Shown in pieces: positions 1 through 64,000 of a stretch of 64,000 nucleotides of DNA. The notes beneath the pieces are model-generated. The model saw only the letters and a program-made list of their open reading frames with translations. It was not told the origin of the DNA and did not search any database. Origin of the DNA: Aeromicrobium fastidiosum. GTDB taxonomy: Bacteria; Actinomycetota; Actinomycetes; Propionibacteriales; Nocardioidaceae. A program made the position numbers and the translations under genes. The stretch spans positions 2,542,001 through 2,606,000 of the forward strand of contig NZ_JAGIOG010000001.1 in NCBI RefSeq assembly GCF_017876595.1. The letters run 5' to 3'. Numbering within the stretch: the stretch's first letter is position 1; each line of letters opens with the position of its first letter.

Positions 1-1
1 T

Positions 2-1261
2 GTGACCCACGTCCTCGACGACCTCGAAGCGCGCGGCCTCGTCGCGCACTCGACAGACCGCGACGCCCTGCGCGCCGAGCTGTCCGCGGGGCCGATCACC
101 TACTACGTGGGCTTCGACCCGACCGCGCCGAGCCTGCACATCGGCAACCTGCTGCAGATCCTCACGGCGCGCCGGCTCCAGCTGGCCGGCCACCGACCGC
201 TGCTGCTGGTCGGCGGGTCGACGGGCCTGATCGGCGATCCCAAGGAAGCGGGGGAGCGGGTCATGAACACGCGCGAGACCGTTGCCGACTGGGTCGAGCG
301 CATCGCCTCGCAGGTGTCGCGGTTCGTCGACTTCGACGGCGACAACGGTGCCACGATCGTCAACAACCTCGACTGGACGTCGGGGCTCAGCACGATCGAC
401 TTCCTGCGCGACATCGGCAAGCACTTCCCGGTCAACCGGATGCTGGCGCGCGACGTCGTCAGCAGCAGGCTCGAGTCGGGCATCAGCTACACCGAGTTCA
501 GCTATGTCCTGCTGCAGTCGATGGACTTCCTCGAGCTCAACCGCCGCCACGGGTGCGTCCTGCAGACGGGTGGCAGCGATCAGTGGGGCAACATCACCGC
601 CGGCGTCGAGCTCATCCGCCGTGCCGACGGCAAGAAGGCGCACGCTCTCGCGACCCCGCTGATCACCAAGGCCGACGGCACCAAGTTCGGCAAGACCGAG
701 AGCGGCACGGTGTGGCTAGACCCCGAGCTCATGAGCCCGTACGCGTTCTACCAGTCGTGGATCCAGGCGGAGGACTCCAAGGTCGTCGAGTACCTCAAGC
801 AGTTCACGTTCATCGAGCTCGACGAGATCGCGCAGATCGAGGCCGAGCATCTCGAGAAGCCCGGGTTGCGGGCCGCCCAGCGCCGGCTGGCTGCGGAGAT
901 GACGACCATCGTTCACGGGGAGGCCGAGACCGCGGCGGCCGAGCTCGCCTCGCGGGCACTGTTCGGGCGCGCAGAGCTCGCCGATCTCCCCGAGGCGACG
1001 TTGGCCGCGGCGCTGCGAGAGGCCGGTGCCGCAGAGCTCGCGGCCTCCGACCGGCCGACGATCGTCGACGCCCTCGTCGCCACGGGCCTGGCCGACAGCA
1101 AGTCGGCGGCACGTCGAGCCGTGGGGGAGGGCGGCGCGTACCTCAACAACGAGCGCGTGACCGACCCCGATCTCGAGCTCACGAGCGACCTGCTCCTCTA
1201 CAGCACGTGGGCAGTCATTCGCAAAGGCAAACGCTCCGTCTCGGGCGTCTCGATCGCCTGA
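2..1261 (+). CDS. tyrS: tyrosyl-tRNA synthetase
   Basis: Class I aminoacyl-tRNA synthetase that charges tRNA-Tyr in the cytoplasm. The HIGH-type signature is HIGN at residues 46-49, inside YYVGFDPTAPSLHIGN. The KMSKS-type loop is KFGKT at residues 228-232. GGSDQWGNI (about 191-198) is the tyrosine and ATP binding segment. A C-terminal S4 RNA-binding domain spans about residues 352-419. The 419-aa length is normal for the bacterial family. The GTG start lies one base from the window edge, so its Shine-Dalgarno cannot be seen. An in-frame upstream extension is possible but not needed. It is followed by the rRNA operon, an arrangement seen in related actinobacteria. Confidence 0.97.
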   Translation: MTHVLDDLEARGLVAHSTDRDALRAELSAGPITYYVGFDPTAPSLHIGNLLQILTARRLQLAGHRPLLLVGGSTGLIGDPKEAGERVMNTRETVADWVERIASQVSRFVDFDGDNGATIVNNLDWTSGLSTIDFLRDIGKHFPVNRMLARDVVSSRLESGISYTEFSYVLLQSMDFLELNRRHGCVLQTGGSDQWGNITAGVELIRRADGKKAHALATPLITKADGTKFGKTESGTVWLDPELMSPYAFYQSWIQAEDSKVVEYLKQFTFIELDEIAQIEAEHLEKPGLRAAQRRLAAEMTTIVHGEAETAAAELASRALFGRAELADLPEATLAAALREAGAAELAASDRPTIVDALVATGLADSKSAARRAVGEGGAYLNNERVTDPDLELTSDLLLYSTWAVIRKGKRSVSGVSIA

Positions 1262-1483
1262 ACACTGCAACGCCGGGCATCTAGCCGGCTGTGGCATGGA
1301 CCACAGGGAGGCGATTTGACGAGCGGGGAAACGCCCCCGTAATGTTCTTCTTGTTGGACAGCAAAGCGGGGCTCGGCCCCGCAGCTTCTGACCAGCTCGA
1401 CCGAAACGATCAACAGCACGGTGCCTCACGGCTCCCGGAGACGGATCGCAGACAACAGAGTTGTGCATGGTGACCGACCCGGT

Positions 1484-1512
1484 TTGACCGGTGAAAACGA
1501 GCCGTGTAAGTT
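1484..1512 (+). promoter_or_regulatory. putative rrn operon promoter
   Basis: TTGACC at 1484-1489 and TAAGTT at 1507-1512 are separated by 17 bp, a vegetative sigma-type arrangement. It lies about 240 nt before mature 16S and upstream of the processing stem, where the rrn promoter is expected. Additional promoters cannot be excluded. Confidence 0.55.
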
Positions 1513-1565
1513 GGACGAGTTGCCCTGAGGTCCTGGTCTTTTGATTGGGGGTTTGGTGTGCGTCT

Positions 1566-1591
1566 GATCCTTGAGAACTCAACAGTGTGCC
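1566..1591 (+). other. pre-16S processing stem, 5' arm (pairs with 3452-3477)
   Basis: The 26-nt arm ending CAACAGTGTGCC pairs with 3452-3477 (GGCACACTGTTG...) across the whole 16S gene, with two mismatches and two G-U pairs. This is the typical RNase III-type stem releasing pre-16S. The segment TTGAGAACT(C/T)(A/C)ACAGTG recurs at 3588-3602 before 23S. Confidence 0.8.
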
Positions 1592-1751
1592 AAAAATCGA
1601 CGAGATTAATTAGATGTATCCCCGTCGAGACTGGCTGATGGCCCTTTTGGGGTTGTTGGTTGTTTTGATGGTATTAATTCCGGCAAAATTTATTTTGCCA
1701 GCGAATGTTTGGTTAGGTTGAACTGAAGTTTGAGTCACGCTTTTGTGGCTT

Positions 1752-6730
<4,979 letters not shown>

Positions 6731-6855
6731 CAAAGTTTGCACCACCGCGTCCACTGTGAGGTTCCCGAGATATGTATCGGTTACCCCATCTCCAGTCACT
6801 CTGGGAGCTCATCGGAGCTCTCAGATGGGGGTGAGGGTCTATATATCTCCATAGA
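6731..6855 (+). other. 23S-5S spacer with processing stems
   Basis: It contains the 3' arm of the pre-23S processing stem (6746-6764). It also has a hairpin, CCCCATCT 6784-6791 with AGATGGGG 6823-6830, enclosing a GAGCTC pair. No gene is visible. Confidence 0.65.
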
Positions 6856-6973
6856 GTTACGGCGACCATGGCGAGAGGGAAATACCCGGCTACATTCCGA
6901 ACCCGGAAGTCAAGCCTCTCAGCGCCGATGGTACTGCACTGGAGACGGTGTGGGAGAGTAGGACGTCGCCGGA
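6856..6973 (+). rRNA. rrf: 5S ribosomal RNA
   Basis: GTTACGGCGACCATGGCGAG starts the gene. The conserved CCGAACCCGGAAGTCAAGCC and CGCCGATGGTACTGC blocks follow. The 3' strand GTCGCCGGACA closes helix I. It is about 118 nt, the normal 5S length. The ends are inferred from helix I and may be off by one or two bases. Confidence 0.92.
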
Positions 6974-6984
6974 CAATCATTAGC

Positions 6985-7016
6985 GCGAGGCCGCCCCACA
7001 GTTGGGGCGGCCTCGC
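6985..7016 (+). terminator. rrn operon terminator
   Basis: A perfect 13-bp stem (GCGAGGCCGCCCC 6985-6997 with 7004-7016) has a 6-nt loop and is followed by TGCATTT. It lies just after 5S. Confidence 0.9.
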
Positions 7017-7020
7017 TGCA

Positions 7021-7048
7021 TTTACACAGCAATTCGTCCGTCTAGCAT
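7021..7048 (+). promoter_or_regulatory. promoter of the TPR-protein gene
   Basis: TTTACA at 7021-7026 and TAGCAT at 7043-7048 are separated by 16 bp. The predicted start near 7055 leaves a leader of about 30 nt carrying GGAAGGA before the ATG at 7085. Confidence 0.5.
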
Positions 7049-7084
7049 GGACGAACATCATCAGATCGATGGAAGGAACGACTC

Positions 7085-8062
7085 ATGGCAGAGTCGAGAG
7101 GACCCCGCCGCGACGGCGGACAGGGTTCGTCGAAGGGCGGCACCGGCCGCGGCGCCGCTGGCGGCGGACGTGGAGGCAAGCCTGCCGGCCAGGGCGGGCG
7201 CGATCGGCGGGGCAGCGGCGACGCCCCCCGCGGTGTCGGCAAGCCCAGCGATCGCCGGGACGGCAAACCTGCTCCTGCACGCCGGGACGGCAAGCCGCAG
7301 ACCCCGCGCCGCGACGGCAAGCCCTACGAGGCACGTCGTGATCGCCGCCAGGAGGAGGGCGACCGCACCGCGGCCCAGAAGATCTATGACGGTCCGCCGA
7401 TCCCCGACGACGTCAGTGCATCCGATCTCGACAAGCACGCGCGTCAGGCGCTGCAGGGTCTGCCGGAGAAGCTTGCCGACAAGGTCGCCCGTCACCTGGT
7501 GATGGCCGGCCTCCTGCTGGCCGAGGATCCCGAGACTGCGCACAAGCACGCTCTGGCAGCGCGTGCCCGGGCCACCCGCACTGGCCTCGTGCGCGAGGCC
7601 TGCGGCGAGACCGCATATGCCTGCGGCAAGTGGGCTGAGGCGCTGTCGGAATTCAGGGCAGCCCGTCGTATGACCGGCGGCTACCTCTACGCGCCGATGA
7701 TGGCCGACTGCGAGCGGGCGCTCAAGCGGCCCGACAAGGCCATCGCCTACGACACGACCGAGATCCGTTCGCAGCTCGACGACGCAGGTCAGATCGAGTT
7801 GTCGATCGTGGTGGCCGGTGCACGACGCGACCAGGGTCAGTACGACGCCGCGATCCGGTTGCTCGAGACGGAGCCGCTCCACACCAAGGGCCGTGGCGAG
7901 TGGGTGCCGCGTCTTCGCTACGCCTATGCCGACTCCCTGCTGGCAGCCGGTCGCAAGGACGAGGCGATCGAGTGGTTCCACCGCACGGTGGCCGTCGACG
8001 GCAACAAGACCACCGATGCCGAGGAACGTCTCGCCGAGCTCGACAAGCGTCCGCAGTCCTGA
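7085..8062 (+). CDS. TPR-repeat protein with basic Arg/Gly-rich N-terminus
   Basis: A 325-aa cytoplasmic protein. The first ~90 residues are low-complexity and strongly basic (Gly, Arg, Lys, Pro, Asp). They include three near-identical units (RRDGKPAPA, RRDGKPQTP, RRDGKPYEA). The rest is helical and TPR-like, with CGKWAEALSEFRAARRMTGG, RRDQGQYDAAIRLLE and LLAAGRKDEAIEWFHR as recognisable repeats. A tetratricopeptide protein usually sits upstream of the HAD-tlyA-nadK-recN cluster in actinobacteria. The function is unknown; the basic tail could contact RNA (inference). The ATG start is supported by GGAAGGA 8-10 nt upstream. Confidence 0.85.
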   Translation: MAESRGPRRDGGQGSSKGGTGRGAAGGGRGGKPAGQGGRDRRGSGDAPRGVGKPSDRRDGKPAPARRDGKPQTPRRDGKPYEARRDRRQEEGDRTAAQKIYDGPPIPDDVSASDLDKHARQALQGLPEKLADKVARHLVMAGLLLAEDPETAHKHALAARARATRTGLVREACGETAYACGKWAEALSEFRAARRMTGGYLYAPMMADCERALKRPDKAIAYDTTEIRSQLDDAGQIELSIVVAGARRDQGQYDAAIRLLETEPLHTKGRGEWVPRLRYAYADSLLAAGRKDEAIEWFHRTVAVDGNKTTDAEERLAELDKRPQS

Positions 8063-8125
8063 GCGCGCTGTCCTGAGTCCACAGCCGTGATCGACGCTGT
8101 TCGTCGTCCACAGAGCTGACTCGTC

Positions 8126-8158
8126 ACGATGCCTCCCACCACCGGTGGGAGGCATCGT
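8126..8158 (+). terminator. hairpin terminator after the TPR gene
   Basis: A perfect 15-bp stem (8126-8140 with 8144-8158) has the core GATGCCTCCCACC and a 3-nt loop, and no T-tract. It ends the upstream unit and argues against starting the next gene inside it. Confidence 0.75.
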
Positions 8159-8164
8159 CGTCGT

Positions 8165-8539
8165 ATGACCCATGACATCGCTGATCCTGCCACCGACCGA
8201 CCCGTCAACGAGGTACGCCTGATCGGTCGGGTGTCCGCCGCCCCCGAGATCCGAATGCTGCCCAGCGGCGACGAGCTGGTGTCGTTCCGACTCGTGGTGA
8301 GGCGCAGTGCCGCGGCCCGCCGACGGTCCAAGCAGGTCGTCGACACGATCGAGTGCACGGTGTGGCGAGCAGCCCTGCGGCGCTCGGTCATGAGGCTCGA
8401 GGCCGGTGTGGAGGTCGCGGTGACCGGTGAGCTGCGTCGACGCTTCTCACGCGCCGGCGGCGGTGCCGTGAGCTGGGTGTCCGTGGAGGTCGACTCGTGC
8501 CGACGCGTGCCGGTGCCGGCGGTAGCCTCGGACTCATGA
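8165..8539 (+). CDS. single-stranded DNA-binding protein paralogue (OB fold)
   Basis: A 124-aa protein with the SSB-type OB-fold pattern. The opening strand NEVRLIGRVSAAPEIRMLPSG is followed by ELVSFRLVVRR, the IECTVWR segment and VAVTGELRRRF. It lacks the long Gly/Pro linker and the acidic C-terminal tip (DDDIPF type) of the main replicative SSB. It is therefore probably an accessory paralogue. The ATG at 8165 is preferred because an earlier in-frame start at 8129 falls inside a perfect terminator stem. It overlaps the next gene by 4 bp. Confidence 0.8.
   Translation: MTHDIADPATDRPVNEVRLIGRVSAAPEIRMLPSGDELVSFRLVVRRSAAARRRSKQVVDTIECTVWRAALRRSVMRLEAGVEVAVTGELRRRFSRAGGGAVSWVSVEVDSCRRVPVPAVASDS
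8523..8528 (+). promoter_or_regulatory. -10 element for leaderless HAD phosphatase mRNA
   Basis: TAGCCT ends 7 nt before the ATG at 8536, inside the end of the SSB gene. The spacing fits a transcript beginning at or near the start codon. Confidence 0.4.
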
Positions 8540-9540
8540 CCTTGGGCTGTACCGCGCAACCGCTCAGCACGACGTACGACCTGGCGATGCTCGATCTCGA
8601 CGGCGTCGTCTACCTGGGATCCGACCCCATCCCGGGCGTGGCCACCGCTCTGGCTGCGGCGCGTGACCGGGGGATGCGGCTCGCGTACATCACCAACAAC
8701 GCCTCGCGCACGGCAGACACCGTCGCCGACAAGCTCCGCGCGATGCACATGCCCGACGTCACAGACGCCGATGTCGTGACCTCGGCGCAGGCCGTGGCGC
8801 ACCTGATGGCCGACGCCCTGCCCGCCGGATCCGCCGTGCTGGTGGTGGGCGGCGAGGGCCTGCGCGTCCCGCTCGAGCAGCGAGGCCTGCGGTGCGTGTC
8901 GTCGCTCGGCGACTCCCCGGTCGCCGTCGTGCAGGGCTTCCATGCCGACATCGGGTGGCGAGACCTGGCCGAGGCGGCGTACGCGATCGAGTCCGGCCTG
9001 CCCTGGTACGTCAGCAACACCGATCTCACCGTGCCCACGGCCCGCGGCATCGCGCCCGGCAACGGCTCGTTGGTGCAGGCAGTGCGCAATGCGACGGGTG
9101 CCGAGCCGATCGTGGCCGGCAAGCCGCAGCGGGCGCTGTTCGACGAGACCATCGCCCGCGTCGGAGGCACCCGTCCGCTGATGGTGGGCGATCGCCTCGA
9201 CACGGACATCGACGGTGCGATCAACGCGGGCATCGACAGCCTGGTGGTGCTCACGGGCGTCAGCAGCCTGCAGGAGATCGCCGACGCCGGTGACGGTCAC
9301 CGCCCGACGTACGTGGCGGCCGATCTCCGTGGGCTCGACGAGGATCATCCCGAGGTGGCGATCGACGGCGACCAGGCCAGGTGCGGCTCCTCGGTCGTGT
9401 CCGTCGTCGACGGATCCGTGGTCATCGAGAGCGGCGAGCCGTCATCGACGACCGTGCTCCGGGCCGCGGTCGAGCTCGCGTGGCACGTGCACGATCGCTC
9501 CGACACGCCGGTGCGCCTGGATGGGACACTGGTGGCATGA
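8536..9540 (+). CDS. HAD-IIA family sugar/aryl phosphatase (NagD-like)
   Basis: A phosphohydrolase of the haloacid dehalogenase superfamily with a C2 cap (NagD / p-nitrophenylphosphatase group). Motif I is DLDGVVYLGSD near residue 20 and motif II is TNNASR. The motif III lysine is in GKPQRALF, and motif IV is MVGDRLDTDIDGAINAG. The substrate cannot be told from sequence. About 60 residues after the HAD core look like a poorly conserved tail. The ATG at 8536 forms an ATGA overlap with the SSB stop. An in-frame GTG at 8497 would overlap by 43 bp and is less likely. Confidence 0.88.
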   Translation: MTLGCTAQPLSTTYDLAMLDLDGVVYLGSDPIPGVATALAAARDRGMRLAYITNNASRTADTVADKLRAMHMPDVTDADVVTSAQAVAHLMADALPAGSAVLVVGGEGLRVPLEQRGLRCVSSLGDSPVAVVQGFHADIGWRDLAEAAYAIESGLPWYVSNTDLTVPTARGIAPGNGSLVQAVRNATGAEPIVAGKPQRALFDETIARVGGTRPLMVGDRLDTDIDGAINAGIDSLVVLTGVSSLQEIADAGDGHRPTYVAADLRGLDEDHPEVAIDGDQARCGSSVVSVVDGSVVIESGEPSSTTVLRAAVELAWHVHDRSDTPVRLDGTLVA

Positions 9541-9764
9541 GCGAGCAGCACGACGAGGTCGGCCCGATGGATGCGCCCGACACGATTCCGCTCGAGGTGC
9601 CGGTCACGGGTCATGTCGCGATCGACGAGGCTCTCGAGAGGCTGAGCCGCATCGACGGTCTCGACATCTCGCTGCACCCCGAGGAGTTCGACGCGGTCCA
9701 CGGGGTGCTGCGCGAGTCGCTGGCCAATGCCGGCCGCGACGGGGTCGCGCCGGAATCTCCATGA
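9537..9764 (+). CDS. small conserved protein between HAD phosphatase and tlyA
   Basis: A 75-aa acidic protein whose central part (HVAIDEALERLSRIDGLDISL) looks helical. No known domain is recognised. It overlaps both neighbours by ATGA (4 bp each), so it is translated as part of the run into tlyA. Small proteins in this position recur in actinobacteria. The function is unknown. Confidence 0.75.
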   Translation: MSEQHDEVGPMDAPDTIPLEVPVTGHVAIDEALERLSRIDGLDISLHPEEFDAVHGVLRESLANAGRDGVAPESP

Positions 9765-10591
9765 GCAGGCGACTGCGCCTCGACGCCGAGCTCGTGCGCC
9801 GCGGCCTGGCCCGCTCCCGAGAGCACGCCAGCACGCTGATCGACGACGGACTCGTCAAGGTCGCCGGATCGGTCGCCACCAAGGCCGCCACCGGCGTCAC
9901 GACCGATCAGGCGATCGTCGTGCGGGAGAGCAACGAGCCGTCCTACGCCTCGCGCGGAGCCCACAAGCTGCTGGGTGCGCTGGCGGTGTTCGAGCCCATG
10001 GGGCTGACGGTCGACGGCCGCCGATGCCTCGACGCGGGGGCCTCGACCGGCGGTTTCACCGACGTCCTCCTGCGCAAGGGTGCTCGCGAGATCTGCGCCG
10101 TCGACGTGGGCTACGGCCAGCTGGTCTGGTCGCTGCAGTCCGACGAGCGGGTGCACGTCTTCGACCGCACCAACATCAGGCACCTCGAGGCGGCCGACAT
10201 CGGCGGTCCCGTGGAGCTGATCGTGTCCGATCTGTCGTTCATCTCCCTTACGGTGGTCATGCCGGCACTCACGCGGGTGTGCGAGCCGAGTCCGAAGGGC
10301 GACATCGTGCTGATGATCAAGCCGCAGTTCGAGGTCGGCAAGAGCAACCTCGGCAAGAACGGCGTCGTCCGCGACCCTGCCCTGCACGCCGATGCCGTGC
10401 ACCGGGTCTGCCTGTCGGCGCACGAGCTCGGCTGGGGCACTCGGGCGCTGGCACCCAGCCCGCTGCCCGGACCGGCCGGTAACGTCGAGTACTTCTGCTG
10501 GCTGCGCTCCGATGCCGAGGCCCCGAGCCTGCAGGCCGCCCACGACGTCGTCGCGGCCGGGCCGCTGGTCGTCCACGAGGCGTCGTCGTGA
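9761..10591 (+). CDS. tlyA: TlyA family rRNA 2'-O-methyltransferase
   Basis: S-adenosylmethionine-dependent methyltransferase. In mycobacteria TlyA methylates a cytidine in 16S and one in 23S rRNA (family knowledge). An N-terminal S4 RNA-binding domain covers about residues 1-60 (RLDAELVRRGLARSREHA). An FtsJ-like Rossmann fold follows, with the SAM site DAGASTGGFTDVLL, then VSDLSFISL and MIKPQFEVGK. Its 276 aa match the family. The ATG overlaps the preceding gene by 4 bp and nadK begins inside its stop (GTGA). Confidence 0.95.
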   Translation: MSRRLRLDAELVRRGLARSREHASTLIDDGLVKVAGSVATKAATGVTTDQAIVVRESNEPSYASRGAHKLLGALAVFEPMGLTVDGRRCLDAGASTGGFTDVLLRKGAREICAVDVGYGQLVWSLQSDERVHVFDRTNIRHLEAADIGGPVELIVSDLSFISLTVVMPALTRVCEPSPKGDIVLMIKPQFEVGKSNLGKNGVVRDPALHADAVHRVCLSAHELGWGTRALAPSPLPGPAGNVEYFCWLRSDAEAPSLQAAHDVVAAGPLVVHEASS

Positions 10592-11502
10592 GGCGCGTGC
10601 TGATCGCGGTCCACGAGGGACGCGAGGAGGCCGTCAAGGTCGCCGCGGCCTTCGCGGCCGACCTGCGTGCCGAAGGCATCCACGTCCGTGTGCTCGAGCC
10701 CGAGGCCGAGGCGCTGCTGGCCGCAGGAGTCGACGACGCCGAGATCGTCGTCGCGGGTCCGGCTGCGGCCGCCGACTGCGAGCTCGCGCTGGTGTTCGGG
10801 GGCGACGGCACGATCCTTCGCGCCGCCGAGCTGTGCCGCGGCACCGAGACCCCGGTCCTCGGGGTCAACCTGGGGCACGTGGGCTTCCTGGCCGAGGCCG
10901 ACGTCGACGACATGCAGGACGTCGTCCGGTCGGTGGTCGACTGCACCTACACCGTCGAGGAGCGCCTCACGGTCGACGTCTCGGTCATGGTCGGGGGAGA
11001 GGTCGTCGCGACCAACTGGGCGCTCAACGAGGCATCGGTCGAGAAGGCCGCCCGTGAGCGGATGCTCGAGATCGTCGTCGAGATCGACGACCGTCCCGTG
11101 TCGCGCTGGGGCTGCGACGGCATCGTCTGCGCGACCCCGACCGGCTCGACGGCCTACAACTTCAGCGCCGGCGGGCCCATCGTGTGGCCCGAGGTACAGG
11201 CCCTGCTGATGGTGCCGATCAGCGCCCACGCCCTGTTCTCCCGCCCCCTGGTCGTGTCGCCCGACTCCACGCTGGCGATCGAGGTCGTGGGGGAGCAGTC
11301 CAGCGGCGTGCTGTGGTGCGACGGTCGACGTGCCGCAGACCTGCCCGTCGGCTCGAGGGTCGAGGTCGTCAAGGGACGCGAGACCGTGCGCCTGGCCCGA
11401 CTGCACGAGGCATCGTTCGCCGACCGGCTGGTGCGCAAGTTCGACCTTCCCGTGGCCGGGTGGCGCGGCGGGGCCGAGCGGCGCTGGGAGGGACGTTCCT
11501 GA
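10588..11502 (+). CDS. nadK: NAD kinase
   Basis: Phosphorylates NAD to NADP using ATP or polyphosphate. The diagnostic GGDGT motif (FGGDGTILRAAE) is near residue 72. It is followed by GVNLGHVGFLAE, the ALNEA segment, and CDGIVCATPTGSTAYNFSAGG near residues 175-195. Its 304 aa fit the family. The GTG start overlaps the tlyA stop by 4 bp, and the TGA shares a base with the recN ATG. Coupled expression with recN is therefore likely. Confidence 0.96.
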   Translation: MRRVLIAVHEGREEAVKVAAAFAADLRAEGIHVRVLEPEAEALLAAGVDDAEIVVAGPAAAADCELALVFGGDGTILRAAELCRGTETPVLGVNLGHVGFLAEADVDDMQDVVRSVVDCTYTVEERLTVDVSVMVGGEVVATNWALNEASVEKAARERMLEIVVEIDDRPVSRWGCDGIVCATPTGSTAYNFSAGGPIVWPEVQALLMVPISAHALFSRPLVVSPDSTLAIEVVGEQSSGVLWCDGRRAADLPVGSRVEVVKGRETVRLARLHEASFADRLVRKFDLPVAGWRGGAERRWEGRS

Positions 11503-13211
11503 TGGCCGACCCGCGCACGATCTGGCAGCAGCTCACCCTGCGCGACCTGGGGGTCATCGACTCCGCCGAGCTCGAGCTCTCCGAGGGGTTCACCGTCATC
11601 ACCGGCGAGACCGGTGCCGGCAAGACGATGGTCGTCACCGCGCTCGGTCTGCTGCGCGGTGACCGCGCCGACCCCGGGCTCGTGCGTCGCGGTGCCGCCC
11701 AGGCGCGCATCGAGGCCAGCATCGGCGTTCCCCGCGGAGCGTCCGCGGCCTCGGCGGTCGAAGAGGCCGGCGGTCGCATCGACGACGACGTCGTGATCCT
11801 CGGACGCATCCTGTCGGCGCAGGGTCGCTCGCGCGCCGTCGCGGGCGGTGCCACGGTGCCGGCGGCGCTGCTCACCGAGGTCACAGACGAGCTCGTCGCG
11901 GTGCACGGGCAGTCCGACCAGCACCGGCTGCTCCGGGCCGCCGAGCAGAGGGCGGCGCTCGACCGCTTCGCCGGCGAGCCCTTCGCCGCGGCGTTCGCGG
12001 CCTATGCGCCGGTGCACGCCCGCTGGCGTGCGGTCGAGCGCACCCTCGACGAGCTGCGCACCCACGCGCAGGAACGGGCGCGTGAGCTCGACGTGCTGCG
12101 GTTCGGCCTCGACGAGGTCGAGGCCGTCGACCCGCAGCCGGGCGAGGACGAGTCGCTCAAGGCCGAGGAGGGCGTCCTGGCCCACGCCGAGTCGCTGGCG
12201 CGCGCGGCCGACCTGGCCCACCGGGTGCTGGTCGGCGACGCCGACCTCACGGCGGCGCGCACCCAGATCGCCGAGGCCTCGGCCCACCTGCAGGACGTCG
12301 CGGGCCACGATCCGACGCTCGACGCCCTGACCGAGCGGGTGCTCGAGGTCGGCATCCTCGTCGACGAGGTGGGTGCCGACCTGGGTGCCTACTCCGGCGG
12401 CATCGAGCTCGATCCCGAGCGGCTCGCGACGTTGCAGGACCGCAGGGCATCGCTGGCCGCGCTGCAGCGCAAGTACGGCCCCACCCTCGACGACGTCCTG
12501 GCCTGGGCCGAGAAGGGGGCCGCGCGCCTCGGCGAGCTCGGCAGCGACGACGACACCGTCGCGGCGCTGGTCGCCGAGCAGGACGAGCTGGTCCCGGAGG
12601 TCCGCCGGCTCGCAGGGGAGATGTCGCGCCTCAGAGCCGAGGCTGCCGGACGACTGGCCGAGCTGGTCGACCTCGAGCTGGCCCAGCTGTCGATGCCGTC
12701 GGCCCACCTCGAGGTGTCGGTCACGACCCATGCCGACGCTGTCCCCGGCCCGCACGGGCTCGACGACGTCGAGCTGCTGTTCGCCGCCAACAGCGGTGCG
12801 GGCATGCGCCCGCTGCACAAGGGTGCCAGCGGCGGCGAGCTGTCGCGGCTGATGCTGGCGCTCGAGGTCGTCCTCGCCGACCGCACGACCGTCCCGACCC
12901 TGGTGTTCGACGAGGTCGACGCAGGCATCGGCGGCAAGGCCGCGGTCGAGGTCGGCCGCCGCCTGTCGCGCCTGGCCCAGCACGCCCAGGTCATCGCCGT
13001 CACGCACCTGCCGCAGGTCGCAGCGTTCGCCGATCACCACTTCGTGGTGTCCAAGGACGACGACGGCACCGTCACCAGCAGCTCGGTCACCGAGGTCGAG
13101 GAGTCGGGGCGAGTCGACGAGCTCGCCCGCATGCTGGCCGGCCAGGAGGAGTCGGCGGCGGCGCAGGCACACGCCCGCGAGCTGCTCGAGCTGGCCCGCG
13201 ACCGTTCCTGA
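11502..13211 (+). CDS. recN: DNA repair protein RecN
   Basis: SMC-like ATPase acting in recombinational repair of double-strand breaks. The N-terminal Walker A is GETGAGKT near residues 31-38. A long coiled-coil centre includes acidic and arginine-rich heptads from about 170 to 420. The ABC signature is SGGELSRLMLALE. The Walker B/D-loop is LVFDEVDAGIGGKAAVEVG, followed by the TH switch (VTHLPQVAAFADHH). Its 569 aa are normal. The ATG overlaps nadK by one base. Confidence 0.96.
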   Translation: MADPRTIWQQLTLRDLGVIDSAELELSEGFTVITGETGAGKTMVVTALGLLRGDRADPGLVRRGAAQARIEASIGVPRGASAASAVEEAGGRIDDDVVILGRILSAQGRSRAVAGGATVPAALLTEVTDELVAVHGQSDQHRLLRAAEQRAALDRFAGEPFAAAFAAYAPVHARWRAVERTLDELRTHAQERARELDVLRFGLDEVEAVDPQPGEDESLKAEEGVLAHAESLARAADLAHRVLVGDADLTAARTQIAEASAHLQDVAGHDPTLDALTERVLEVGILVDEVGADLGAYSGGIELDPERLATLQDRRASLAALQRKYGPTLDDVLAWAEKGAARLGELGSDDDTVAALVAEQDELVPEVRRLAGEMSRLRAEAAGRLAELVDLELAQLSMPSAHLEVSVTTHADAVPGPHGLDDVELLFAANSGAGMRPLHKGASGGELSRLMLALEVVLADRTTVPTLVFDEVDAGIGGKAAVEVGRRLSRLAQHAQVIAVTHLPQVAAFADHHFVVSKDDDGTVTSSSVTEVEESGRVDELARMLAGQEESAAAQAHARELLELARDRS

Positions 13212-13216
13212 GAGCT

Positions 13217-13238
13217 CGCCGAAAACGTGGTTTCGGCG
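13217..13238 (+). terminator. putative terminator after recN
   Basis: An 8-bp stem (CGCCGAAA 13217-13224 with TTTCGGCG 13231-13238) has a 6-nt loop and no T-tract. It lies 6 nt after the recN stop. Confidence 0.5.
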
Positions 13239-13294
13239 CGACACGCCGCAGTCGCTCCCGGCTGAGCCGGCCGCAGCCGGAACCATGGAGCGCG

Positions 13295-14470
13295 ATGGTC
13301 ACCTGGAGACGCAAGACATCCCTGCCCCCTGACGCCAAGGGGGTCGTGGGCACGATCCGGCTCGCACGCCGCGACAACGACCTCGCCGCCCTCCTGGAGG
13401 GCGAGGTCGCCGTCGTCGAGCAGCCCGACCTCGACGCCCGGCAGGCCAAGGCGCTGATCGACCGCCGCGTCGCCGCGGTGCTCAACGTGGCCCGGTCGAC
13501 GTCCGGACGGGCACCGAACACCGGTCCGCAGCTGCTGTCGCAGGCCGGCATCGTGCTGATCGACGTCACGAGCGAGGACACGTGGGCCCGCCTCAAGAAC
13601 GGCGACCTCGTGCGCGTCGAGGGCGGGCAGGTGTTCCGTGACGAGGTGCTCGTCGCGAGCGGCATCGAGCTCGACGCCGAGCGCATCGCGGGCGACCTCA
13701 AGGCGGCGCGCGACGGCCTCGCGACACGGCTCGACTCGCTGGCGGCCAATGCGACCGACCACATCCACCGCGAGCACGCGATGCTGATGTCAGGCGCCCA
13801 GGTGCCGCACCTCAGCACGCCGCTGCGGGGCCGGGCCGTGGTCGTCGTGTCGCGTGCGTACGACGACATCGCCGACCTCAAGCGGCTGCGACGCTGGATT
13901 CGCCACCACGACCCCGTGCTGATCGGCGCCGGACCCGGTGCCGACGTGCTGATCAAGGCAGGCCTGACGCCCGGCATCGTGGTCGGCCCGCTCGACCTGA
14001 TCTCCGATGCTGCGATCAAGCAGTCGGGCGAGGTCGTCGTGACGACCCCGTCCGGCATGGTCGAGGGCGTCGAGCGGCTCGAGCGCCACGGCAAGGAGAT
14101 CGTGACCTTCGTGTCGACCGGCTCGGCCGACGACCTCGCGATCCTGCTGGCCGACACCAACGACGCAGGCGTCATCGTGCACGTGGGTGCCCCGAGCTCG
14201 CTGGCCAAGCTCATGGAGCAGCCGCCCACCGAGGCGTCGCGCATGTTCGTCGCCCGCCTGCGAGCCGGAGCCAAGATCGTCGACGCCAAGGCCGTCCACC
14301 ACTTCTCGTCGCAGCGCAACGCGGTCTGGCCCGTCCTGCTGCTGCTGGTCGCCGGCCTCGCCGCCGTCGCCGTCGCCATCGGCATCACCCCCGTCGGGCA
14401 GGACTGGTACGACGCCGTCGGCGACCACCTGACCGATTTCGGCTCCTGGATCAAAGGACTCTTCTCGTGA
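13295..14470 (+). CDS. steA: SteA-type cytokinetic ring protein (thiamin-pyrophosphokinase-like fold)
   Basis: A 391-aa protein of the family called SteA in corynebacteria, where SteA and SteB localise to the division site. The soluble part contains LIGAGPGADVLIKAGLTPGIVVGPLD, typical of a TPK-like catalytic domain. There is one C-terminal membrane helix (about 344-366, NAVWPVLLLLVAGLAAVAVA) and a short tail. It overlaps the SteB gene by GTGA, and the pair lies between recN and pyrG as in mycobacteria and streptomycetes. The role here is inferred from family and context. Confidence 0.88.
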   Translation: MVTWRRKTSLPPDAKGVVGTIRLARRDNDLAALLEGEVAVVEQPDLDARQAKALIDRRVAAVLNVARSTSGRAPNTGPQLLSQAGIVLIDVTSEDTWARLKNGDLVRVEGGQVFRDEVLVASGIELDAERIAGDLKAARDGLATRLDSLAANATDHIHREHAMLMSGAQVPHLSTPLRGRAVVVVSRAYDDIADLKRLRRWIRHHDPVLIGAGPGADVLIKAGLTPGIVVGPLDLISDAAIKQSGEVVVTTPSGMVEGVERLERHGKEIVTFVSTGSADDLAILLADTNDAGVIVHVGAPSSLAKLMEQPPTEASRMFVARLRAGAKIVDAKAVHHFSSQRNAVWPVLLLLVAGLAAVAVAIGITPVGQDWYDAVGDHLTDFGSWIKGLFS

Positions 14471-15342
14471 TCACCTTCCGCTACCACCTCGTCTCGGTCG
14501 CCGCGATCCTCATCGCGCTGGCAGCCGGCATCGCGCTCGGCTCCGGGCCGCTCGACGACGCCGGTGACACGCTGCGCGGCGACGGCGGCAGCACGGCCGT
14601 CGACCCCGCGGTGGCCTCGTTCGAGGAGGGCTTCGCGGGTCGCACCGCCGGCGGTCTGCTCGAGGACCGGCTCAAGGGGCAGTCCGTCGTCGTCCTGACC
14701 GTGCCCGGCGCGAGCCAGGCAGAGGTGGGCGGCATCGTCAGCGACCTGCAGGCAGCGGGTGCCGAGGTCACGGGCCAGGTCGAGCTCACGAGCAAGATGC
14801 TCGACGCCGCCGACCGGCAGTTCGCCGAGGGCGTCGCGCAGCAGTCCGCGGCTGACGTGCCCGGTGTCAGCAGTGCCACGGACAGCTACGGCCGCATCGG
14901 TGCCGCCTTGGCGCGGGCGCTGCTGGCCGACGAGACGACGCCCGCCGACCAGACGGCCGCGACGATCCGCTCGGCGTTCGCCGAGGGAGACCTGCTCAGC
15001 ACGCCGACCCCGCCGGCCAACCTCGCGACTCTCGCGGTGCTCGTGACGGGTCCGCAGCGCGCCGGCACCGCCGACCGCAGCACGGTCATCGCGGCGCTGG
15101 CCGGCGCCATGAACGAGACCGGCAAGGGCGTCATCGTGGCCGGCCCGTCGTCGTCCAGCACTGACGGTGGCGCGGTCAAGGCCGTCCGCGACGGTGCGTT
15201 CGCGACGTCGGTGTCGACCGTCGACGTGACGGACTCCGCAGCGGGCCGCATCGTGACGGTGCTCGCCGCGGCCTCGCAGGTCGACGGCGAGCCCGGTGCG
15301 TGGGGCACGTCGCGCAGCATCGGCGGCGCTCTGCCGAAGTGA
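14467..15342 (+). CDS. steB: SteB/MctB family membrane-anchored protein
   Basis: A 291-aa protein with one N-terminal membrane helix (ITFRYHLVSVAAILIALAAG) and a long outside domain rich in Ala, Asp and Thr. The family is called SteB (cell division) in corynebacteria and MctB (copper tolerance) in Mycobacterium tuberculosis, so the product is often labelled a copper transporter. A single membrane segment makes a channel role questionable. The GTG start is inside the SteA stop, supporting co-translation. Confidence 0.87.
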   Translation: MITFRYHLVSVAAILIALAAGIALGSGPLDDAGDTLRGDGGSTAVDPAVASFEEGFAGRTAGGLLEDRLKGQSVVVLTVPGASQAEVGGIVSDLQAAGAEVTGQVELTSKMLDAADRQFAEGVAQQSAADVPGVSSATDSYGRIGAALARALLADETTPADQTAATIRSAFAEGDLLSTPTPPANLATLAVLVTGPQRAGTADRSTVIAALAGAMNETGKGVIVAGPSSSSTDGGAVKAVRDGAFATSVSTVDVTDSAAGRIVTVLAAASQVDGEPGAWGTSRSIGGALPK

Positions 15343-15378
15343 GCCGGCCTGTCGACGAGTGGCGAGCCGGGTGTGTCA

Positions 15379-15409
15379 TTGGCTTCGGCGGGCCATTCGT
15401 TGGTAGGCT
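15379..15409 (+). promoter_or_regulatory. possible pyrG promoter
   Basis: TTGGCT 15379-15384 and TAGGCT 15404-15409 are separated by 19 bp, about 70 nt before pyrG. Confidence 0.35.
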
Positions 15410-15449
15410 GGAATCCCGTGGAGGCCTGATGCAGATTCCTGCATCGTGA

Positions 15450-17767
<2,318 letters not shown>

Positions 17768-17778
17768 GCCCCGCCCCG

Positions 17779-17842
17779 CCGCGATGTGTGACGCCTACGG
17801 CGCCAACGGCGATCGATGACGCCGTAGGCGTCACACTTCGCG
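17779..17842 (+). repeat. 64-bp intergenic inverted-repeat element, copy 1
   Basis: Termini CCGCGATGTGTGACG (17779-17793) and CGTCACACTTCGCG (17829-17842) are identical to those at 26304-26367, with exactly 35 bp between them in both copies. Here the interior extends the inverted repeat to 17 perfect bp (17786-17802 with 17820-17836). It could act as a terminator after the NUDIX gene. Confidence 0.7.
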
Positions 17843-17852
17843 GTCGCGCGCG

Positions 17853-18782
17853 ATGAGCGAGGACGTCGGACGCGGCGTCCACGACTACCTCAGCCACCTC
17901 ACGGTCGAGCGAGGCCTGGCCGACAACACGCTGCGCTCGTACCGCCGCGACCTGCGGCGCTACCTCGACTTCTTGGTGGGACGCGGCATCACCGACCCGC
18001 GGGCCGTCACCGAGAACGACATCGCGGCGTTCCTCGGCTCGCTGCGCACCGGCGACGACGACCACGCGGCGCTCGGCACCGCCAGCGCTGCCCGCACGAT
18101 CGTGGCGGTGCGCGGCTTGCACAAGTTCTTCCTGCGCGAGCAGCTCGTCACGACCGACGTCACGACCGCCGTCAAGCCGCCCCGGCCCGCCTCCCGGCTG
18201 CCCAAGGCGCTGCCGCTGAACGACGTCGAGGCGATCCTCGACGCCGCCGGTGCCCCCGGGACGACGCTGTCGGCGCGCGACCGGGCACTGCTCGAGGTGC
18301 TCTACGGCACGGGGGCCCGCATCTCGGAGGCCGTGGGGCTCGACGTCGACGACCTCGACCTCGAGGAGTCCACGATCCTGCTGCGCGGCAAGGGCGGCAA
18401 GCAGCGCATCGTGCCGCTCGGCTCGTACGCCAAGGCGTCGCTGGCCGACTACCTGTCGGCCTCACGGCCCGCCCTGGTCTCGGTGCGCACCCAGACGCCC
18501 GCGGTGTTCCTCAACGCCCGCGGCGGCCGCCTGTCGCGACAGAGCGCGTGGACCGTGCTGACCAAGGCCGCCGAGCGTGCCGGCCTCACGGTCGACGTCT
18601 CGCCGCACACGCTGCGCCACTCGTTCGCGACCCATCTGCTCGACGGCGGCGCGGACGTCAGGGTCGTCCAGGAGCTGCTGGGCCATGCCTCCGTGACGAC
18701 GACGCAGATCTACACGCTCGTCACGGTCGAGAAGCTGCGGGAGATCTACGCGACGGCCCATCCGCGGGCCGCACGCGACTAA
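17853..18782 (+). CDS. xerD: site-specific tyrosine recombinase XerD
   Basis: A 309-aa tyrosine recombinase that with XerC resolves chromosome dimers at dif. The N-terminal SAM-like DNA-binding domain covers about 1-105. The catalytic residues are R156 (GTGARISEA), Lys near 180-183, H252 and R255 ([13 protein letters not shown]), H278 (LLGHAS) and the nucleophile Y287 (TTTQIYTLV). No integrase-type accessory genes or att sites lie nearby, and the position before parA-scpAB matches xerD in other actinobacteria. The function is therefore housekeeping rather than mobile. Confidence 0.94.
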
Positions 18783-18906
18783 GCGCCGGGGTTGCACGGC
18801 ACGCTGGACGGACGGTCCGACGGATGGTCGCCATGTCGACATCTGGCGGTAGAGTGTCGGTCGTCCGCCGGGTCGAGTTGCAGGGGTAGCGCATGAGCAG
18901 GAAAGC

Positions 18907-19755
18907 ATGACCGCGGAACTGGGGCCCACCGGCCGTCCGATGCCCGACTTCCCCGAGCCGAAGCCTCGCGATCCGGCCAAGCCGGCGACGATCATCGCGC
19001 TGTGCAACCAGAAGGGCGGCGTGGGCAAGACCACGACGACCATCAACCTGGGCGCCGCGCTGGTCGAGCTCGGCCGCCGGGTGCTGCTGGTCGACTTCGA
19101 CCCGCAGGGCTCGATGACCGTGGGCCTGGGCGTCAATGCCCACGAGCTCGACCAGAGCATCTACCACGTCCTGATGGACCGCGAGATCGCGCTGAAGGAC
19201 CTGATCATGTCGACAGGCGTCGAGGGCCTCGACCTCGTGCCGTCCAACATCGACCTGTCGGCCGCCGAGATGCGCCTGGTCACCGAGGTCGGCCGTGAGC
19301 AGGTGCTCGCCCGGGTGCTCAAGCCCGTCCGGGCCGACTATGACGTCATCCTGATCGACTGCCAGCCCTCGCTGGGGCTGCTGACAGTCAACGCGCTGAC
19401 CGCGGCCAACGCCGTGCTCGTGCCGCTGGAGTGCGAGTACTTCGCGCTGCGCGGCGTCGCGCTGCTGAAGGACACGATCGAGAAGGTGCGCGACCGCACC
19501 AACGACGAGCTCGAGATCATCGGCCTGCTGGGCACGATGTACGACAGCCGCACGTTGCACGGCAAGGAGGTGCTGCAGACGCTCGTCGAGGGCTGGGGAG
19601 ACCTGGTGTTCCACACCGTCATCCGGCGCACCGTCAAGTTCTCCGACTCCACCGTCGCCGGCGAGCCGATCACCGAGTACGCGACGACGTCCCCGGGCGC
19701 TGCGTCCTACCGTCAGCTGGCCCGCGAGGTCCTCGTTCGGTGCCCCGACGCGTGA
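18907..19755 (+). CDS. ParA family ATPase (orphan, scpAB-linked)
   Basis: A 282-aa ParA/Soj-type ATPase. The deviant Walker A is KGGVGKTTTTINL near residues 37-45. Walker A' is VDFDPQGSMT, and the switch/Walker B strand is YDVILIDCQPSLG. It stands apart from the oriC parAB locus and precedes scpA/scpB, as in mycobacteria. It is probably a second ParA with a role linked to condensin loading (inference). A possible -10 TAGAGT lies at 18850-18855. The stop overlaps the next start by GTGA. Confidence 0.9.
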   Translation: MTAELGPTGRPMPDFPEPKPRDPAKPATIIALCNQKGGVGKTTTTINLGAALVELGRRVLLVDFDPQGSMTVGLGVNAHELDQSIYHVLMDREIALKDLIMSTGVEGLDLVPSNIDLSAAEMRLVTEVGREQVLARVLKPVRADYDVILIDCQPSLGLLTVNALTAANAVLVPLECEYFALRGVALLKDTIEKVRDRTNDELEIIGLLGTMYDSRTLHGKEVLQTLVEGWGDLVFHTVIRRTVKFSDSTVAGEPITEYATTSPGAASYRQLAREVLVRCPDA

Positions 19756-20114
19756 GCACGTCATCGGGCGGCGGTGGCGGCCGGCGGCCGTCGATGCCGG
19801 GTGCCGACGAGCTGTTCCGCGCGACGGCCCCCGCGCGCCGCAGCCGTGAGTCCACGCCCGACGACGAGACCCCGGTCGAGCCCGAGGTCGCCGTCGCGGC
19901 GAGCGGACGGGTCAAGCACGACGAGAAGATGACGGTGTACGTCACGGCGGCTGAGCTGCTGGCCGTCGAGCAGGCCCGCCTGGGCCTGCGGGCCGAGCTG
20001 GGCCGCAGCGTCGACCGCGGCAGGTTCGTGCGGGCGGCGCTGGCCGTCGCGCTGGCAGATCTCGAGGCACGCGGCACGCACAGCGACGTCGCACGGCGAT
20101 TGAGCGAGTCGTGA
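19752..20114 (+). CDS. small protein between parA and scpA, ribbon-helix-helix-like
   Basis: A 120-aa protein. The first ~55 residues are disordered and rich in Gly, Arg, Ser and Pro. The C-terminal half (KMTVYVTAAELLAVEQARLG, then a basic helix and FVRAALAVALADLEARG) has the strand-helix-helix pattern of CopG/Arc ribbon-helix-helix DNA-binding proteins. It overlaps parA and scpA by 4 bp each. Coupling to an orphan ParA suggests it may serve as the DNA-binding partner (inference). The GTG start is chosen for the GTGA overlap. Confidence 0.75.
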   Translation: MSTSSGGGGGRRPSMPGADELFRATAPARRSRESTPDDETPVEPEVAVAASGRVKHDEKMTVYVTAAELLAVEQARLGLRAELGRSVDRGRFVRAALAVALADLEARGTHSDVARRLSES

Positions 20115-21016
20115 GCGTCGCGGACGTCGACGAGTCCGCGCCGACCGGCTTCCAGGTCAACCTCGCCAACTTCGAGGGCCCCTTCGACCTGCTGCTGCAG
20201 CTGATCTCCAAGCACGAGCTCGACATCACGGAGGTCGCCCTGTCGGCGGTCACGGGCGAGTTCATCGCCTACATCAAGACGCTCGACGACGACCTCGAGC
20301 AGACGACCAACTTCCTGCTCGTCGCCGCGACGTTGCTCGACCTCAAGACGGCCCGGCTGCTGCCACAGGCCGAGGTCGAGGACGAGGAGGATCTCGCCCT
20401 GCTCGAGGCCCGCGACCTGCTGTTCGCTCGCCTCATGCAGTACCGCGCGTTCAAGCAGGTCGCCGGCATCATGGCCGAACGCCTGGCGCAGGAGTCGCGT
20501 CGCTTCCCGCGCATCGTGACGCTGGAGCCACGCTTCGCCGACCTGCTGCCCGAGGTGCTGATCTCGGTCGGGCCACTGGAGCTGTCGATGCTGGCGGCCA
20601 GGGCCTTCGAGGACAAGCCCGTCCCGATCCTGTCGCTGGCCCACCTGCACGCCCCGCAGGTCAGCGTGCGGGAGCAGGCGCACCTCGTCGTCGACCAGCT
20701 GCGTCGCAAGGGCGGCATGACGTTCAGGTCCCTGACCGCCGATGCGCCCGACCTGGCCACCAAGGTCGCCCGGTTCCTGGCGGTGCTCGAGCTGTTCCGT
20801 GAGGGCGCGATCTCGTTCGAGCAGGCGACGCCCCTGGGCGATCTGCACATCCGCTGGACCGGCACCGACGACGGCGACATCGACGTGGGCGACGAGTTCG
20901 ACGCGCCGCAGGGCACGTCCGACGACGAGCCGGTTCTTGTTGACGCGAGCCTGATGGACACGAGCCCGGACGACGCGTCCGTGGCCGCAGACGACCCCGA
21001 GAGCACCGATGACTGA
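20111..21016 (+). CDS. scpA: segregation and condensation protein A
   Basis: Kleisin subunit of the SMC-ScpAB condensin. The N-terminal signature FQVNLANFEGPFDLLLQLISKHELDI and the LLVAATLLDLKTARLLP segment are typical. The C-terminal winged helix (ELFREGAISFEQATPLGDLHIRW) binds the SMC head. Its 301 aa include an acidic tail of about 40 residues beyond the winged helix. The GTG start overlaps the upstream gene by 4 bp, and the end overlaps scpB by 8 bp. Confidence 0.95.
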   Translation: MSVADVDESAPTGFQVNLANFEGPFDLLLQLISKHELDITEVALSAVTGEFIAYIKTLDDDLEQTTNFLLVAATLLDLKTARLLPQAEVEDEEDLALLEARDLLFARLMQYRAFKQVAGIMAERLAQESRRFPRIVTLEPRFADLLPEVLISVGPLELSMLAARAFEDKPVPILSLAHLHAPQVSVREQAHLVVDQLRRKGGMTFRSLTADAPDLATKVARFLAVLELFREGAISFEQATPLGDLHIRWTGTDDGDIDVGDEFDAPQGTSDDEPVLVDASLMDTSPDDASVAADDPESTDD

Positions 21017-21734
21017 GCACAACCTCCCCACCGGACCCCACGAGCTCGAGCTGGAGATGCTCGAGCTCCACCCCGCCCTCGAGGCGGTGCTGATGGTGGC
21101 CGACCAGCCGCTCGACCACCTGACGCTGGCGCAGGCCGTCGGGCATCCACCGAGCGACGTCGAGCAGGCGCTGACCGCGCTGGCCGACGAGTACACCGAG
21201 CAGGGCCGCGGCTTCGAGCTGCGCAACATCGCCGGCGGCTGGCGGTTCTTCACGCGCGAGGAGTACGCGGGCGCCGTCGAACGCTTCATCCTCGACGGCC
21301 AGCAGGCGCGGCTCACGCAGGCCGCGCTCGAGACCATGGCGGTCGTCGCCTACCGGCAGCCCATCAGCCGGTCGCGCATCTCGGCCATCCGCGGCGTCAA
21401 CGTCGACGGCGTCGTGCGCACCCTGGTGACGCGCGGCCTGATCGAAGAGGGCGGCGTCGACGGCGAGAGCGGAGCCGTCCTGTACCGCACGACGAGCTAC
21501 TTCCTCGAGCGCATGGGGCTCGGCAGCATCAGCGAGCTGCCCGACATCGCGCAGCACCTGCCCGAGATGGAGGACATGGAGGACGAGGTGCTCGCCGGGG
21601 CCGACGACGTGCTGGCCACGATCGCGGGGGAGGAGCCCGCGCAGGGGGAGATGGACGAGGCTTCGACGGGCTCAACCGGCGAGGTTTCGACCGGCTCAGC
21701 CAGCTCAACCGGCGAGGGGGACGACCGTGGCTGA
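21009..21734 (+). CDS. scpB: segregation and condensation protein B
   Basis: Winged-helix partner of ScpA in condensin. Core segments are ALEAVLMVADQPL, GRGFELRNIAGGWRFFT, QAALETMAVVAYRQPISRSRISAIRGVN and GLIEEGG. The last ~35 residues are Ser/Thr/Gly-rich and are encoded by a dispersed repeat (21661-21717). The tail is therefore probably not functional sequence. The stop overlaps the rluB start. Confidence 0.94.
   Translation: MTEHNLPTGPHELELEMLELHPALEAVLMVADQPLDHLTLAQAVGHPPSDVEQALTALADEYTEQGRGFELRNIAGGWRFFTREEYAGAVERFILDGQQARLTQAALETMAVVAYRQPISRSRISAIRGVNVDGVVRTLVTRGLIEEGGVDGESGAVLYRTTSYFLERMGLGSISELPDIAQHLPEMEDMEDEVLAGADDVLATIAGEEPAQGEMDEASTGSTGEVSTGSASSTGEGDDRG
21659..21717 (+). repeat. 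GGTTTCGACAGGCTCAACC-type repeats inside scpB
   Basis: Two copies of the motif, 21659-21677 and 21683-21701, each match 17 of 19 bases of the form that occurs exactly, in reverse orientation, in mnmA (32777-32795). The block CTCAACCGGCGAGG is also repeated at 21671 and 21704. The insertion encodes part of a low-complexity Ser/Thr/Gly tail. Confidence 0.65.
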
Positions 21735-22455
21735 GATCAGGCTCCAGAAGGTGCTGGCACAGGCAGGTCTCGGCAGCCGCCGTCGCTGCGACGACATGAT
21801 CGCCCACGGGCGGGTCGAGGTGAACGGCGAGGTCATCGACGTCATGGGAGCTCGGGTCGACCCCGCGACCGACGTCATCCGGGTCGACGGCAAGCGCATC
21901 CCGGTCGCCAGCGACCACGCTTACGTCATGCTCAACAAGCCGCGCGGCATCGTGACCTCGATGGCCGACGAGCAGGGCCGCCCCGACCTGTCGACGTTCG
22001 TCGCGGGACGCAGCGACCGGCTGTTCCACGTCGGCCGGCTCGACACCGACACGTCCGGGCTGCTGCTGCTCACCAACGACGGCGACCTGGCCCACAAGCT
22101 CGCGCATCCCTCGTTCGAGATCGTCAAGACCTACATCGCCCTCGTCGACGGCGACGTGCCCGAGACGCTGGGCGCGCGGCTCAAGGCCGGCATCGAGCTC
22201 GACGACGGACCCGCCAACGTCGACCGCTTCCAGGTCAAGGACCGTTCGCGCGGGCGCTCGTTGGTCGAGCTCGACATCCACATGGGCAAGAACCGCATCG
22301 TGCGCCGGCTGCTCGACGCGGCAGGTCACCCCGTCCGCGAGCTGACGCGCACGGCGCTCGGCCCGCTGCACGTCAAGGGCCTTGCCTCGGGCGCCATGCG
22401 CGACCTGACCCGCGACGAGCTGGGAGCCCTCTACGACAGCGTCGACGACGCATGA
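21727..22455 (+). CDS. rluB: 23S rRNA pseudouridine synthase, RsuA/RluB family
   Basis: Pseudouridine synthase with an N-terminal S4 domain (RLQKVLAQAGLGSRRRCDDMI). The catalytic aspartate is in HVGRLDTDTSGLLLLTNDG near residue 102, and the conserved KNRIVRRLLDAAGHPVREL follows. Its 242 aa are typical. It likely modifies 23S rRNA, like RluB. The GTG start is 8 bp inside scpB, and tyrA begins inside the stop. Confidence 0.93.
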   Translation: MAEIRLQKVLAQAGLGSRRRCDDMIAHGRVEVNGEVIDVMGARVDPATDVIRVDGKRIPVASDHAYVMLNKPRGIVTSMADEQGRPDLSTFVAGRSDRLFHVGRLDTDTSGLLLLTNDGDLAHKLAHPSFEIVKTYIALVDGDVPETLGARLKAGIELDDGPANVDRFQVKDRSRGRSLVELDIHMGKNRIVRRLLDAAGHPVRELTRTALGPLHVKGLASGAMRDLTRDELGALYDSVDDA

Positions 22456-23528
22456 CGGCGCTGTCACCGCACGCGCTCGACGGGCCCGTCCTCGTCGTGG
22501 GCTGCGGGCTGATCGGCACGTCCGTGGGTTTGGCGCTGCGCCAGCACGATGTCGACGTCGTGCTGCACGACGCGCTGCCCGGCCACGCCGAGCTGGCCGT
22601 CTCGCTGGGCGCGGGTCGTCCGCTGACCGACGACGTCGTGCCGTACCTCGTGGTCGTCGCGGTGCCGCCGTCGGCGTCGGCGTCCGTCGTGGTCGAGAGC
22701 CTGGACAGGTGGCCCGAGGCGCTCGTCACGGACGTCACGAGCGTCAAGTCAGGCGTGCAGTCGTCCGTCGACGGGACGCCCGGTGTCGACCGCTTCGCCG
22801 GGGGACACCCCATGGCCGGCAGCGAACGGTCCGGGCCGATGGCGGCCTCGGCCCAGCTGTTCGAGGGACGTCCGTGGGCCGTGACGCCCAGCGCCGCGAC
22901 CCGGCCCGCGGCACTCGACGCCGTCGTCGACCTGGCTCTGCACGTCGGCGGGGTGCCGATCGTCATGGATCCGACCGCGCACGACCGGGCCGTGGCGCTC
23001 GTCTCGCACGTGCCGCAGGTCATGTCGACCCTCACCGCGGCCCGGCTCAACGACGCGGCCGGCAACGACCTGGCGCTGTCGGGCCCGGGCCTGCGCGACA
23101 CGACCCGCATCGCGGCCAGCGACGGCGCGATGTGGCTCGACATCCTCGGCACCAACGCCCGCGACGTCAAGGCAGTGCTCGAGCTGGTGCGGGACGACCT
23201 CGACCGCGTCATCGGGGCGATCGGTCACGACGACGAGGTGCTGGCCGGCGTGCTCGAGTCGGGCCGGCGCGGCACGACCCTCATCCCGGGCAAGCACGGC
23301 TCGTCGGCGGCCCGGTTCGACCTGGTGCACGTGCAGGTCGCCGACCGTCCCGGCGAGCTGTCGCGCCTGATGACTGATACGGGAGAATCGGGCGTGAACA
23401 TCGAGGACCTGCGCCTCGACCACGACCTCGGACGTCCCGTCGGCCTGGCCGAGATCGCGGTCGCCCTCGGCGTCGGCCAGTCCCTGGTGCAGGCACTCAC
23501 CTCGCGCGGCTGGACCGCGTACCTGTGA
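22452..23528 (+). CDS. tyrA: prephenate dehydrogenase
   Basis: NAD(P)-dependent conversion of prephenate to 4-hydroxyphenylpyruvate for tyrosine synthesis. The N-terminal dinucleotide fold is VLVVGCGLIGTSVGLAL. The prephenate-binding region includes GGHPMAGSERSGP, and SHVPQVMSTL follows. A C-terminal ACT domain (VHVQVADRPGELSRLM onward) suggests feedback control. Its 358 aa agree with actinobacterial TyrA. The ATG overlaps rluB (ATGA). Confidence 0.93.
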   Translation: MTALSPHALDGPVLVVGCGLIGTSVGLALRQHDVDVVLHDALPGHAELAVSLGAGRPLTDDVVPYLVVVAVPPSASASVVVESLDRWPEALVTDVTSVKSGVQSSVDGTPGVDRFAGGHPMAGSERSGPMAASAQLFEGRPWAVTPSAATRPAALDAVVDLALHVGGVPIVMDPTAHDRAVALVSHVPQVMSTLTAARLNDAAGNDLALSGPGLRDTTRIAASDGAMWLDILGTNARDVKAVLELVRDDLDRVIGAIGHDDEVLAGVLESGRRGTTLIPGKHGSSAARFDLVHVQVADRPGELSRLMTDTGESGVNIEDLRLDHDLGRPVGLAEIAVALGVGQSLVQALTSRGWTAYL

Positions 23529-23534
23529 CCGATC

Positions 23535-23564
23535 CGTTCCACCCAGACCCGTTCCACCCAGACC
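23535..23564 (+). repeat. tandem duplication of 15 bp before cmk
   Basis: CGTTCCACCCAGACC occurs twice in direct tandem (23535-23549, 23550-23564), just after the tyrA stop. Confidence 0.9.
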
Positions 23565-23603
23565 CGCGTGACCTTGACCGTCCCTGAAGGAAGTTGGACC
23601 CCT

Positions 23604-24269
23604 GTGACATCCCCTCTCGTCGTCGCGATCGACGGACCGTCCGGCTCGGGCAAGTCGAGCACGTCCCGCGGCGTGGCCGACCGCCTCGGGCTGGCCTACC
23701 TCGACACCGGTGCGATGTACCGCGCCATGACGTGGGCCCTGCTCCAGCGCGGCGTCGACCTCGACGACCCGGCCGCCGTGGCGTCGGCGGCCGACGCGGT
23801 GCGGCTCGAGTCGGGCACCGATCCGCTCGCCCCGACGATCCACGCCGACGGCACCGACGTCGCCGAGCCGATCCGCACCGACGAGGTCACCGGCGCGGTC
23901 AGCCTGGTGGCGGCCGTGCCGCACGTGCGCGAGCTGCTGGTCGATTTGCAGCGCCGAGCGATCGGCGAGGCACCCGGGGGGATCGTGGTCGAGGGACGCG
24001 ACATCGGCTCGGTCGTGGTTCCGGACGCGCCGGTGAAGATCTACCTCGTCGCCGATCCCGCAGCCCGGGCCGCTCGTCGTGCCGCCGAGAACGGCGGTGC
24101 CGACGCCGCCGCCACCGAGGCCGCGCTCGCGGTCCGTGACCAGATCGACTCCACCCGGGCGGCGTCGCCGCTGGTGCAGGCCCACGGCGCCGTCGTCGTC
24201 GACGGCACGCACCTGACGCTCGACGAGGTCATCGACACGATCGTCGGGATCGTCGACGCGGCGTCGTGA
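23604..24269 (+). CDS. cmk: cytidylate kinase
   Basis: Phosphorylates CMP and dCMP. The P-loop is AIDGPSGSGKSSTSRGVA near residues 7-24, followed by YLDTGAMYRAMTWALL. The family motifs VVEGRDIGSVVVPDA and KIYLVADPAARAARR are present. The GTG at 23604 gives 221 aa and has GAAGGAAG about 10 nt upstream. A GTG 12 codons earlier (23568) would add a non-conserved stretch. It lies upstream of the acyltransferase and der, the standard order. Confidence 0.94.
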   Translation: MTSPLVVAIDGPSGSGKSSTSRGVADRLGLAYLDTGAMYRAMTWALLQRGVDLDDPAAVASAADAVRLESGTDPLAPTIHADGTDVAEPIRTDEVTGAVSLVAAVPHVRELLVDLQRRAIGEAPGGIVVEGRDIGSVVVPDAPVKIYLVADPAARAARRAAENGGADAAATEAALAVRDQIDSTRAASPLVQAHGAVVVDGTHLTLDEVIDTIVGIVDAAS

Positions 24270-24967
24270 GCGTCCCCCTCGACCCCGGCGCGGGGCTGCC
24301 CGAGCGCGGACTGCGATTCGCGCGCGGACGTGCCGTGGGCTGGTTCCACCGGCGGTGGGAGATCCACGAGCGCGGCCAGGACCTCGTCCCCGCGGACGGG
24401 CCGGTCATCCTCGCGAGCAACCACATCGGCTGGCTCGACGGTCCGCTGCTCGTCGCCACCGCGCCGCGTCCGCCGCACGCGATGGTCAAGGAGGAGGAGT
24501 TCGCCGGTCGCGCGGGTCGGCTCCTGCGCCTGGTTGCCCAGATCAAGGTCGCCCGCGACCGCACCGACACCGGGGCACTGCGCCTGGCCGTCCGTTCGCT
24601 GGCGGCCGGCCAGTGCGTCCTGGTGTTCCCCGAGGGCCGCCGCGGCGACGGCGAGCACACCGAGTTCAAGGGCGGTGTCACCTACCTGGCGCTCGTGACC
24701 GGTGCCCCCGTCGTGCCCGTCGCGGTGTTCGGCACGCGGCAGCCGGGGGAGGGCCCGAGCGCCCGTCCGGCCCCGCGGACGCGTCTCGACATCGTCTACG
24801 GCGAGCCCATCCACCTGCCGATGCAGGCCTGGCCGCGAGATCGTGGGATGCTGGAGGACGCAGGCGACACCATCCACGATCATCTGCGTGCCCATGTATC
24901 CCGGGCCAAGGACGCGCTGCAGCGCGATCTGCCCGGCCCCCTTCCGACAGGATCCCCTGATGTCTGA
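24266..24967 (+). CDS. lysophospholipid acyltransferase (PlsC family)
   Basis: A 233-aa acyltransferase related to 1-acyl-sn-glycerol-3-phosphate acyltransferase. The catalytic HX4D motif is in [12 protein letters not shown], and the glycerolipid-binding motif is [15 protein letters not shown]. There is no clear membrane span, so peripheral membrane attachment is likely. It overlaps cmk by GTGA and der by 8 bp. Confidence 0.88.
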
Positions 24968-26285
24968 CGTCGTTCCCGTACTCGCCGTGATCGGGCGACC
25001 CAACGTCGGCAAGTCGACGCTGGTCAACCGCATCATCGGCCGACGCGAGGCCGTCGTCGAGGACGTGCCGGGCGTGACCCGCGACCGTGTCTCGTACGAC
25101 GCGGTCTGGAACGGTCGCGCGTTCACCGTCGTCGACACCGGCGGCTGGGACCCCGACGCCCGCGGCCTGGCCGAGCGCATCGCCGCGCAGGCCGAGATCG
25201 CGATCCAGGTCGCCGACGCCGTGCTGTTCGTCGTCGACGCGACGGTCGGCATCACCGACGTCGACGAGAAGGTCGTCCGCCTGCTGCGTGCGGCCAAGAA
25301 GCCCGTCGTGCTGGCGGCCAACAAGGTCGACGACCAGCGCACCGAGATGGAGGCCGCCGGGCTCTGGAACCTGGGACTGGGCGAGCCCTTCCCGGTCTCG
25401 GCCCTGCACGGCCGTGGCAGCGGCGACATGCTCGACGCCGTCATCGACGCCCTGCCCGATCCGCCGCCGGAGGACTTCGACGCCCCGATCGGCCCGCGCC
25501 GCGTCGCGATCGTCGGCAAGCCCAACGTCGGCAAGTCGAGCCTGCTCAACCGCCTCGCCGGCGAGGAGCGGGTCGTCGTCGACGACGCCTCGGGCACGAC
25601 GGTCGACCCCGTCGACGAGATCGTCGAGCTGGGCGGCCGCACCTGGAACTTCATCGACACCGCCGGCATCCGTCGCCGTGTGCGCGACGCGTCGGGACAC
25701 GAGTACTACGCGAGCCTGCGCACGAGCTCGGCGATCGACCGTGCCGAGGTGGCCGTCGTCATCATCGACGGCAGCGTGCCGCTGACCGAGCAGGACACCC
25801 GCATCATCAGCGCGGTCGCCGAGGCGGGTCGCGCGCTCATCATCGCGTTCAACAAGTGGGACCTCGTCGACGAGGAGCGTCGCTACTACCTCGAGCGCGA
25901 GATGGAGCGCGAGCTCGTGCAGGTGCCCTGGGCCCCGACGATCAACATCACGGCCCGCACGGGCTGGCACGTCGACCGCCTCGTCAGGGCCCTCGACGCA
26001 GCCCTCGAGGGCTGGGAGACGCGCGTGCCCACGGGCATGCTCAACGCCTTCCTCGGACGTCTGGTGGCCGAGCACCCGCACCCCGTGCGTGGCGGCAAGC
26101 AGTCGAAGATCATGTTCGGCACCCAGGCGTCCACGGCACCGCCGACGTTCGTGCTGTTCACGTCGGGCAAGCTCGAGGCGTCGTACATGCGCTTCATCGA
26201 GCGTCGTCTGCGCGAGGAGTTCGGCTTCGTCGGCTCGCCGATCCACCTGCAGCAGCGTCCGCGCAAGAAGCGCGAGCGCCGCTGA
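24960..26285 (+). CDS. der: ribosome biogenesis GTPase Der (EngA)
   Basis: Essential double-GTPase in 50S assembly. The first G domain has [15 protein letters not shown] and NKVD. The second has [14 protein letters not shown] and NKWDLV. A C-terminal KH-like domain follows (about 350-441, ending in basic RPRKKRERR). Its 441 aa are normal. The ATG at 24960 is preferred; an upstream in-frame extension would run into the acyltransferase gene. Confidence 0.96.
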
Positions 26286-26303
26286 CCCGTCCCCGCGGCG
26301 TCC

Positions 26304-26367
26304 CCGCGATGTGTGACGGTTTGCACCGTTCTGCCTGCAACACCGGGGCACCTCGTCACACTTCGCG
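26304..26367 (+). repeat. 64-bp intergenic inverted-repeat element, copy 2
   Basis: It has the same termini and total length as 17779-17842 but a different 35-bp interior. The ends form a 14-bp inverted repeat with one mismatch. It sits between der and tRNA-Pro. Confidence 0.7.
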
Positions 26368-26429
26368 CGGGTGGGTGGCCGATGCGGGGGACCGGAGGGG
26401 TCTGCGGTAAAGTTCCTCTTCGGTACGAA

Positions 26430-26503
26430 CGGGCTGTAGCGCAGCTTGGTAGCGCACCTGACTGGGGGTCAGGGGGTCGCAGGTTCAAATCCTGTCAGCC
26501 CGA
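26430..26503 (+). tRNA. tRNA-Pro (anticodon GGG)
   Basis: A full cloverleaf. The acceptor is CGGGCTG with CAGCCCG. The D arm is GCGC...GCGC. The anticodon stem is CCTGA/TCAGG with loop CTGGGGG (GGG at positions 34-36, reading CCC). The T arm is GCAGG-TTCAAAT-CCTGT. The discriminator is A and no CCA is encoded. A -10-like TAAAGT lies at 26408-26413. Confidence 0.95.
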
Positions 26504-26523
26504 CGTTCGTCTGAGTAAGACCG

Positions 26524-26559
26524 GAAGCCCCGGGCCTGCGAGAGCGGGTCCGGGGCTTC
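26524..26559 (+). terminator. terminator after tRNA-Pro
   Basis: A perfect 10-bp stem, GAAGCCCCGG 26524-26533 with CCGGGGCTTC 26550-26559. Confidence 0.8.
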
Positions 26560-26655
26560 GTGCATCCCGACGCGTCGAACCGCGAGCACTGTCGAGGCGC
26601 TCGTCGGCGGCCGACGTGTCTGCGGGACGATGGTGCCCATGACACGAGGTGCGAC

Positions 26656-27252
26656 ATGGCTCTGAACACGATCGCCGTCTTCTGCGGATCCAGCTTCGGC
26701 ACCGATCCCGCCTTCGCCGACGCAGCGCGCCTGACCGGCCGCACGCTGGCGGAGCGTGGCATCGACGTCGTCTACGGCGGGGGACACGTGGGCCTGATGG
26801 GGGTCGTCGCGGACGCCGCGATCGAGGCCGGTGGCCGGGTGGTCGGCGTCATCCCGCGTCAGCTCGACGACCGCGAGCTCGCGCACCGCGGCGTCACCGA
26901 GCTGCACGTCGTGGAGTCGATGCACGAGCGCAAGCAGCTCATGGCCGATCTCTCCCAAGCGTTCATCGCCCTGCCGGGAGGTGCCGGCACGCTCGAGGAG
27001 ATCGCCGAGCAGTGGACGTGGGCGCAGCTGACGATCCACGCCAAGCCCAGCGGCTTCCTCGACGTCGCGGGGTTCTGGGCCCCCATGCGGCAGATGCTCG
27101 ACTCGATGGTGTCGTCGGGCTTCGTGCGGACCGAGCAGTCGGGCATCGTGTCGTTCGACGACGACCTCGACGCCCTGCTGGAGAAGCTGTCGGCCCCGCC
27201 GTCGTGGACCGACAAGTGGGGCGCGCCCACCGCACCTGCTCCGACGCCGTGA
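26656..27252 (+). CDS. LOG family protein (cytokinin riboside 5'-monophosphate phosphoribohydrolase-like)
   Basis: A 198-aa protein with the lysine-decarboxylase-like / LOG fold. The fold begins AVFCGSSFGTDPAFADAA and contains VYGGGHVGLMG. The catalytic motif PGGAGTLEE is near residue 108, preceded by MHERKQLM. In characterised members it releases free cytokinin bases from nucleotides; the bacterial substrate is often unknown. The ATG at 26656 has GAGG a few bases upstream. The next gene begins inside its stop (GTGA). Confidence 0.9.
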   Translation: MALNTIAVFCGSSFGTDPAFADAARLTGRTLAERGIDVVYGGGHVGLMGVVADAAIEAGGRVVGVIPRQLDDRELAHRGVTELHVVESMHERKQLMADLSQAFIALPGGAGTLEEIAEQWTWAQLTIHAKPSGFLDVAGFWAPMRQMLDSMVSSGFVRTEQSGIVSFDDDLDALLEKLSAPPSWTDKWGAPTAPAPTP

Positions 27253-27662
27253 CGCCGCCGGTCATCCACGTCGCGGCAGCGCTTGCGGTCGACGACCGCG
27301 GCCGGGCCCTGATGGTGCGCAAGCACGGCACGACGATGTTCATGCAGCCCGGCGGCAAGATCGAGCCGGGGGAGCACCCGCTCGACGCGTTGCGGCGCGA
27401 GCTGGGCGAGGAGCTCGGTCTCGACCTGCCGACCGCCTCGTTCACCTGGGTCGGGACGTTCGAGGAGGACGCCGCGAACGAGCCGGGTCATGTCGTGCGG
27501 GCCGAGGTGTACTCGGTGACCGTCGACGGTGCATCGCCTGTCGCAGCCGCCGAGATCGCGGAGTGCCGCTGGGTCGACGTCGCCGACCCGGGCGACATCG
27601 ACCTCGCGCCGCTGAGCCGCGAGGCGCTCCTGCCCATCCTGGTGGCGCGCACCGGTGGTTGA
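27249..27662 (+). CDS. NUDIX hydrolase (MutT-like)
   Basis: A 137-aa NUDIX protein with a perfect box, GGKIEPGEHPLDALRRELGEELGL, near residues 37-60. It is short and single-domain, like MutT-type or general NDP-X hydrolases. The substrate cannot be inferred. The GTG start forms a 4-bp overlap with the LOG gene, so the two are co-translated. Confidence 0.87.
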   Translation: MTPPVIHVAAALAVDDRGRALMVRKHGTTMFMQPGGKIEPGEHPLDALRRELGEELGLDLPTASFTWVGTFEEDAANEPGHVVRAEVYSVTVDGASPVAAAEIAECRWVDVADPGDIDLAPLSREALLPILVARTGG

Positions 27663-27671
27663 GATGTCAAC

Positions 27672-27677
27672 TACCCT
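27672..27677 (+). promoter_or_regulatory. -10 element, leaderless esterase gene
   Basis: TACCCT ends 6 nt before the ATG at 27684, predicting transcription from the A of the start codon. It also argues against the GTG at 27678. Confidence 0.5.
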
Positions 27678-27683
27678 GTGGGC

Positions 27684-28307
27684 ATGACGTTCACGATCGA
27701 CGACGCCCAGACCATCCGCGGCGGGGAAGACAGCGCGCCGCTGGTGCTGCTCCTGCACGGCTACGGCTCGAACGAGCAGGACCTCCCGAGCCTGGTGCCG
27801 CATCTCCCGCCGGGTCTCGCCCACGCGTCGGTGCGAGCACCCATCGCGATGGCCCAGGGCGCATACGCGTGGGTGCCGATCGGCGTGCCGGGACGCCCCG
27901 ACCCCGCAGTCATCGCCGACTCGACCCGGGCCCTGCTGTCCTGGCTCGACGGGCACGTCGCCCCCGAGCGTGTCGTCGTCCCGCTTGGGTTCTCGCAGGG
28001 CGGTCTGATGGTCACGCAGCTGCTGCGTGCCCGCCCCGACCGATTCGCTGCGGCGCTCGTGCTGTCGGGCTTCGTGCTCGACCAGCCGGCCGTCGGCGAC
28101 GCGGCGCTCGCGGCGAGCGGGGTGCCGGTGTTCTTCGGCCACGGCGACGCCGACCCGATCATCCCGGCCGATGCGACCCAGCGGGCGTCCGCCTGGCTCG
28201 CCGACCACGCCGACGTCACCGACCGGACGTACACGGGACTCGCGCACAGCATCTCGGCCGACGAGCTCGCCGACGTCCATGCCTTCGTGACGTCGCACCT
28301 CGGCTGA
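27684..28307 (+). CDS. alpha/beta hydrolase, carboxylesterase/phospholipase family
   Basis: A 207-aa small serine esterase of the YpfH/carboxylesterase type. The oxyanion region is LLLHGYGSNEQDL. The nucleophile serine is in GFSQGGLM. The acid is probably Asp in GHGDADPIIP and the histidine is in GLAHSI. No signal peptide is visible, so it should be cytoplasmic. The substrate is unknown. Confidence 0.88.
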   Translation: MTFTIDDAQTIRGGEDSAPLVLLLHGYGSNEQDLPSLVPHLPPGLAHASVRAPIAMAQGAYAWVPIGVPGRPDPAVIADSTRALLSWLDGHVAPERVVVPLGFSQGGLMVTQLLRARPDRFAAALVLSGFVLDQPAVGDAALAASGVPVFFGHGDADPIIPADATQRASAWLADHADVTDRTYTGLAHSISADELADVHAFVTSHLG

Positions 28308-28326
28308 GACTGGGACTGACGCCGGG

Positions 28327-28692
28327 TCAGCGTCCGCGCAGTCGGTCCATCGCGCGCCGGTCGCGCTTGGTCGGACGTCCGGCACCGCGGTCGCGGCGCG
28401 GCATGACAGCGACCTCCTCCTTGGGCGGCGGCGGAGGGGTCTTGTCGACGTAGCACTGCACCGCCACTGGGGCACCGACCCGCTTGACGATGATCTTGGT
28501 GACCACCACGATGCGCAGACCGCCCTCGGTCAGCGCCTCGATGCGGTCGCCGATGTTGACCGGCTGCGAGGGCTTGGCCTTGGCACCGTTGATGCGCACG
28601 TGCCCGGCCTTGCACTCCTTGGAGGCGATCGAGCGGTTCTTGTACAGCCGCACGGACGACACCCACACGTCGGCGCGGGCGGAGCTGTCCAT
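28327..28692 (-). CDS. RNA-binding S4 domain protein, Hsp15/HslR-like
   Basis: A 121-aa protein. Its S4 domain covers about residues 1-55 (VWVSSVRLYKNRSIASKECKAG then GAKAKPSQPVNIGDRIEAL), and a basic Pro/Arg-rich tail follows. HslR-type proteins bind stalled 50S subunits carrying peptidyl-tRNA (family knowledge). It is divergent from another S4 gene starting 22 bp away, with facing -10 elements between. A TAGAGT hexamer ends 6 nt before its ATG on the minus strand, predicting a leaderless mRNA. Confidence 0.88.
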   Translation of the reverse strand: MDSSARADVWVSSVRLYKNRSIASKECKAGHVRINGAKAKPSQPVNIGDRIEALTEGGLRIVVVTKIIVKRVGAPVAVQCYVDKTPPPPPKEEVAVMPRRDRGAGRPTKRDRRAMDRLRGR

Positions 28693-28698
28693 GCGGCG

Positions 28699-28708
28699 AC
28701 TCTAGACT
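28699..28708. promoter_or_regulatory. overlapping divergent -10 elements for two leaderless S4 genes
   Basis: On the plus strand TAGACT (28703-28708) ends 6 nt before ATG 28715. On the minus strand TAGAGT (28704-28699) ends 6 nt before ATG 28692. The two hexamers share two base pairs. Confidence 0.55.
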
Positions 28709-28714
28709 GGCCGC

Positions 28715-28948
28715 ATGAGCACCGAAGGGGTCGAGGTCATCGAGATCAGCGGCGACATGATCCGGCTGGGCCAGTTCCTGAAGTTCGCCAACTTCGCCGA
28801 CTCCGGTGCCCACGCCGGGGCGATGATCGCCGACGGCGACGTCCTGGTCGACGGCGTCATCGAGACCCGGCGCGGACGCCAGCTCGGCAAGGGCATGGTT
28901 GTCGAGGTGCGGACGGCCGCCGAGACGCACGTCGCCCAGGTCGGCTGA
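28715..28948 (+). CDS. small S4-domain RNA-binding protein (YbcJ/YaaA-like)
   Basis: A 77-aa protein that is essentially one S4 domain: IRLGQFLKFANFADSGAHAG, then DVLVDGVIETRRGRQLGKG. Small proteins of this type are thought to bind structured RNA. Its start lies 22 bp from the start of a divergent HslR-like S4 gene, and its 3' end is 2 bp from that of a convergent membrane protein gene. Confidence 0.87.
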   Translation: MSTEGVEVIEISGDMIRLGQFLKFANFADSGAHAGAMIADGDVLVDGVIETRRGRQLGKGMVVEVRTAAETHVAQVG

Positions 28949-28950
28949 CC

Positions 28951-29388
28951 TCAGGCCAGGCGGTCGCGCCAGGCACCCACGTCGGGCACCGTGAACGCGG
29001 CCGCGTCCGTGAGCCCGTCGACGTCCCACGTGACGAGCAGCAGATCGGTACCCGTGGTCTTGCCCAGGAAGTGCCGGGTCGCACGGGTGGACGTGATCGC
29101 GTCGCGCGGCACCACGACGTCGCGCTCGGGAAGCAGCTGGGCGAACAGCAGGTGAGTGTCGCCCATCGCGAGGGTCCCCATGCCGCGGGTCTGGATGCGA
29201 CCCTCCGACGCGATCCCCAGGAGACTCGCGGGCTCGGAGTGCGTGGGAGTGACGGTCGCGAGCCGCTCGCGGTGACGCGTGCGCAGCGAGCGGACGCGCA
29301 GGAGCCCGACCAGCGCGAAGGCCAGCAGACCGAGCAGCAGTCCGGCGATGACGATGATGACGATCTCCAGCACGGCCCCAGTCTGCAC
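28951..29388 (-). CDS. small single-span membrane protein of unknown function
   Basis: A 145-aa protein. One strong membrane helix covers about residues 7-30 (LEIVIIVIAGLLLGLLAFALVG), followed by a basic stretch (RVRSLRTRHRER) and a ~105-residue cytoplasmic domain rich in beta strands. That domain (GMGTLAMGDTHLLFAQLLPERDVVVP...) resembles PH-like membrane-associated domains, but I cannot assign it firmly. The GTG start is the longest option; a second GTG five codons in is possible. It is convergent with the small S4 gene. Confidence 0.75.
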   Translation of the reverse strand: MQTGAVLEIVIIVIAGLLLGLLAFALVGLLRVRSLRTRHRERLATVTPTHSEPASLLGIASEGRIQTRGMGTLAMGDTHLLFAQLLPERDVVVPRDAITSTRATRHFLGKTTGTDLLLVTWDVDGLTDAAAFTVPDVGAWRDRLA

Positions 29389-29414
29389 CAGGCACGTGCC
29401 GCGGCGGACGTCCC

Positions 29415-29420
29415 TACGAT
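29415..29420 (+). promoter_or_regulatory. -10 element, leaderless LLM oxidoreductase gene
   Basis: TACGAT ends 6 nt before the ATG at 29427. Confidence 0.5.
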
Positions 29421-29426
29421 GGATGC

Positions 29427-30482
29427 ATGGCTGCCCACCACACCCCGCTCGAGCTCGGCCTCGACACGTTCGGCGACGTCACGGCCGATGCCGACGGACG
29501 TCCGCTTCCCTACGACCAGGTGATCCGCGACATCGTCGAGCAGGCCGTGCTCGCCGATGAGCTGGGGCTGTCGTTCTTCGGCGTCGGTGAGCACCACCGC
29601 GACGACTTCGCCGTGAGTGCGCCCGAGGTGGTCCTGGCGGCGATCGCGTCGCGCACGACACAGATCCACCTCGGGACGGCCGTGACGGTGCTGAGCTCTG
29701 ACGATCCCATCCGCGTGTACGAGCGCTTCGCGACGCTCGACGCGGTCTCGAACGGCCGGGCCGAGGTCATCCTCGGACGCGGCTCGTTCACGGAGTCGTT
29801 CCCGTTGTTCGGTCTCGATCTCGGCCAGTACGAGGAGCTGTTCAGCGAGAAGCTCGATCTGTTCGCCGCGCTGCGCGCCGAGGGGTCGATCACCTGGCAG
29901 GGTGCGCTGCGGCCCCCGTTGGTCGATCAGCACGTCTTCCCGAAGACCGCCTCGGGATCGCTCCGCACATGGATCGGGGTCGGCGGAAGCCCGGAATCCG
30001 TCGTTCGCGCGGCTCGCTACGGCATCCCGCTGATGCTCGCGATCATCGGTGGCCCGCCGGCGCAGTTCGCGCAGTTCACCGATCTCTACCGCCGGGCCCT
30101 CGACCAGCTGGGCCAGCCGCGGCTGCCGGTCGGCGTGCACTCGCCGGGACACGTCGCCGACACCGACGAGCAGGCCCGCGACGAGTTGTGGCCGCACTTC
30201 GCGCAGCAGCGCGAGCGCATCGGTCGCGAGCGGGGCTGGCCCCCGCCGACGCGAGCGGAGTTCGATGCCGCGGCGGGTCCCGAGGGAGCCGTCTACGTCG
30301 GCTCGCCACAGACCGTCGCCGACAAGATCGTCCGCAACACCCGCATCCTCGGCCTCGATCGCTTCGACCTCAAGTTCAGCAACGGGGCGCTGTCGCACGA
30401 CCGCCTGATGCGCAGCATCGAGCTGTACGGCCGCGAGGTCGCCCCCCTGGTGCACGCGGCGCTCGCCGAAGGCGTCGCATGA
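29427..30482 (+). CDS. LLM-class flavin-dependent oxidoreductase
   Basis: A 351-aa TIM-barrel protein of the bacterial luciferase-like monooxygenase superfamily, using reduced flavin or F420. Typical segments are VEQAVLADELGLSFFGVGEH, IHLGTAVTVLSSDDPIRVYE, FATLDAVSNGRAEVILGRGS and the C-terminal YVGSPQTVADKI. It resembles the F420/FMN 'atypical probable FMN' subgroup. Substrate unknown. It stands as a single gene. Confidence 0.9.
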   Translation: MAAHHTPLELGLDTFGDVTADADGRPLPYDQVIRDIVEQAVLADELGLSFFGVGEHHRDDFAVSAPEVVLAAIASRTTQIHLGTAVTVLSSDDPIRVYERFATLDAVSNGRAEVILGRGSFTESFPLFGLDLGQYEELFSEKLDLFAALRAEGSITWQGALRPPLVDQHVFPKTASGSLRTWIGVGGSPESVVRAARYGIPLMLAIIGGPPAQFAQFTDLYRRALDQLGQPRLPVGVHSPGHVADTDEQARDELWPHFAQQRERIGRERGWPPPTRAEFDAAAGPEGAVYVGSPQTVADKIVRNTRILGLDRFDLKFSNGALSHDRLMRSIELYGREVAPLVHAALAEGVA

Positions 30483-30568
30483 CGCCGCGGCAGGCCTGAC
30501 CGAGCCGGTCAGGTGGCCACCGCCGGGGGCGCTGCACGGCGGGGGCCGGATGCCTTCCGGCGGCGGAC

Positions 30569-30574
30569 TACGCT
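30569..30574 (+). promoter_or_regulatory. -10 element upstream of cysteine desulfurase
   Basis: TACGCT ends 9 nt before the ATG at 30584, so the leader would be only a few nucleotides. Confidence 0.4.
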
Positions 30575-30583
30575 TGTCCTGCG

Positions 30584-31789
30584 ATGACCACGACCCCACG
30601 CTCCGTCTACCTCGACCACGCGGCGACCACGCCGATGGTCCCCGAGGCGATCGCAGCACTCGCCGAGCAGCTGGCGGTCACGGGCAACGCCTCGTCGCTG
30701 CACGCCTCGGGTCGCGCGGCGCGCCGCACCGTCGAGGAGGCCCGTGAGCTGATCGCCGAGCGGTTCGGTGCCCGTCCCAGCGAGGTCGTGTTCTGCTCGG
30801 GAGGCACCGAGGCCAACAACCTCGCGATCAAGGGCATCTACTGGTCGCGCCGGGCCCAGCGGCCGGAGCGCAACCGCATCGTCTTCAGCTCGATCGAGCA
30901 CCACGCGCTGCTCGACCCCGTCACCTGGCTGGCCCAGCACGAGGGTGCGCGGGTCGACATGACCCCCGTCGACAAGCAGGGACGCATCGTCGTCGACGAG
31001 CTGCGGGCCGCGGTCGAGCGCGATCCGTCGAGCGTCTCGGCCGTCACGACGATGTGGGCCAACAACGAGATGGGCACGATCCAGCCCATCGCCGACGTCG
31101 TCGACATCGCCCGTACGCACGGCATCCCCGTCCACAGCGACGCCGTGCAGGCCGCCGGCTACGTGCCGCTCGACTTCGCCGCCAGTGATCTGGACGCCAT
31201 GACGATCACGGCGCACAAGCTCGGCGGGCCGGTGGGCGTCGGTGCCCTGGTGATCGGTCGTGAGCTCGCCGCTACGCCGCTGCTGCATGGGGGTGGCCAG
31301 GAGCGCGACCTGCGCTCCGGCACGGTCAGCGTGCCGCTGATCGCCGCGTTCGCCGCGGCCGTCGACGTGACGGTCGGCCGGCAGGGCGAGACCGTGGCGC
31401 GCATCGAGTCGCTGCGCCGGCGGCTCGTGGCCGGCATCGTCCGGGCCGTGCCCGACGCGATCGTCAACGGCGACCCCGAGCCCGGCAACGACCACCGGCT
31501 GCCCAACATCGCGCACGTCACGTTCCCGGGCTGCGAGGGCGACGCGATGCTGATGCTCCTCGACGCCCAGGGCATCGAGTGCTCGACCGGATCGGCGTGC
31601 GCCGCGGGTGTGCCGCAGCCCAGCCACGTGCTGCTCGCGATGGGCTACGACGACGTCGCTGCCCGTGGGTCGCTCAGGTTCAGCCTCGGTCACACCTCCA
31701 CCGAGGCCGATGTCGACCGGCTCGTCGCGGCGCTGCCGGCCGTGCACGAGCGGGCCCGTCGGGCGTCCCTCGTGCGGAGCAGCTCGTGA
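30584..31789 (+). CDS. cysteine desulfurase (NifS/IscS family)
   Basis: A PLP enzyme that takes sulfur from cysteine, here most likely for tRNA thiolation by the adjacent MnmA. It starts [23 protein letters not shown] and [11 protein letters not shown] (cofactor-stacking His) are present. The Schiff-base lysine is in [13 protein letters not shown]. The persulfide cysteine is in the mobile loop [11 protein letters not shown]. Its 401 aa are normal. The mnmA gene follows after 22 bp. No iscU, iscA or SUF genes are nearby. Confidence 0.94.
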
Positions 31790-31811
31790 GAGCCCCGTGC
31801 CGGAGGCACCG

Positions 31812-32921
31812 ATGAGGATCTGTGCTGCGATGTCGGGCGGGGTCGACTCGGCCGTGGCCGCGGCGCGCGCCGTCGACGCGGGCCACGACGTCACGGGCGT
31901 CCACCTCGCGCTGAGTCGCAACCCGCGGTCGTACCGCTCGGGTGCGCGCGGGTGCTGCTCGATCGAGGACGCGGGCGACGCCCGTCGCGCCGCCGACGCC
32001 CTCGGCATCCCGTTCTACGTGTGGGACATGAGCGAGGAGTTCGCCGACCACGTCGTCGACGACTTCGTCGCCGAGTACACCGCCGGACGCACCCCCAACC
32101 CGTGCCTGCGCTGCAACGAGAAGATCAAGTTCGCCGCGGTGCTCGACCGGGCGCTCGCGCTGGGCTTCGACGCCGTTGCGACGGGTCACTACGCGCAGCT
32201 CGAGACGTCCGCCGACGGCACGATCGAGATGCACCGAGCGATCGACATGGGCAAGGACCAGTCGTACGTCCTCGGCGTGCTGACGCAGGAGCAGCTGGCC
32301 CACTCGCTGTTCCCGCTCGGCGACACGACCAAGGACGTCGTCCGTGCCGAGGCCGCCGCCCGGGGCATCCAGGTCGCCCAGAAACCCGACAGCCACGACA
32401 TCTGCTTCATCCCCGACGGCGACAACGCGGGCTGGCTGGCCGAGAAGCTGGGTCCGAAGCCCGGCACGATCGTCGACGAGGACGGTGCCGTGCTGCGCGA
32501 GCACGACGGTGCTTACGCGTTCACGATCGGCCAGCGGCGTGGGCTGCGCCTCGGGGTTCCGGCCGACGACGGCAAGCCCCGGTTCGTGCTCGACATCGAG
32601 CCGGTCAGCGGCACCGTGACGGTCGGATCGCGCGAGGCGCTGCTCGTCGACGCCCTCGAGTGCATCAAGCCGCTGTGGTGCGGGGCACCGCCCGCGGGGA
32701 CGCTCGACTGCACGGTGCAGCTGCGCGCACACGGCGACGAGCACCGGGCGCGGGTCACGGTCTCGCCGGGGTCGCCGGTTGAGCCTGTCGAAACCGTCCA
32801 CGTCGAGCTGATCGATCCCGCCAGCGGCATCGCCCCCGGCCAGGCCTGCGTCGTCTACGCCGGCACGCGCGTCGTCGGATCCGCCACGATCGCCTCCACC
32901 TCCCGCGTGGCGGTGCACTAG
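31812..32921 (+). CDS. mnmA: tRNA-specific 2-thiouridylase MnmA
   Basis: Thiolates the wobble uridine of tRNA-Lys, tRNA-Glu and tRNA-Gln. The PP-loop is [14 protein letters not shown]. The catalytic cysteines are in [12 protein letters not shown] and [30 protein letters not shown] and GQRRGLRLG are family segments. Its 369 aa are normal. Near the C-terminus a dispersed repeat (32777-32795) encodes VEPVETV inside the beta-barrel domain. The stop codon lies inside another repeat. The ATG has GGAGG 5 nt upstream. Confidence 0.95.
32777..32795 (-). repeat. GGTTTCGACAGGCTCAACC repeat inside mnmA
   Basis: An exact 19-bp copy on the minus strand, related to two degenerate copies in scpB (21659-21701). 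It is read through in frame. Confidence 0.6.
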
Positions 32922-33020
32922 CGTCCACCCCAGCCAGGGGCCGGTGCGCTGGCGTCCAGCCCGGCGCGTCAGGTGGACGCTGTCGCACCGCTCAGATGGC
33001 GGGTGGACGCTCACGCACCG
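32911..33020 (+). repeat. nested inverted-repeat cluster (CGGTGCGCTGGCGTCCA family)
   Basis: Two left arms (32911-32927 and 32942-32958) and two right arms (TGGACGCTGTCGCACCG 32974-32990 and TGGACGCTCACGCACCG 33004-33020). The inner left-right pair spans 49 bp with a 15-bp interior, exactly like 49191-49239. The mnmA stop codon (32919-32921) is inside the first arm. It may also terminate mnmA transcription. Confidence 0.65.
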
Positions 33021-33050
33021 CCTCACGAACCATCGACAGACAGGAACCGC

Positions 33051-34025
33051 ATGGCGCTCGCCACCGGCATCGGCTCGATGCCCGGCACCGACTTCGCCGA
33101 GTCGATCCGCATCGTCCTCGACACGGTCGGCGGACTCCCGCACGTCCCGGAGCTGCCCGGTCGCGGAGTCCACGCCGGGATGATCGGCCGCACGCTGTCG
33201 CTGCTGTCGGGCCTCGAGGCCGATCTGCAGCCCGACGGGTGGCGGGTCGGCGTCGGCGAGGGCACGGACGTCCGGCGCGCCCGCTCGCTGCTGGCCCACG
33301 ACCTCGACCTCGCGGAGGAGATCGCCGAGGGGCACACGGGTCCGGTCAAGATCCAGGTCACCGGCCCGCTCACGCTCGCTGCGACGGTCGAGCGTCCCCG
33401 CGGCGACAAGATGCTCGCCGACCACGGTGCCCGCCGAGAGATCAGCGAGTCGCTGGCCGAGGGCCTGCGTGACCACGTCGCCGACGTGCGCCGCCGGTTC
33501 GGACAGGCCGATCTGGTCGTGCAGGTGGACGAGCCTGCCATCGCGGCGGTTCTCGACGGCGGCATCCCGACCGCGAGCGGCTGGTCGCGTCATCGCAGCG
33601 TGCATCCGCCGGAGGCCGACGCGCTGCTGCGCAACGTCGTCGAGGCGATCGTCGCCGGGGGAGCGCGGCCGGTCGTCCACTCCTGCGCGCCCGACGTGCC
33701 GGTCGAGCTGCTCGCCGGAGCCGGGTTCACGGCGATCTCGTTCGACCTGTCGCTCGTGCGGCCCGACGACATCTGGGCCGAGACGTTCGAGCGGGGCGTC
33801 GACCTGTGGTTCGGGGTCGTGCCGTCGACCGACACCGCCGGAGTGTCCGACAAGGACCTCGTGGGCCGGGTGCGGACGTTCCTCGACCGCTTCGGCTTCG
33901 ACGTCGACGAGCACGCCGACCGGCTGGTCATCACACCGACGTGCGGCCTCGCCGGTGCCTCCCCGCAGTGGGCCGGCCGGGCGCTCGAGCTGGCTGCTGC
34001 CGCCGCCGAGCGGCTCGAGGGCTGA
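33051..34025 (+). CDS. MetE-like (cobalamin-independent methionine synthase C-terminal) protein
   Basis: A 324-aa protein of the MetE C-terminal-domain fold. It contains ATGIGSMPGTDFAESIRIV, VTGPLTLAATVERPRGD, VQVDEPAIAAVLDGG, VVHSCAPDVPVELL and LVITPTCGLAGASP. The zinc-ligand pattern (His-Cys ... Cys) appears as VVHSCAP and TPTCGLA. It is far shorter than full MetE (about 750 aa). The same short protein lies next to ligA in mycobacteria, where its substrate is not established. The ATG at 33051 follows CAGGAACCGC. Confidence 0.85.
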   Translation: MALATGIGSMPGTDFAESIRIVLDTVGGLPHVPELPGRGVHAGMIGRTLSLLSGLEADLQPDGWRVGVGEGTDVRRARSLLAHDLDLAEEIAEGHTGPVKIQVTGPLTLAATVERPRGDKMLADHGARREISESLAEGLRDHVADVRRRFGQADLVVQVDEPAIAAVLDGGIPTASGWSRHRSVHPPEADALLRNVVEAIVAGGARPVVHSCAPDVPVELLAGAGFTAISFDLSLVRPDDIWAETFERGVDLWFGVVPSTDTAGVSDKDLVGRVRTFLDRFGFDVDEHADRLVITPTCGLAGASPQWAGRALELAAAAAERLEG

Positions 34026-34065
34026 CCTCGGGCGTGCGCCGACCTGCGCTGTCCGTGCGCGGCGA

Positions 34066-36198
<2,133 letters not shown>

Positions 36199-36209
36199 GG
36201 TGACGCAGC

Positions 36210-36249
36210 AATCGGGGTTTGTCCGCGCCGGCGCGGACAAACCCCGATT
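36210..36249 (+). terminator. 40-bp perfect palindrome, probable ligA terminator
   Basis: AATCGGGGTTTGTCCGCGCC is followed directly by its exact reverse complement (20-bp arms, no spacer). It lies 12 nt after the ligA stop and is followed by CTCTGG. As RNA it would form a very stable hairpin. Confidence 0.75.
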
Positions 36250-36317
36250 CTCTGGTCCCGCCGGGCGGACGAAGTCAGCTTCGGTCCGGTCACCGGGGCG
36301 GTGGCACAGTGGGAAAC

Positions 36318-37250
36318 ATGACGTCATCACCGAGTCCTGACAGCTCCCGCCGCCCCACCGTCGTCGTCACCGGAGCCAACGGCTTCGTCGGCGGGCAGGT
36401 GTGCCGCGCTCTCGTCGAGCGGGGTTCGGTCGTTCGCGCCGTCGTGCGTCGTCCCGGCACCGCTCCGACGCATCCGGACGTCACGGAGACGGTCGGCGAC
36501 TTCACGGACGCGTCGTTCGCGGCGCAGGTCGTCGACGGTGCCGATGCTGTCGTCACGACGGTCCACCCCATGGGATCGGACCGCGCCGCGCAGCACGAGA
36601 TCGGCGTCGTCGGCACGTCCACGATCGCCCGAGCAGCGGCCGGCGCGGGAGTGCCCCTGCTGGTGCACGTGTCGACCGCGGCGGTCTACGACCGGTCGCC
36701 CGGCGTCGGGGACGTCAGCGAGACCTCGCCCCTGGTCGACGACGACGCCAACGACTACAGCCTCACCAAGCGCGACACCGACGCCGCCCTGGCGGCCGTG
36801 GACGGCATGACACGCGTGCTGGTGCGACCGCCGGCGATCCTCGGGCCGGGAGAGACCTCGGTCTGGAACACGCTGCGTCCCGCCGCGGTGCGCGACGACG
36901 AGGACGAGCGCCGCGCCCTCGCGGGCCAGTCGTTCCCGTGGGTGCACGTCACCGACCTCGCCGCGCTCATCGCCGACGTCGCGGTGGGCCGCATCGCGCT
37001 CTCCGACTCCGCGGCCACGGGCCCGGTCGAGGGGGCGTGCACCCCGGTCGACGTGGCGGCTCCAACGGCGCTCTACGCCGACTACCACCGGGTGGTCGCC
37101 GACGCCGTGGGTGTCGAACCGGTGTGGGACGAGTCCCCGGCGTGGACAGGACGCATCCCGGCCGACCGTGCGCGCGGATGGGGATGGTCGCCGGCCGTCA
37201 CGCTGGACGCCGCGCTCGACGAGGTGAGGGCGGGCCTGACCGCGGGCTGA
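36318..37250 (+). CDS. NAD-dependent epimerase/dehydratase family protein
   Basis: A 310-aa extended-SDR protein. The cofactor loop is TVVVTGANGFVGGQV near residues 12-26. The catalytic pair lies in YSLTK (YxxxK) after VSTAAVYDRSP. LVRPPAILGPGE is typical of the family. The nearest functional type (epimerase, reductase or sterol dehydrogenase-like) cannot be chosen from sequence alone. The ATG at 36318 is 7 nt after CACAGT, a weak -10. Single gene. Confidence 0.87.
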   Translation: MTSSPSPDSSRRPTVVVTGANGFVGGQVCRALVERGSVVRAVVRRPGTAPTHPDVTETVGDFTDASFAAQVVDGADAVVTTVHPMGSDRAAQHEIGVVGTSTIARAAAGAGVPLLVHVSTAAVYDRSPGVGDVSETSPLVDDDANDYSLTKRDTDAALAAVDGMTRVLVRPPAILGPGETSVWNTLRPAAVRDDEDERRALAGQSFPWVHVTDLAALIADVAVGRIALSDSAATGPVEGACTPVDVAAPTALYADYHRVVADAVGVEPVWDESPAWTGRIPADRARGWGWSPAVTLDAALDEVRAGLTAG

Positions 37251-37289
37251 TGATCGTCCCGATCGTGGTGCGGACGCTCGCGGTTGCCG

Positions 37290-37295
37290 TACGGT
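37290..37295 (+). promoter_or_regulatory. -10 element, leaderless GTG-start gene
   Basis: TACGGT ends 6 nt before the GTG at 37302 and lies after an alternative TTG start at 37284, which it therefore disfavours. Confidence 0.5.
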
Positions 37296-37301
37296 CGTCG
37301 T

Positions 37302-38336
37302 GTGCCCCCAGAGGATGTCGCGACGCTCGGTGACCTGCTGCTCGACGCCCAGGTCGCGTTCCACCTCGACCGGTTGACCGGCGACGAGCTCGAGGCGACC
37401 GTGACCCGGCTCGCCGGCTGGGCGCTCGAGGTCTCCGGGCAGCACCAGCTCGCCGACCTCGTCGACGCTGCCGCGGTCAAGGAGGTCGTCGGCCGGGCGC
37501 TGACCCAGGTGCCGTCCAGTCCGGCGGTGTCGGCATTCATCGACCTGGCGATCGAGCTCGTGCAGGCCGGCCCGCCGACGCCGTTCCCGTTGTCGGACGT
37601 CGTCGAGCGCGAGCACGTCGAGCGGGTGCTCGACGAGGCGCTGGGCCTGACCCCCGTGCTGGAGAGGGGGCTGGAGCGGCTGACGGCCAGCCCCCTCGTC
37701 GGCGCTACGGCGACCCGGTTCATGGGCCGCGTCGTCGGTGAGGCGCTCGCCGCCAACCAGGCCGTCGCCGACAAGGTGCCGGGGCTGGGATCGCTGCTGT
37801 CGATGGGCACCAAGGCCGCTGCCGGCGTGGTGGGCGCCGCCGACCGGCAGCTCGACGGCCTGCTCGCCGACACCGCCGGCAAGGGCGGCACGCTGGCCGT
37901 CCGCCGGCTCAACCGCATCATCGTCGACACGCTCAACGACGCGACGACCCGCGAGGCGGCCCTGCAGGTCTGGGACCTCGTCGCCGCCGAGCCCGTGCGT
38001 GGGCTCGGCGACCGGGCCGGGCGCGAGGAGCTGTCGGGAGTCGTCGACGCGACCCACGACCTGGTCGTTGCGGTCCTGGCGCACCCGCACGTCGTCGCGT
38101 TCGGCCACGCTGCCGTCGACGGATTCTTCGAGGCCTTCGGCGGCTACACGCCGCTGGAGCTGCTCGAACAGCTCGAGCTCGAACCGGCAGACCTCGTGGC
38201 CGACGCCGTCCGGTTCGCACCCGGGGTCGTCGAGGCGCTCGTGGAGTCGGGCGAGCTCGAGCAGCTGCTGCGGGCCGAGCTGGCCCCGTTCTACGCCTCC
38301 GATGCGGTGGCGCAGCTGCTCGCCGGTCGCGACTGA
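37302..38336 (+). CDS. conserved protein of unknown function, helical
   Basis: A 344-aa, strongly acidic, almost entirely helical protein. It is rich in Ala, Leu, Val, Asp and Glu, with no signal peptide and only one weakly hydrophobic Gly/Ala stretch (GLGSLLSMGTKAAAGVVGAA, about 157-176). I recognise no domain. Several segments (DLVDAAAVKEVVGRALTQV, FGHAAVDGFFEAFGG) look like packed helices. The GTG start is supported by the leaderless -10. It sits between an epimerase and a DUF1272 gene, giving no functional hint. Confidence 0.75.
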   Translation: MPPEDVATLGDLLLDAQVAFHLDRLTGDELEATVTRLAGWALEVSGQHQLADLVDAAAVKEVVGRALTQVPSSPAVSAFIDLAIELVQAGPPTPFPLSDVVEREHVERVLDEALGLTPVLERGLERLTASPLVGATATRFMGRVVGEALAANQAVADKVPGLGSLLSMGTKAAAGVVGAADRQLDGLLADTAGKGGTLAVRRLNRIIVDTLNDATTREAALQVWDLVAAEPVRGLGDRAGREELSGVVDATHDLVVAVLAHPHVVAFGHAAVDGFFEAFGGYTPLELLEQLELEPADLVADAVRFAPGVVEALVESGELEQLLRAELAPFYASDAVAQLLAGRD

Positions 38337-38375
38337 CGTCCACATGAGCGCGGGGCCGACCGCCATACTGGTCGC

Positions 38376-38624
38376 ATGCTGGAGATCCGCCCGAGCTGCG
38401 AGTGCTGCGACAGGGACCTTTCGCCGACGTCGACCGACGTGCTGATCTGCACCTACGAGTGCACGTGGTGCAGGCCCTGCGCCGACGACGTCCTGCACGG
38501 CACGTGCCCCAACTGCGGCGGCGAGCTGGTTCGTCGACCCGTGCCGTCCGCGTCGAGGCTCGCCAACGATCCGCCGTCGACCGTCCGCGTGTTCAATCCC
38601 GACTGTCGTCCGGTGACCGCATGA
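38376..38624 (+). CDS. DUF1272 family cysteine-rich protein
   Basis: An 82-aa protein with eight cysteines in its first half. They lie in CECCDRDL, CTYECTWCRPCADDVL and the treble-clef-like CPNCGGELVRRP, which matches DUF1272 (a small zinc-binding family of unknown function). A CATACT hexamer ends 6 nt before the ATG. It overlaps the next gene by ATGA. Confidence 0.85.
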   Translation: MLEIRPSCECCDRDLSPTSTDVLICTYECTWCRPCADDVLHGTCPNCGGELVRRPVPSASRLANDPPSTVRVFNPDCRPVTA

Positions 38625-39328
38625 CGACGGACGGGCACAGGTCCGACCGTGCGCTGCTCGAGGCGCTGCAGGAGCTGTTCGACGCCGACGACCCCGCGGA
38701 CGGTATCGACCGTCACGACGGCTACGGCCGCGACTACCGCATCACCGGCGTGCGCCTCGTCCCGTCCGACGACGGCTTCGACGACCTCGAGGTCACGGTC
38801 GGTCACGGCAGCGAGGTGCTCGTGTCGCGGGTGCTGTTCGACCGCGCCTGGCGCGAGGCCAGCGGGCTCGTCGACGTCCGTTCGTGCGCCGCCTACGTGG
38901 TCGGTACCTGGCAGCACTGCCCGGGTGGCCAGGCGCGCACGGGAACGGCGCCGCGTCAGGCAGCAGCGGACACCGCCGGGCTGTGGAGGGGGCTCCAGGA
39001 GACGCTGGTCCGCGATCACGCGAGCGTCAACCAGCCCGGTCACGGCCGGACCGAGCTGGTCGAGGAGGACGGCGAGATCGTCACGATCCACCTCACCGCG
39101 CAGCAGTGGCGCGCCTTCGTCGACGACTGCGAGGCCGCCGCCGAGAGCGACTCGGGCGAGGACGCCTGGCGGGCCGGCGACGGGCTGTCCATCGCGCTGG
39201 GCGAGCTCGATGAGCTGATCGGCTCGCGGTGGGACGACGAGGAGCACATCGTGTTCTTCCGCGACCGGCTCTGGCTCTCGGTCCGCGCCGAGCTGCCGCC
39301 GGTGCGCAGCAGGATGTCACCGATCTAG
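38621..39328 (+). CDS. conserved protein of unknown function
   Basis: A 235-aa acidic soluble protein, not recognised. The first ~85 residues form a compact region (DGYGRDYRITGVRLVPSDDG, FDDLEVTVGHGSEVLVSRVL). A linker follows (GQARTGTAPRQAAA), then a second acidic half with IHLTAQQWRAFVDDCEAAA and IALGELDELIGSRWDDEEHI. It is co-translated with DUF1272 upstream and the pseudouridine synthase downstream (1-bp overlap with a GTG). Confidence 0.7.
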   Translation: MTTDGHRSDRALLEALQELFDADDPADGIDRHDGYGRDYRITGVRLVPSDDGFDDLEVTVGHGSEVLVSRVLFDRAWREASGLVDVRSCAAYVVGTWQHCPGGQARTGTAPRQAAADTAGLWRGLQETLVRDHASVNQPGHGRTELVEEDGEIVTIHLTAQQWRAFVDDCEAAAESDSGEDAWRAGDGLSIALGELDELIGSRWDDEEHIVFFRDRLWLSVRAELPPVRSRMSPI

Positions 39329-40251
39329 TGCCGCCCCGCTCGCCGCTCCCGCCACGTCACGGTCTCGCCGCGGCGTGGTTGCGCACCCCCGACCGTGGTC
39401 TGCCTCGTCCCGGTGCCTGGCCGACGATGGGTGCGTGGCTGCGCGACCGGCTGCCCGAGCGGGTCGACATCGCGGCGATGCTCGCCGAACGCCGGTTCGT
39501 GCACGACGACCTCACGCCCGTGCGCGACGACGAGCCGTACACGCCGCACACCTTCGTCTGGTTCCACCGCGACCTGCCCCACGAGGTCGACGTGCCGGGC
39601 CGCATCCACGTCGTGCACCGCGACGAGCGGCTCGTCGTGGTCGACAAGCCGGCGTTCCTGTCGTCGATCCCGCGCGGTCAGCACGTGCGACAGAGCGTCG
39701 TCGTGCGACTGCGCGACGAGCTGGGCCTGCCCGAGCTGTCGCCGCTGCACCGGCTCGACCGCATCACGTCGGGGCTGCTGCTGCTGGCGACCGAGCGGCG
39801 GTGGCGGGGTCCGTACCAGTCGCTGTTCCAGGCAGGCACCGTGCGCAAGACGTACGGCGCGCTGGCCCCGGTGCGCGACGACCTCGAGCTGCCGACGACG
39901 GTCGCCGACCACATCGTCAAGCGTCGGGGGAGCTGGCAGGCCGAGGTCGTGCCCGGGGCGCCCGTCAACGCCGAGACGCTCGTCGAGCTGGAGTCGCAGG
40001 TCGATGGCGTCGGACGTTACCGCCTGACACCGCGGACCGGCCGCACCCACCAGCTGCGCATCCACCTCGCAGGCCTCGGCATCCCGATCGTCGACGATCC
40101 GCTCTACCCGACCGTGCAGGACGTCGCGGTCGATGACTTCAGCCGTCCGCTGCAGCTGCTGGCCCGCGAGGTCTCGTTCACAGATCCGGTCGACGGGACG
40201 CCGCGAACGTTCGAGAGCGTGCGGCAGCTGCCGCTGGGTCAGACGTCCTGA
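39328..40251 (+). CDS. pseudouridine synthase, RluA family
   Basis: A 307-aa RNA pseudouridine synthase. The catalytic aspartate is in LHRLDRITSGLLLLA. The leading strand VVHRDERLVVVDKPAFLSS and the late RTGRTHQLRIHLAGLGIPIVDDPLYP are diagnostic. It lacks an S4 domain and has a ~90-residue N-terminal region with GAWLRDRLPERVD, seen in the RluA-like group acting on tRNA or rRNA; the target is unknown. The GTG start shares one base with the upstream stop. The 3' end overlaps the convergent YrdB gene by 13 bp. Confidence 0.88.
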   Translation: MPPRSPLPPRHGLAAAWLRTPDRGLPRPGAWPTMGAWLRDRLPERVDIAAMLAERRFVHDDLTPVRDDEPYTPHTFVWFHRDLPHEVDVPGRIHVVHRDERLVVVDKPAFLSSIPRGQHVRQSVVVRLRDELGLPELSPLHRLDRITSGLLLLATERRWRGPYQSLFQAGTVRKTYGALAPVRDDLELPTTVADHIVKRRGSWQAEVVPGAPVNAETLVELESQVDGVGRYRLTPRTGRTHQLRIHLAGLGIPIVDDPLYPTVQDVAVDDFSRPLQLLAREVSFTDPVDGTPRTFESVRQLPLGQTS

Positions 40252-40586
40252 CGCGACAGCGCGACGAAGACCCCTGAGGCGACGACCGCGAACACCAGCC
40301 CGGGCCACAGCAGACCCCCGGCGGCGCAGTAGAAGGCCGTCGTGACGAACAGCATGATCTGCGCGACGAGCCGGGTCGGCAGGTCGAGCCTGCGCGGCGA
40401 CGTCGTGGCCATCCACTGCGCCCAGATGCCCACCGCGACCATCGCCAGGAATACGCCGACGGCCCAGCCGCGCCATCCGTCGACGAAGCCGTGGCCGGCC
40501 AGGACGAGGAGCACGACCATCGCGACCTCGCAGAGAAAGGCGACGGCGTCGAGCGGCCCGAGGTCCGTCGGCTTCTGTGGGGGCAT
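40239..40586 (-). CDS. DUF2568 (YrdB-like) four-helix membrane protein
   Basis: A 115-aa protein with four hydrophobic segments: LCEVAMVVLLVLAGHGF, WAVGVFLAMVAVGIWAQW, LVAQIMLFVTTAFYCAAGG and LVFAVVASGVFVAL. The W...SPRRLDLP segment between helices 2 and 3 fits DUF2568. Function unknown. On the minus strand TAGGGT ends 6 nt before its ATG, so it should be leaderless. Confidence 0.82.
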   Translation of the reverse strand: MPPQKPTDLGPLDAVAFLCEVAMVVLLVLAGHGFVDGWRGWAVGVFLAMVAVGIWAQWMATTSPRRLDLPTRLVAQIMLFVTTAFYCAAGGLLWPGLVFAVVASGVFVALSRQDV

Positions 40587-40592
40587 GACACC

Positions 40593-40612
40593 ACCCTAGG
40601 GACTGCTATTTT
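40593..40612. promoter_or_regulatory. divergent leaderless promoter pair
   Basis: The minus-strand -10 TAGGGT (40598-40593) ends 6 nt before ATG 40586. The plus-strand -10 TATTTT (40607-40612) ends 6 nt before ATG 40619. The two starts are 32 bp apart. Confidence 0.5.
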
Positions 40613-40618
40613 CACGCC

Positions 40619-42292
40619 ATGACCGAGTCGCCGCGTCCGAAGCCCGTCATCCTGCTGGTCGCCACGGCGGAGAGCCGCGACGTGCTCGAGAACGAGTTCC
40701 GGGGTCGTTACGCGCGCGACTACGACGTCCGGACGCTGCTGGGGCCGGACGGCGTCCTCGAACCGGCGGGGGCGCTCGTCGCGGAGGGTCGACAGATCGC
40801 CCTCGTCGGGGTCGACCACGGCCTCGGCGAGGTGGCGCTGGGCCTCGTGGACGATCTGCGCAAGCTGTCGCCGAGCAGCCGGCGCATCGTGCTCGTGCCG
40901 TCGGGGACGTTCCAGCAGGCGCTGGAGGTGCTTCGCCCGGCGCTCGCAGTGGGCAGGCTCGACACCTATCTGCTGATCCCGCAGGGTCCGCGCGACGAGG
41001 AGTTCCACACCGCCATCACCGAGTACCTCTCGGAGTGGGCGACCTCGACGTCGACGCCCGAGGTGGCCGGGGTGCGCATCGTCGACGACGGGACCCAGCC
41101 CGCGGTGGCCGGCATCCGCGACTTCCTCGACCGGATGGGGGTGCCGTGGACGCGCTACCGCCCCGACAGCGCCGTCGCCGACGAGCTGTTCGCCGAGGTG
41201 GGGTCAGGCGCCGAGCTGCCGCTCGTGTCGGCGTTCGGCAGGCCGACCGTCGTCGGGGCGACCGATCGGCTCGTCGCGGCCGGGTTCTACGGCGCCCCGT
41301 CCGACCTCGGCGACGACTTCGTGGCCGATCTGCTGATCGTCGGTGCCGGCCCGGCCGGGCTCGCCGCAGCCGTCTACGGCGCGTCCGAGGGGCTGCGCAC
41401 CGTGGTGCTCGATCCGGAGGCGGTCGGTGGGCAGGCCGGCACGAGCTCGATGATCCGCAACTACCTGGGGTTCCCGCGCGGCGTCTCCGGCATGCGCCTC
41501 GCCTTCCGGGCGCGCCTGCAGGCGACGCGGTTCGGCGCGCGGATCTTCACGGGGCGCGCGGTCGAGGGGCTCACGCTGGGCGACGTGCACGAGGTGTCGT
41601 ACGACGAGGGGGTGCTGCAGACCCGATCGGTGCTGATCGCCTGCGGCGTCCGCTATCGCCGGCTCGGCGTCGACGGGCTCGAGGCGCTCGTGGGCATGGG
41701 CGTCTACTACGGCGCGGCGACGAGCGTGGCCCGCGAGATGGAGGGGCGGGACGTGTTCATCGTCGGCGGGGGCAACTCCGCGGGACAGGCTGCCCTGCAC
41801 CTGGCCAGGTTCGCCCGGTCGGTGACGATCGTCGTGCGCCGGCCGACGCTCGCCGAGACGATGTCGGCCTACCTCGTCGACGAGATCGCGACGCACGACG
41901 ACATCACGGTGCTCACGCGCGCGCAGGTCGTCGACGGTGGAGGCGACGGGCACCTGGAGCGGATCTCGCTGGCCGACCTCGACGCCGACGGCACCACGCG
42001 GACGGTGCCCGCCGACGGGCTGTTCCTCCTGCTGGGTGCCGAGCCCGGATGCGACTGGCTGCCCGACGAGGTGGTGCGCGATGCGCGCGGCTTCGTGCTC
42101 ACGGGGCGCGACGTGCCGAAGGAGCTGTGGCGGGACGGCCTGCCGCCGGCACCGCTCGAGACGTCCGTGCCCGGGGTGTTCGCGGCCGGTGACATCCGTG
42201 CGGGGTCGATGAAGCGCGTCGCCTCGGCCAGTGGCGAGGGGGCGGGGGCCGTGTCGCAGGTTCACGCGCACCTCGCGGCCGCCCGGGACTGA
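40619..42292 (+). CDS. thioredoxin-reductase-like flavoprotein fused to an N-terminal receiver-like region
   Basis: A 557-aa protein. Residues ~1-230 carry a receiver-like alpha/beta region (VILLVATAESRDVLENEF...) and a second alpha/beta segment. The rest is a thioredoxin-reductase-type FAD/NAD(P)H fold. FAD binds at LLIVGAGPAGLAAAVYG, pyridine nucleotide at VFIVGGGNSAGQAALHL, and the C-terminal FAD loop is VPGVFAAGDIRAGSMKRV. Where thioredoxin reductase has CxxC, this protein reads YYGAATSVA, so it lacks the redox disulfide. It belongs to the group often annotated as fused response regulator/thioredoxin-disulfide reductase; the electron acceptor is unknown. Confidence 0.88.
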   Translation: MTESPRPKPVILLVATAESRDVLENEFRGRYARDYDVRTLLGPDGVLEPAGALVAEGRQIALVGVDHGLGEVALGLVDDLRKLSPSSRRIVLVPSGTFQQALEVLRPALAVGRLDTYLLIPQGPRDEEFHTAITEYLSEWATSTSTPEVAGVRIVDDGTQPAVAGIRDFLDRMGVPWTRYRPDSAVADELFAEVGSGAELPLVSAFGRPTVVGATDRLVAAGFYGAPSDLGDDFVADLLIVGAGPAGLAAAVYGASEGLRTVVLDPEAVGGQAGTSSMIRNYLGFPRGVSGMRLAFRARLQATRFGARIFTGRAVEGLTLGDVHEVSYDEGVLQTRSVLIACGVRYRRLGVDGLEALVGMGVYYGAATSVAREMEGRDVFIVGGGNSAGQAALHLARFARSVTIVVRRPTLAETMSAYLVDEIATHDDITVLTRAQVVDGGGDGHLERISLADLDADGTTRTVPADGLFLLLGAEPGCDWLPDEVVRDARGFVLTGRDVPKELWRDGLPPAPLETSVPGVFAAGDIRAGSMKRVASASGEGAGAVSQVHAHLAAARD

Positions 42293-42302
42293 CACCCCGC
42301 TG

Positions 42303-42355
42303 GGCCTGACGTTTCTGCAGACACGCTGGCGGTGTGTCTGCGAGAACGTCAGGCC
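42303..42355. terminator. bidirectional terminator
   Basis: A 22-bp stem (GGCCTGACGTTTCTGCAGACAC 42303-42324 without its two central mismatches, with 42334-42355) lies between convergent genes. Confidence 0.8.
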
Positions 42356-42368
42356 GAACCGCGAGGCG

Positions 42369-43208
42369 TCAGACGGAGCCCACGCGGCGCTCGATGATCT
42401 CGGCGAGCTCGACGGGGTTCTGGTCGGGGATCCAGTGCGTCGCCCCGCTCATCACCACGAGCTCGTAGGGGCCCGTGACGTACTGCGGCGTGAGATCGGC
42501 CCCGCGCCGCACCAGCGCCGTGTCGCCGTCGCTCCACACGTACGTCGTCGGCACCGAGACCTTGCGGCCGAAGGCTCCGGCCGACTTCGGGAGCGACCGG
42601 TAGTAGCCGAGGCCGCCGCGCAGGGCCCCGTCGGCGACGATCTCGGCACGAAAGGTCTCGATCATCCGGGTGTCCATGCCAGACGCCCGCAGGATCTTCT
42701 CGCCGAGCCCGCCGCGACGGCTGAGCATCCGTTCGGGAACGGCGGGCAGCTGGAACATCAGCATGTAGTACGACTTGAGCAGCTGCGAGCTGCTGACCAT
42801 CGACTTCAGGAACGCGCCGGGGTGGGCCACCGACACCGCGGTCAGCGACCGGACGGAGTCGGGGTGGGACGCCGCGACGGCCCAGGCGACGGCCGAGCCC
42901 CAGTCGTGACCGACGACGTGAACAGGCGTGCGGATCTCGTCGACCAGCGCCTTGACATCGGCCACGAGCTCGTCGATCCCGTAGGCGAACCGCGACCTCG
43001 GACGGGCACCGGGGGAGTAGCCCCGCTGGTCGAGCGCGTACGTGCGCAGCCCGGCCGCGTGCAGGCGCTCGGACACCGCGGCCCACGACGTCGCGCGCTG
43101 GGGGAAGCCGTGCAGGAGGACCACGGGTATGCCGTCGAGGGGCCCGGTGTCGATGACGTCGAACGTCAGGCCGACGCGGCCGATGTGGGAGATGCGCTCG
43201 GTTGCCAT
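42369..43208 (-). CDS. alpha/beta hydrolase with aspartate nucleophile (epoxide hydrolase-like)
   Basis: A 279-aa hydrolase. The oxyanion region is [14 protein letters not shown]. The nucleophile elbow is [12 protein letters not shown], so the nucleophile is Asp, as in epoxide hydrolases and haloalkane dehalogenases. The late histidine lies in [13 protein letters not shown]. No signal peptide. The substrate is unknown. CAGGAT ends 6 nt before the ATG on the minus strand, a weaker leaderless -10. Confidence 0.88.
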
Positions 43209-43333
43209 GCACCGATCCTGTCAGAGAATGCCGTTATCCGGTGGGGCGTGATGCCCGGTGGGGCCGGGTACCCGCGGTCACTAGGATGGATCGGTACGCC
43301 CCCGCATCACACCCACGATCCCAAGGACCGCGC

Positions 43334-43642
43334 ATGTCTGAGCCCGTCACGGGTATCTCGCGCGACGACGTCGTCCATCTGGCCGGCCTCGCCCGCATCG
43401 ACCTCAGCGACGCTGAGCTCGACCACCTCGCCACCGAGCTGCCGGCGATCCTCGAGCACGTCGCGAGCGTCCAGGAGGTGGCCGGCGACGACGTCCCGGC
43501 CATGAGCCACCCCGTGCCGGTCGACAACGTCTTCCGCGAGGACGTCGTCCGTCCGAGCCTGTCGCCCGAGGACGCGCTCGCGGCCGCCCCGGCGTCCGAC
43601 CAGCAGCGCTTCCTGGTGCCCAAGATCCTGGGGGAGAGCTGA
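43334..43642 (+). CDS. gatC: Asp-tRNA(Asn)/Glu-tRNA(Gln) amidotransferase subunit C
   Basis: The small 102-aa subunit that holds GatA and GatB together. It begins [22 protein letters not shown] and contains [19 protein letters not shown]. The ATG at 43334 has AAGGA 7 nt upstream. A TAGGAT at 43282-43287 would give a leader of about 40 nt. It shares its last base with gatA, starting the gatCAB operon. Confidence 0.94.
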
Positions 43643-45156
43643 TGAGCACCGACCTGACCCGCAAGACCGCCGACGAGCTGGCCCGCTCGCTGTCGGCCAA
43701 GGAGGTCTCCTCGGTCGAGGTGACCCAGGCCCTGGTCGACCGCATCGGAGCCGTCGACGGAGCGATCCACGCCTTCCTGCACGTCGACGCCGAGGGTGCT
43801 CTCGCGACGGCCGCCGACATCGACGACCGTCGCGCCAAGGGCGAGCAGCTGTCGTACCTCGCGGGCGTGCCGATCGCCGTCAAGGACGTCCTGGCCACGC
43901 GCGGGATGCCCACGACGTGCGGCTCGAAGATCCTCGACGGCTGGATCCCGCCCTACGACGCCACGGTCACCGCCAAGATCAAGGCTGCGGGCCTGCCGAT
44001 CCTGGGCAAGACCAACATGGACGAGTTCGCGATGGGCTCGTCGACCGAGCACTCCGCGTACGGTCCGACCCACAACCCCTGGGACACCACGCGCATCCCC
44101 GGTGGCTCCGGCGGTGGCTCGGCCGCTGCCGTCGCCGCGTTCGAGGCGCCGCTCGCGATCGGCACCGACACCGGCGGCTCGATCCGCCAGCCCGGAGCGC
44201 TCACCGGCACTGTCGGCGTCAAGCCGACGTACGGCGGGGTCAGCCGCTACGGCCTCGTCGCGATGGCCAGCAGCCTCGACCAGGCCGGCCCGGTCACCCG
44301 CACGGTGCTCGACGCCGCGCTGCTGCACGAGCTCATCGCGGGTCACGACCCCATGGACTCCACGAGCATCCCCGACGCCGTCCCGGCCGTCGTGGCCGCC
44401 GCACGTCGCGCCGACGTCAAGGGGCTCAAGATCGGCATCGTCCGCGAGCTCGGCGGCGAGGGCTTCCAGCCCGGCGTCGAGGCGCGTTTCACCGAGGCCG
44501 TCGAGCTGCTGACGTCCGCCGGTGCCGAGGTCGTCGAGGTCTCGATCCCGAGCATCTCGTACGCCCTGGGTGCCTACTACCTCGTGATGCCGAGCGAGGC
44601 GAGCAGCAACCTCGCCAAGTTCGACGCTATGCGCTACGGCGTCCGCGTGCCGCCTGCCGGCGTCGACGACCCCAGCGCCGAGCAGGTCATGGCGTCGAGC
44701 CGCGACGCGGGCTTCGGCAGCGAGGTCAAGCGCCGCATCATCCTCGGCACCTACGCGCTGTCGAGCGGCTACTACGACGCGTACTACGGATCGGCGCAGA
44801 AGGTCCGCACGATCCTGGCGCGCGACTTCGACGCCGCGTTCGCCGACGTCGACGTGCTGGTCTCGCCGACGTCGCCGACCACGGCCTACCCGCTGGGCGA
44901 CAAGCTCGACGACCCGTTGGCGATGTACCTCGGCGACATCGCCACGATCCCGGCCAACCTCGTCGGCATCCCGGGCCTGTCGCTGCCGGTCGGCCTCGCT
45001 GCGGAGGACGGCCTCCCGGTCGGACTGCAGTTCCTGGCCCCGCAGAAGGCCGACGACCGCCTCTACAACGCGGCGGCCGCCCTCGAGCAGCTGCTCGAGC
45101 AGAAGTGGGGCGGCACGCTGCTGTCCCAGGCACCCGAGCTGGAGGCAACCCGATGA
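43642..45156 (+). CDS. gatA: Asp-tRNA(Asn)/Glu-tRNA(Gln) amidotransferase subunit A
   Basis: The glutaminase subunit of the amidase-signature family, which provides ammonia for converting misacylated Glu-tRNA(Gln) and Asp-tRNA(Asn). The Ser-cisSer-Lys triad is formed by K81 (PIAVKDVL), the [13 protein letters not shown] loop and the nucleophile serine in [11 protein letters not shown]. Its 504 aa are normal. The gene overlaps gatB by ATGA. Confidence 0.96.
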
Positions 45157-46649
45157 CCGTCGAGACGCTCGTCCCCTTCGACGAGGCCCTGACCCGCTAC
45201 GACCCCGTCATGGGCCTCGAGATCCACATCGAGCTCAACACCGCGACCAAGATGTTCTGCGGCTGCCCGACGGAGTTCGGTGCCGAGCCCAACACCCAGG
45301 TGTGCCCCGTGTGCCTCGCGCTGCCGGGCGCGCTGCCCGTCGTCAACGCCAAGGCCGTCGAGTCGGCGATCCGCATGGGCCTCGCGCTCAACTGCTCGAT
45401 CGCCGAGTGGTGCCGCTTCGCGCGCAAGAACTACTTCTACCCCGACATGCCGAAGAACTTCCAGACGTCGCAGTACGACGAGCCCATCGCGTTCGACGGA
45501 TACGTCGACGTCGAGGTGGACGGTGAGACGTTCCGTATCGACATCGAGCGTGCCCACATGGAGGAGGACACCGGCAAGGCGCTGCACGTCGGCGGCTCCA
45601 CCGGACGCATCCACGGTGCCGACTTCTCGCTGGTCGACTACAACCGCGCCGGCATCCCGCTGATCGAGATCGTCACCCGCACGATCGAGGTGCCGCCCGA
45701 GAAGGCCCCCGCCGTCGCCCGTGCTTACGTCTCGTACGTCCGCGACCTCATCGGCGGCCTGGGCGTCTCCGACGTCCGGATGGACCAGGGATCGCTGCGC
45801 GCCGACGTCAACCTGTCGCTCAAGCCCAAGGGCTCGACGACCCTCGGCACCCGGTCGGAGACCAAGAACGTCAACTCGTTCCGGTCGGTCGAGCGCGCCG
45901 TTCGCTTCGAGATCTCGCGTCACGCGGGCATCCTCGACGCCGGTGGCAAGGTCGTGCAGGAGACCCGGCACTTCCAGGAGGACACCGGCACGACGTTGTC
46001 GGGCCGCGAGAAGTCCGACGCCGACGACTACCGCTACTTCCCGGAGCCCGATCTGGCCCCCGTCTCGCCGTCGCGCGAGTGGGTCGAGGAGCTGCGGGCC
46101 ACGCTGCCCGAGCCGCCGGCCGTCCGCCGTGCGCGGCTGCAGGCCGACTGGGGCTTCTCCGATCTCGACATGCGCGACACGATCGGCGCGGGTGCGCTCG
46201 ACCTGATCGTCGAGACGGTCGGGGCCGGCACGACGCCGCAGGCCGCCAAGAAGTGGTGGCTCGGAGAGATGGCGCGCCGCGCCAACGAGACCGGCCGCGA
46301 CCTCGACGCGCTGGGCATCACGCCCGCGCAGGTCGCCGAGATCCAGGGCCTCATCGATGCCAAGCGCATCAACGACAAGCTCGCTCGCTCGGTCTTCGAC
46401 GGCGTCATCGCGGGTGAGGGCACGCCCGAGGAGGTCGTGGTCGCCCGCAAGCTCGAGGTCGTCTCGGACGACGGTGCGCTGGGCGCAGCCGTCGACCGGG
46501 CCATCGAGGCCGATCCCGACGCCGCGGCCAAGATCCGCGCCGGCAACCAGGGAGTGGCCGGGGCGCTGATCGGTGCGGTCATGAAGGAGATGCGCGGTCA
46601 GGCCGATGCCGGCCGCGTGCGCGAGCTCATCCTCGAGAAGCTGTCGTAG
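45153..46649 (+). CDS. gatB: Asp-tRNA(Asn)/Glu-tRNA(Gln) amidotransferase subunit B
   Basis: The kinase/tRNA-binding subunit that activates the misacylated residue. The N-terminal catalytic cradle contains [20 protein letters not shown] and [13 protein letters not shown] (zinc cysteines), with [20 protein letters not shown]. The C-terminal YqeY-like tail domain ends [20 protein letters not shown]. Its 498 aa are normal. The ATG at 45153 is preceded by GGAGGCAACCCG. Confidence 0.96.
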
Positions 46650-46660
46650 ACCCCCGCGGC

Positions 46661-46722
46661 GGCGGTGGATCTGCCACCGAAACGCGCGAGTTTCGGCGTC
46701 ATTCGGTGGATGATCCACCGCC
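46661..46722. terminator. nested inverted repeats between convergent genes
   Basis: The outer stem is GGCGGTGGAT 46661-46670 with 46713-46722. The middle stem is CCACCGAA 46674-46681 with 46702-46709. The inner alternative is CCGAAAC 46677-46683 with GTTTCGG 46690-46696. It probably ends both gatB and the hydrolase gene. Confidence 0.7.
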
Positions 46723-46742
46723 CACGGGTGGGCGCGGGTGGC

Positions 46743-47627
46743 TCAACCCACGCGGGCCAGCAGCTCCTTGAGCTCCTCGAGCACGACGTCGGGGAATTCG
46801 ACGGGGATGAAGTGCGTGCCGTTGAGCTCGCGGTAGCGGGAGCCGCGGACTCGCTGCGAGGCGGTCAGCATCGCGGGCGCTCCCGTGAACACGTCCCACT
46901 TGCCGGCGACGAACGTCACCGGGATGTCGATGTCGCGCAGTGACACCCGGGCGTGCTCGGAGACGCTCAGTGCCAGCTTGGCGTACCAGGCGGGGTGGGT
47001 CGTGAAGAACTCCTGCAGCAGCGTTCGCAGCTCGGCGGTGTCGGCGGACGGGAAGATGATGTGCGTCTTGCGGACGACGTCGGTCGTGAGGTTGGTCCAG
47101 GGCAGCTTGCGGGTCACGGGTGCCAGCACGTGGCCGGTGACCGTGACCGACCGGGCGAGGGCGACCATCATCGCCCGGGCGACGAGCGGCGGCACGTGCA
47201 GCGGGGCGAGCATCGTCGAGAACGTGTTGCCGGGCACCCCGGCGACCGCGAGGATGCCGGAGACCCGCTCGGGGTGGCGGGTCGCCAGCTCGAAGGCGAT
47301 CGTGACGCCGGTCGACCAGCTCGCGACAACCGTGGTCTCGAGCCCCGCGTCGTCCATGACGGCGAGGGCGTCCTCGATGAACGAGTCGAGGTCGACGCGG
47401 CCGTCGGCGGGGCGGGCGGATCCGCCGGTGCCGCGGTGATTCCAGCCGATGACGCGCACGCCGCTGCCCGCGCGCATGAGGGTCGGCCAGGCGTGCGGGT
47501 TGGTGCCGAGGCCGTTCGAGACCAGCACCGTCGGGCCGTCGCCATCGTTGGTCCAGGCGCGGATGCGCGTGCCGTCGGCGCTCGTGACGTCGTAGTAGCG
47601 CACGAGGGCCGCGGTGGGTGTGGTCAC
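46743..47627 (-). CDS. alpha/beta hydrolase (serine nucleophile)
   Basis: A 294-aa hydrolase. It begins TTPTAALVRYYDVTSADGTRI. The oxyanion region is VLVSNGLGTNPHAWP. The nucleophile is in VVASWSTGVTIAFEL (SWSTG, where GxSxG is usual). The acid Asp is near AGKWDVFTGA and the His is in NGTHFIPVEFP. The GTG at 47627 is preferred over an ATG 37 codons upstream because GACAAT ends 6 nt before it (leaderless) and the upstream residues are not hydrolase-like. Part of its N-terminus is echoed in a remnant at 49033-49175. Confidence 0.85.
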   Translation of the reverse strand: MTTPTAALVRYYDVTSADGTRIRAWTNDGDGPTVLVSNGLGTNPHAWPTLMRAGSGVRVIGWNHRGTGGSARPADGRVDLDSFIEDALAVMDDAGLETTVVASWSTGVTIAFELATRHPERVSGILAVAGVPGNTFSTMLAPLHVPPLVARAMMVALARSVTVTGHVLAPVTRKLPWTNLTTDVVRKTHIIFPSADTAELRTLLQEFFTTHPAWYAKLALSVSEHARVSLRDIDIPVTFVAGKWDVFTGAPAMLTASQRVRGSRYRELNGTHFIPVEFPDVVLEELKELLARVG

Positions 47628-47709
47628 GCGCCGATTGTCCACGGGGAGGGCCGGTGCTGCAACGCCAGCCACATGTCGCGAACGCCCTCGCGTGCCCCAC
47701 CTCATGACC

Positions 47710-47715
47710 GACAAT
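47710..47715 (+). promoter_or_regulatory. -10 element, leaderless GT87 gene
   Basis: GACAAT ends 6 nt before the GTG at 47722. The same hexamer and spacing serve the divergent hydrolase (47627) and the SDR gene (55012). Confidence 0.4.
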
Positions 47716-47721
47716 GGGCCG

Positions 47722-49056
47722 GTGCGCCGCCTCGTCACCCGTCTCCGGTCGTCGTCGGCGGTCGCGGCGTCGGCCGTCGACCGGTTCGTCTCGCCGGAGC
47801 GGATGCTCCTCTACCCGGTTGCCCTGCTCATCGGCAGCGTGGTGGTGATGACGGCGGCCATCGCCCTCGGTGACATGCCGTTCATCGCCGGCGGGAACGT
47901 GGTGCTGCCCGACTTCCTGGCCCACTGGACCGGTGGCCGCATGCTGCTGGACGGCGACGCCGGAGTGCTCTACGACCCCTTCGCCCAGAAGGTGCTGCAG
48001 ACCGACGAGCTGGGCGAAGGACCCCTCTCGTGGTTCGTCTCCCCGCCCTTCTCGGCCTATCTGTACGTCCCCTTCGCGATGCTGGACTACGGCACGGCCG
48101 CCCTCGCCTGGACGGTGCTCTCCGCAGCGTGCCTGGTGGCGGCCGGCCACCTCGTGCGTCCCTTCGCGCCTCGGCTGTTCCGCGACCACGCCCGAGGCGT
48201 CTACGTCGTGCTGCTCGCGACCCAGCCCGTGTTCGAGCTGCTGGGATCCGGCCAGGACACAGGGGCGTCGGTGCTGCTGTGGGTCGCCGGGATCAGGCTG
48301 CTGCTGGCGGGTCGCGACGTGCTCGGCGGCTCCGTCCTGGCCCTGGGACTGTTCAAGCCGCAGCTGTTCTTCGTCGTGCCGATCGTGCTCGTGGTGCAGG
48401 GCCGGTGGCGGGCGCTGGCCGCCTGGGCGGCGACCGCGGCGGCTCTGGCCCTGCTGTCCGTCCGAGCAGTCGGGGTCGATGGAGTCGTCGACTGGGCCCA
48501 GGTGCTGACGTCGGACACCTTCCACACCGTGGTCCAGGCCGCGCAGGCCTGGAAGATGCAGTCGCTGCCGGCTCTCGCGACCACACTGGGCCTTCCCTCG
48601 TCGACGAGCGGCGTCATCGCGGTCGCGGCCGTCCTCGTCGTCATCGGTCAGCTGTGGCGGGCGCGGTCACGTGGTGTGGCCGAGCTGCCGATGTGGATGC
48701 TCGCGATGACCGCGACAGTCGTCGCCTCGCCCCACCTGGTCGTCTACGACCTGGTCGTGGCCCTCGTGCCGATCCTGTGGATCGTGGAGCACATCGGGTC
48801 ACGCACGACACGGCTCTCCTGCGTGGCGCTGTTCGTCCTCACCTGGACGATCCCGGTGCGTCATGTCATCGGTGGACCGTTCGAGGCAGCCTGGTCGGCG
48901 ATCCCCCTGACGATCCTGTGGGTGGTGCTCGCCCGTTCGATCGGCGTCACCGGTCGAACGGTGCGCGGCCCTGCTCGACGCTGGCCCAGCAGGACCGCGT
49001 CCCAGTCACGTGTTCGCCCTGCGACACGTGGCTCAGCCGCCGGGGATGGGACGTAG
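47722..49056 (+). CDS. GT87 family polyprenyl-phosphate mannosyltransferase-like membrane protein
   Basis: A 444-aa polytopic membrane protein with about nine to ten hydrophobic helices. The first outer loop holds the GT-C type aspartate and DUF2029/GT87 pattern (VVLPDFLAHWTGGRMLLDGD, VLYDPFAQ). These enzymes add mannose from polyprenyl-phosphate-mannose to lipoglycans or glycolipids in actinobacteria (family knowledge). The last ~30 residues are Arg/Ser-rich and overlap a hydrolase remnant on the other strand, so the 3' end may have been redefined by rearrangement. The GTG start rests on the leaderless -10; an ATG six codons upstream is the alternative. Confidence 0.82.
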   Translation: MRRLVTRLRSSSAVAASAVDRFVSPERMLLYPVALLIGSVVVMTAAIALGDMPFIAGGNVVLPDFLAHWTGGRMLLDGDAGVLYDPFAQKVLQTDELGEGPLSWFVSPPFSAYLYVPFAMLDYGTAALAWTVLSAACLVAAGHLVRPFAPRLFRDHARGVYVVLLATQPVFELLGSGQDTGASVLLWVAGIRLLLAGRDVLGGSVLALGLFKPQLFFVVPIVLVVQGRWRALAAWAATAAALALLSVRAVGVDGVVDWAQVLTSDTFHTVVQAAQAWKMQSLPALATTLGLPSSTSGVIAVAAVLVVIGQLWRARSRGVAELPMWMLAMTATVVASPHLVVYDLVVALVPILWIVEHIGSRTTRLSCVALFVLTWTIPVRHVIGGPFEAAWSAIPLTILWVVLARSIGVTGRTVRGPARRWPSRTASQSRVRPATRGSAAGDGT

Positions 49057-49175
49057 CGCGAGGATCTCGGCGACGAGCGGGGCCGTCGCCGTCATGGGTC
49101 CAGCCGCGGATGCGCGTGCCGTCGCCGTCATGGGTCCAGCCGCGGATGCGCGTGCCGCCGGCGCTCGTCGGACCA
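49033..49175 (-). pseudogene. remnant of an alpha/beta hydrolase gene
   Basis: On the minus strand TSAGGTRIRGWTHDGDG closely matches the N-terminus of the nearby hydrolase (TSADGTRIRAWTNDGDG). The 12-residue unit is duplicated (36-bp tandem repeat). After a frameshift the strand continues PLVAEILALRPIPGG then stop (49033-49035), which resembles a hydrolase C-terminus. The whole catalytic core is missing. It reads best as an internally deleted paralogue. There is no start codon in frame nearby. Confidence 0.55.
49082..49153 (+). repeat. 36-bp tandem duplication
   Basis: Two exact adjacent copies (49082-49117 and 49118-49153), equal to 12 codons of the hydrolase remnant. Confidence 0.95.
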
Positions 49176-49190
49176 TCATGGCGTCGGGGG

Positions 49191-49239
49191 CGGTGCGCTG
49201 GCGTCCATGGTGAGATCGGAAGTCGACGCTGGCGCACCG
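49191..49239 (+). repeat. 49-bp inverted-repeat element (CGGTGCGCTGGCGTCCA family), copy 2
   Basis: The left arm (49191-49207) is identical to 32942-32958. The right arm (49223-49239) matches 32974-32990 at 15 of 17 positions. The interior is 15 bp in both copies but unrelated in sequence. It lies just after the ATP-grasp gene. Confidence 0.65.
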
Positions 49240-49251
49240 CCTCGGGTGGGA

Positions 49252-50100
49252 TCAGACCCGGGCGAGGATCGCGTCGACCAAGCGGTCCGCTCCGCCGCCG
49301 GACTGGGGCAGGAACAGGCTGGGCTCGGCCAGCTCGAGCTCGATCAGCAACGGCGACCCGTCGGTGGCCGTGACGAGGTCGACACGGGCGTATAGCGGCG
49401 GTTCGTCGAGCGAGAGCGCCTCGCAGGCCGCGGCGATGGCTCGCTGCGACACCTCGTGCTGGGCCTCGCTCGGCGACCGGGGCGTGATGCTCTCGCGGCT
49501 GTCCCGGTCCTGGCGGACGCCCTCGCCGCGCTCGAGCAGGGGCCCCTTGCGGATCGCGTGCGAGAACGTGCCGTTGAAGTGCAGCATCGCGGTCTCGCCC
49601 TCGTCGTCGACCGAGGCGATGTAGGGCTGGGTCATGGACGCCCTGCCGGCCGCGACGAGCGACGCGCTGTGCTCCCAGACCTCCTCGCGGGTGCCCCATC
49701 GCGCGGTGTCCTTGGATCCTGCCGAGATGGTCGGTTTGACGACCCACTCCGCGTGGTCGCCGAGGTCGTCCCCGGTAGCGACGTCCCACCGTGTCTCGAT
49801 GATCGGGACGCCTGCCGCCTCGAGCTGCCGGAGGTAGACCTTGTCGGTGTTCCAGGTGAGGACGTCGGCGGTGTTGTGCAGGCGGGGCACCGAGGCGGCC
49901 CAGGCGAGGAACTCGTCGCGGCGGGCGAGGTAGTCCCAGCACGACCGCACGACGACGGCGTCGTACGAGGCCCAGTCGACCGTCGGGTCGTCCCAGACCA
50001 CGACCTCGCCGCCGGTACCCCGGTCGGCCGCGGCCGCGGCCAGGAGCGGGAGGTCGGTGTCGTGGACGCGGCTGCCGGAGCTGGTGACGAAGGCGATCAT
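49252..50100 (-). CDS. ATP-grasp domain protein (RimK/glutathione-synthetase-like)
   Basis: A 282-aa protein. After an N-terminal alpha/beta region (MIAFVTSSGSRVHDTDLP, VVRSCWDYLARRDEFLAW) come ATP-grasp elements: the ATP-binding lysine in EWVVKPTISAGSKDT, TQPYIASVDDEGETAMLHFNG, and the metal-binding LIELELAEPSLFL. It should ligate a carboxylate to an amine or thiol; the substrate is unknown. The ATG at 50100 is preferred because TAGCAT ends 7 nt before it. An in-frame ATG at 50109 is inside that promoter. It is divergent from satD with a shared operator. Confidence 0.85.
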   Translation of the reverse strand: MIAFVTSSGSRVHDTDLPLLAAAAADRGTGGEVVVWDDPTVDWASYDAVVVRSCWDYLARRDEFLAWAASVPRLHNTADVLTWNTDKVYLRQLEAAGVPIIETRWDVATGDDLGDHAEWVVKPTISAGSKDTARWGTREEVWEHSASLVAAGRASMTQPYIASVDDEGETAMLHFNGTFSHAIRKGPLLERGEGVRQDRDSRESITPRSPSEAQHEVSQRAIAAACEALSLDEPPLYARVDLVTATDGSPLLIELELAEPSLFLPQSGGGADRLVDAILARV

Positions 50101-50107
50101 GCTCAGC

Positions 50108-50113
50108 ATGCTA
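50108..50113 (-). promoter_or_regulatory. -10 element, leaderless ATP-grasp gene
   Basis: On the minus strand TAGCAT ends 7 nt before ATG 50100. Its -35 position falls inside operator box 1 (50119-50135). Confidence 0.5.
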
Positions 50114-50118
50114 TCGAG

Positions 50119-50191
50119 TGAAGCTCGACACTTCACTCTTGCGTATTGAAGCAGGACGCTTCACTATAAAGAAATGAACCGTGACGCTTCA
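50119..50191. promoter_or_regulatory. three-box operator between ATP-grasp and SatD genes
   Basis: TGAAG-N7-CTTCA occurs at 50119-50135 and 50147-50163, and TGAAC-N7-CTTCA at 50175-50191. The period is exactly 28 bp. Box 1 overlaps the -35 region of the minus gene. Box 2 lies between TTGCGT (50139-50144) and the -10 region of the plus gene (CACTAT 50162-50167 or TATAAA 50165-50170). Box 3 starts one base inside the satD ATG. The arrangement predicts repression of both genes by one dimeric regulator. Confidence 0.7.
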
Positions 50192-50824
50192 TCTCTGTAC
50201 GCCGTGATCGGCGACCTCGTGGGGTCCCGTGACCAGCCCTCGCGCGCCGAGGCCCAGCGGAGCCTGCAGGATGCCCTCGACACGGTCAACCAGCAGGTCG
50301 CGTCCGCCCTGCAGCCGCTCGAGCCGACGATCGGCGACGAGCTGCAGGGGGTGTACGCAGACCTCCACGACGCCCTGCTGGCGACGGTGCTGGTGCGACT
50401 GGCGCTGCCCGACACGATGGACTGCCGCTTCGGCATCGGGGTCGGGACGATCGAGATCGTCGGTACGTCCAACTACGGTCTGACGCAGGACGGCCCCGCT
50501 TGGTGGTCGGCGCGCACGGCGATCGACACCGCCAAGGACAAGAGCCGTCACCTGCCGGGGCTGCGCACCTGGATCGTGCGCGACGAGACGGAGGAACCCG
50601 ACATGGCCAATGCCTACCTGCTGATGCGCGACGAGCTCGTCAGCGGCTTCGACGCCCGCCAGCGCCGCATCGCGCTCGGCGTGGTCCAGGGCCGGACGCG
50701 GACGCAGCTGGCCGAGCAGGAGGGCATCTCGGTCTCGGCGGTGTCGCAACGCCACCGCGCCGGCATCGGGGCGCTGATCGAGTCGATCGACCACCTGCCG
50801 ATGCTCTCCGGCGGCCGGGCATGA
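50174..50824 (+). CDS. SatD family protein with C-terminal HTH
   Basis: A 216-aa protein. The SatD-like body begins [22 protein letters not shown] and contains [23 protein letters not shown]. Residues ~171-204 form a helix-turn-helix ([22 protein letters not shown]). SatD proteins are poorly characterised. The HTH plus the operator overlapping its own start codon suggest autoregulation (inference). CACTAT ends 6 nt before the ATG. The next gene, a membrane protein, overlaps by ATGA. Confidence 0.82.
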
Positions 50825-51483
50825 GCGCCCTTGCCGTCCTGCTCGCAGCCGTCGGCATCGCCGACCTCGTGCGACGGTTCAAGATCGTGACGGCGCTCGT
50901 CGTGACCGTGGCGGGCCTGCTGCTGCTCGGCGGTGGCTGGCACACGATCTGGTTGACGCTCGTCATCGCCCTCGTGGTCGTCATCTGGGTCGACGCGGCG
51001 AGCCACGACTCATCGGCGGGGCTTACGGTGCTCGCGGTCGTGGCCGCGGCCCTCGTCGTCACCTCCGGATGGGTGTCGTTCGGCGAGGCGGCCCTCGACG
51101 ACTGGTACGTCGACCTGCCGATCCCGCGGCTGGCCACAGTCCCGCTCGACCGGGCCGCGCTCGGGCTGGGCGTCGTGCTGTTCCTCACGACCGCCGCCAA
51201 CGTCGTGGTGCGACGGGTCCTGGGTGCCACGGGTCCGCAGGTGCTGGCCCAGGGGGCCGACCTCAAGGGAGGACGCGTGCTGGGCCCGCTCGAGCGGTGG
51301 TTCGTGCTGGCCTGCGCACTGAGCGGCAACCTCGCCGCGATCGCGATCGTCGTCGCCGCCAAGGGCATCCTGCGGTTCCCCGAGATCTCGCGCGACAACA
51401 CCGACGGCCTGAGGGCCGAGTACGTGCTGGTCGGCAGCTTCGTCAGCTGGGGCCTCGCGCTGCTGTTCGTCCCGCTCTTCTGA
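50821..51483 (+). CDS. membrane protein co-translated with satD
   Basis: A 220-aa protein with about six to seven hydrophobic helices (for example [78 protein letters not shown]). I recognise no transporter signature. SatD genes commonly have a membrane-protein partner downstream, so the pair is probably a functional unit (partly inference). Start ATG by 4-bp overlap. Confidence 0.8.
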
Positions 51484-51517
51484 GCGGACTCGCAGACCGG
51501 CGACCGGGGCCACCGCG

Positions 51518-51523
51518 TAATCT
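51518..51523 (+). promoter_or_regulatory. -10 element, leaderless ilvD
   Basis: TAATCT ends 7 nt before the ATG at 51531. Confidence 0.45.
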
Positions 51524-51530
51524 GTGCACC

Positions 51531-53216
<1,686 letters not shown>

Positions 53217-53269
53217 TCTGACACTCCACCGGTGGCGTTGACCGCCGCCGCGACAACCCGGAGGCGATG

Positions 53270-53380
53270 ATGGGTATGCCCGCCGCGGAGGTCCGCGCGA
53301 CCTGCCGCGCCGCGCTCACGTCGGAGAACCTCCCCGCTCCGGGGGTTGATCTCGAGGCTCTGCGGTGGCGACAACGGTGA
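53270..53380 (+). CDS. possible 36-aa small protein ahead of the duplicated-domain gene
   Basis: A short frame with a good Shine-Dalgarno (GGAGG 53260-53264, 5 nt before the ATG at 53270). It encodes MGMPAAEVRATCRAALTSEN and ends in a basic RWRQR. It overlaps the next gene by 16 bp, so it could be a coupling leader. No homologue is recognised, and it could be spurious. Confidence 0.35.
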   Translation: MGMPAAEVRATCRAALTSENLPAPGVDLEALRWRQR

Positions 53381-54306
53381 GGTGGCTACGCCGGTGGGTG
53401 CGCCGCCGTCCGGCCGACTCCGCCGTGGACGTGGTGCGGGACTTCTTCGCGCGACGTCAGCCGGTCGGCCTGATCCTGCCGGACGGCCGGTCCTACGACG
53501 ACGGTGCCACGCTCCACGCCGTGACGGGTGACTTCCGCGGGCTCACGATCGAGCTGGACACCGGTCGCTCGGTGGTCGTGACCGGTGACGCCACGATCCG
53601 CGAGGTCGGCGGACGTCTGGTGATCCGCGACTTCGACGTCGCCACATTCGGCCGTGAAGGCGGCGGCGTCCACACCGTCCGCGAGGGAGCGATCGAGATC
53701 GGCAGCGCGGGCCCGGCGCGGATGACTCGCACGCTGACCGTCGCAGACGTCCGCGCGGCCGTCGCCGCGTCCGACCGCCCGGGCCGGCACGTGCGGATTG
53801 GTGACGACGACGGTCGCCTGCCCGGCGACGACACATCGGTCCTGCTCCATCGTCCTGACGACACCTGGTTCACGGCGTACGCCGAACGGGGCACCTACTA
53901 CGACCTGCGGGTCTTCGAGGACGAGGACGCGGCCTGCCGCGACTTCCTCGAGATGATCGGCCAGCTGTCCGCCGCGGTCGTCCGCGCCTTCTTCGGGCGG
54001 TGGAGCAGCGTCTACGTGCTGATGCCGGACGGATGGCTCGGAAGGCCCTACGACAGCTGGTACGAGCTCGAGTCGGTGACCGACGACAGGATTGAGCTCA
54101 CGATCGCCTTCGCGGGCGGCCTGTCCCTCACCGTTCCGCATGCTGCGACGGTGCGTGACGTGGGGGAGAGCCTGCTGATCACCGACTTCGACAGCGCGAT
54201 GCTGCGCGGCGGTGGGTTCGGGACGAGGAGATATCGTCCAGGGGTGATCGAGCTCATGGCAGTCAGCCCCGGCGTGCTCCCCGTCGGCCACCACGGTCCA
54301 CGATGA
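53365..54306 (+). CDS. protein of unknown function with a duplicated domain
   Basis: A 313-aa protein not recognised. Residues ~23-112 and ~205-297 are clearly related: VVRDFF..LILPDG..LTIEL..IREVGGRLVIRDFD..GAIEI against VVRAFF..VLMPDG..IELTI..VRDVGESLLITDFD..GVIEL. The ~90-residue middle differs (RHVRIGDDDGRLPGDDTSVL, DTWFTAYAERGTYYDLRVFE). Both repeats look beta-rich. No signal peptide; the basic N-terminus is RWLRRWVRRRP. The GTG start is the only good candidate. It is co-translated with the following gene (ATGA). Confidence 0.75.
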   Translation: MATTVRWLRRWVRRRPADSAVDVVRDFFARRQPVGLILPDGRSYDDGATLHAVTGDFRGLTIELDTGRSVVVTGDATIREVGGRLVIRDFDVATFGREGGGVHTVREGAIEIGSAGPARMTRTLTVADVRAAVAASDRPGRHVRIGDDDGRLPGDDTSVLLHRPDDTWFTAYAERGTYYDLRVFEDEDAACRDFLEMIGQLSAAVVRAFFGRWSSVYVLMPDGWLGRPYDSWYELESVTDDRIELTIAFAGGLSLTVPHAATVRDVGESLLITDFDSAMLRGGGFGTRRYRPGVIELMAVSPGVLPVGHHGPR

Positions 54307-54968
54307 GCGCAGTGTTCGCGACCAGGTGGGACTTCCTGTTCGCCACCGTGCTGATCGGCGTCGACCGGACGACCGGCGTGTTCTCGGGTGCCGAGCCGGC
54401 ACCCGGCCAGCAGGTGGTCGCGGTGTGGACGAGCGCCGGGATCGCCGAGCAGGCGCTGCACGTCGAGTCGTGGGAGCTCAAGCCGATCCTGGTGCGCGAC
54501 CTCCTGAGGCTGCTGCCCGACGGCATCGGCGTCCAGGTCGACCCCGAGACCACGACGGGCATGACGGCGTCGCCGGCCTACGTGGCCGGTCTGAAGCCGT
54601 TCACGGCAGCCTTCCCGGTCGACGTGGCCGTGCGGGTCACGACGTGGGACGAGATCCCCGCCGGTGCCGCCGCCTCAGTCGTCCAGTCTGCCGAGATCGC
54701 GGGGGTCACCGCGCTGCCGGCCTTCATGTACACCGTCGACGACAGCCCGCCGATCGGCTGCCTCGCGTGGGACGCCGGTGACGACGTCGACCGCTCCGTC
54801 GTCAGCAGGTCGCTGGAGAGCGCGCTGCTCACGGCGGCGTCTCCTGCGGCCCTCGGCGTCGCGACGGTCCGCGTCCTTCCGTTGGCCGAGGTCCCCCCTG
54901 AGGTGCGGTCGGCCGTCGGCGGGAACGACCTGGTCGGCCGCCGCCGTCGGCGTCTCTGGCGGCGCTGA
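54303..54968 (+). CDS. unknown protein with SseB-like N-terminal pattern
   Basis: A 221-aa protein. The first half (VVAVWTSAGIAEQALHVES, LVRDLLRLLPDGIGVQVDPET, SPAYVAGLKPFTAAFP) has the order of SseB-type domains: a value strand, a helix pair and an 'inPg'-like loop. The match is loose. The second half (PAFMYTVDDSPPIGCLAWDA) resembles SseB C-terminal parts. It ends in RRRRRLWRR. Cytoplasmic. It forms a two-gene unit with the duplicated-domain protein. Confidence 0.65.
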   Translation: MSAVFATRWDFLFATVLIGVDRTTGVFSGAEPAPGQQVVAVWTSAGIAEQALHVESWELKPILVRDLLRLLPDGIGVQVDPETTTGMTASPAYVAGLKPFTAAFPVDVAVRVTTWDEIPAGAAASVVQSAEIAGVTALPAFMYTVDDSPPIGCLAWDAGDDVDRSVVSRSLESALLTAASPAALGVATVRVLPLAEVPPEVRSAVGGNDLVGRRRRRLWRR

Positions 54969-55011
54969 GCCCGCGGCCGGGCGCAGGTGAGCGGTCGGCG
55001 ACAATGGAGCA

Positions 55012-56454
55012 ATGCCATCCCCACGTCCCGCGTCCTTCACCGAGGACGAGCTCGCGACCGCGCTGAAGGTGCTGGGCGAGGCCCAGTTCCTCGAGGACGA
55101 GGACGCGGCCTACGTGGCCCTGCGCCACGCGTGCGGCAAGTTCTACAAGGACGTCAAGAAGCAGCGCCGCCTGGCCAAGCGCGCCGAGGTGGCCGCCGCC
55201 GACCGCGCCGTCGTAGCCACGACCGCCACAGGCTCGCCGACCCGCATCGACGACGAGACCGAGGGCATCCCGCTGGTCTCGAATGCTGCCGGAGCGTCCG
55301 CTGGGACGCTGCTGGTGCCGAGGCCCTGCTACATCTGCAAGCAGAAGTACACCGTCGTCGACGCCTTCTACCACCAGCTCTGCCCCGACTGCGCGGCCCT
55401 CAACCGGTCGAAGCGCGACGCCCGCACCGACCTGACCGGCAAGCGCGCCCTCCTGACGGGCGGTCGCGCCAAGATCGGCATGTACATCGCGCTGCGGCTG
55501 CTGCGCGACGGAGCCCACACGACCATCACGACCCGGTTCCCCCACGACGCCGTGAGGCGGTTCACCGCGATGCACGACAGCGCCGACTGGATCCACCGCC
55601 TGCGCATCGTCGGCATCGACCTGCGCGACCCGGCGCAGGTCGTGGGCCTCGCCGACTCGGTCGCCGCCCAGGGACCGCTCGACATCCTGATCAACAACGC
55701 GGCCCAGACCGTGCGCCGCACGCCGGGCGCATACGCCCCGCTGGCCGAGGCAGAGTCGGCACCGCTGCCCGACGGCCCGCTGCCCGAGCTGCTGACGTTC
55801 GGCCACACCAGCGACGCCCACCCGGCAGCTCTCGTCGGCTCGGTGTCGGCCCACCCCGTGCTGGCAGGCGACGCCTACACCGCCGAGGAACTCACGTCGC
55901 TGGCGCTGGCCGCGGGCTCGGCCGATCTCGAGCGCATCGACGCCGGGGGACTCGTGCCCGACACCGTCGACGTCAACAGCTGGACGCAGCGGGTGCACGA
56001 GGTCGACGCCCTCGAGCTGCTCGAGGTGCAGCTGTGCAACACCACCGCGCCGTTCATCCTGGTCAGCCGGCTGCGACCGTCGATGGCCGCGGCCGACGCG
56101 CGCCGCACGTACGTCGTCAACGTGTCGGCGATGGAGGGCCAGTTCAGCCGTCGCTACAAGGGACCGGGCCACCCGCACACCAACATGGCGAAGGCGGCGC
56201 TCAACATGCTGACCCGCACGAGCGCGGGGGAGATGCTTGCCGAGGACGGCATCCTGATGACCGCCGTCGACACGGGCTGGATCACCGACGAGCGTCCCCA
56301 CCCCACCAAGGTGCGGCTGGCCGAAGAGGGCTTCAAGGCACCGCTCGACCTCGTCGACGGCGCGGCACGCGTGTACGACCCGATCATCCGCGGTGAGGCG
56401 GGCGAGGACGTCCACGGCGTCTTCCTGAAGGACTACGTCGCGTCGCCCTGGTGA
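55012..56454 (+). CDS. SDR-fold protein with N-terminal four-cysteine module
   Basis: A 480-aa protein. Residues 1-70 are helical and basic. A treble-clef/ribbon-like module has cysteines at 106, 109, 124 and 127 (CYIC and CPDC). A short-chain dehydrogenase fold follows: cofactor loop LLTGGRAKIGMYIALRLL (147-164), DILINNAAQTVRR, then VVNVSAMEGQFSRRYKG. At the catalytic position the sequence is TNMAKAALNM, with Thr in place of Tyr of YxxxK. It could be a degenerate or non-classical SDR. GACAAT ends 6 nt before the ATG, so the mRNA may be leaderless. Confidence 0.82.
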   Translation: MPSPRPASFTEDELATALKVLGEAQFLEDEDAAYVALRHACGKFYKDVKKQRRLAKRAEVAAADRAVVATTATGSPTRIDDETEGIPLVSNAAGASAGTLLVPRPCYICKQKYTVVDAFYHQLCPDCAALNRSKRDARTDLTGKRALLTGGRAKIGMYIALRLLRDGAHTTITTRFPHDAVRRFTAMHDSADWIHRLRIVGIDLRDPAQVVGLADSVAAQGPLDILINNAAQTVRRTPGAYAPLAEAESAPLPDGPLPELLTFGHTSDAHPAALVGSVSAHPVLAGDAYTAEELTSLALAAGSADLERIDAGGLVPDTVDVNSWTQRVHEVDALELLEVQLCNTTAPFILVSRLRPSMAAADARRTYVVNVSAMEGQFSRRYKGPGHPHTNMAKAALNMLTRTSAGEMLAEDGILMTAVDTGWITDERPHPTKVRLAEEGFKAPLDLVDGAARVYDPIIRGEAGEDVHGVFLKDYVASPW

Positions 56455-56484
56455 CGGTGGACGACCGACGGACGACTGACGACG

Positions 56485-56525
56485 CACGAGGGCCCGGCGA
56501 AGACGTGCTTCGCCGGGCCCTCGTG
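56485..56525. terminator. bidirectional terminator
   Basis: A perfect 18-bp stem (56485-56502 with 56508-56525) with loop ACGTG lies between the convergent SDR and lipoprotein genes. Confidence 0.9.
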
Positions 56526-56542
56526 GAGCTACGGGGTGTTGA

Positions 56543-56854
56543 TCAGCTGGGCGTGACGCACTTGGCGAATTCCTTGGTCAGGCTCGTGAGGGCCTTCTCG
56601 TCGTCCTTGCTGCCCTTGTAGTCGTCGTCGCTGTCGACGATCGCCTTGAGCGTCTTGTCCGAGACGTCGGAGTCGACGAGCACGCCGGCGACGCAGTCGG
56701 CGGACTTCTCGGGGATGGCCGAGCCGAAGACGCTGTCCTTGCTCGTGATCGCGGTCTTGACCTCGGCCTTGGTGGGCCGGTCGCCGCCGCCGCCACAGGC
56801 GGACGTGAGGGCGAGTGCTGCGACGACGAACGCCGCGCTCAAGGTCTTCTTCAT
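56543..56854 (-). CDS. small putative lipoprotein
   Basis: A 103-aa secreted protein. The signal peptide MKKTLSAAFVVAALALTSAC ends at a lipobox-like cysteine (LTSAC), followed by a GGGG linker. The mature domain is acidic and helical with two more cysteines (SADCVAGVL and EFAKCVTPS) that may form a disulfide. Function unknown. The ATG at 56854 has AGGGGA on the minus strand about 7 nt upstream; an ATG 27 codons earlier would destroy the signal peptide. Confidence 0.82.
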   Translation of the reverse strand: MKKTLSAAFVVAALALTSACGGGGDRPTKAEVKTAITSKDSVFGSAIPEKSADCVAGVLVDSDVSDKTLKAIVDSDDDYKGSKDDEKALTSLTKEFAKCVTPS

Positions 56855-56992
56855 GTGGGTTCCCCTAGGTAGATGGGTGCCTGCGTCGTGCAGGTCAGGA
56901 CTCCATCTCACCGCATCGACCCGGGATGAGGCCAATCGGGGGCGTCGTCAGGGGTCGTGGCGTCCACATGGTGGTACGTCCTGTCTCGCGGC

Positions 56993-57021
56993 TTGATATT
57001 TGTCGTGGGGCCGATCATGCT
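56993..57021 (+). promoter_or_regulatory. promoter of the ilvBNC leader
   Basis: TTGATA 56993-56998 and CATGCT 57016-57021 are separated by 17 bp. The -10 ends 6 nt before the leader-peptide ATG (57028), which would make the leader peptide mRNA leaderless. Confidence 0.55.
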
Positions 57022-57027
57022 GGATGC

Positions 57028-57060
57028 ATGCATGCGCACCTGCTCGTAGTACGTGACTGA
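57028..57060 (+). CDS. ilvBNC leader peptide MHAHLLVVRD
   Basis: A 10-codon frame, Met-His-Ala-His-Leu-Leu-Val-Val-Arg-Asp-stop. Four consecutive codons for leucine and valine, two of the end products of this branch, mark it as a control peptide. Ribosome stalling there when branched-chain aminoacyl-tRNAs are scarce should prevent formation of the terminator at 57086-57133. Similar short leader peptides precede ilvB in other actinobacteria (family knowledge). Confidence 0.8.
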   Translation: MHAHLLVVRD

Positions 57061-57085
57061 CGCGACGTCCACCAGACATCGCGTC

Positions 57086-57133
57086 GCCCTCGATCGCACC
57101 CAGTGAACGCTTCTGGGGCCGAGGGCTTTTTTT
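57086..57133 (+). terminator. ilvBNC attenuator (intrinsic terminator)
   Basis: The outer stem is GCCCTCG 57086-57092 with CGAGGGC 57120-57126. The inner stem is CCCAG 57099-57103 with CTGGG 57113-57117. Seven T residues (57127-57133) follow, the clearest T-tract in the window. An upstream hairpin, GCGAC 57062-57066 with GTCGC 57083-57087, overlaps the terminator's 5' arm and is a candidate alternative structure. Confidence 0.85.
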
Positions 57134-57204
57134 ATGGCCACACGCCGAGAAGGTGCCGGGCACGCCCGGCCTAGGATGAACCGAACAGTTAGGTACCGAC
57201 ACTC

Positions 57205-58983
57205 ATGACAGAGCAGATCTCCGAGCAGCTGACCGGGGCGCAGAGCCTCGTGCGGGCGCTGGAGCATGCCGGCGTGGACACGATCTTCGGCATCCCGGGC
57301 GGCGCGATCCTCCCGGCCTACGACCCCTTGTTCGACTCCGAGCAGATCCGCCACATCCTGGTGCGGCACGAGCAGGGTGCCGGCCACGCCGCACAGGGCT
57401 ACGCGATGGTCACCGGACGGGTCGGCGTGTGCATGGCGACCTCCGGCCCGGGTGCCACCAACCTCGTCACCGCGATCGCCGACGCCTTCATGGACTCGGT
57501 CCCGATCGTCGCCATCACGGGCCAGGTCGCGACGCACCTGATCGGCACGGACGGCTTCCAGGAGGCCGACATCCGCGGCATCACGATGCCGATCACCAAG
57601 CACAGCTACCTCGTGACCGACGCCGCCGACATCCCGCGCGTCATCGCCGAGGCGTTCCACATCGCCGGCACGGGGCGTCCCGGCCCGGTGCTGGTCGACA
57701 TCGCCAAGGACGCGCTGCAGGCGTCCACGACCTTCGACTGGCCGACCGAGCTGGCGCTGCCGGGCTACCGTCCGACGACGCGTCCGCACGGCAAGCAGGT
57801 GCGCGAGGCCGCGCGGCTCATCGCCGCCGCCGAGCGTCCCGTGCTGTACGTCGGCGGAGGCGTCATCAAGGCCGAGGCGGCCGCTGAGCTCAAGATGCTC
57901 GCCGAGCTGACGCAGATCCCCGTCGTCACGACGCTCATGGCCCGTGGTGCGTTCCCCGACTCGCACGAGCTGCACCTGGGCATGCCGGGCATGCACGGAA
58001 CCGTCGCAGCCGTGACGGCCCTGCAGCGCAGCGACCTGCTGATCTCGTTGGGTGCGCGGTTCGACGACCGCGTCACCGGCAAGCTGTCGACCTTCGCGCC
58101 GCTGGCCAAGATCATCCACGCCGACATCGACCCTGCCGAGATCTCCAAGAACCGCACCGCCGACGTCCCGATCGTGGGCGACTGCCGCGAGGTCATCGCC
58201 GAGCTCATCGGCACGCTGCGCAAGCAGGCCGACGACGACGGCGTCGAGGGCGACTACGCCGCGTGGCGCGAGCAGGTGCTGGGCATCAAGGCCAGGTTCC
58301 CGGTCGGCTACGACAAGCCCGCCGAGGGCCTGGCACCGCAGACCGTCATCGAGCGCCTCAGCGCGATCGCGGGTCCCGAGGCCACCTACGTGGCCGGTGT
58401 CGGCCAGCACCAGATGTGGGCCGCGCACTACGTCGACTACGAGCGTCCCCGCCAGTGGCTCAACTCCGGTGGCGCGGGCACGATGGGCTACTCCGTCCCG
58501 GCCGCCATGGGTGCCCAGGTGGGTCTGCCCGGCTCGGTCGTGTGGGCCATCGACGGTGACGGCTGCTTCCAGATGACCAACCAGGAGCTCGCGACGTGCG
58601 CGCTCGAGGGCATCCCGATCAAGGTCGCGGTCATCAACAACTCCTCGCTCGGCATGGTCCGCCAGTGGCAGACCCTGCTGTACGAGGGCCGCTACTCCAA
58701 CACCGACCTCAACACGGGCCCGGAGTCGATCGGCGCACGCCGCATCCCCGACTTCGTCAAGCTCGCCGACGCCTACGGCTGCGTCGGGCTGCGCTGCGAC
58801 AACGAGGCCGATCTCGACGCGACGATCGAGAAGGCCATGGCGATCACCGACCGCCCGGTCGTGATCGACTTCGTGGTCGAGCGCGACGCCATGGTGTGGC
58901 CCATGGTCCACGGCGGCGCCAGCAACGACGACATCCAGATCGCGCGCGACCTGGCCCCCAACTGGGACGACGAGGACATCTAG
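57205..58983 (+). CDS. ilvB: acetolactate synthase large subunit
   Basis: ThDP- and FAD-dependent enzyme making acetolactate or acetohydroxybutyrate. The N-terminal Pyr domain has [16 protein letters not shown] and [15 protein letters not shown] (catalytic Glu). The central domain has [12 protein letters not shown]. The ThDP-Mg motif is [15 protein letters not shown]...[16 protein letters not shown]. Its 592 aa are normal. The ATG lies about 70 nt after the attenuator. It is followed by ilvN after 82 bp and ilvC. Confidence 0.96.
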
Positions 58984-59065
58984 TGAATGAGCGCCAGCGA
59001 ATGAACCATGTCAGGCATGCAGTCCCGGCTGCGTACCGTGCCCTTCCCACGCAGGGGGGACTGCG

Positions 59066-60671
<1,606 letters not shown>

Positions 60672-60683
60672 TCACCACCACCC

Positions 60684-60780
60684 CGCTCGCGAGTCACCCA
60701 GTACCCCTCGGCGAGTCACTCGTTCACACCTCGTGTGTGAGCGAGTGGCTCGCCGTTGGTGATTCAGCGACTCGCGAGCG
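60684..60780 (+). terminator. nested inverted repeats, probable ilvC terminator
   Basis: The outer arms CGCTCGCGAGTC 60684-60695 and 60769-60780 are a perfect 12 bp. The inner arms 60710-60729 and 60735-60754 (20 bp, two G-U) share the GCGAGTCAC motif with the outer ones. Confidence 0.7.
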
Positions 60781-60830
60781 TGAGGGGGCGCTCTGGGCGG
60801 CGGAGCGGGATGTGTATCGTCGGCGTCATA

Positions 60831-60907
60831 CAGCCGGGGTGCCCCACGAGGGGCTGAGATGAGACCCGACGAACCTGATCCGGTTAGCACCGGCGCTAGG
60901 GAGCCTG
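60831..60907 (+). ncRNA. TPP riboswitch (THI element)
   Basis: The conserved blocks GGGGTGCC, GGCTGAGAT and GAACCTGATCCGGTTAGCACCGGCG with TAGGGAG are all present in order. The TAGGGAG at the 3' edge is also the thiM Shine-Dalgarno (AGGGAG 60898-60903, 6 nt before the ATG). TPP binding should therefore block translation initiation of thiM. Confidence 0.95.
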
Positions 60908-60909
60908 TC

Positions 60910-61713
60910 ATGAGTAGCACTGTCACGTCCGCGACCCCGTCGATCGTCGCGGCGGTCCGCGCGCAGTCACCGTTGGTGCAGTACCTGACCAACTACGTCT
61001 CGATGGACGTCGCCGCCAACGTCCTCAACGCCGTCGGGGCGTCGCCGGCGATGGTGCACGACCCGCACGAGTCGGGGGAGTTCGCGCGCATCGCCTCGGC
61101 CGTCGGCGTCAACATCGGCACGCCGTCACCGAGCTGGGTCGACGGGATGATCGAGGCGGCCCGGGCCGCGCACGAAGTGGGCACGCCCTGGGTGCTCGAC
61201 CCCGTGGCGGTCGGGGCGACGGCCTACCGGCGCGAGATCGTCGCACAGCTGCTGGAGCACCGGCCGACGGTCGTGCGCGGCAACGCCAGCGAGATCCTCG
61301 CGATCGCCACGTCGCAGACCGGGGGCCGCGGCGTCGACAGCGACGCCGCCTCGTCGGACGCCGTCGACGCGGCGAGGGGTCTCGCCCGTGACCTGGCGAC
61401 CGTCGTCGTGGTCACCGGGGTGGAGGACGTCGTCACCGACGGCTCCCGCACCGCGGTCGTGCACGGAGGCCACGCCTGGATGCCGATGGTCACCGCGCTC
61501 GGGTGCTCGGCCACGGCGCTGGTCGCGGCGTGCTGCGCCGTCGAGCCCGACGCCCTCGAGGCCTCGGTCGCGGCGATGGTGATGCTCGCGGTCGCGGGCG
61601 AGCGGGCCGGCGAGCGCTCGGCGGGGCCGGGATCGTTCCGGGTCGCGCTCCTCGACGAGCTGGCGGCGCTCGACGACGTCCGCGTGGCCTCGGCCCGGGT
61701 CGTCCGGTCGTGA
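60910..61713 (+). CDS. thiM: hydroxyethylthiazole kinase
   Basis: Phosphorylates the thiazole moiety for thiamine salvage. The ribokinase-like fold includes LVQYLTNYVSMDVAANVLNA, ASPAMVHDPHE, PWVLDPVAVGATAYR, VVRGNASEILAIA and the catalytic MVTALGCSATALVAA. Its 267 aa are normal. It is the first gene after the riboswitch. The GTG of thiE is inside its stop. Confidence 0.94.
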   Translation: MSSTVTSATPSIVAAVRAQSPLVQYLTNYVSMDVAANVLNAVGASPAMVHDPHESGEFARIASAVGVNIGTPSPSWVDGMIEAARAAHEVGTPWVLDPVAVGATAYRREIVAQLLEHRPTVVRGNASEILAIATSQTGGRGVDSDAASSDAVDAARGLARDLATVVVVTGVEDVVTDGSRTAVVHGGHAWMPMVTALGCSATALVAACCAVEPDALEASVAAMVMLAVAGERAGERSAGPGSFRVALLDELAALDDVRVASARVVRS

Positions 61714-62351
61714 CCATCGACCTGCGCCTGTACCTCGTCACCGACCCCGGAACGGAGCGGCTCGACGACGTCGTGGCCGCGGCTGTCAGCGGGGGAGCGA
61801 CCTGCGTGCAGGTGCGTGACAAGCACGCCACGACACGAGCCCTGACCGATCGGGCGCGGGCCCTGCGGGCGACGCTGCCGGCTCATGTGGCCGTCATCGT
61901 CGACGACGACGTCGAGGCCGCGCGGGCCGTCGACGGCGTGCACGTCGGCACCGGCGACGTCCCGCCCAGCGTCGCGCGGGCCACGCTCGGACCGGATGCC
62001 GTCATCGGCTGGTCGATCAACCACCTCGACCAGCTGGGCGACGACACGCAGCTGGCGGCGTGCGACTACGTCGCGGTCAGCCCCGTGTGGGCGACGGTGA
62101 CCAAGCCCGATGCGACCGAGCCGTTCGGGCTGGCGGGCGTCCGGGCCGTGGCGGACCTGCTCGCGCGGCGGCTCCCGCTGGTGGCGATCGGCGGCATCGA
62201 CCTCGACAGGACGGCCGACGTCGTCCGCGCCGGTGCCGACGGGGTGGCGGTCGTGAGCGCGATCTGCGGCGCGGCCGATCCGCGGTCTGCGGCGGAGCAC
62301 CTGCGCCGCGTGGTCGACGCCGCACTCGCGGAGACGGCGGCGGTGCGATGA
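61710..62351 (+). CDS. thiE: thiamine-phosphate synthase
   Basis: Joins HMP-pyrophosphate and thiazole phosphate. It begins LRLYLVTDPG. Further TIM-barrel motifs are GATCVQVRDKHAT (pyrophosphate lysine), HVAVIVDDDVEAARA, GVHVGTGDVP, DYVAVSPVWAT and LVAIGGIDLD. Its 213 aa are normal. It overlaps thiM by GTGA and thiD by ATGA. Confidence 0.94.
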   Translation: MTIDLRLYLVTDPGTERLDDVVAAAVSGGATCVQVRDKHATTRALTDRARALRATLPAHVAVIVDDDVEAARAVDGVHVGTGDVPPSVARATLGPDAVIGWSINHLDQLGDDTQLAACDYVAVSPVWATVTKPDATEPFGLAGVRAVADLLARRLPLVAIGGIDLDRTADVVRAGADGVAVVSAICGAADPRSAAEHLRRVVDAALAETAAVR

Positions 62352-63145
62352 CCCGCACGGGAGTCATGCTGACCATCGCGGGATCGGACCCCTCGGGCGG
62401 TGCCGGCATCCAGGCCGATCTCAAGACGGCAGCCGCACTGGGCGTCTACGGTGCCACGGTCGTCACGGCCCTGACGGCGCAGAACACGCTGGGCGTCACC
62501 GGGGTGCACGCCGTGCCGGCGGCCTTCGTCAGGCAGCAGTACGAGGCCGTCGTCACGGACCTCGACGTGCGCGCCGTCAAGATCGGCATGCTCGGCTCGG
62601 TCGAGGTCGTCCGGGCCGTCGCGGCGATGCTGCGGGAGCGCCCTGTGCCCGCGGTCGTGCTCGACCCCGTCATGGTCGCGACGTCCGGCGACCGGCTCGT
62701 GCCCGAGGACGCCGCCGCCGCGATCCGTGAGCTGCTCGTGCCGCTGGCGTCGCTCGTGACGCCCAACGTGCCCGAGGCCGAGGTGCTGACGGGGCTCGGC
62801 ATCGACTCGCCGGACGACCTCGAGGCGGCCGCGCGGGCTCTGCTCGCACTCGGCCCCGGCGCGGTGCTGGCCAAGGGCGGGCATCTCGACGGTGACCGGT
62901 GTGTCGACGTGCTGGTCTCGGCGAGTGGCGTCCGCCGTCTCGAGTCGCCCCGGGTGCGCACCCGCAACACCCATGGCACGGGCTGCACCCTCTCGTCGGC
63001 GATCGCCGCGTACCTCGTGCGTGGGGACGACCTGCCCGACGCGGTGACGTCGGCCAAGGACTACCTGACGCGGGCGCTGGTCGCCGGTGCCGGGCTCGAG
63101 CTGGGGCGCGGCAGCGGGCCCGTCGACCACCGGGTGCACGGATGA
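62348..63145 (+). CDS. thiD: bifunctional HMP/HMP-phosphate kinase
   Basis: Phosphorylates hydroxymethylpyrimidine and its monophosphate. It has the start LTIAGSDPSGGAGIQADLKT, AVKIGMLGSVEVVRA, VLDPVMVATSGDRL, TPNVPEAEVLTG and the anion hole NTHGTGCTLSSAIAA. Its 265 aa are typical. It is co-translated with thiE and tenA. Confidence 0.95.
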   Translation: MTRTGVMLTIAGSDPSGGAGIQADLKTAAALGVYGATVVTALTAQNTLGVTGVHAVPAAFVRQQYEAVVTDLDVRAVKIGMLGSVEVVRAVAAMLRERPVPAVVLDPVMVATSGDRLVPEDAAAAIRELLVPLASLVTPNVPEAEVLTGLGIDSPDDLEAAARALLALGPGAVLAKGGHLDGDRCVDVLVSASGVRRLESPRVRTRNTHGTGCTLSSAIAAYLVRGDDLPDAVTSAKDYLTRALVAGAGLELGRGSGPVDHRVHG

Positions 63146-63798
63146 CCGCCGTCTCGCAGGAGTGCTGGCAGTCGGTCGGCGACTGGTTCGACGCGATCTG
63201 CCGGCACGGGTTCGTCATGGGGCTGGCCGACGGATCGCTGCCCGAGGACGTCTTCGCCCGCTACCTGGTCGACGACGCCCACTACCTCGACCGCTACGCG
63301 CGGGTGCTGTCGACGCTGGCGGCACGGGCCCCGGACGTCGCCGGGGTCGAGCTGCTGGCCGGATCCGCGGTGGGGGCCGTCGCCGCGGAGCGTGAGCTGC
63401 ACCGGGCCTACCTGGTCCCTCGTGGCCTCGATCCCGACACGGCGGCCGTGCCCGAGGCGTCACCGACGTGCGTCGCCTACACCGGCTCGCTCGAGGCCGC
63501 CGCGCACGCGGCGCCGTTCGACGTCGCGCTGGCTGCGGTGCTGCCGTGCTTCCGCGTGTACGCCGAGGTCGGACGGCACGTCATGGCGCGCCGTGCGCCG
63601 GGCGACCATCCGTTCGGGGCATGGATCGACGCCTACGCGGCGCCGGAGTTCGACGAGGCGGTCGGCCGCGCCGAGGCCTACCTCGATGCCGTCGCGACTG
63701 ATCGCACCGCGGTCCTGCACGCCTACCGTCGCTCGACCCGCTTCGAGTGGATGTTCTGGGACAGCGCCTGGCGCGGCGAGGCCTGGCCGGTCGCGTAA
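63142..63798 (+). CDS. tenA: TenA family protein (thiaminase II-like)
   Basis: A 218-aa all-helical protein that salvages pyrimidine from thiamine breakdown products. It has the paired pattern RHGFVMGLADGSLPEDVFARYLVDDAHYL, then CVAYTGSLEAAA, CFRVYAEVGRHV and the final FEWMFWDSAW. The catalytic cysteine of TenA is expected near PTCVAYT or LPCFRVY, and both cysteines are present. It closes the thiamine operon by an ATGA overlap. Confidence 0.9.
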   Translation: MTAVSQECWQSVGDWFDAICRHGFVMGLADGSLPEDVFARYLVDDAHYLDRYARVLSTLAARAPDVAGVELLAGSAVGAVAAERELHRAYLVPRGLDPDTAAVPEASPTCVAYTGSLEAAAHAAPFDVALAAVLPCFRVYAEVGRHVMARRAPGDHPFGAWIDAYAAPEFDEAVGRAEAYLDAVATDRTAVLHAYRRSTRFEWMFWDSAWRGEAWPVA

Positions 63799-63875
63799 CA
63801 CGCGGACACAGCCACTTCACGGGCCTTTGTTCCGGGCGTGACCAACCCGAAACATCCGGGGCGCTGACTGGATGC

Positions 63876-64000
63876 ATGACGTTGACCGGATGCTTGACCA
63901 AGAGCGTGTTCGACAGCCACCGTCACATCGGCGCGCTGCCTGCGTACCCGTTCTACGGCGGCCCCGCGATCCGCGCCGACGTCACCGCCAAGGAGACCGT
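63876..64000 (+). CDS. start of a putative amidohydrolase (cut by window end)
   Basis: The first 41 codons contain TKSVFDSHRHIGALPAYPFY. The DSHRHIG segment matches the first metal-binding HxH of amidohydrolase-2 type TIM-barrel enzymes. The ATG at 63876 is the first suitable start, with a GTG at 63906 as alternative. The rest lies outside the window, so function and length are open. Confidence 0.55.
   Translation, partial: MTLTGCLTKSVFDSHRHIGALPAYPFYGGPAIRADVTAKET

Follow-up and report, generated by a model that had tools for sequence, protein, structure and literature searches.

Proteins that join a class III nucleotidyl cyclase domain to a helix-turn-helix occur in mycobacteria, and a 2004 survey of cyclases reportedly names Rv0386 and the helix-turn-helix. 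An autoregulated one-component regulator is in itself an ordinary kind of system. The described systems closest to the locus analyzed here, the satD locus of Aeromicrobium fastidiosum, are the class III cyclases (PF00211), the regulators of the sigma-70 region 4 and LuxR type, and the DUF3307 membrane proteins; SatD itself belongs to a widely spread family for which no worked-out function was found in the literature searched. The family takes its name from the sat operon of Streptococcus mutans, and in the portion of the source cited here it is described with an acid-tolerance label only (PMC10326533).

SatD shares with the class III cyclases the palm fold and two aspartates; however, it lacks their Pfam match, the position of their asparagine would be a tryptophan if R114 is matched to their arginine, and catalysis is putative. 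Its C-terminal helix-turn-helix matches the sigma-70 region 4/LuxR-type regulators, including the mycobacterial cyclase fusions, weakly, and, unlike the mycobacterial cyclase-helix-turn-helix and LuxR-type regulators, SatD is only 216 residues long, is putatively autoregulatory and is associated with three candidate operators at a fixed pitch. The membrane protein encoded with SatD shares a C-terminal module with a DUF3307 protein whose gene adjoins a SatD gene, not the DUF3307 domain itself. What appears to be new is the SatD family in the role of a regulator, its cyclase-type palm, and a conserved array of three boxes at fixed pitch on a promoter that is probably leaderless: among the matches listed in the literature searched, none described a regulatory role for SatD, an operator or a palm fold, and a search for SatD with helix-turn-helix and cyclase together returned nothing. 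With the array, SatD acquires a testable role as an autoregulator, and both a definite target on the DNA and a partner, in the form of the membrane protein, can be named for it; the fold of its palm points to a class of ligand.

Three palindromic boxes at the satD promoter

The window, which is the whole stretch of 64,000 nucleotides that was analyzed, contains the following features around satD.

49252..50100, minus strand: ATP-grasp-like gene, divergent from satD
50108..50113, minus strand: putative ATP-grasp -10 element TAGCAT, 7 nt before the ATG at 50100, assigned by eye
50119..50135, no strand: box 1, TGAAGCTCGACACTTCA, TGAAG-N7-CTTCA; same position kept in close relatives
50139..50144, plus strand: putative satD -35 element TTGCGT, with a 17-bp spacer, read by eye; several close relatives (L007-L012) retain TTG
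50147..50163, no strand: box 2, TGAAGCAGGACGCTTCA, TGAAG-N7-CTTCA, between the satD -35 and -10 elements
50162..50167, plus strand: putative satD -10 element CACTAT, 6 nt before the ATG; CACTAT or CAACAT in the closest relatives
50174..50824, plus strand: satD, SatD family regulator of 216 residues (Pfam SatD, E 1e-19)
50175..50191, no strand: box 3, TGAACCGTGACGCTTCA, TGAAC-N7-CTTCA; overlaps the satD start codon and encodes the first SatD residues
50821..51483, plus strand: membrane-protein gene, overlapping satD by 4 bp

The initial annotation of this DNA had reported three palindromes spaced 28 bp apart, and all of them were found exactly where it placed them: the three 17-bp palindromes start at 50119, 50147 and 50175, a pitch of exactly 28 bp, and both boxes and pitch are far from chance. 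The perfect form TGAAG-N7-CTTCA occurs at only two sites in the 3.93-Mb genome, which are boxes 1 and 2, 28 bp apart, and the form TGAAS-N7-STTCA occurs at five sites, three of which are boxes 1-3 (the reversed control pattern occurs at three sites). The search for further TGAAS-type sites that the annotation had proposed came out negative: allowing up to one mismatch, TGAAG-N7-CTTCA matched 25 sites in the whole genome compared to 22 for the reversed control, with no excess beyond the three boxes, and a second target in the organism's own genome was rejected on this comparison.

The earlier assignment of the boxes to promoter parts likewise agrees with the layout read here. If the ATP-grasp -10 element is TAGCAT (50113-50108), box 1 covers the minus-strand -35 and spacer region; box 2 lies between TTGCGT and CACTAT inside the plus-strand promoter and overlaps the first two bases of CACTAT; and box 3 begins with the second letter of the satD start codon (ATG at 50174). 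It should be noted that the promoter elements in the window were read by eye, with relatives lending support, and that a scan of 50080-50230 with a generic sigma-70 consensus found no promoter. The minus-strand ATP-grasp frame offers alternative starts at 50109 or 50136, and the presumptive start at 50100 was chosen because TAGCAT stands 7 nt ahead of it. The window also contains a perfect tandem duplication (49082-49157; 36-bp unit, 2.1 copies, 100% match), which lies between the ATP-grasp gene and a GT87 gene.

Conservation of the array and its register

Homologues of satD are present in 92 of the 149 genomes of the family sample. Upstream regions were analyzed for 70 satD genes from these family genomes (L006-L075) and for 80 from named genomes (80 of 329 relatives), the organisms of the two sets overlapping; the family set excludes a second match in G128 and the genes of the 22 genomes that matched least well (E 2.3e-11 and weaker). 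Two loci with too short an upstream region were dropped (L045, L145), and the remaining 148 were reduced to 90 non-redundant loci by removal of proteins with at least 80% identity; the 90 are nearly all actinobacterial (L143 is from Thiotrichales). A motif-free test was applied to these regions, in which paired 17-bp palindromes with 5-bp arms had to match in at least nine of ten pairs in all (array score 9).

The boxes and the 28-bp spacing persist upstream of many satD homologues, which the initial annotation had put forward as a check. A conserved palindromic candidate operator was found on satD's own promoter at 32 of the 90 loci, these being the loci with two palindromes at pitch 28 and a score of at least 9, whereas 20 mononucleotide shuffles gave 0.3 such loci on average and never more than 2. 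Pitches of 42 and 56, which are products of the same 28-bp array, were each found at 19 loci, and none of the remaining pitches between 17 and 60 at more than seven; among the 61 most distant loci, pitch 28 again led with 18, followed by 42 with nine and 56 with eight. A score of 9 was missed by 58 of the 90 loci and a score of 8 by 40. Low scores were obtained for genus mates with satD (e.g., L016, L026, L031) and for most Microbacterium loci in the set (7 or less); the boxes are degenerate in some of the low-scoring loci, and others may use a different operator or none.

Close relatives keep all three boxes, and the letters within N7 and between boxes vary. Outside the Nocardioidaceae, the array was found in Mycobacterium and Mycolicibacterium (L155 and L163; L169 scores 8 and L162 scores 7) and at one of three Blastococcus loci (L160; not L123 or L139), and loci of Frondihabitans and one Microbacterium (L113, L136, L157) score 8 with letters such as ATAAG or TTAAG. 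A separate draw across the phylum yielded scores of 9 or 10 at three loci of one other family (L082, L086, L088) and no array at L089 and L091, among eight loci assessed including the window itself; nine of the 17 loci in this draw were not assessed, as they had no frame passing the motif filter (L076, L078-L080, L083, L084, L087, L090, L092). In other genera of the family, four loci (L044, L046, L047, L051) carry TTCAG-N7-CTGAA at the 28-bp pitch, and their SatD helices read SQQF or SQAF.

An in-frame start candidate was available at 85 of the 90 loci, and TANNNT, from which the CACTAT kept in the window and its close relatives is one letter off, lies 6 nt before that start at 49 of the 85 and 7 nt before it at 16, with every other gap from 0 to 30 seen at no more than 11. 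Among 75 starts tied to a -10-like hexamer, one is preceded by a Shine-Dalgarno-like stretch, the stretch searched partly overlapping the -10 element. In published work, a -10 element this close before the start characterizes leaderless genes, which are frequent in Actinobacteria (PMC3160421), and the satD promoter is putatively leaderless. Relative to the -10 element, which could be assigned at 42 of 48 loci (left out were L018, L044, L051, L060, L102 and L160) and whose gap of 6 or 7 was built into its choice, the array stands at an offset of 6 in 16 loci, 8 in 15 and 15 in eight, and three loci differ. Where box 3 is present, it begins 1, 7 or 10 bases inside satD-type genes, all of which are one codon phase, so that TGAAG is read as (x)TG-AAG without a stop. 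Since the pitch stays at 28 while the register shifts, it would be best explained by contacts between bound proteins, and a pitch that is fixed while box letters and promoter register change makes this a clean case of geometry probably set by protein contacts. However, 28 bp correspond to 2.67 helical turns, which would put neighboring dimers on different faces of the helix, and cooperativity between them would then lack an explanation.

Linkage of the array and the candidate reader of the boxes

A genome scan for the array in its two-box form, with 20 letters held fixed and at most two mismatches allowed, matched 34 of the 149 genomes, comprising 34 of the 92 with satD and none of the 57 without it, and the reversed two-box pattern was absent from all 149. 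By our count, 54 of the 55 forward array places adjoin satD. The exception, an extra array in G144, was considered as a further target and rejected by eye; it overlaps a terminator-like inverted repeat and has no recognizable target gene beside it.

The membrane-protein gene is present at 76 of the 90 non-redundant loci and at all 32 array loci, and none of the 14 loci without it reaches score 9 (Fisher p 0.0016, uncorrected for kinship); at a score of at least 8, two of the 14 qualify (L033, L057). An adjacent divergent ATP-grasp gene was found at 20 of the 90 loci and at ten of the 32 array loci, leaving 22 array loci without one. In A. endophyticum (L093), approximately 2 kb separate satD from the start of the ATP-grasp gene, the array remains at satD, and no box was seen in the letters upstream of the displaced gene. 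As the array persists without the ATP-grasp neighbor and, at a score of 9, always occurs with the membrane gene, it belongs to the operon of satD and the membrane protein, and the ATP-grasp gene is a lineage-specific neighbor. One subgroup within the window's genus (L031, L032, L037 and relatives) has kept satD and the divergent ATP-grasp gene and is without both the membrane gene and the 28-bp array; some members keep a single box, such as L035, and SatD reads GDEAQ or GDESQ there.

The letters of the boxes vary together with the recognition helix of SatD. At loci with the half-site TGAAG, an arginine follows SxxSQ in 27 of 34, and at the 13 other loci this arginine is missing in 12; the four loci with TTCAG half-sites have SQQF or SQAF. 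Box distance was correlated with recognition-helix distance after palm-domain distance was removed (partial Mantel r 0.469, p 0.0005, 47 loci), where the p value is the minimum possible with 1999 permutations and the correction covers palm-domain distance only, not a tree. The 47 loci were those with a score of at least 8 (50 loci) after removal of L072 and L030, with a box pair off register by eye, and L122, which has no SxxSQ. Of all the evidence here, this covariation speaks most strongly for SatD itself as the probable reader of the boxes.

On these comparisons, we consider it likely, with a probability of roughly 0.8, that the boxes are read by SatD and that it controls its own operon. 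An operator conserved at one locus may be that of a regulator encoded far away, and SatD is the putative binder; however, an unlinked regulator for which satD is merely a controlled gene is improbable, because the array is confined to genomes with satD, because a global regulator would have more sites and single boxes elsewhere are not in excess, and because the box letters track the recognition helix. The initial annotation had held it plausible that an autoregulated repressor, or sensor, controls both the membrane protein and the ATP-grasp ligase. Linkage, conservation and helix covariation support the part of this that concerns autoregulation with the membrane protein in the operon, whereas control of the ATP-grasp gene would apply at most to the window's lineage. 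That the boxes mainly control the ATP-grasp gene, as repressor or activator sites, is highly improbable: the gene is divergent in the window and at many Aeromicrobium loci, and its putative promoter overlaps box 1 here, but most array loci are without this neighbor, the displaced copy in A. endophyticum has no visible boxes while satD keeps its array, and L031, L032 and L037 keep the ATP-grasp gene but have neither the membrane gene nor an array. Least credible of all is an origin of the palindromes as RNA hairpins or by chance duplication; they are capable of forming hairpins, but transcription is inferred to start downstream of boxes 1 and 2, arms of 5 bp around a 7-nt loop make weak hairpins (as judged without folding), and the arms are kept while letters between and inside the boxes differ, which is unlike a recent duplication.

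A further alternative keeps the central claim of the best explanation and departs from it in the sign of regulation alone, which makes the two confidences overlap: SatD may bind the boxes but activate its own operon, or switch sign with its ligand state. We give this a small but real chance. Box 1 in the window, upstream of the -35 element, is a possible activator position; however, the boxes stand over or beside the assignable -10 element, and over the gene start in three-box loci, positions to which occlusion is the better fit, and repression is probably the sign of SatD autoregulation. Under autoregulation by repression, SatD would be a one-component regulator with an N-terminal palm sensor and a C-terminal helix-turn-helix, and one SatD dimer would occupy each 17-bp palindrome. 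Three dimers at the 28-bp pitch would span the putatively leaderless promoter of satD, beginning ahead of its -35 element and reaching codon 6, and binding should thus block satD and the overlapping membrane gene. In the window's lineage, box 1 also lies over the putative ATP-grasp promoter, and that gene may be co-regulated.

Domains of SatD and its neighbors

SatD consists of a palm domain (approximately residues 3-159) and a helix-turn-helix (approximately residues 161-206); it belongs to the family PF16264, with 71.5 bits against a cut-off of 29, and its AF2 model has a pLDDT of 93.2. Fold comparison of this model showed that the palm has the class III nucleotidyl cyclase fold. Residues D14 and D55 are invariant in 50 of 50 aligned SatD proteins, and hhalign pairs both with the invariant metal-binding aspartates of the cyclases, the overall palm alignment with class III cyclases being moderate (probability 61.7%, E 7.7e-5); SatD has no match to PF00211 at E up to 10. 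R114 is also invariant in the 50 proteins, and four positions before it stands W110, not an asparagine (Tyr in a distant SatD); the hhalign alignment ends before this point and does not fix the register. If R114 is the cyclase arginine, W110 would align with the transition-state asparagine of the cyclases. Kinship of the palm with GGDEF domains was rejected in the absence of a profile link, though Foldseek and VIA also list GGDEF chains.

The initial annotation had also credited SatD with a C-terminal helix-turn-helix, and by similarity this is borne out by weak profile matches together with the AF2 model. Residues 147-201 match sigma70-ECF below threshold (E 4.6e-4, 19.9 of 42.9 bits), the match to Sigma70_r4 is weak (E 0.024), and a sequence search of solved structures with SatD gave only weak helix-turn-helix matches (best E 0.023). 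The best reading of the model and these matches is that SatD combines a cyclase-like palm with a helix-turn-helix that appears to be of the sigma-70 region 4 or LuxR kind. The two acidic sites retained in the palm correspond to the metal-binding aspartates of the cyclases, and for this reason a nucleotide would be the likeliest signal. A more specific proposal, which we hold only tentatively, is that a possibly still catalytic palm senses a nucleotide and is coupled to the DNA reader, so that a bound or made (cyclic) nucleotide assembles or releases the array of three dimers at 28 bp on SatD's own leaderless promoter and sets the level of a membrane partner akin to the DUF3307 proteins. If this were true, SatD and its membrane partner would constitute a widespread nucleotide-to-membrane signaling module.

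The membrane partner has no Pfam family of its own, and its membership in an existing Pfam family was dropped, as there was no consistent match across 29 members. Neither the partner encoded in the window (E up to 10) nor 29 relatives (E up to 1) matched DUF3307 (PF11750); the last 72 residues of the window's partner, however, share 44% identity with the end of one DUF3307 protein (L221, genome G385; BLASTP E 1e-10). The gene for that protein adjoins a distant SatD, which aligns with the SatD of the window over 119 columns (E 2e-7). In a draw of 246 genomes, a SatD gene stands next to a DUF3307 gene in G385 and G355; the remaining ten of the 12 genomes with DUF3307 have no SatD match, and the remaining 15 of the 17 with SatD have no DUF3307 match. 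The ATP-grasp protein matches the D-cycloserine synthetase DcsG (E 6e-77) with 258.7 bits, far below the cut-off of 360, and Pfam gave nothing for it at E up to 10. At L221 and L226, both from a distant actinobacterial family, SatD is encoded beside DUF3307 genes and has a longer C-terminus.
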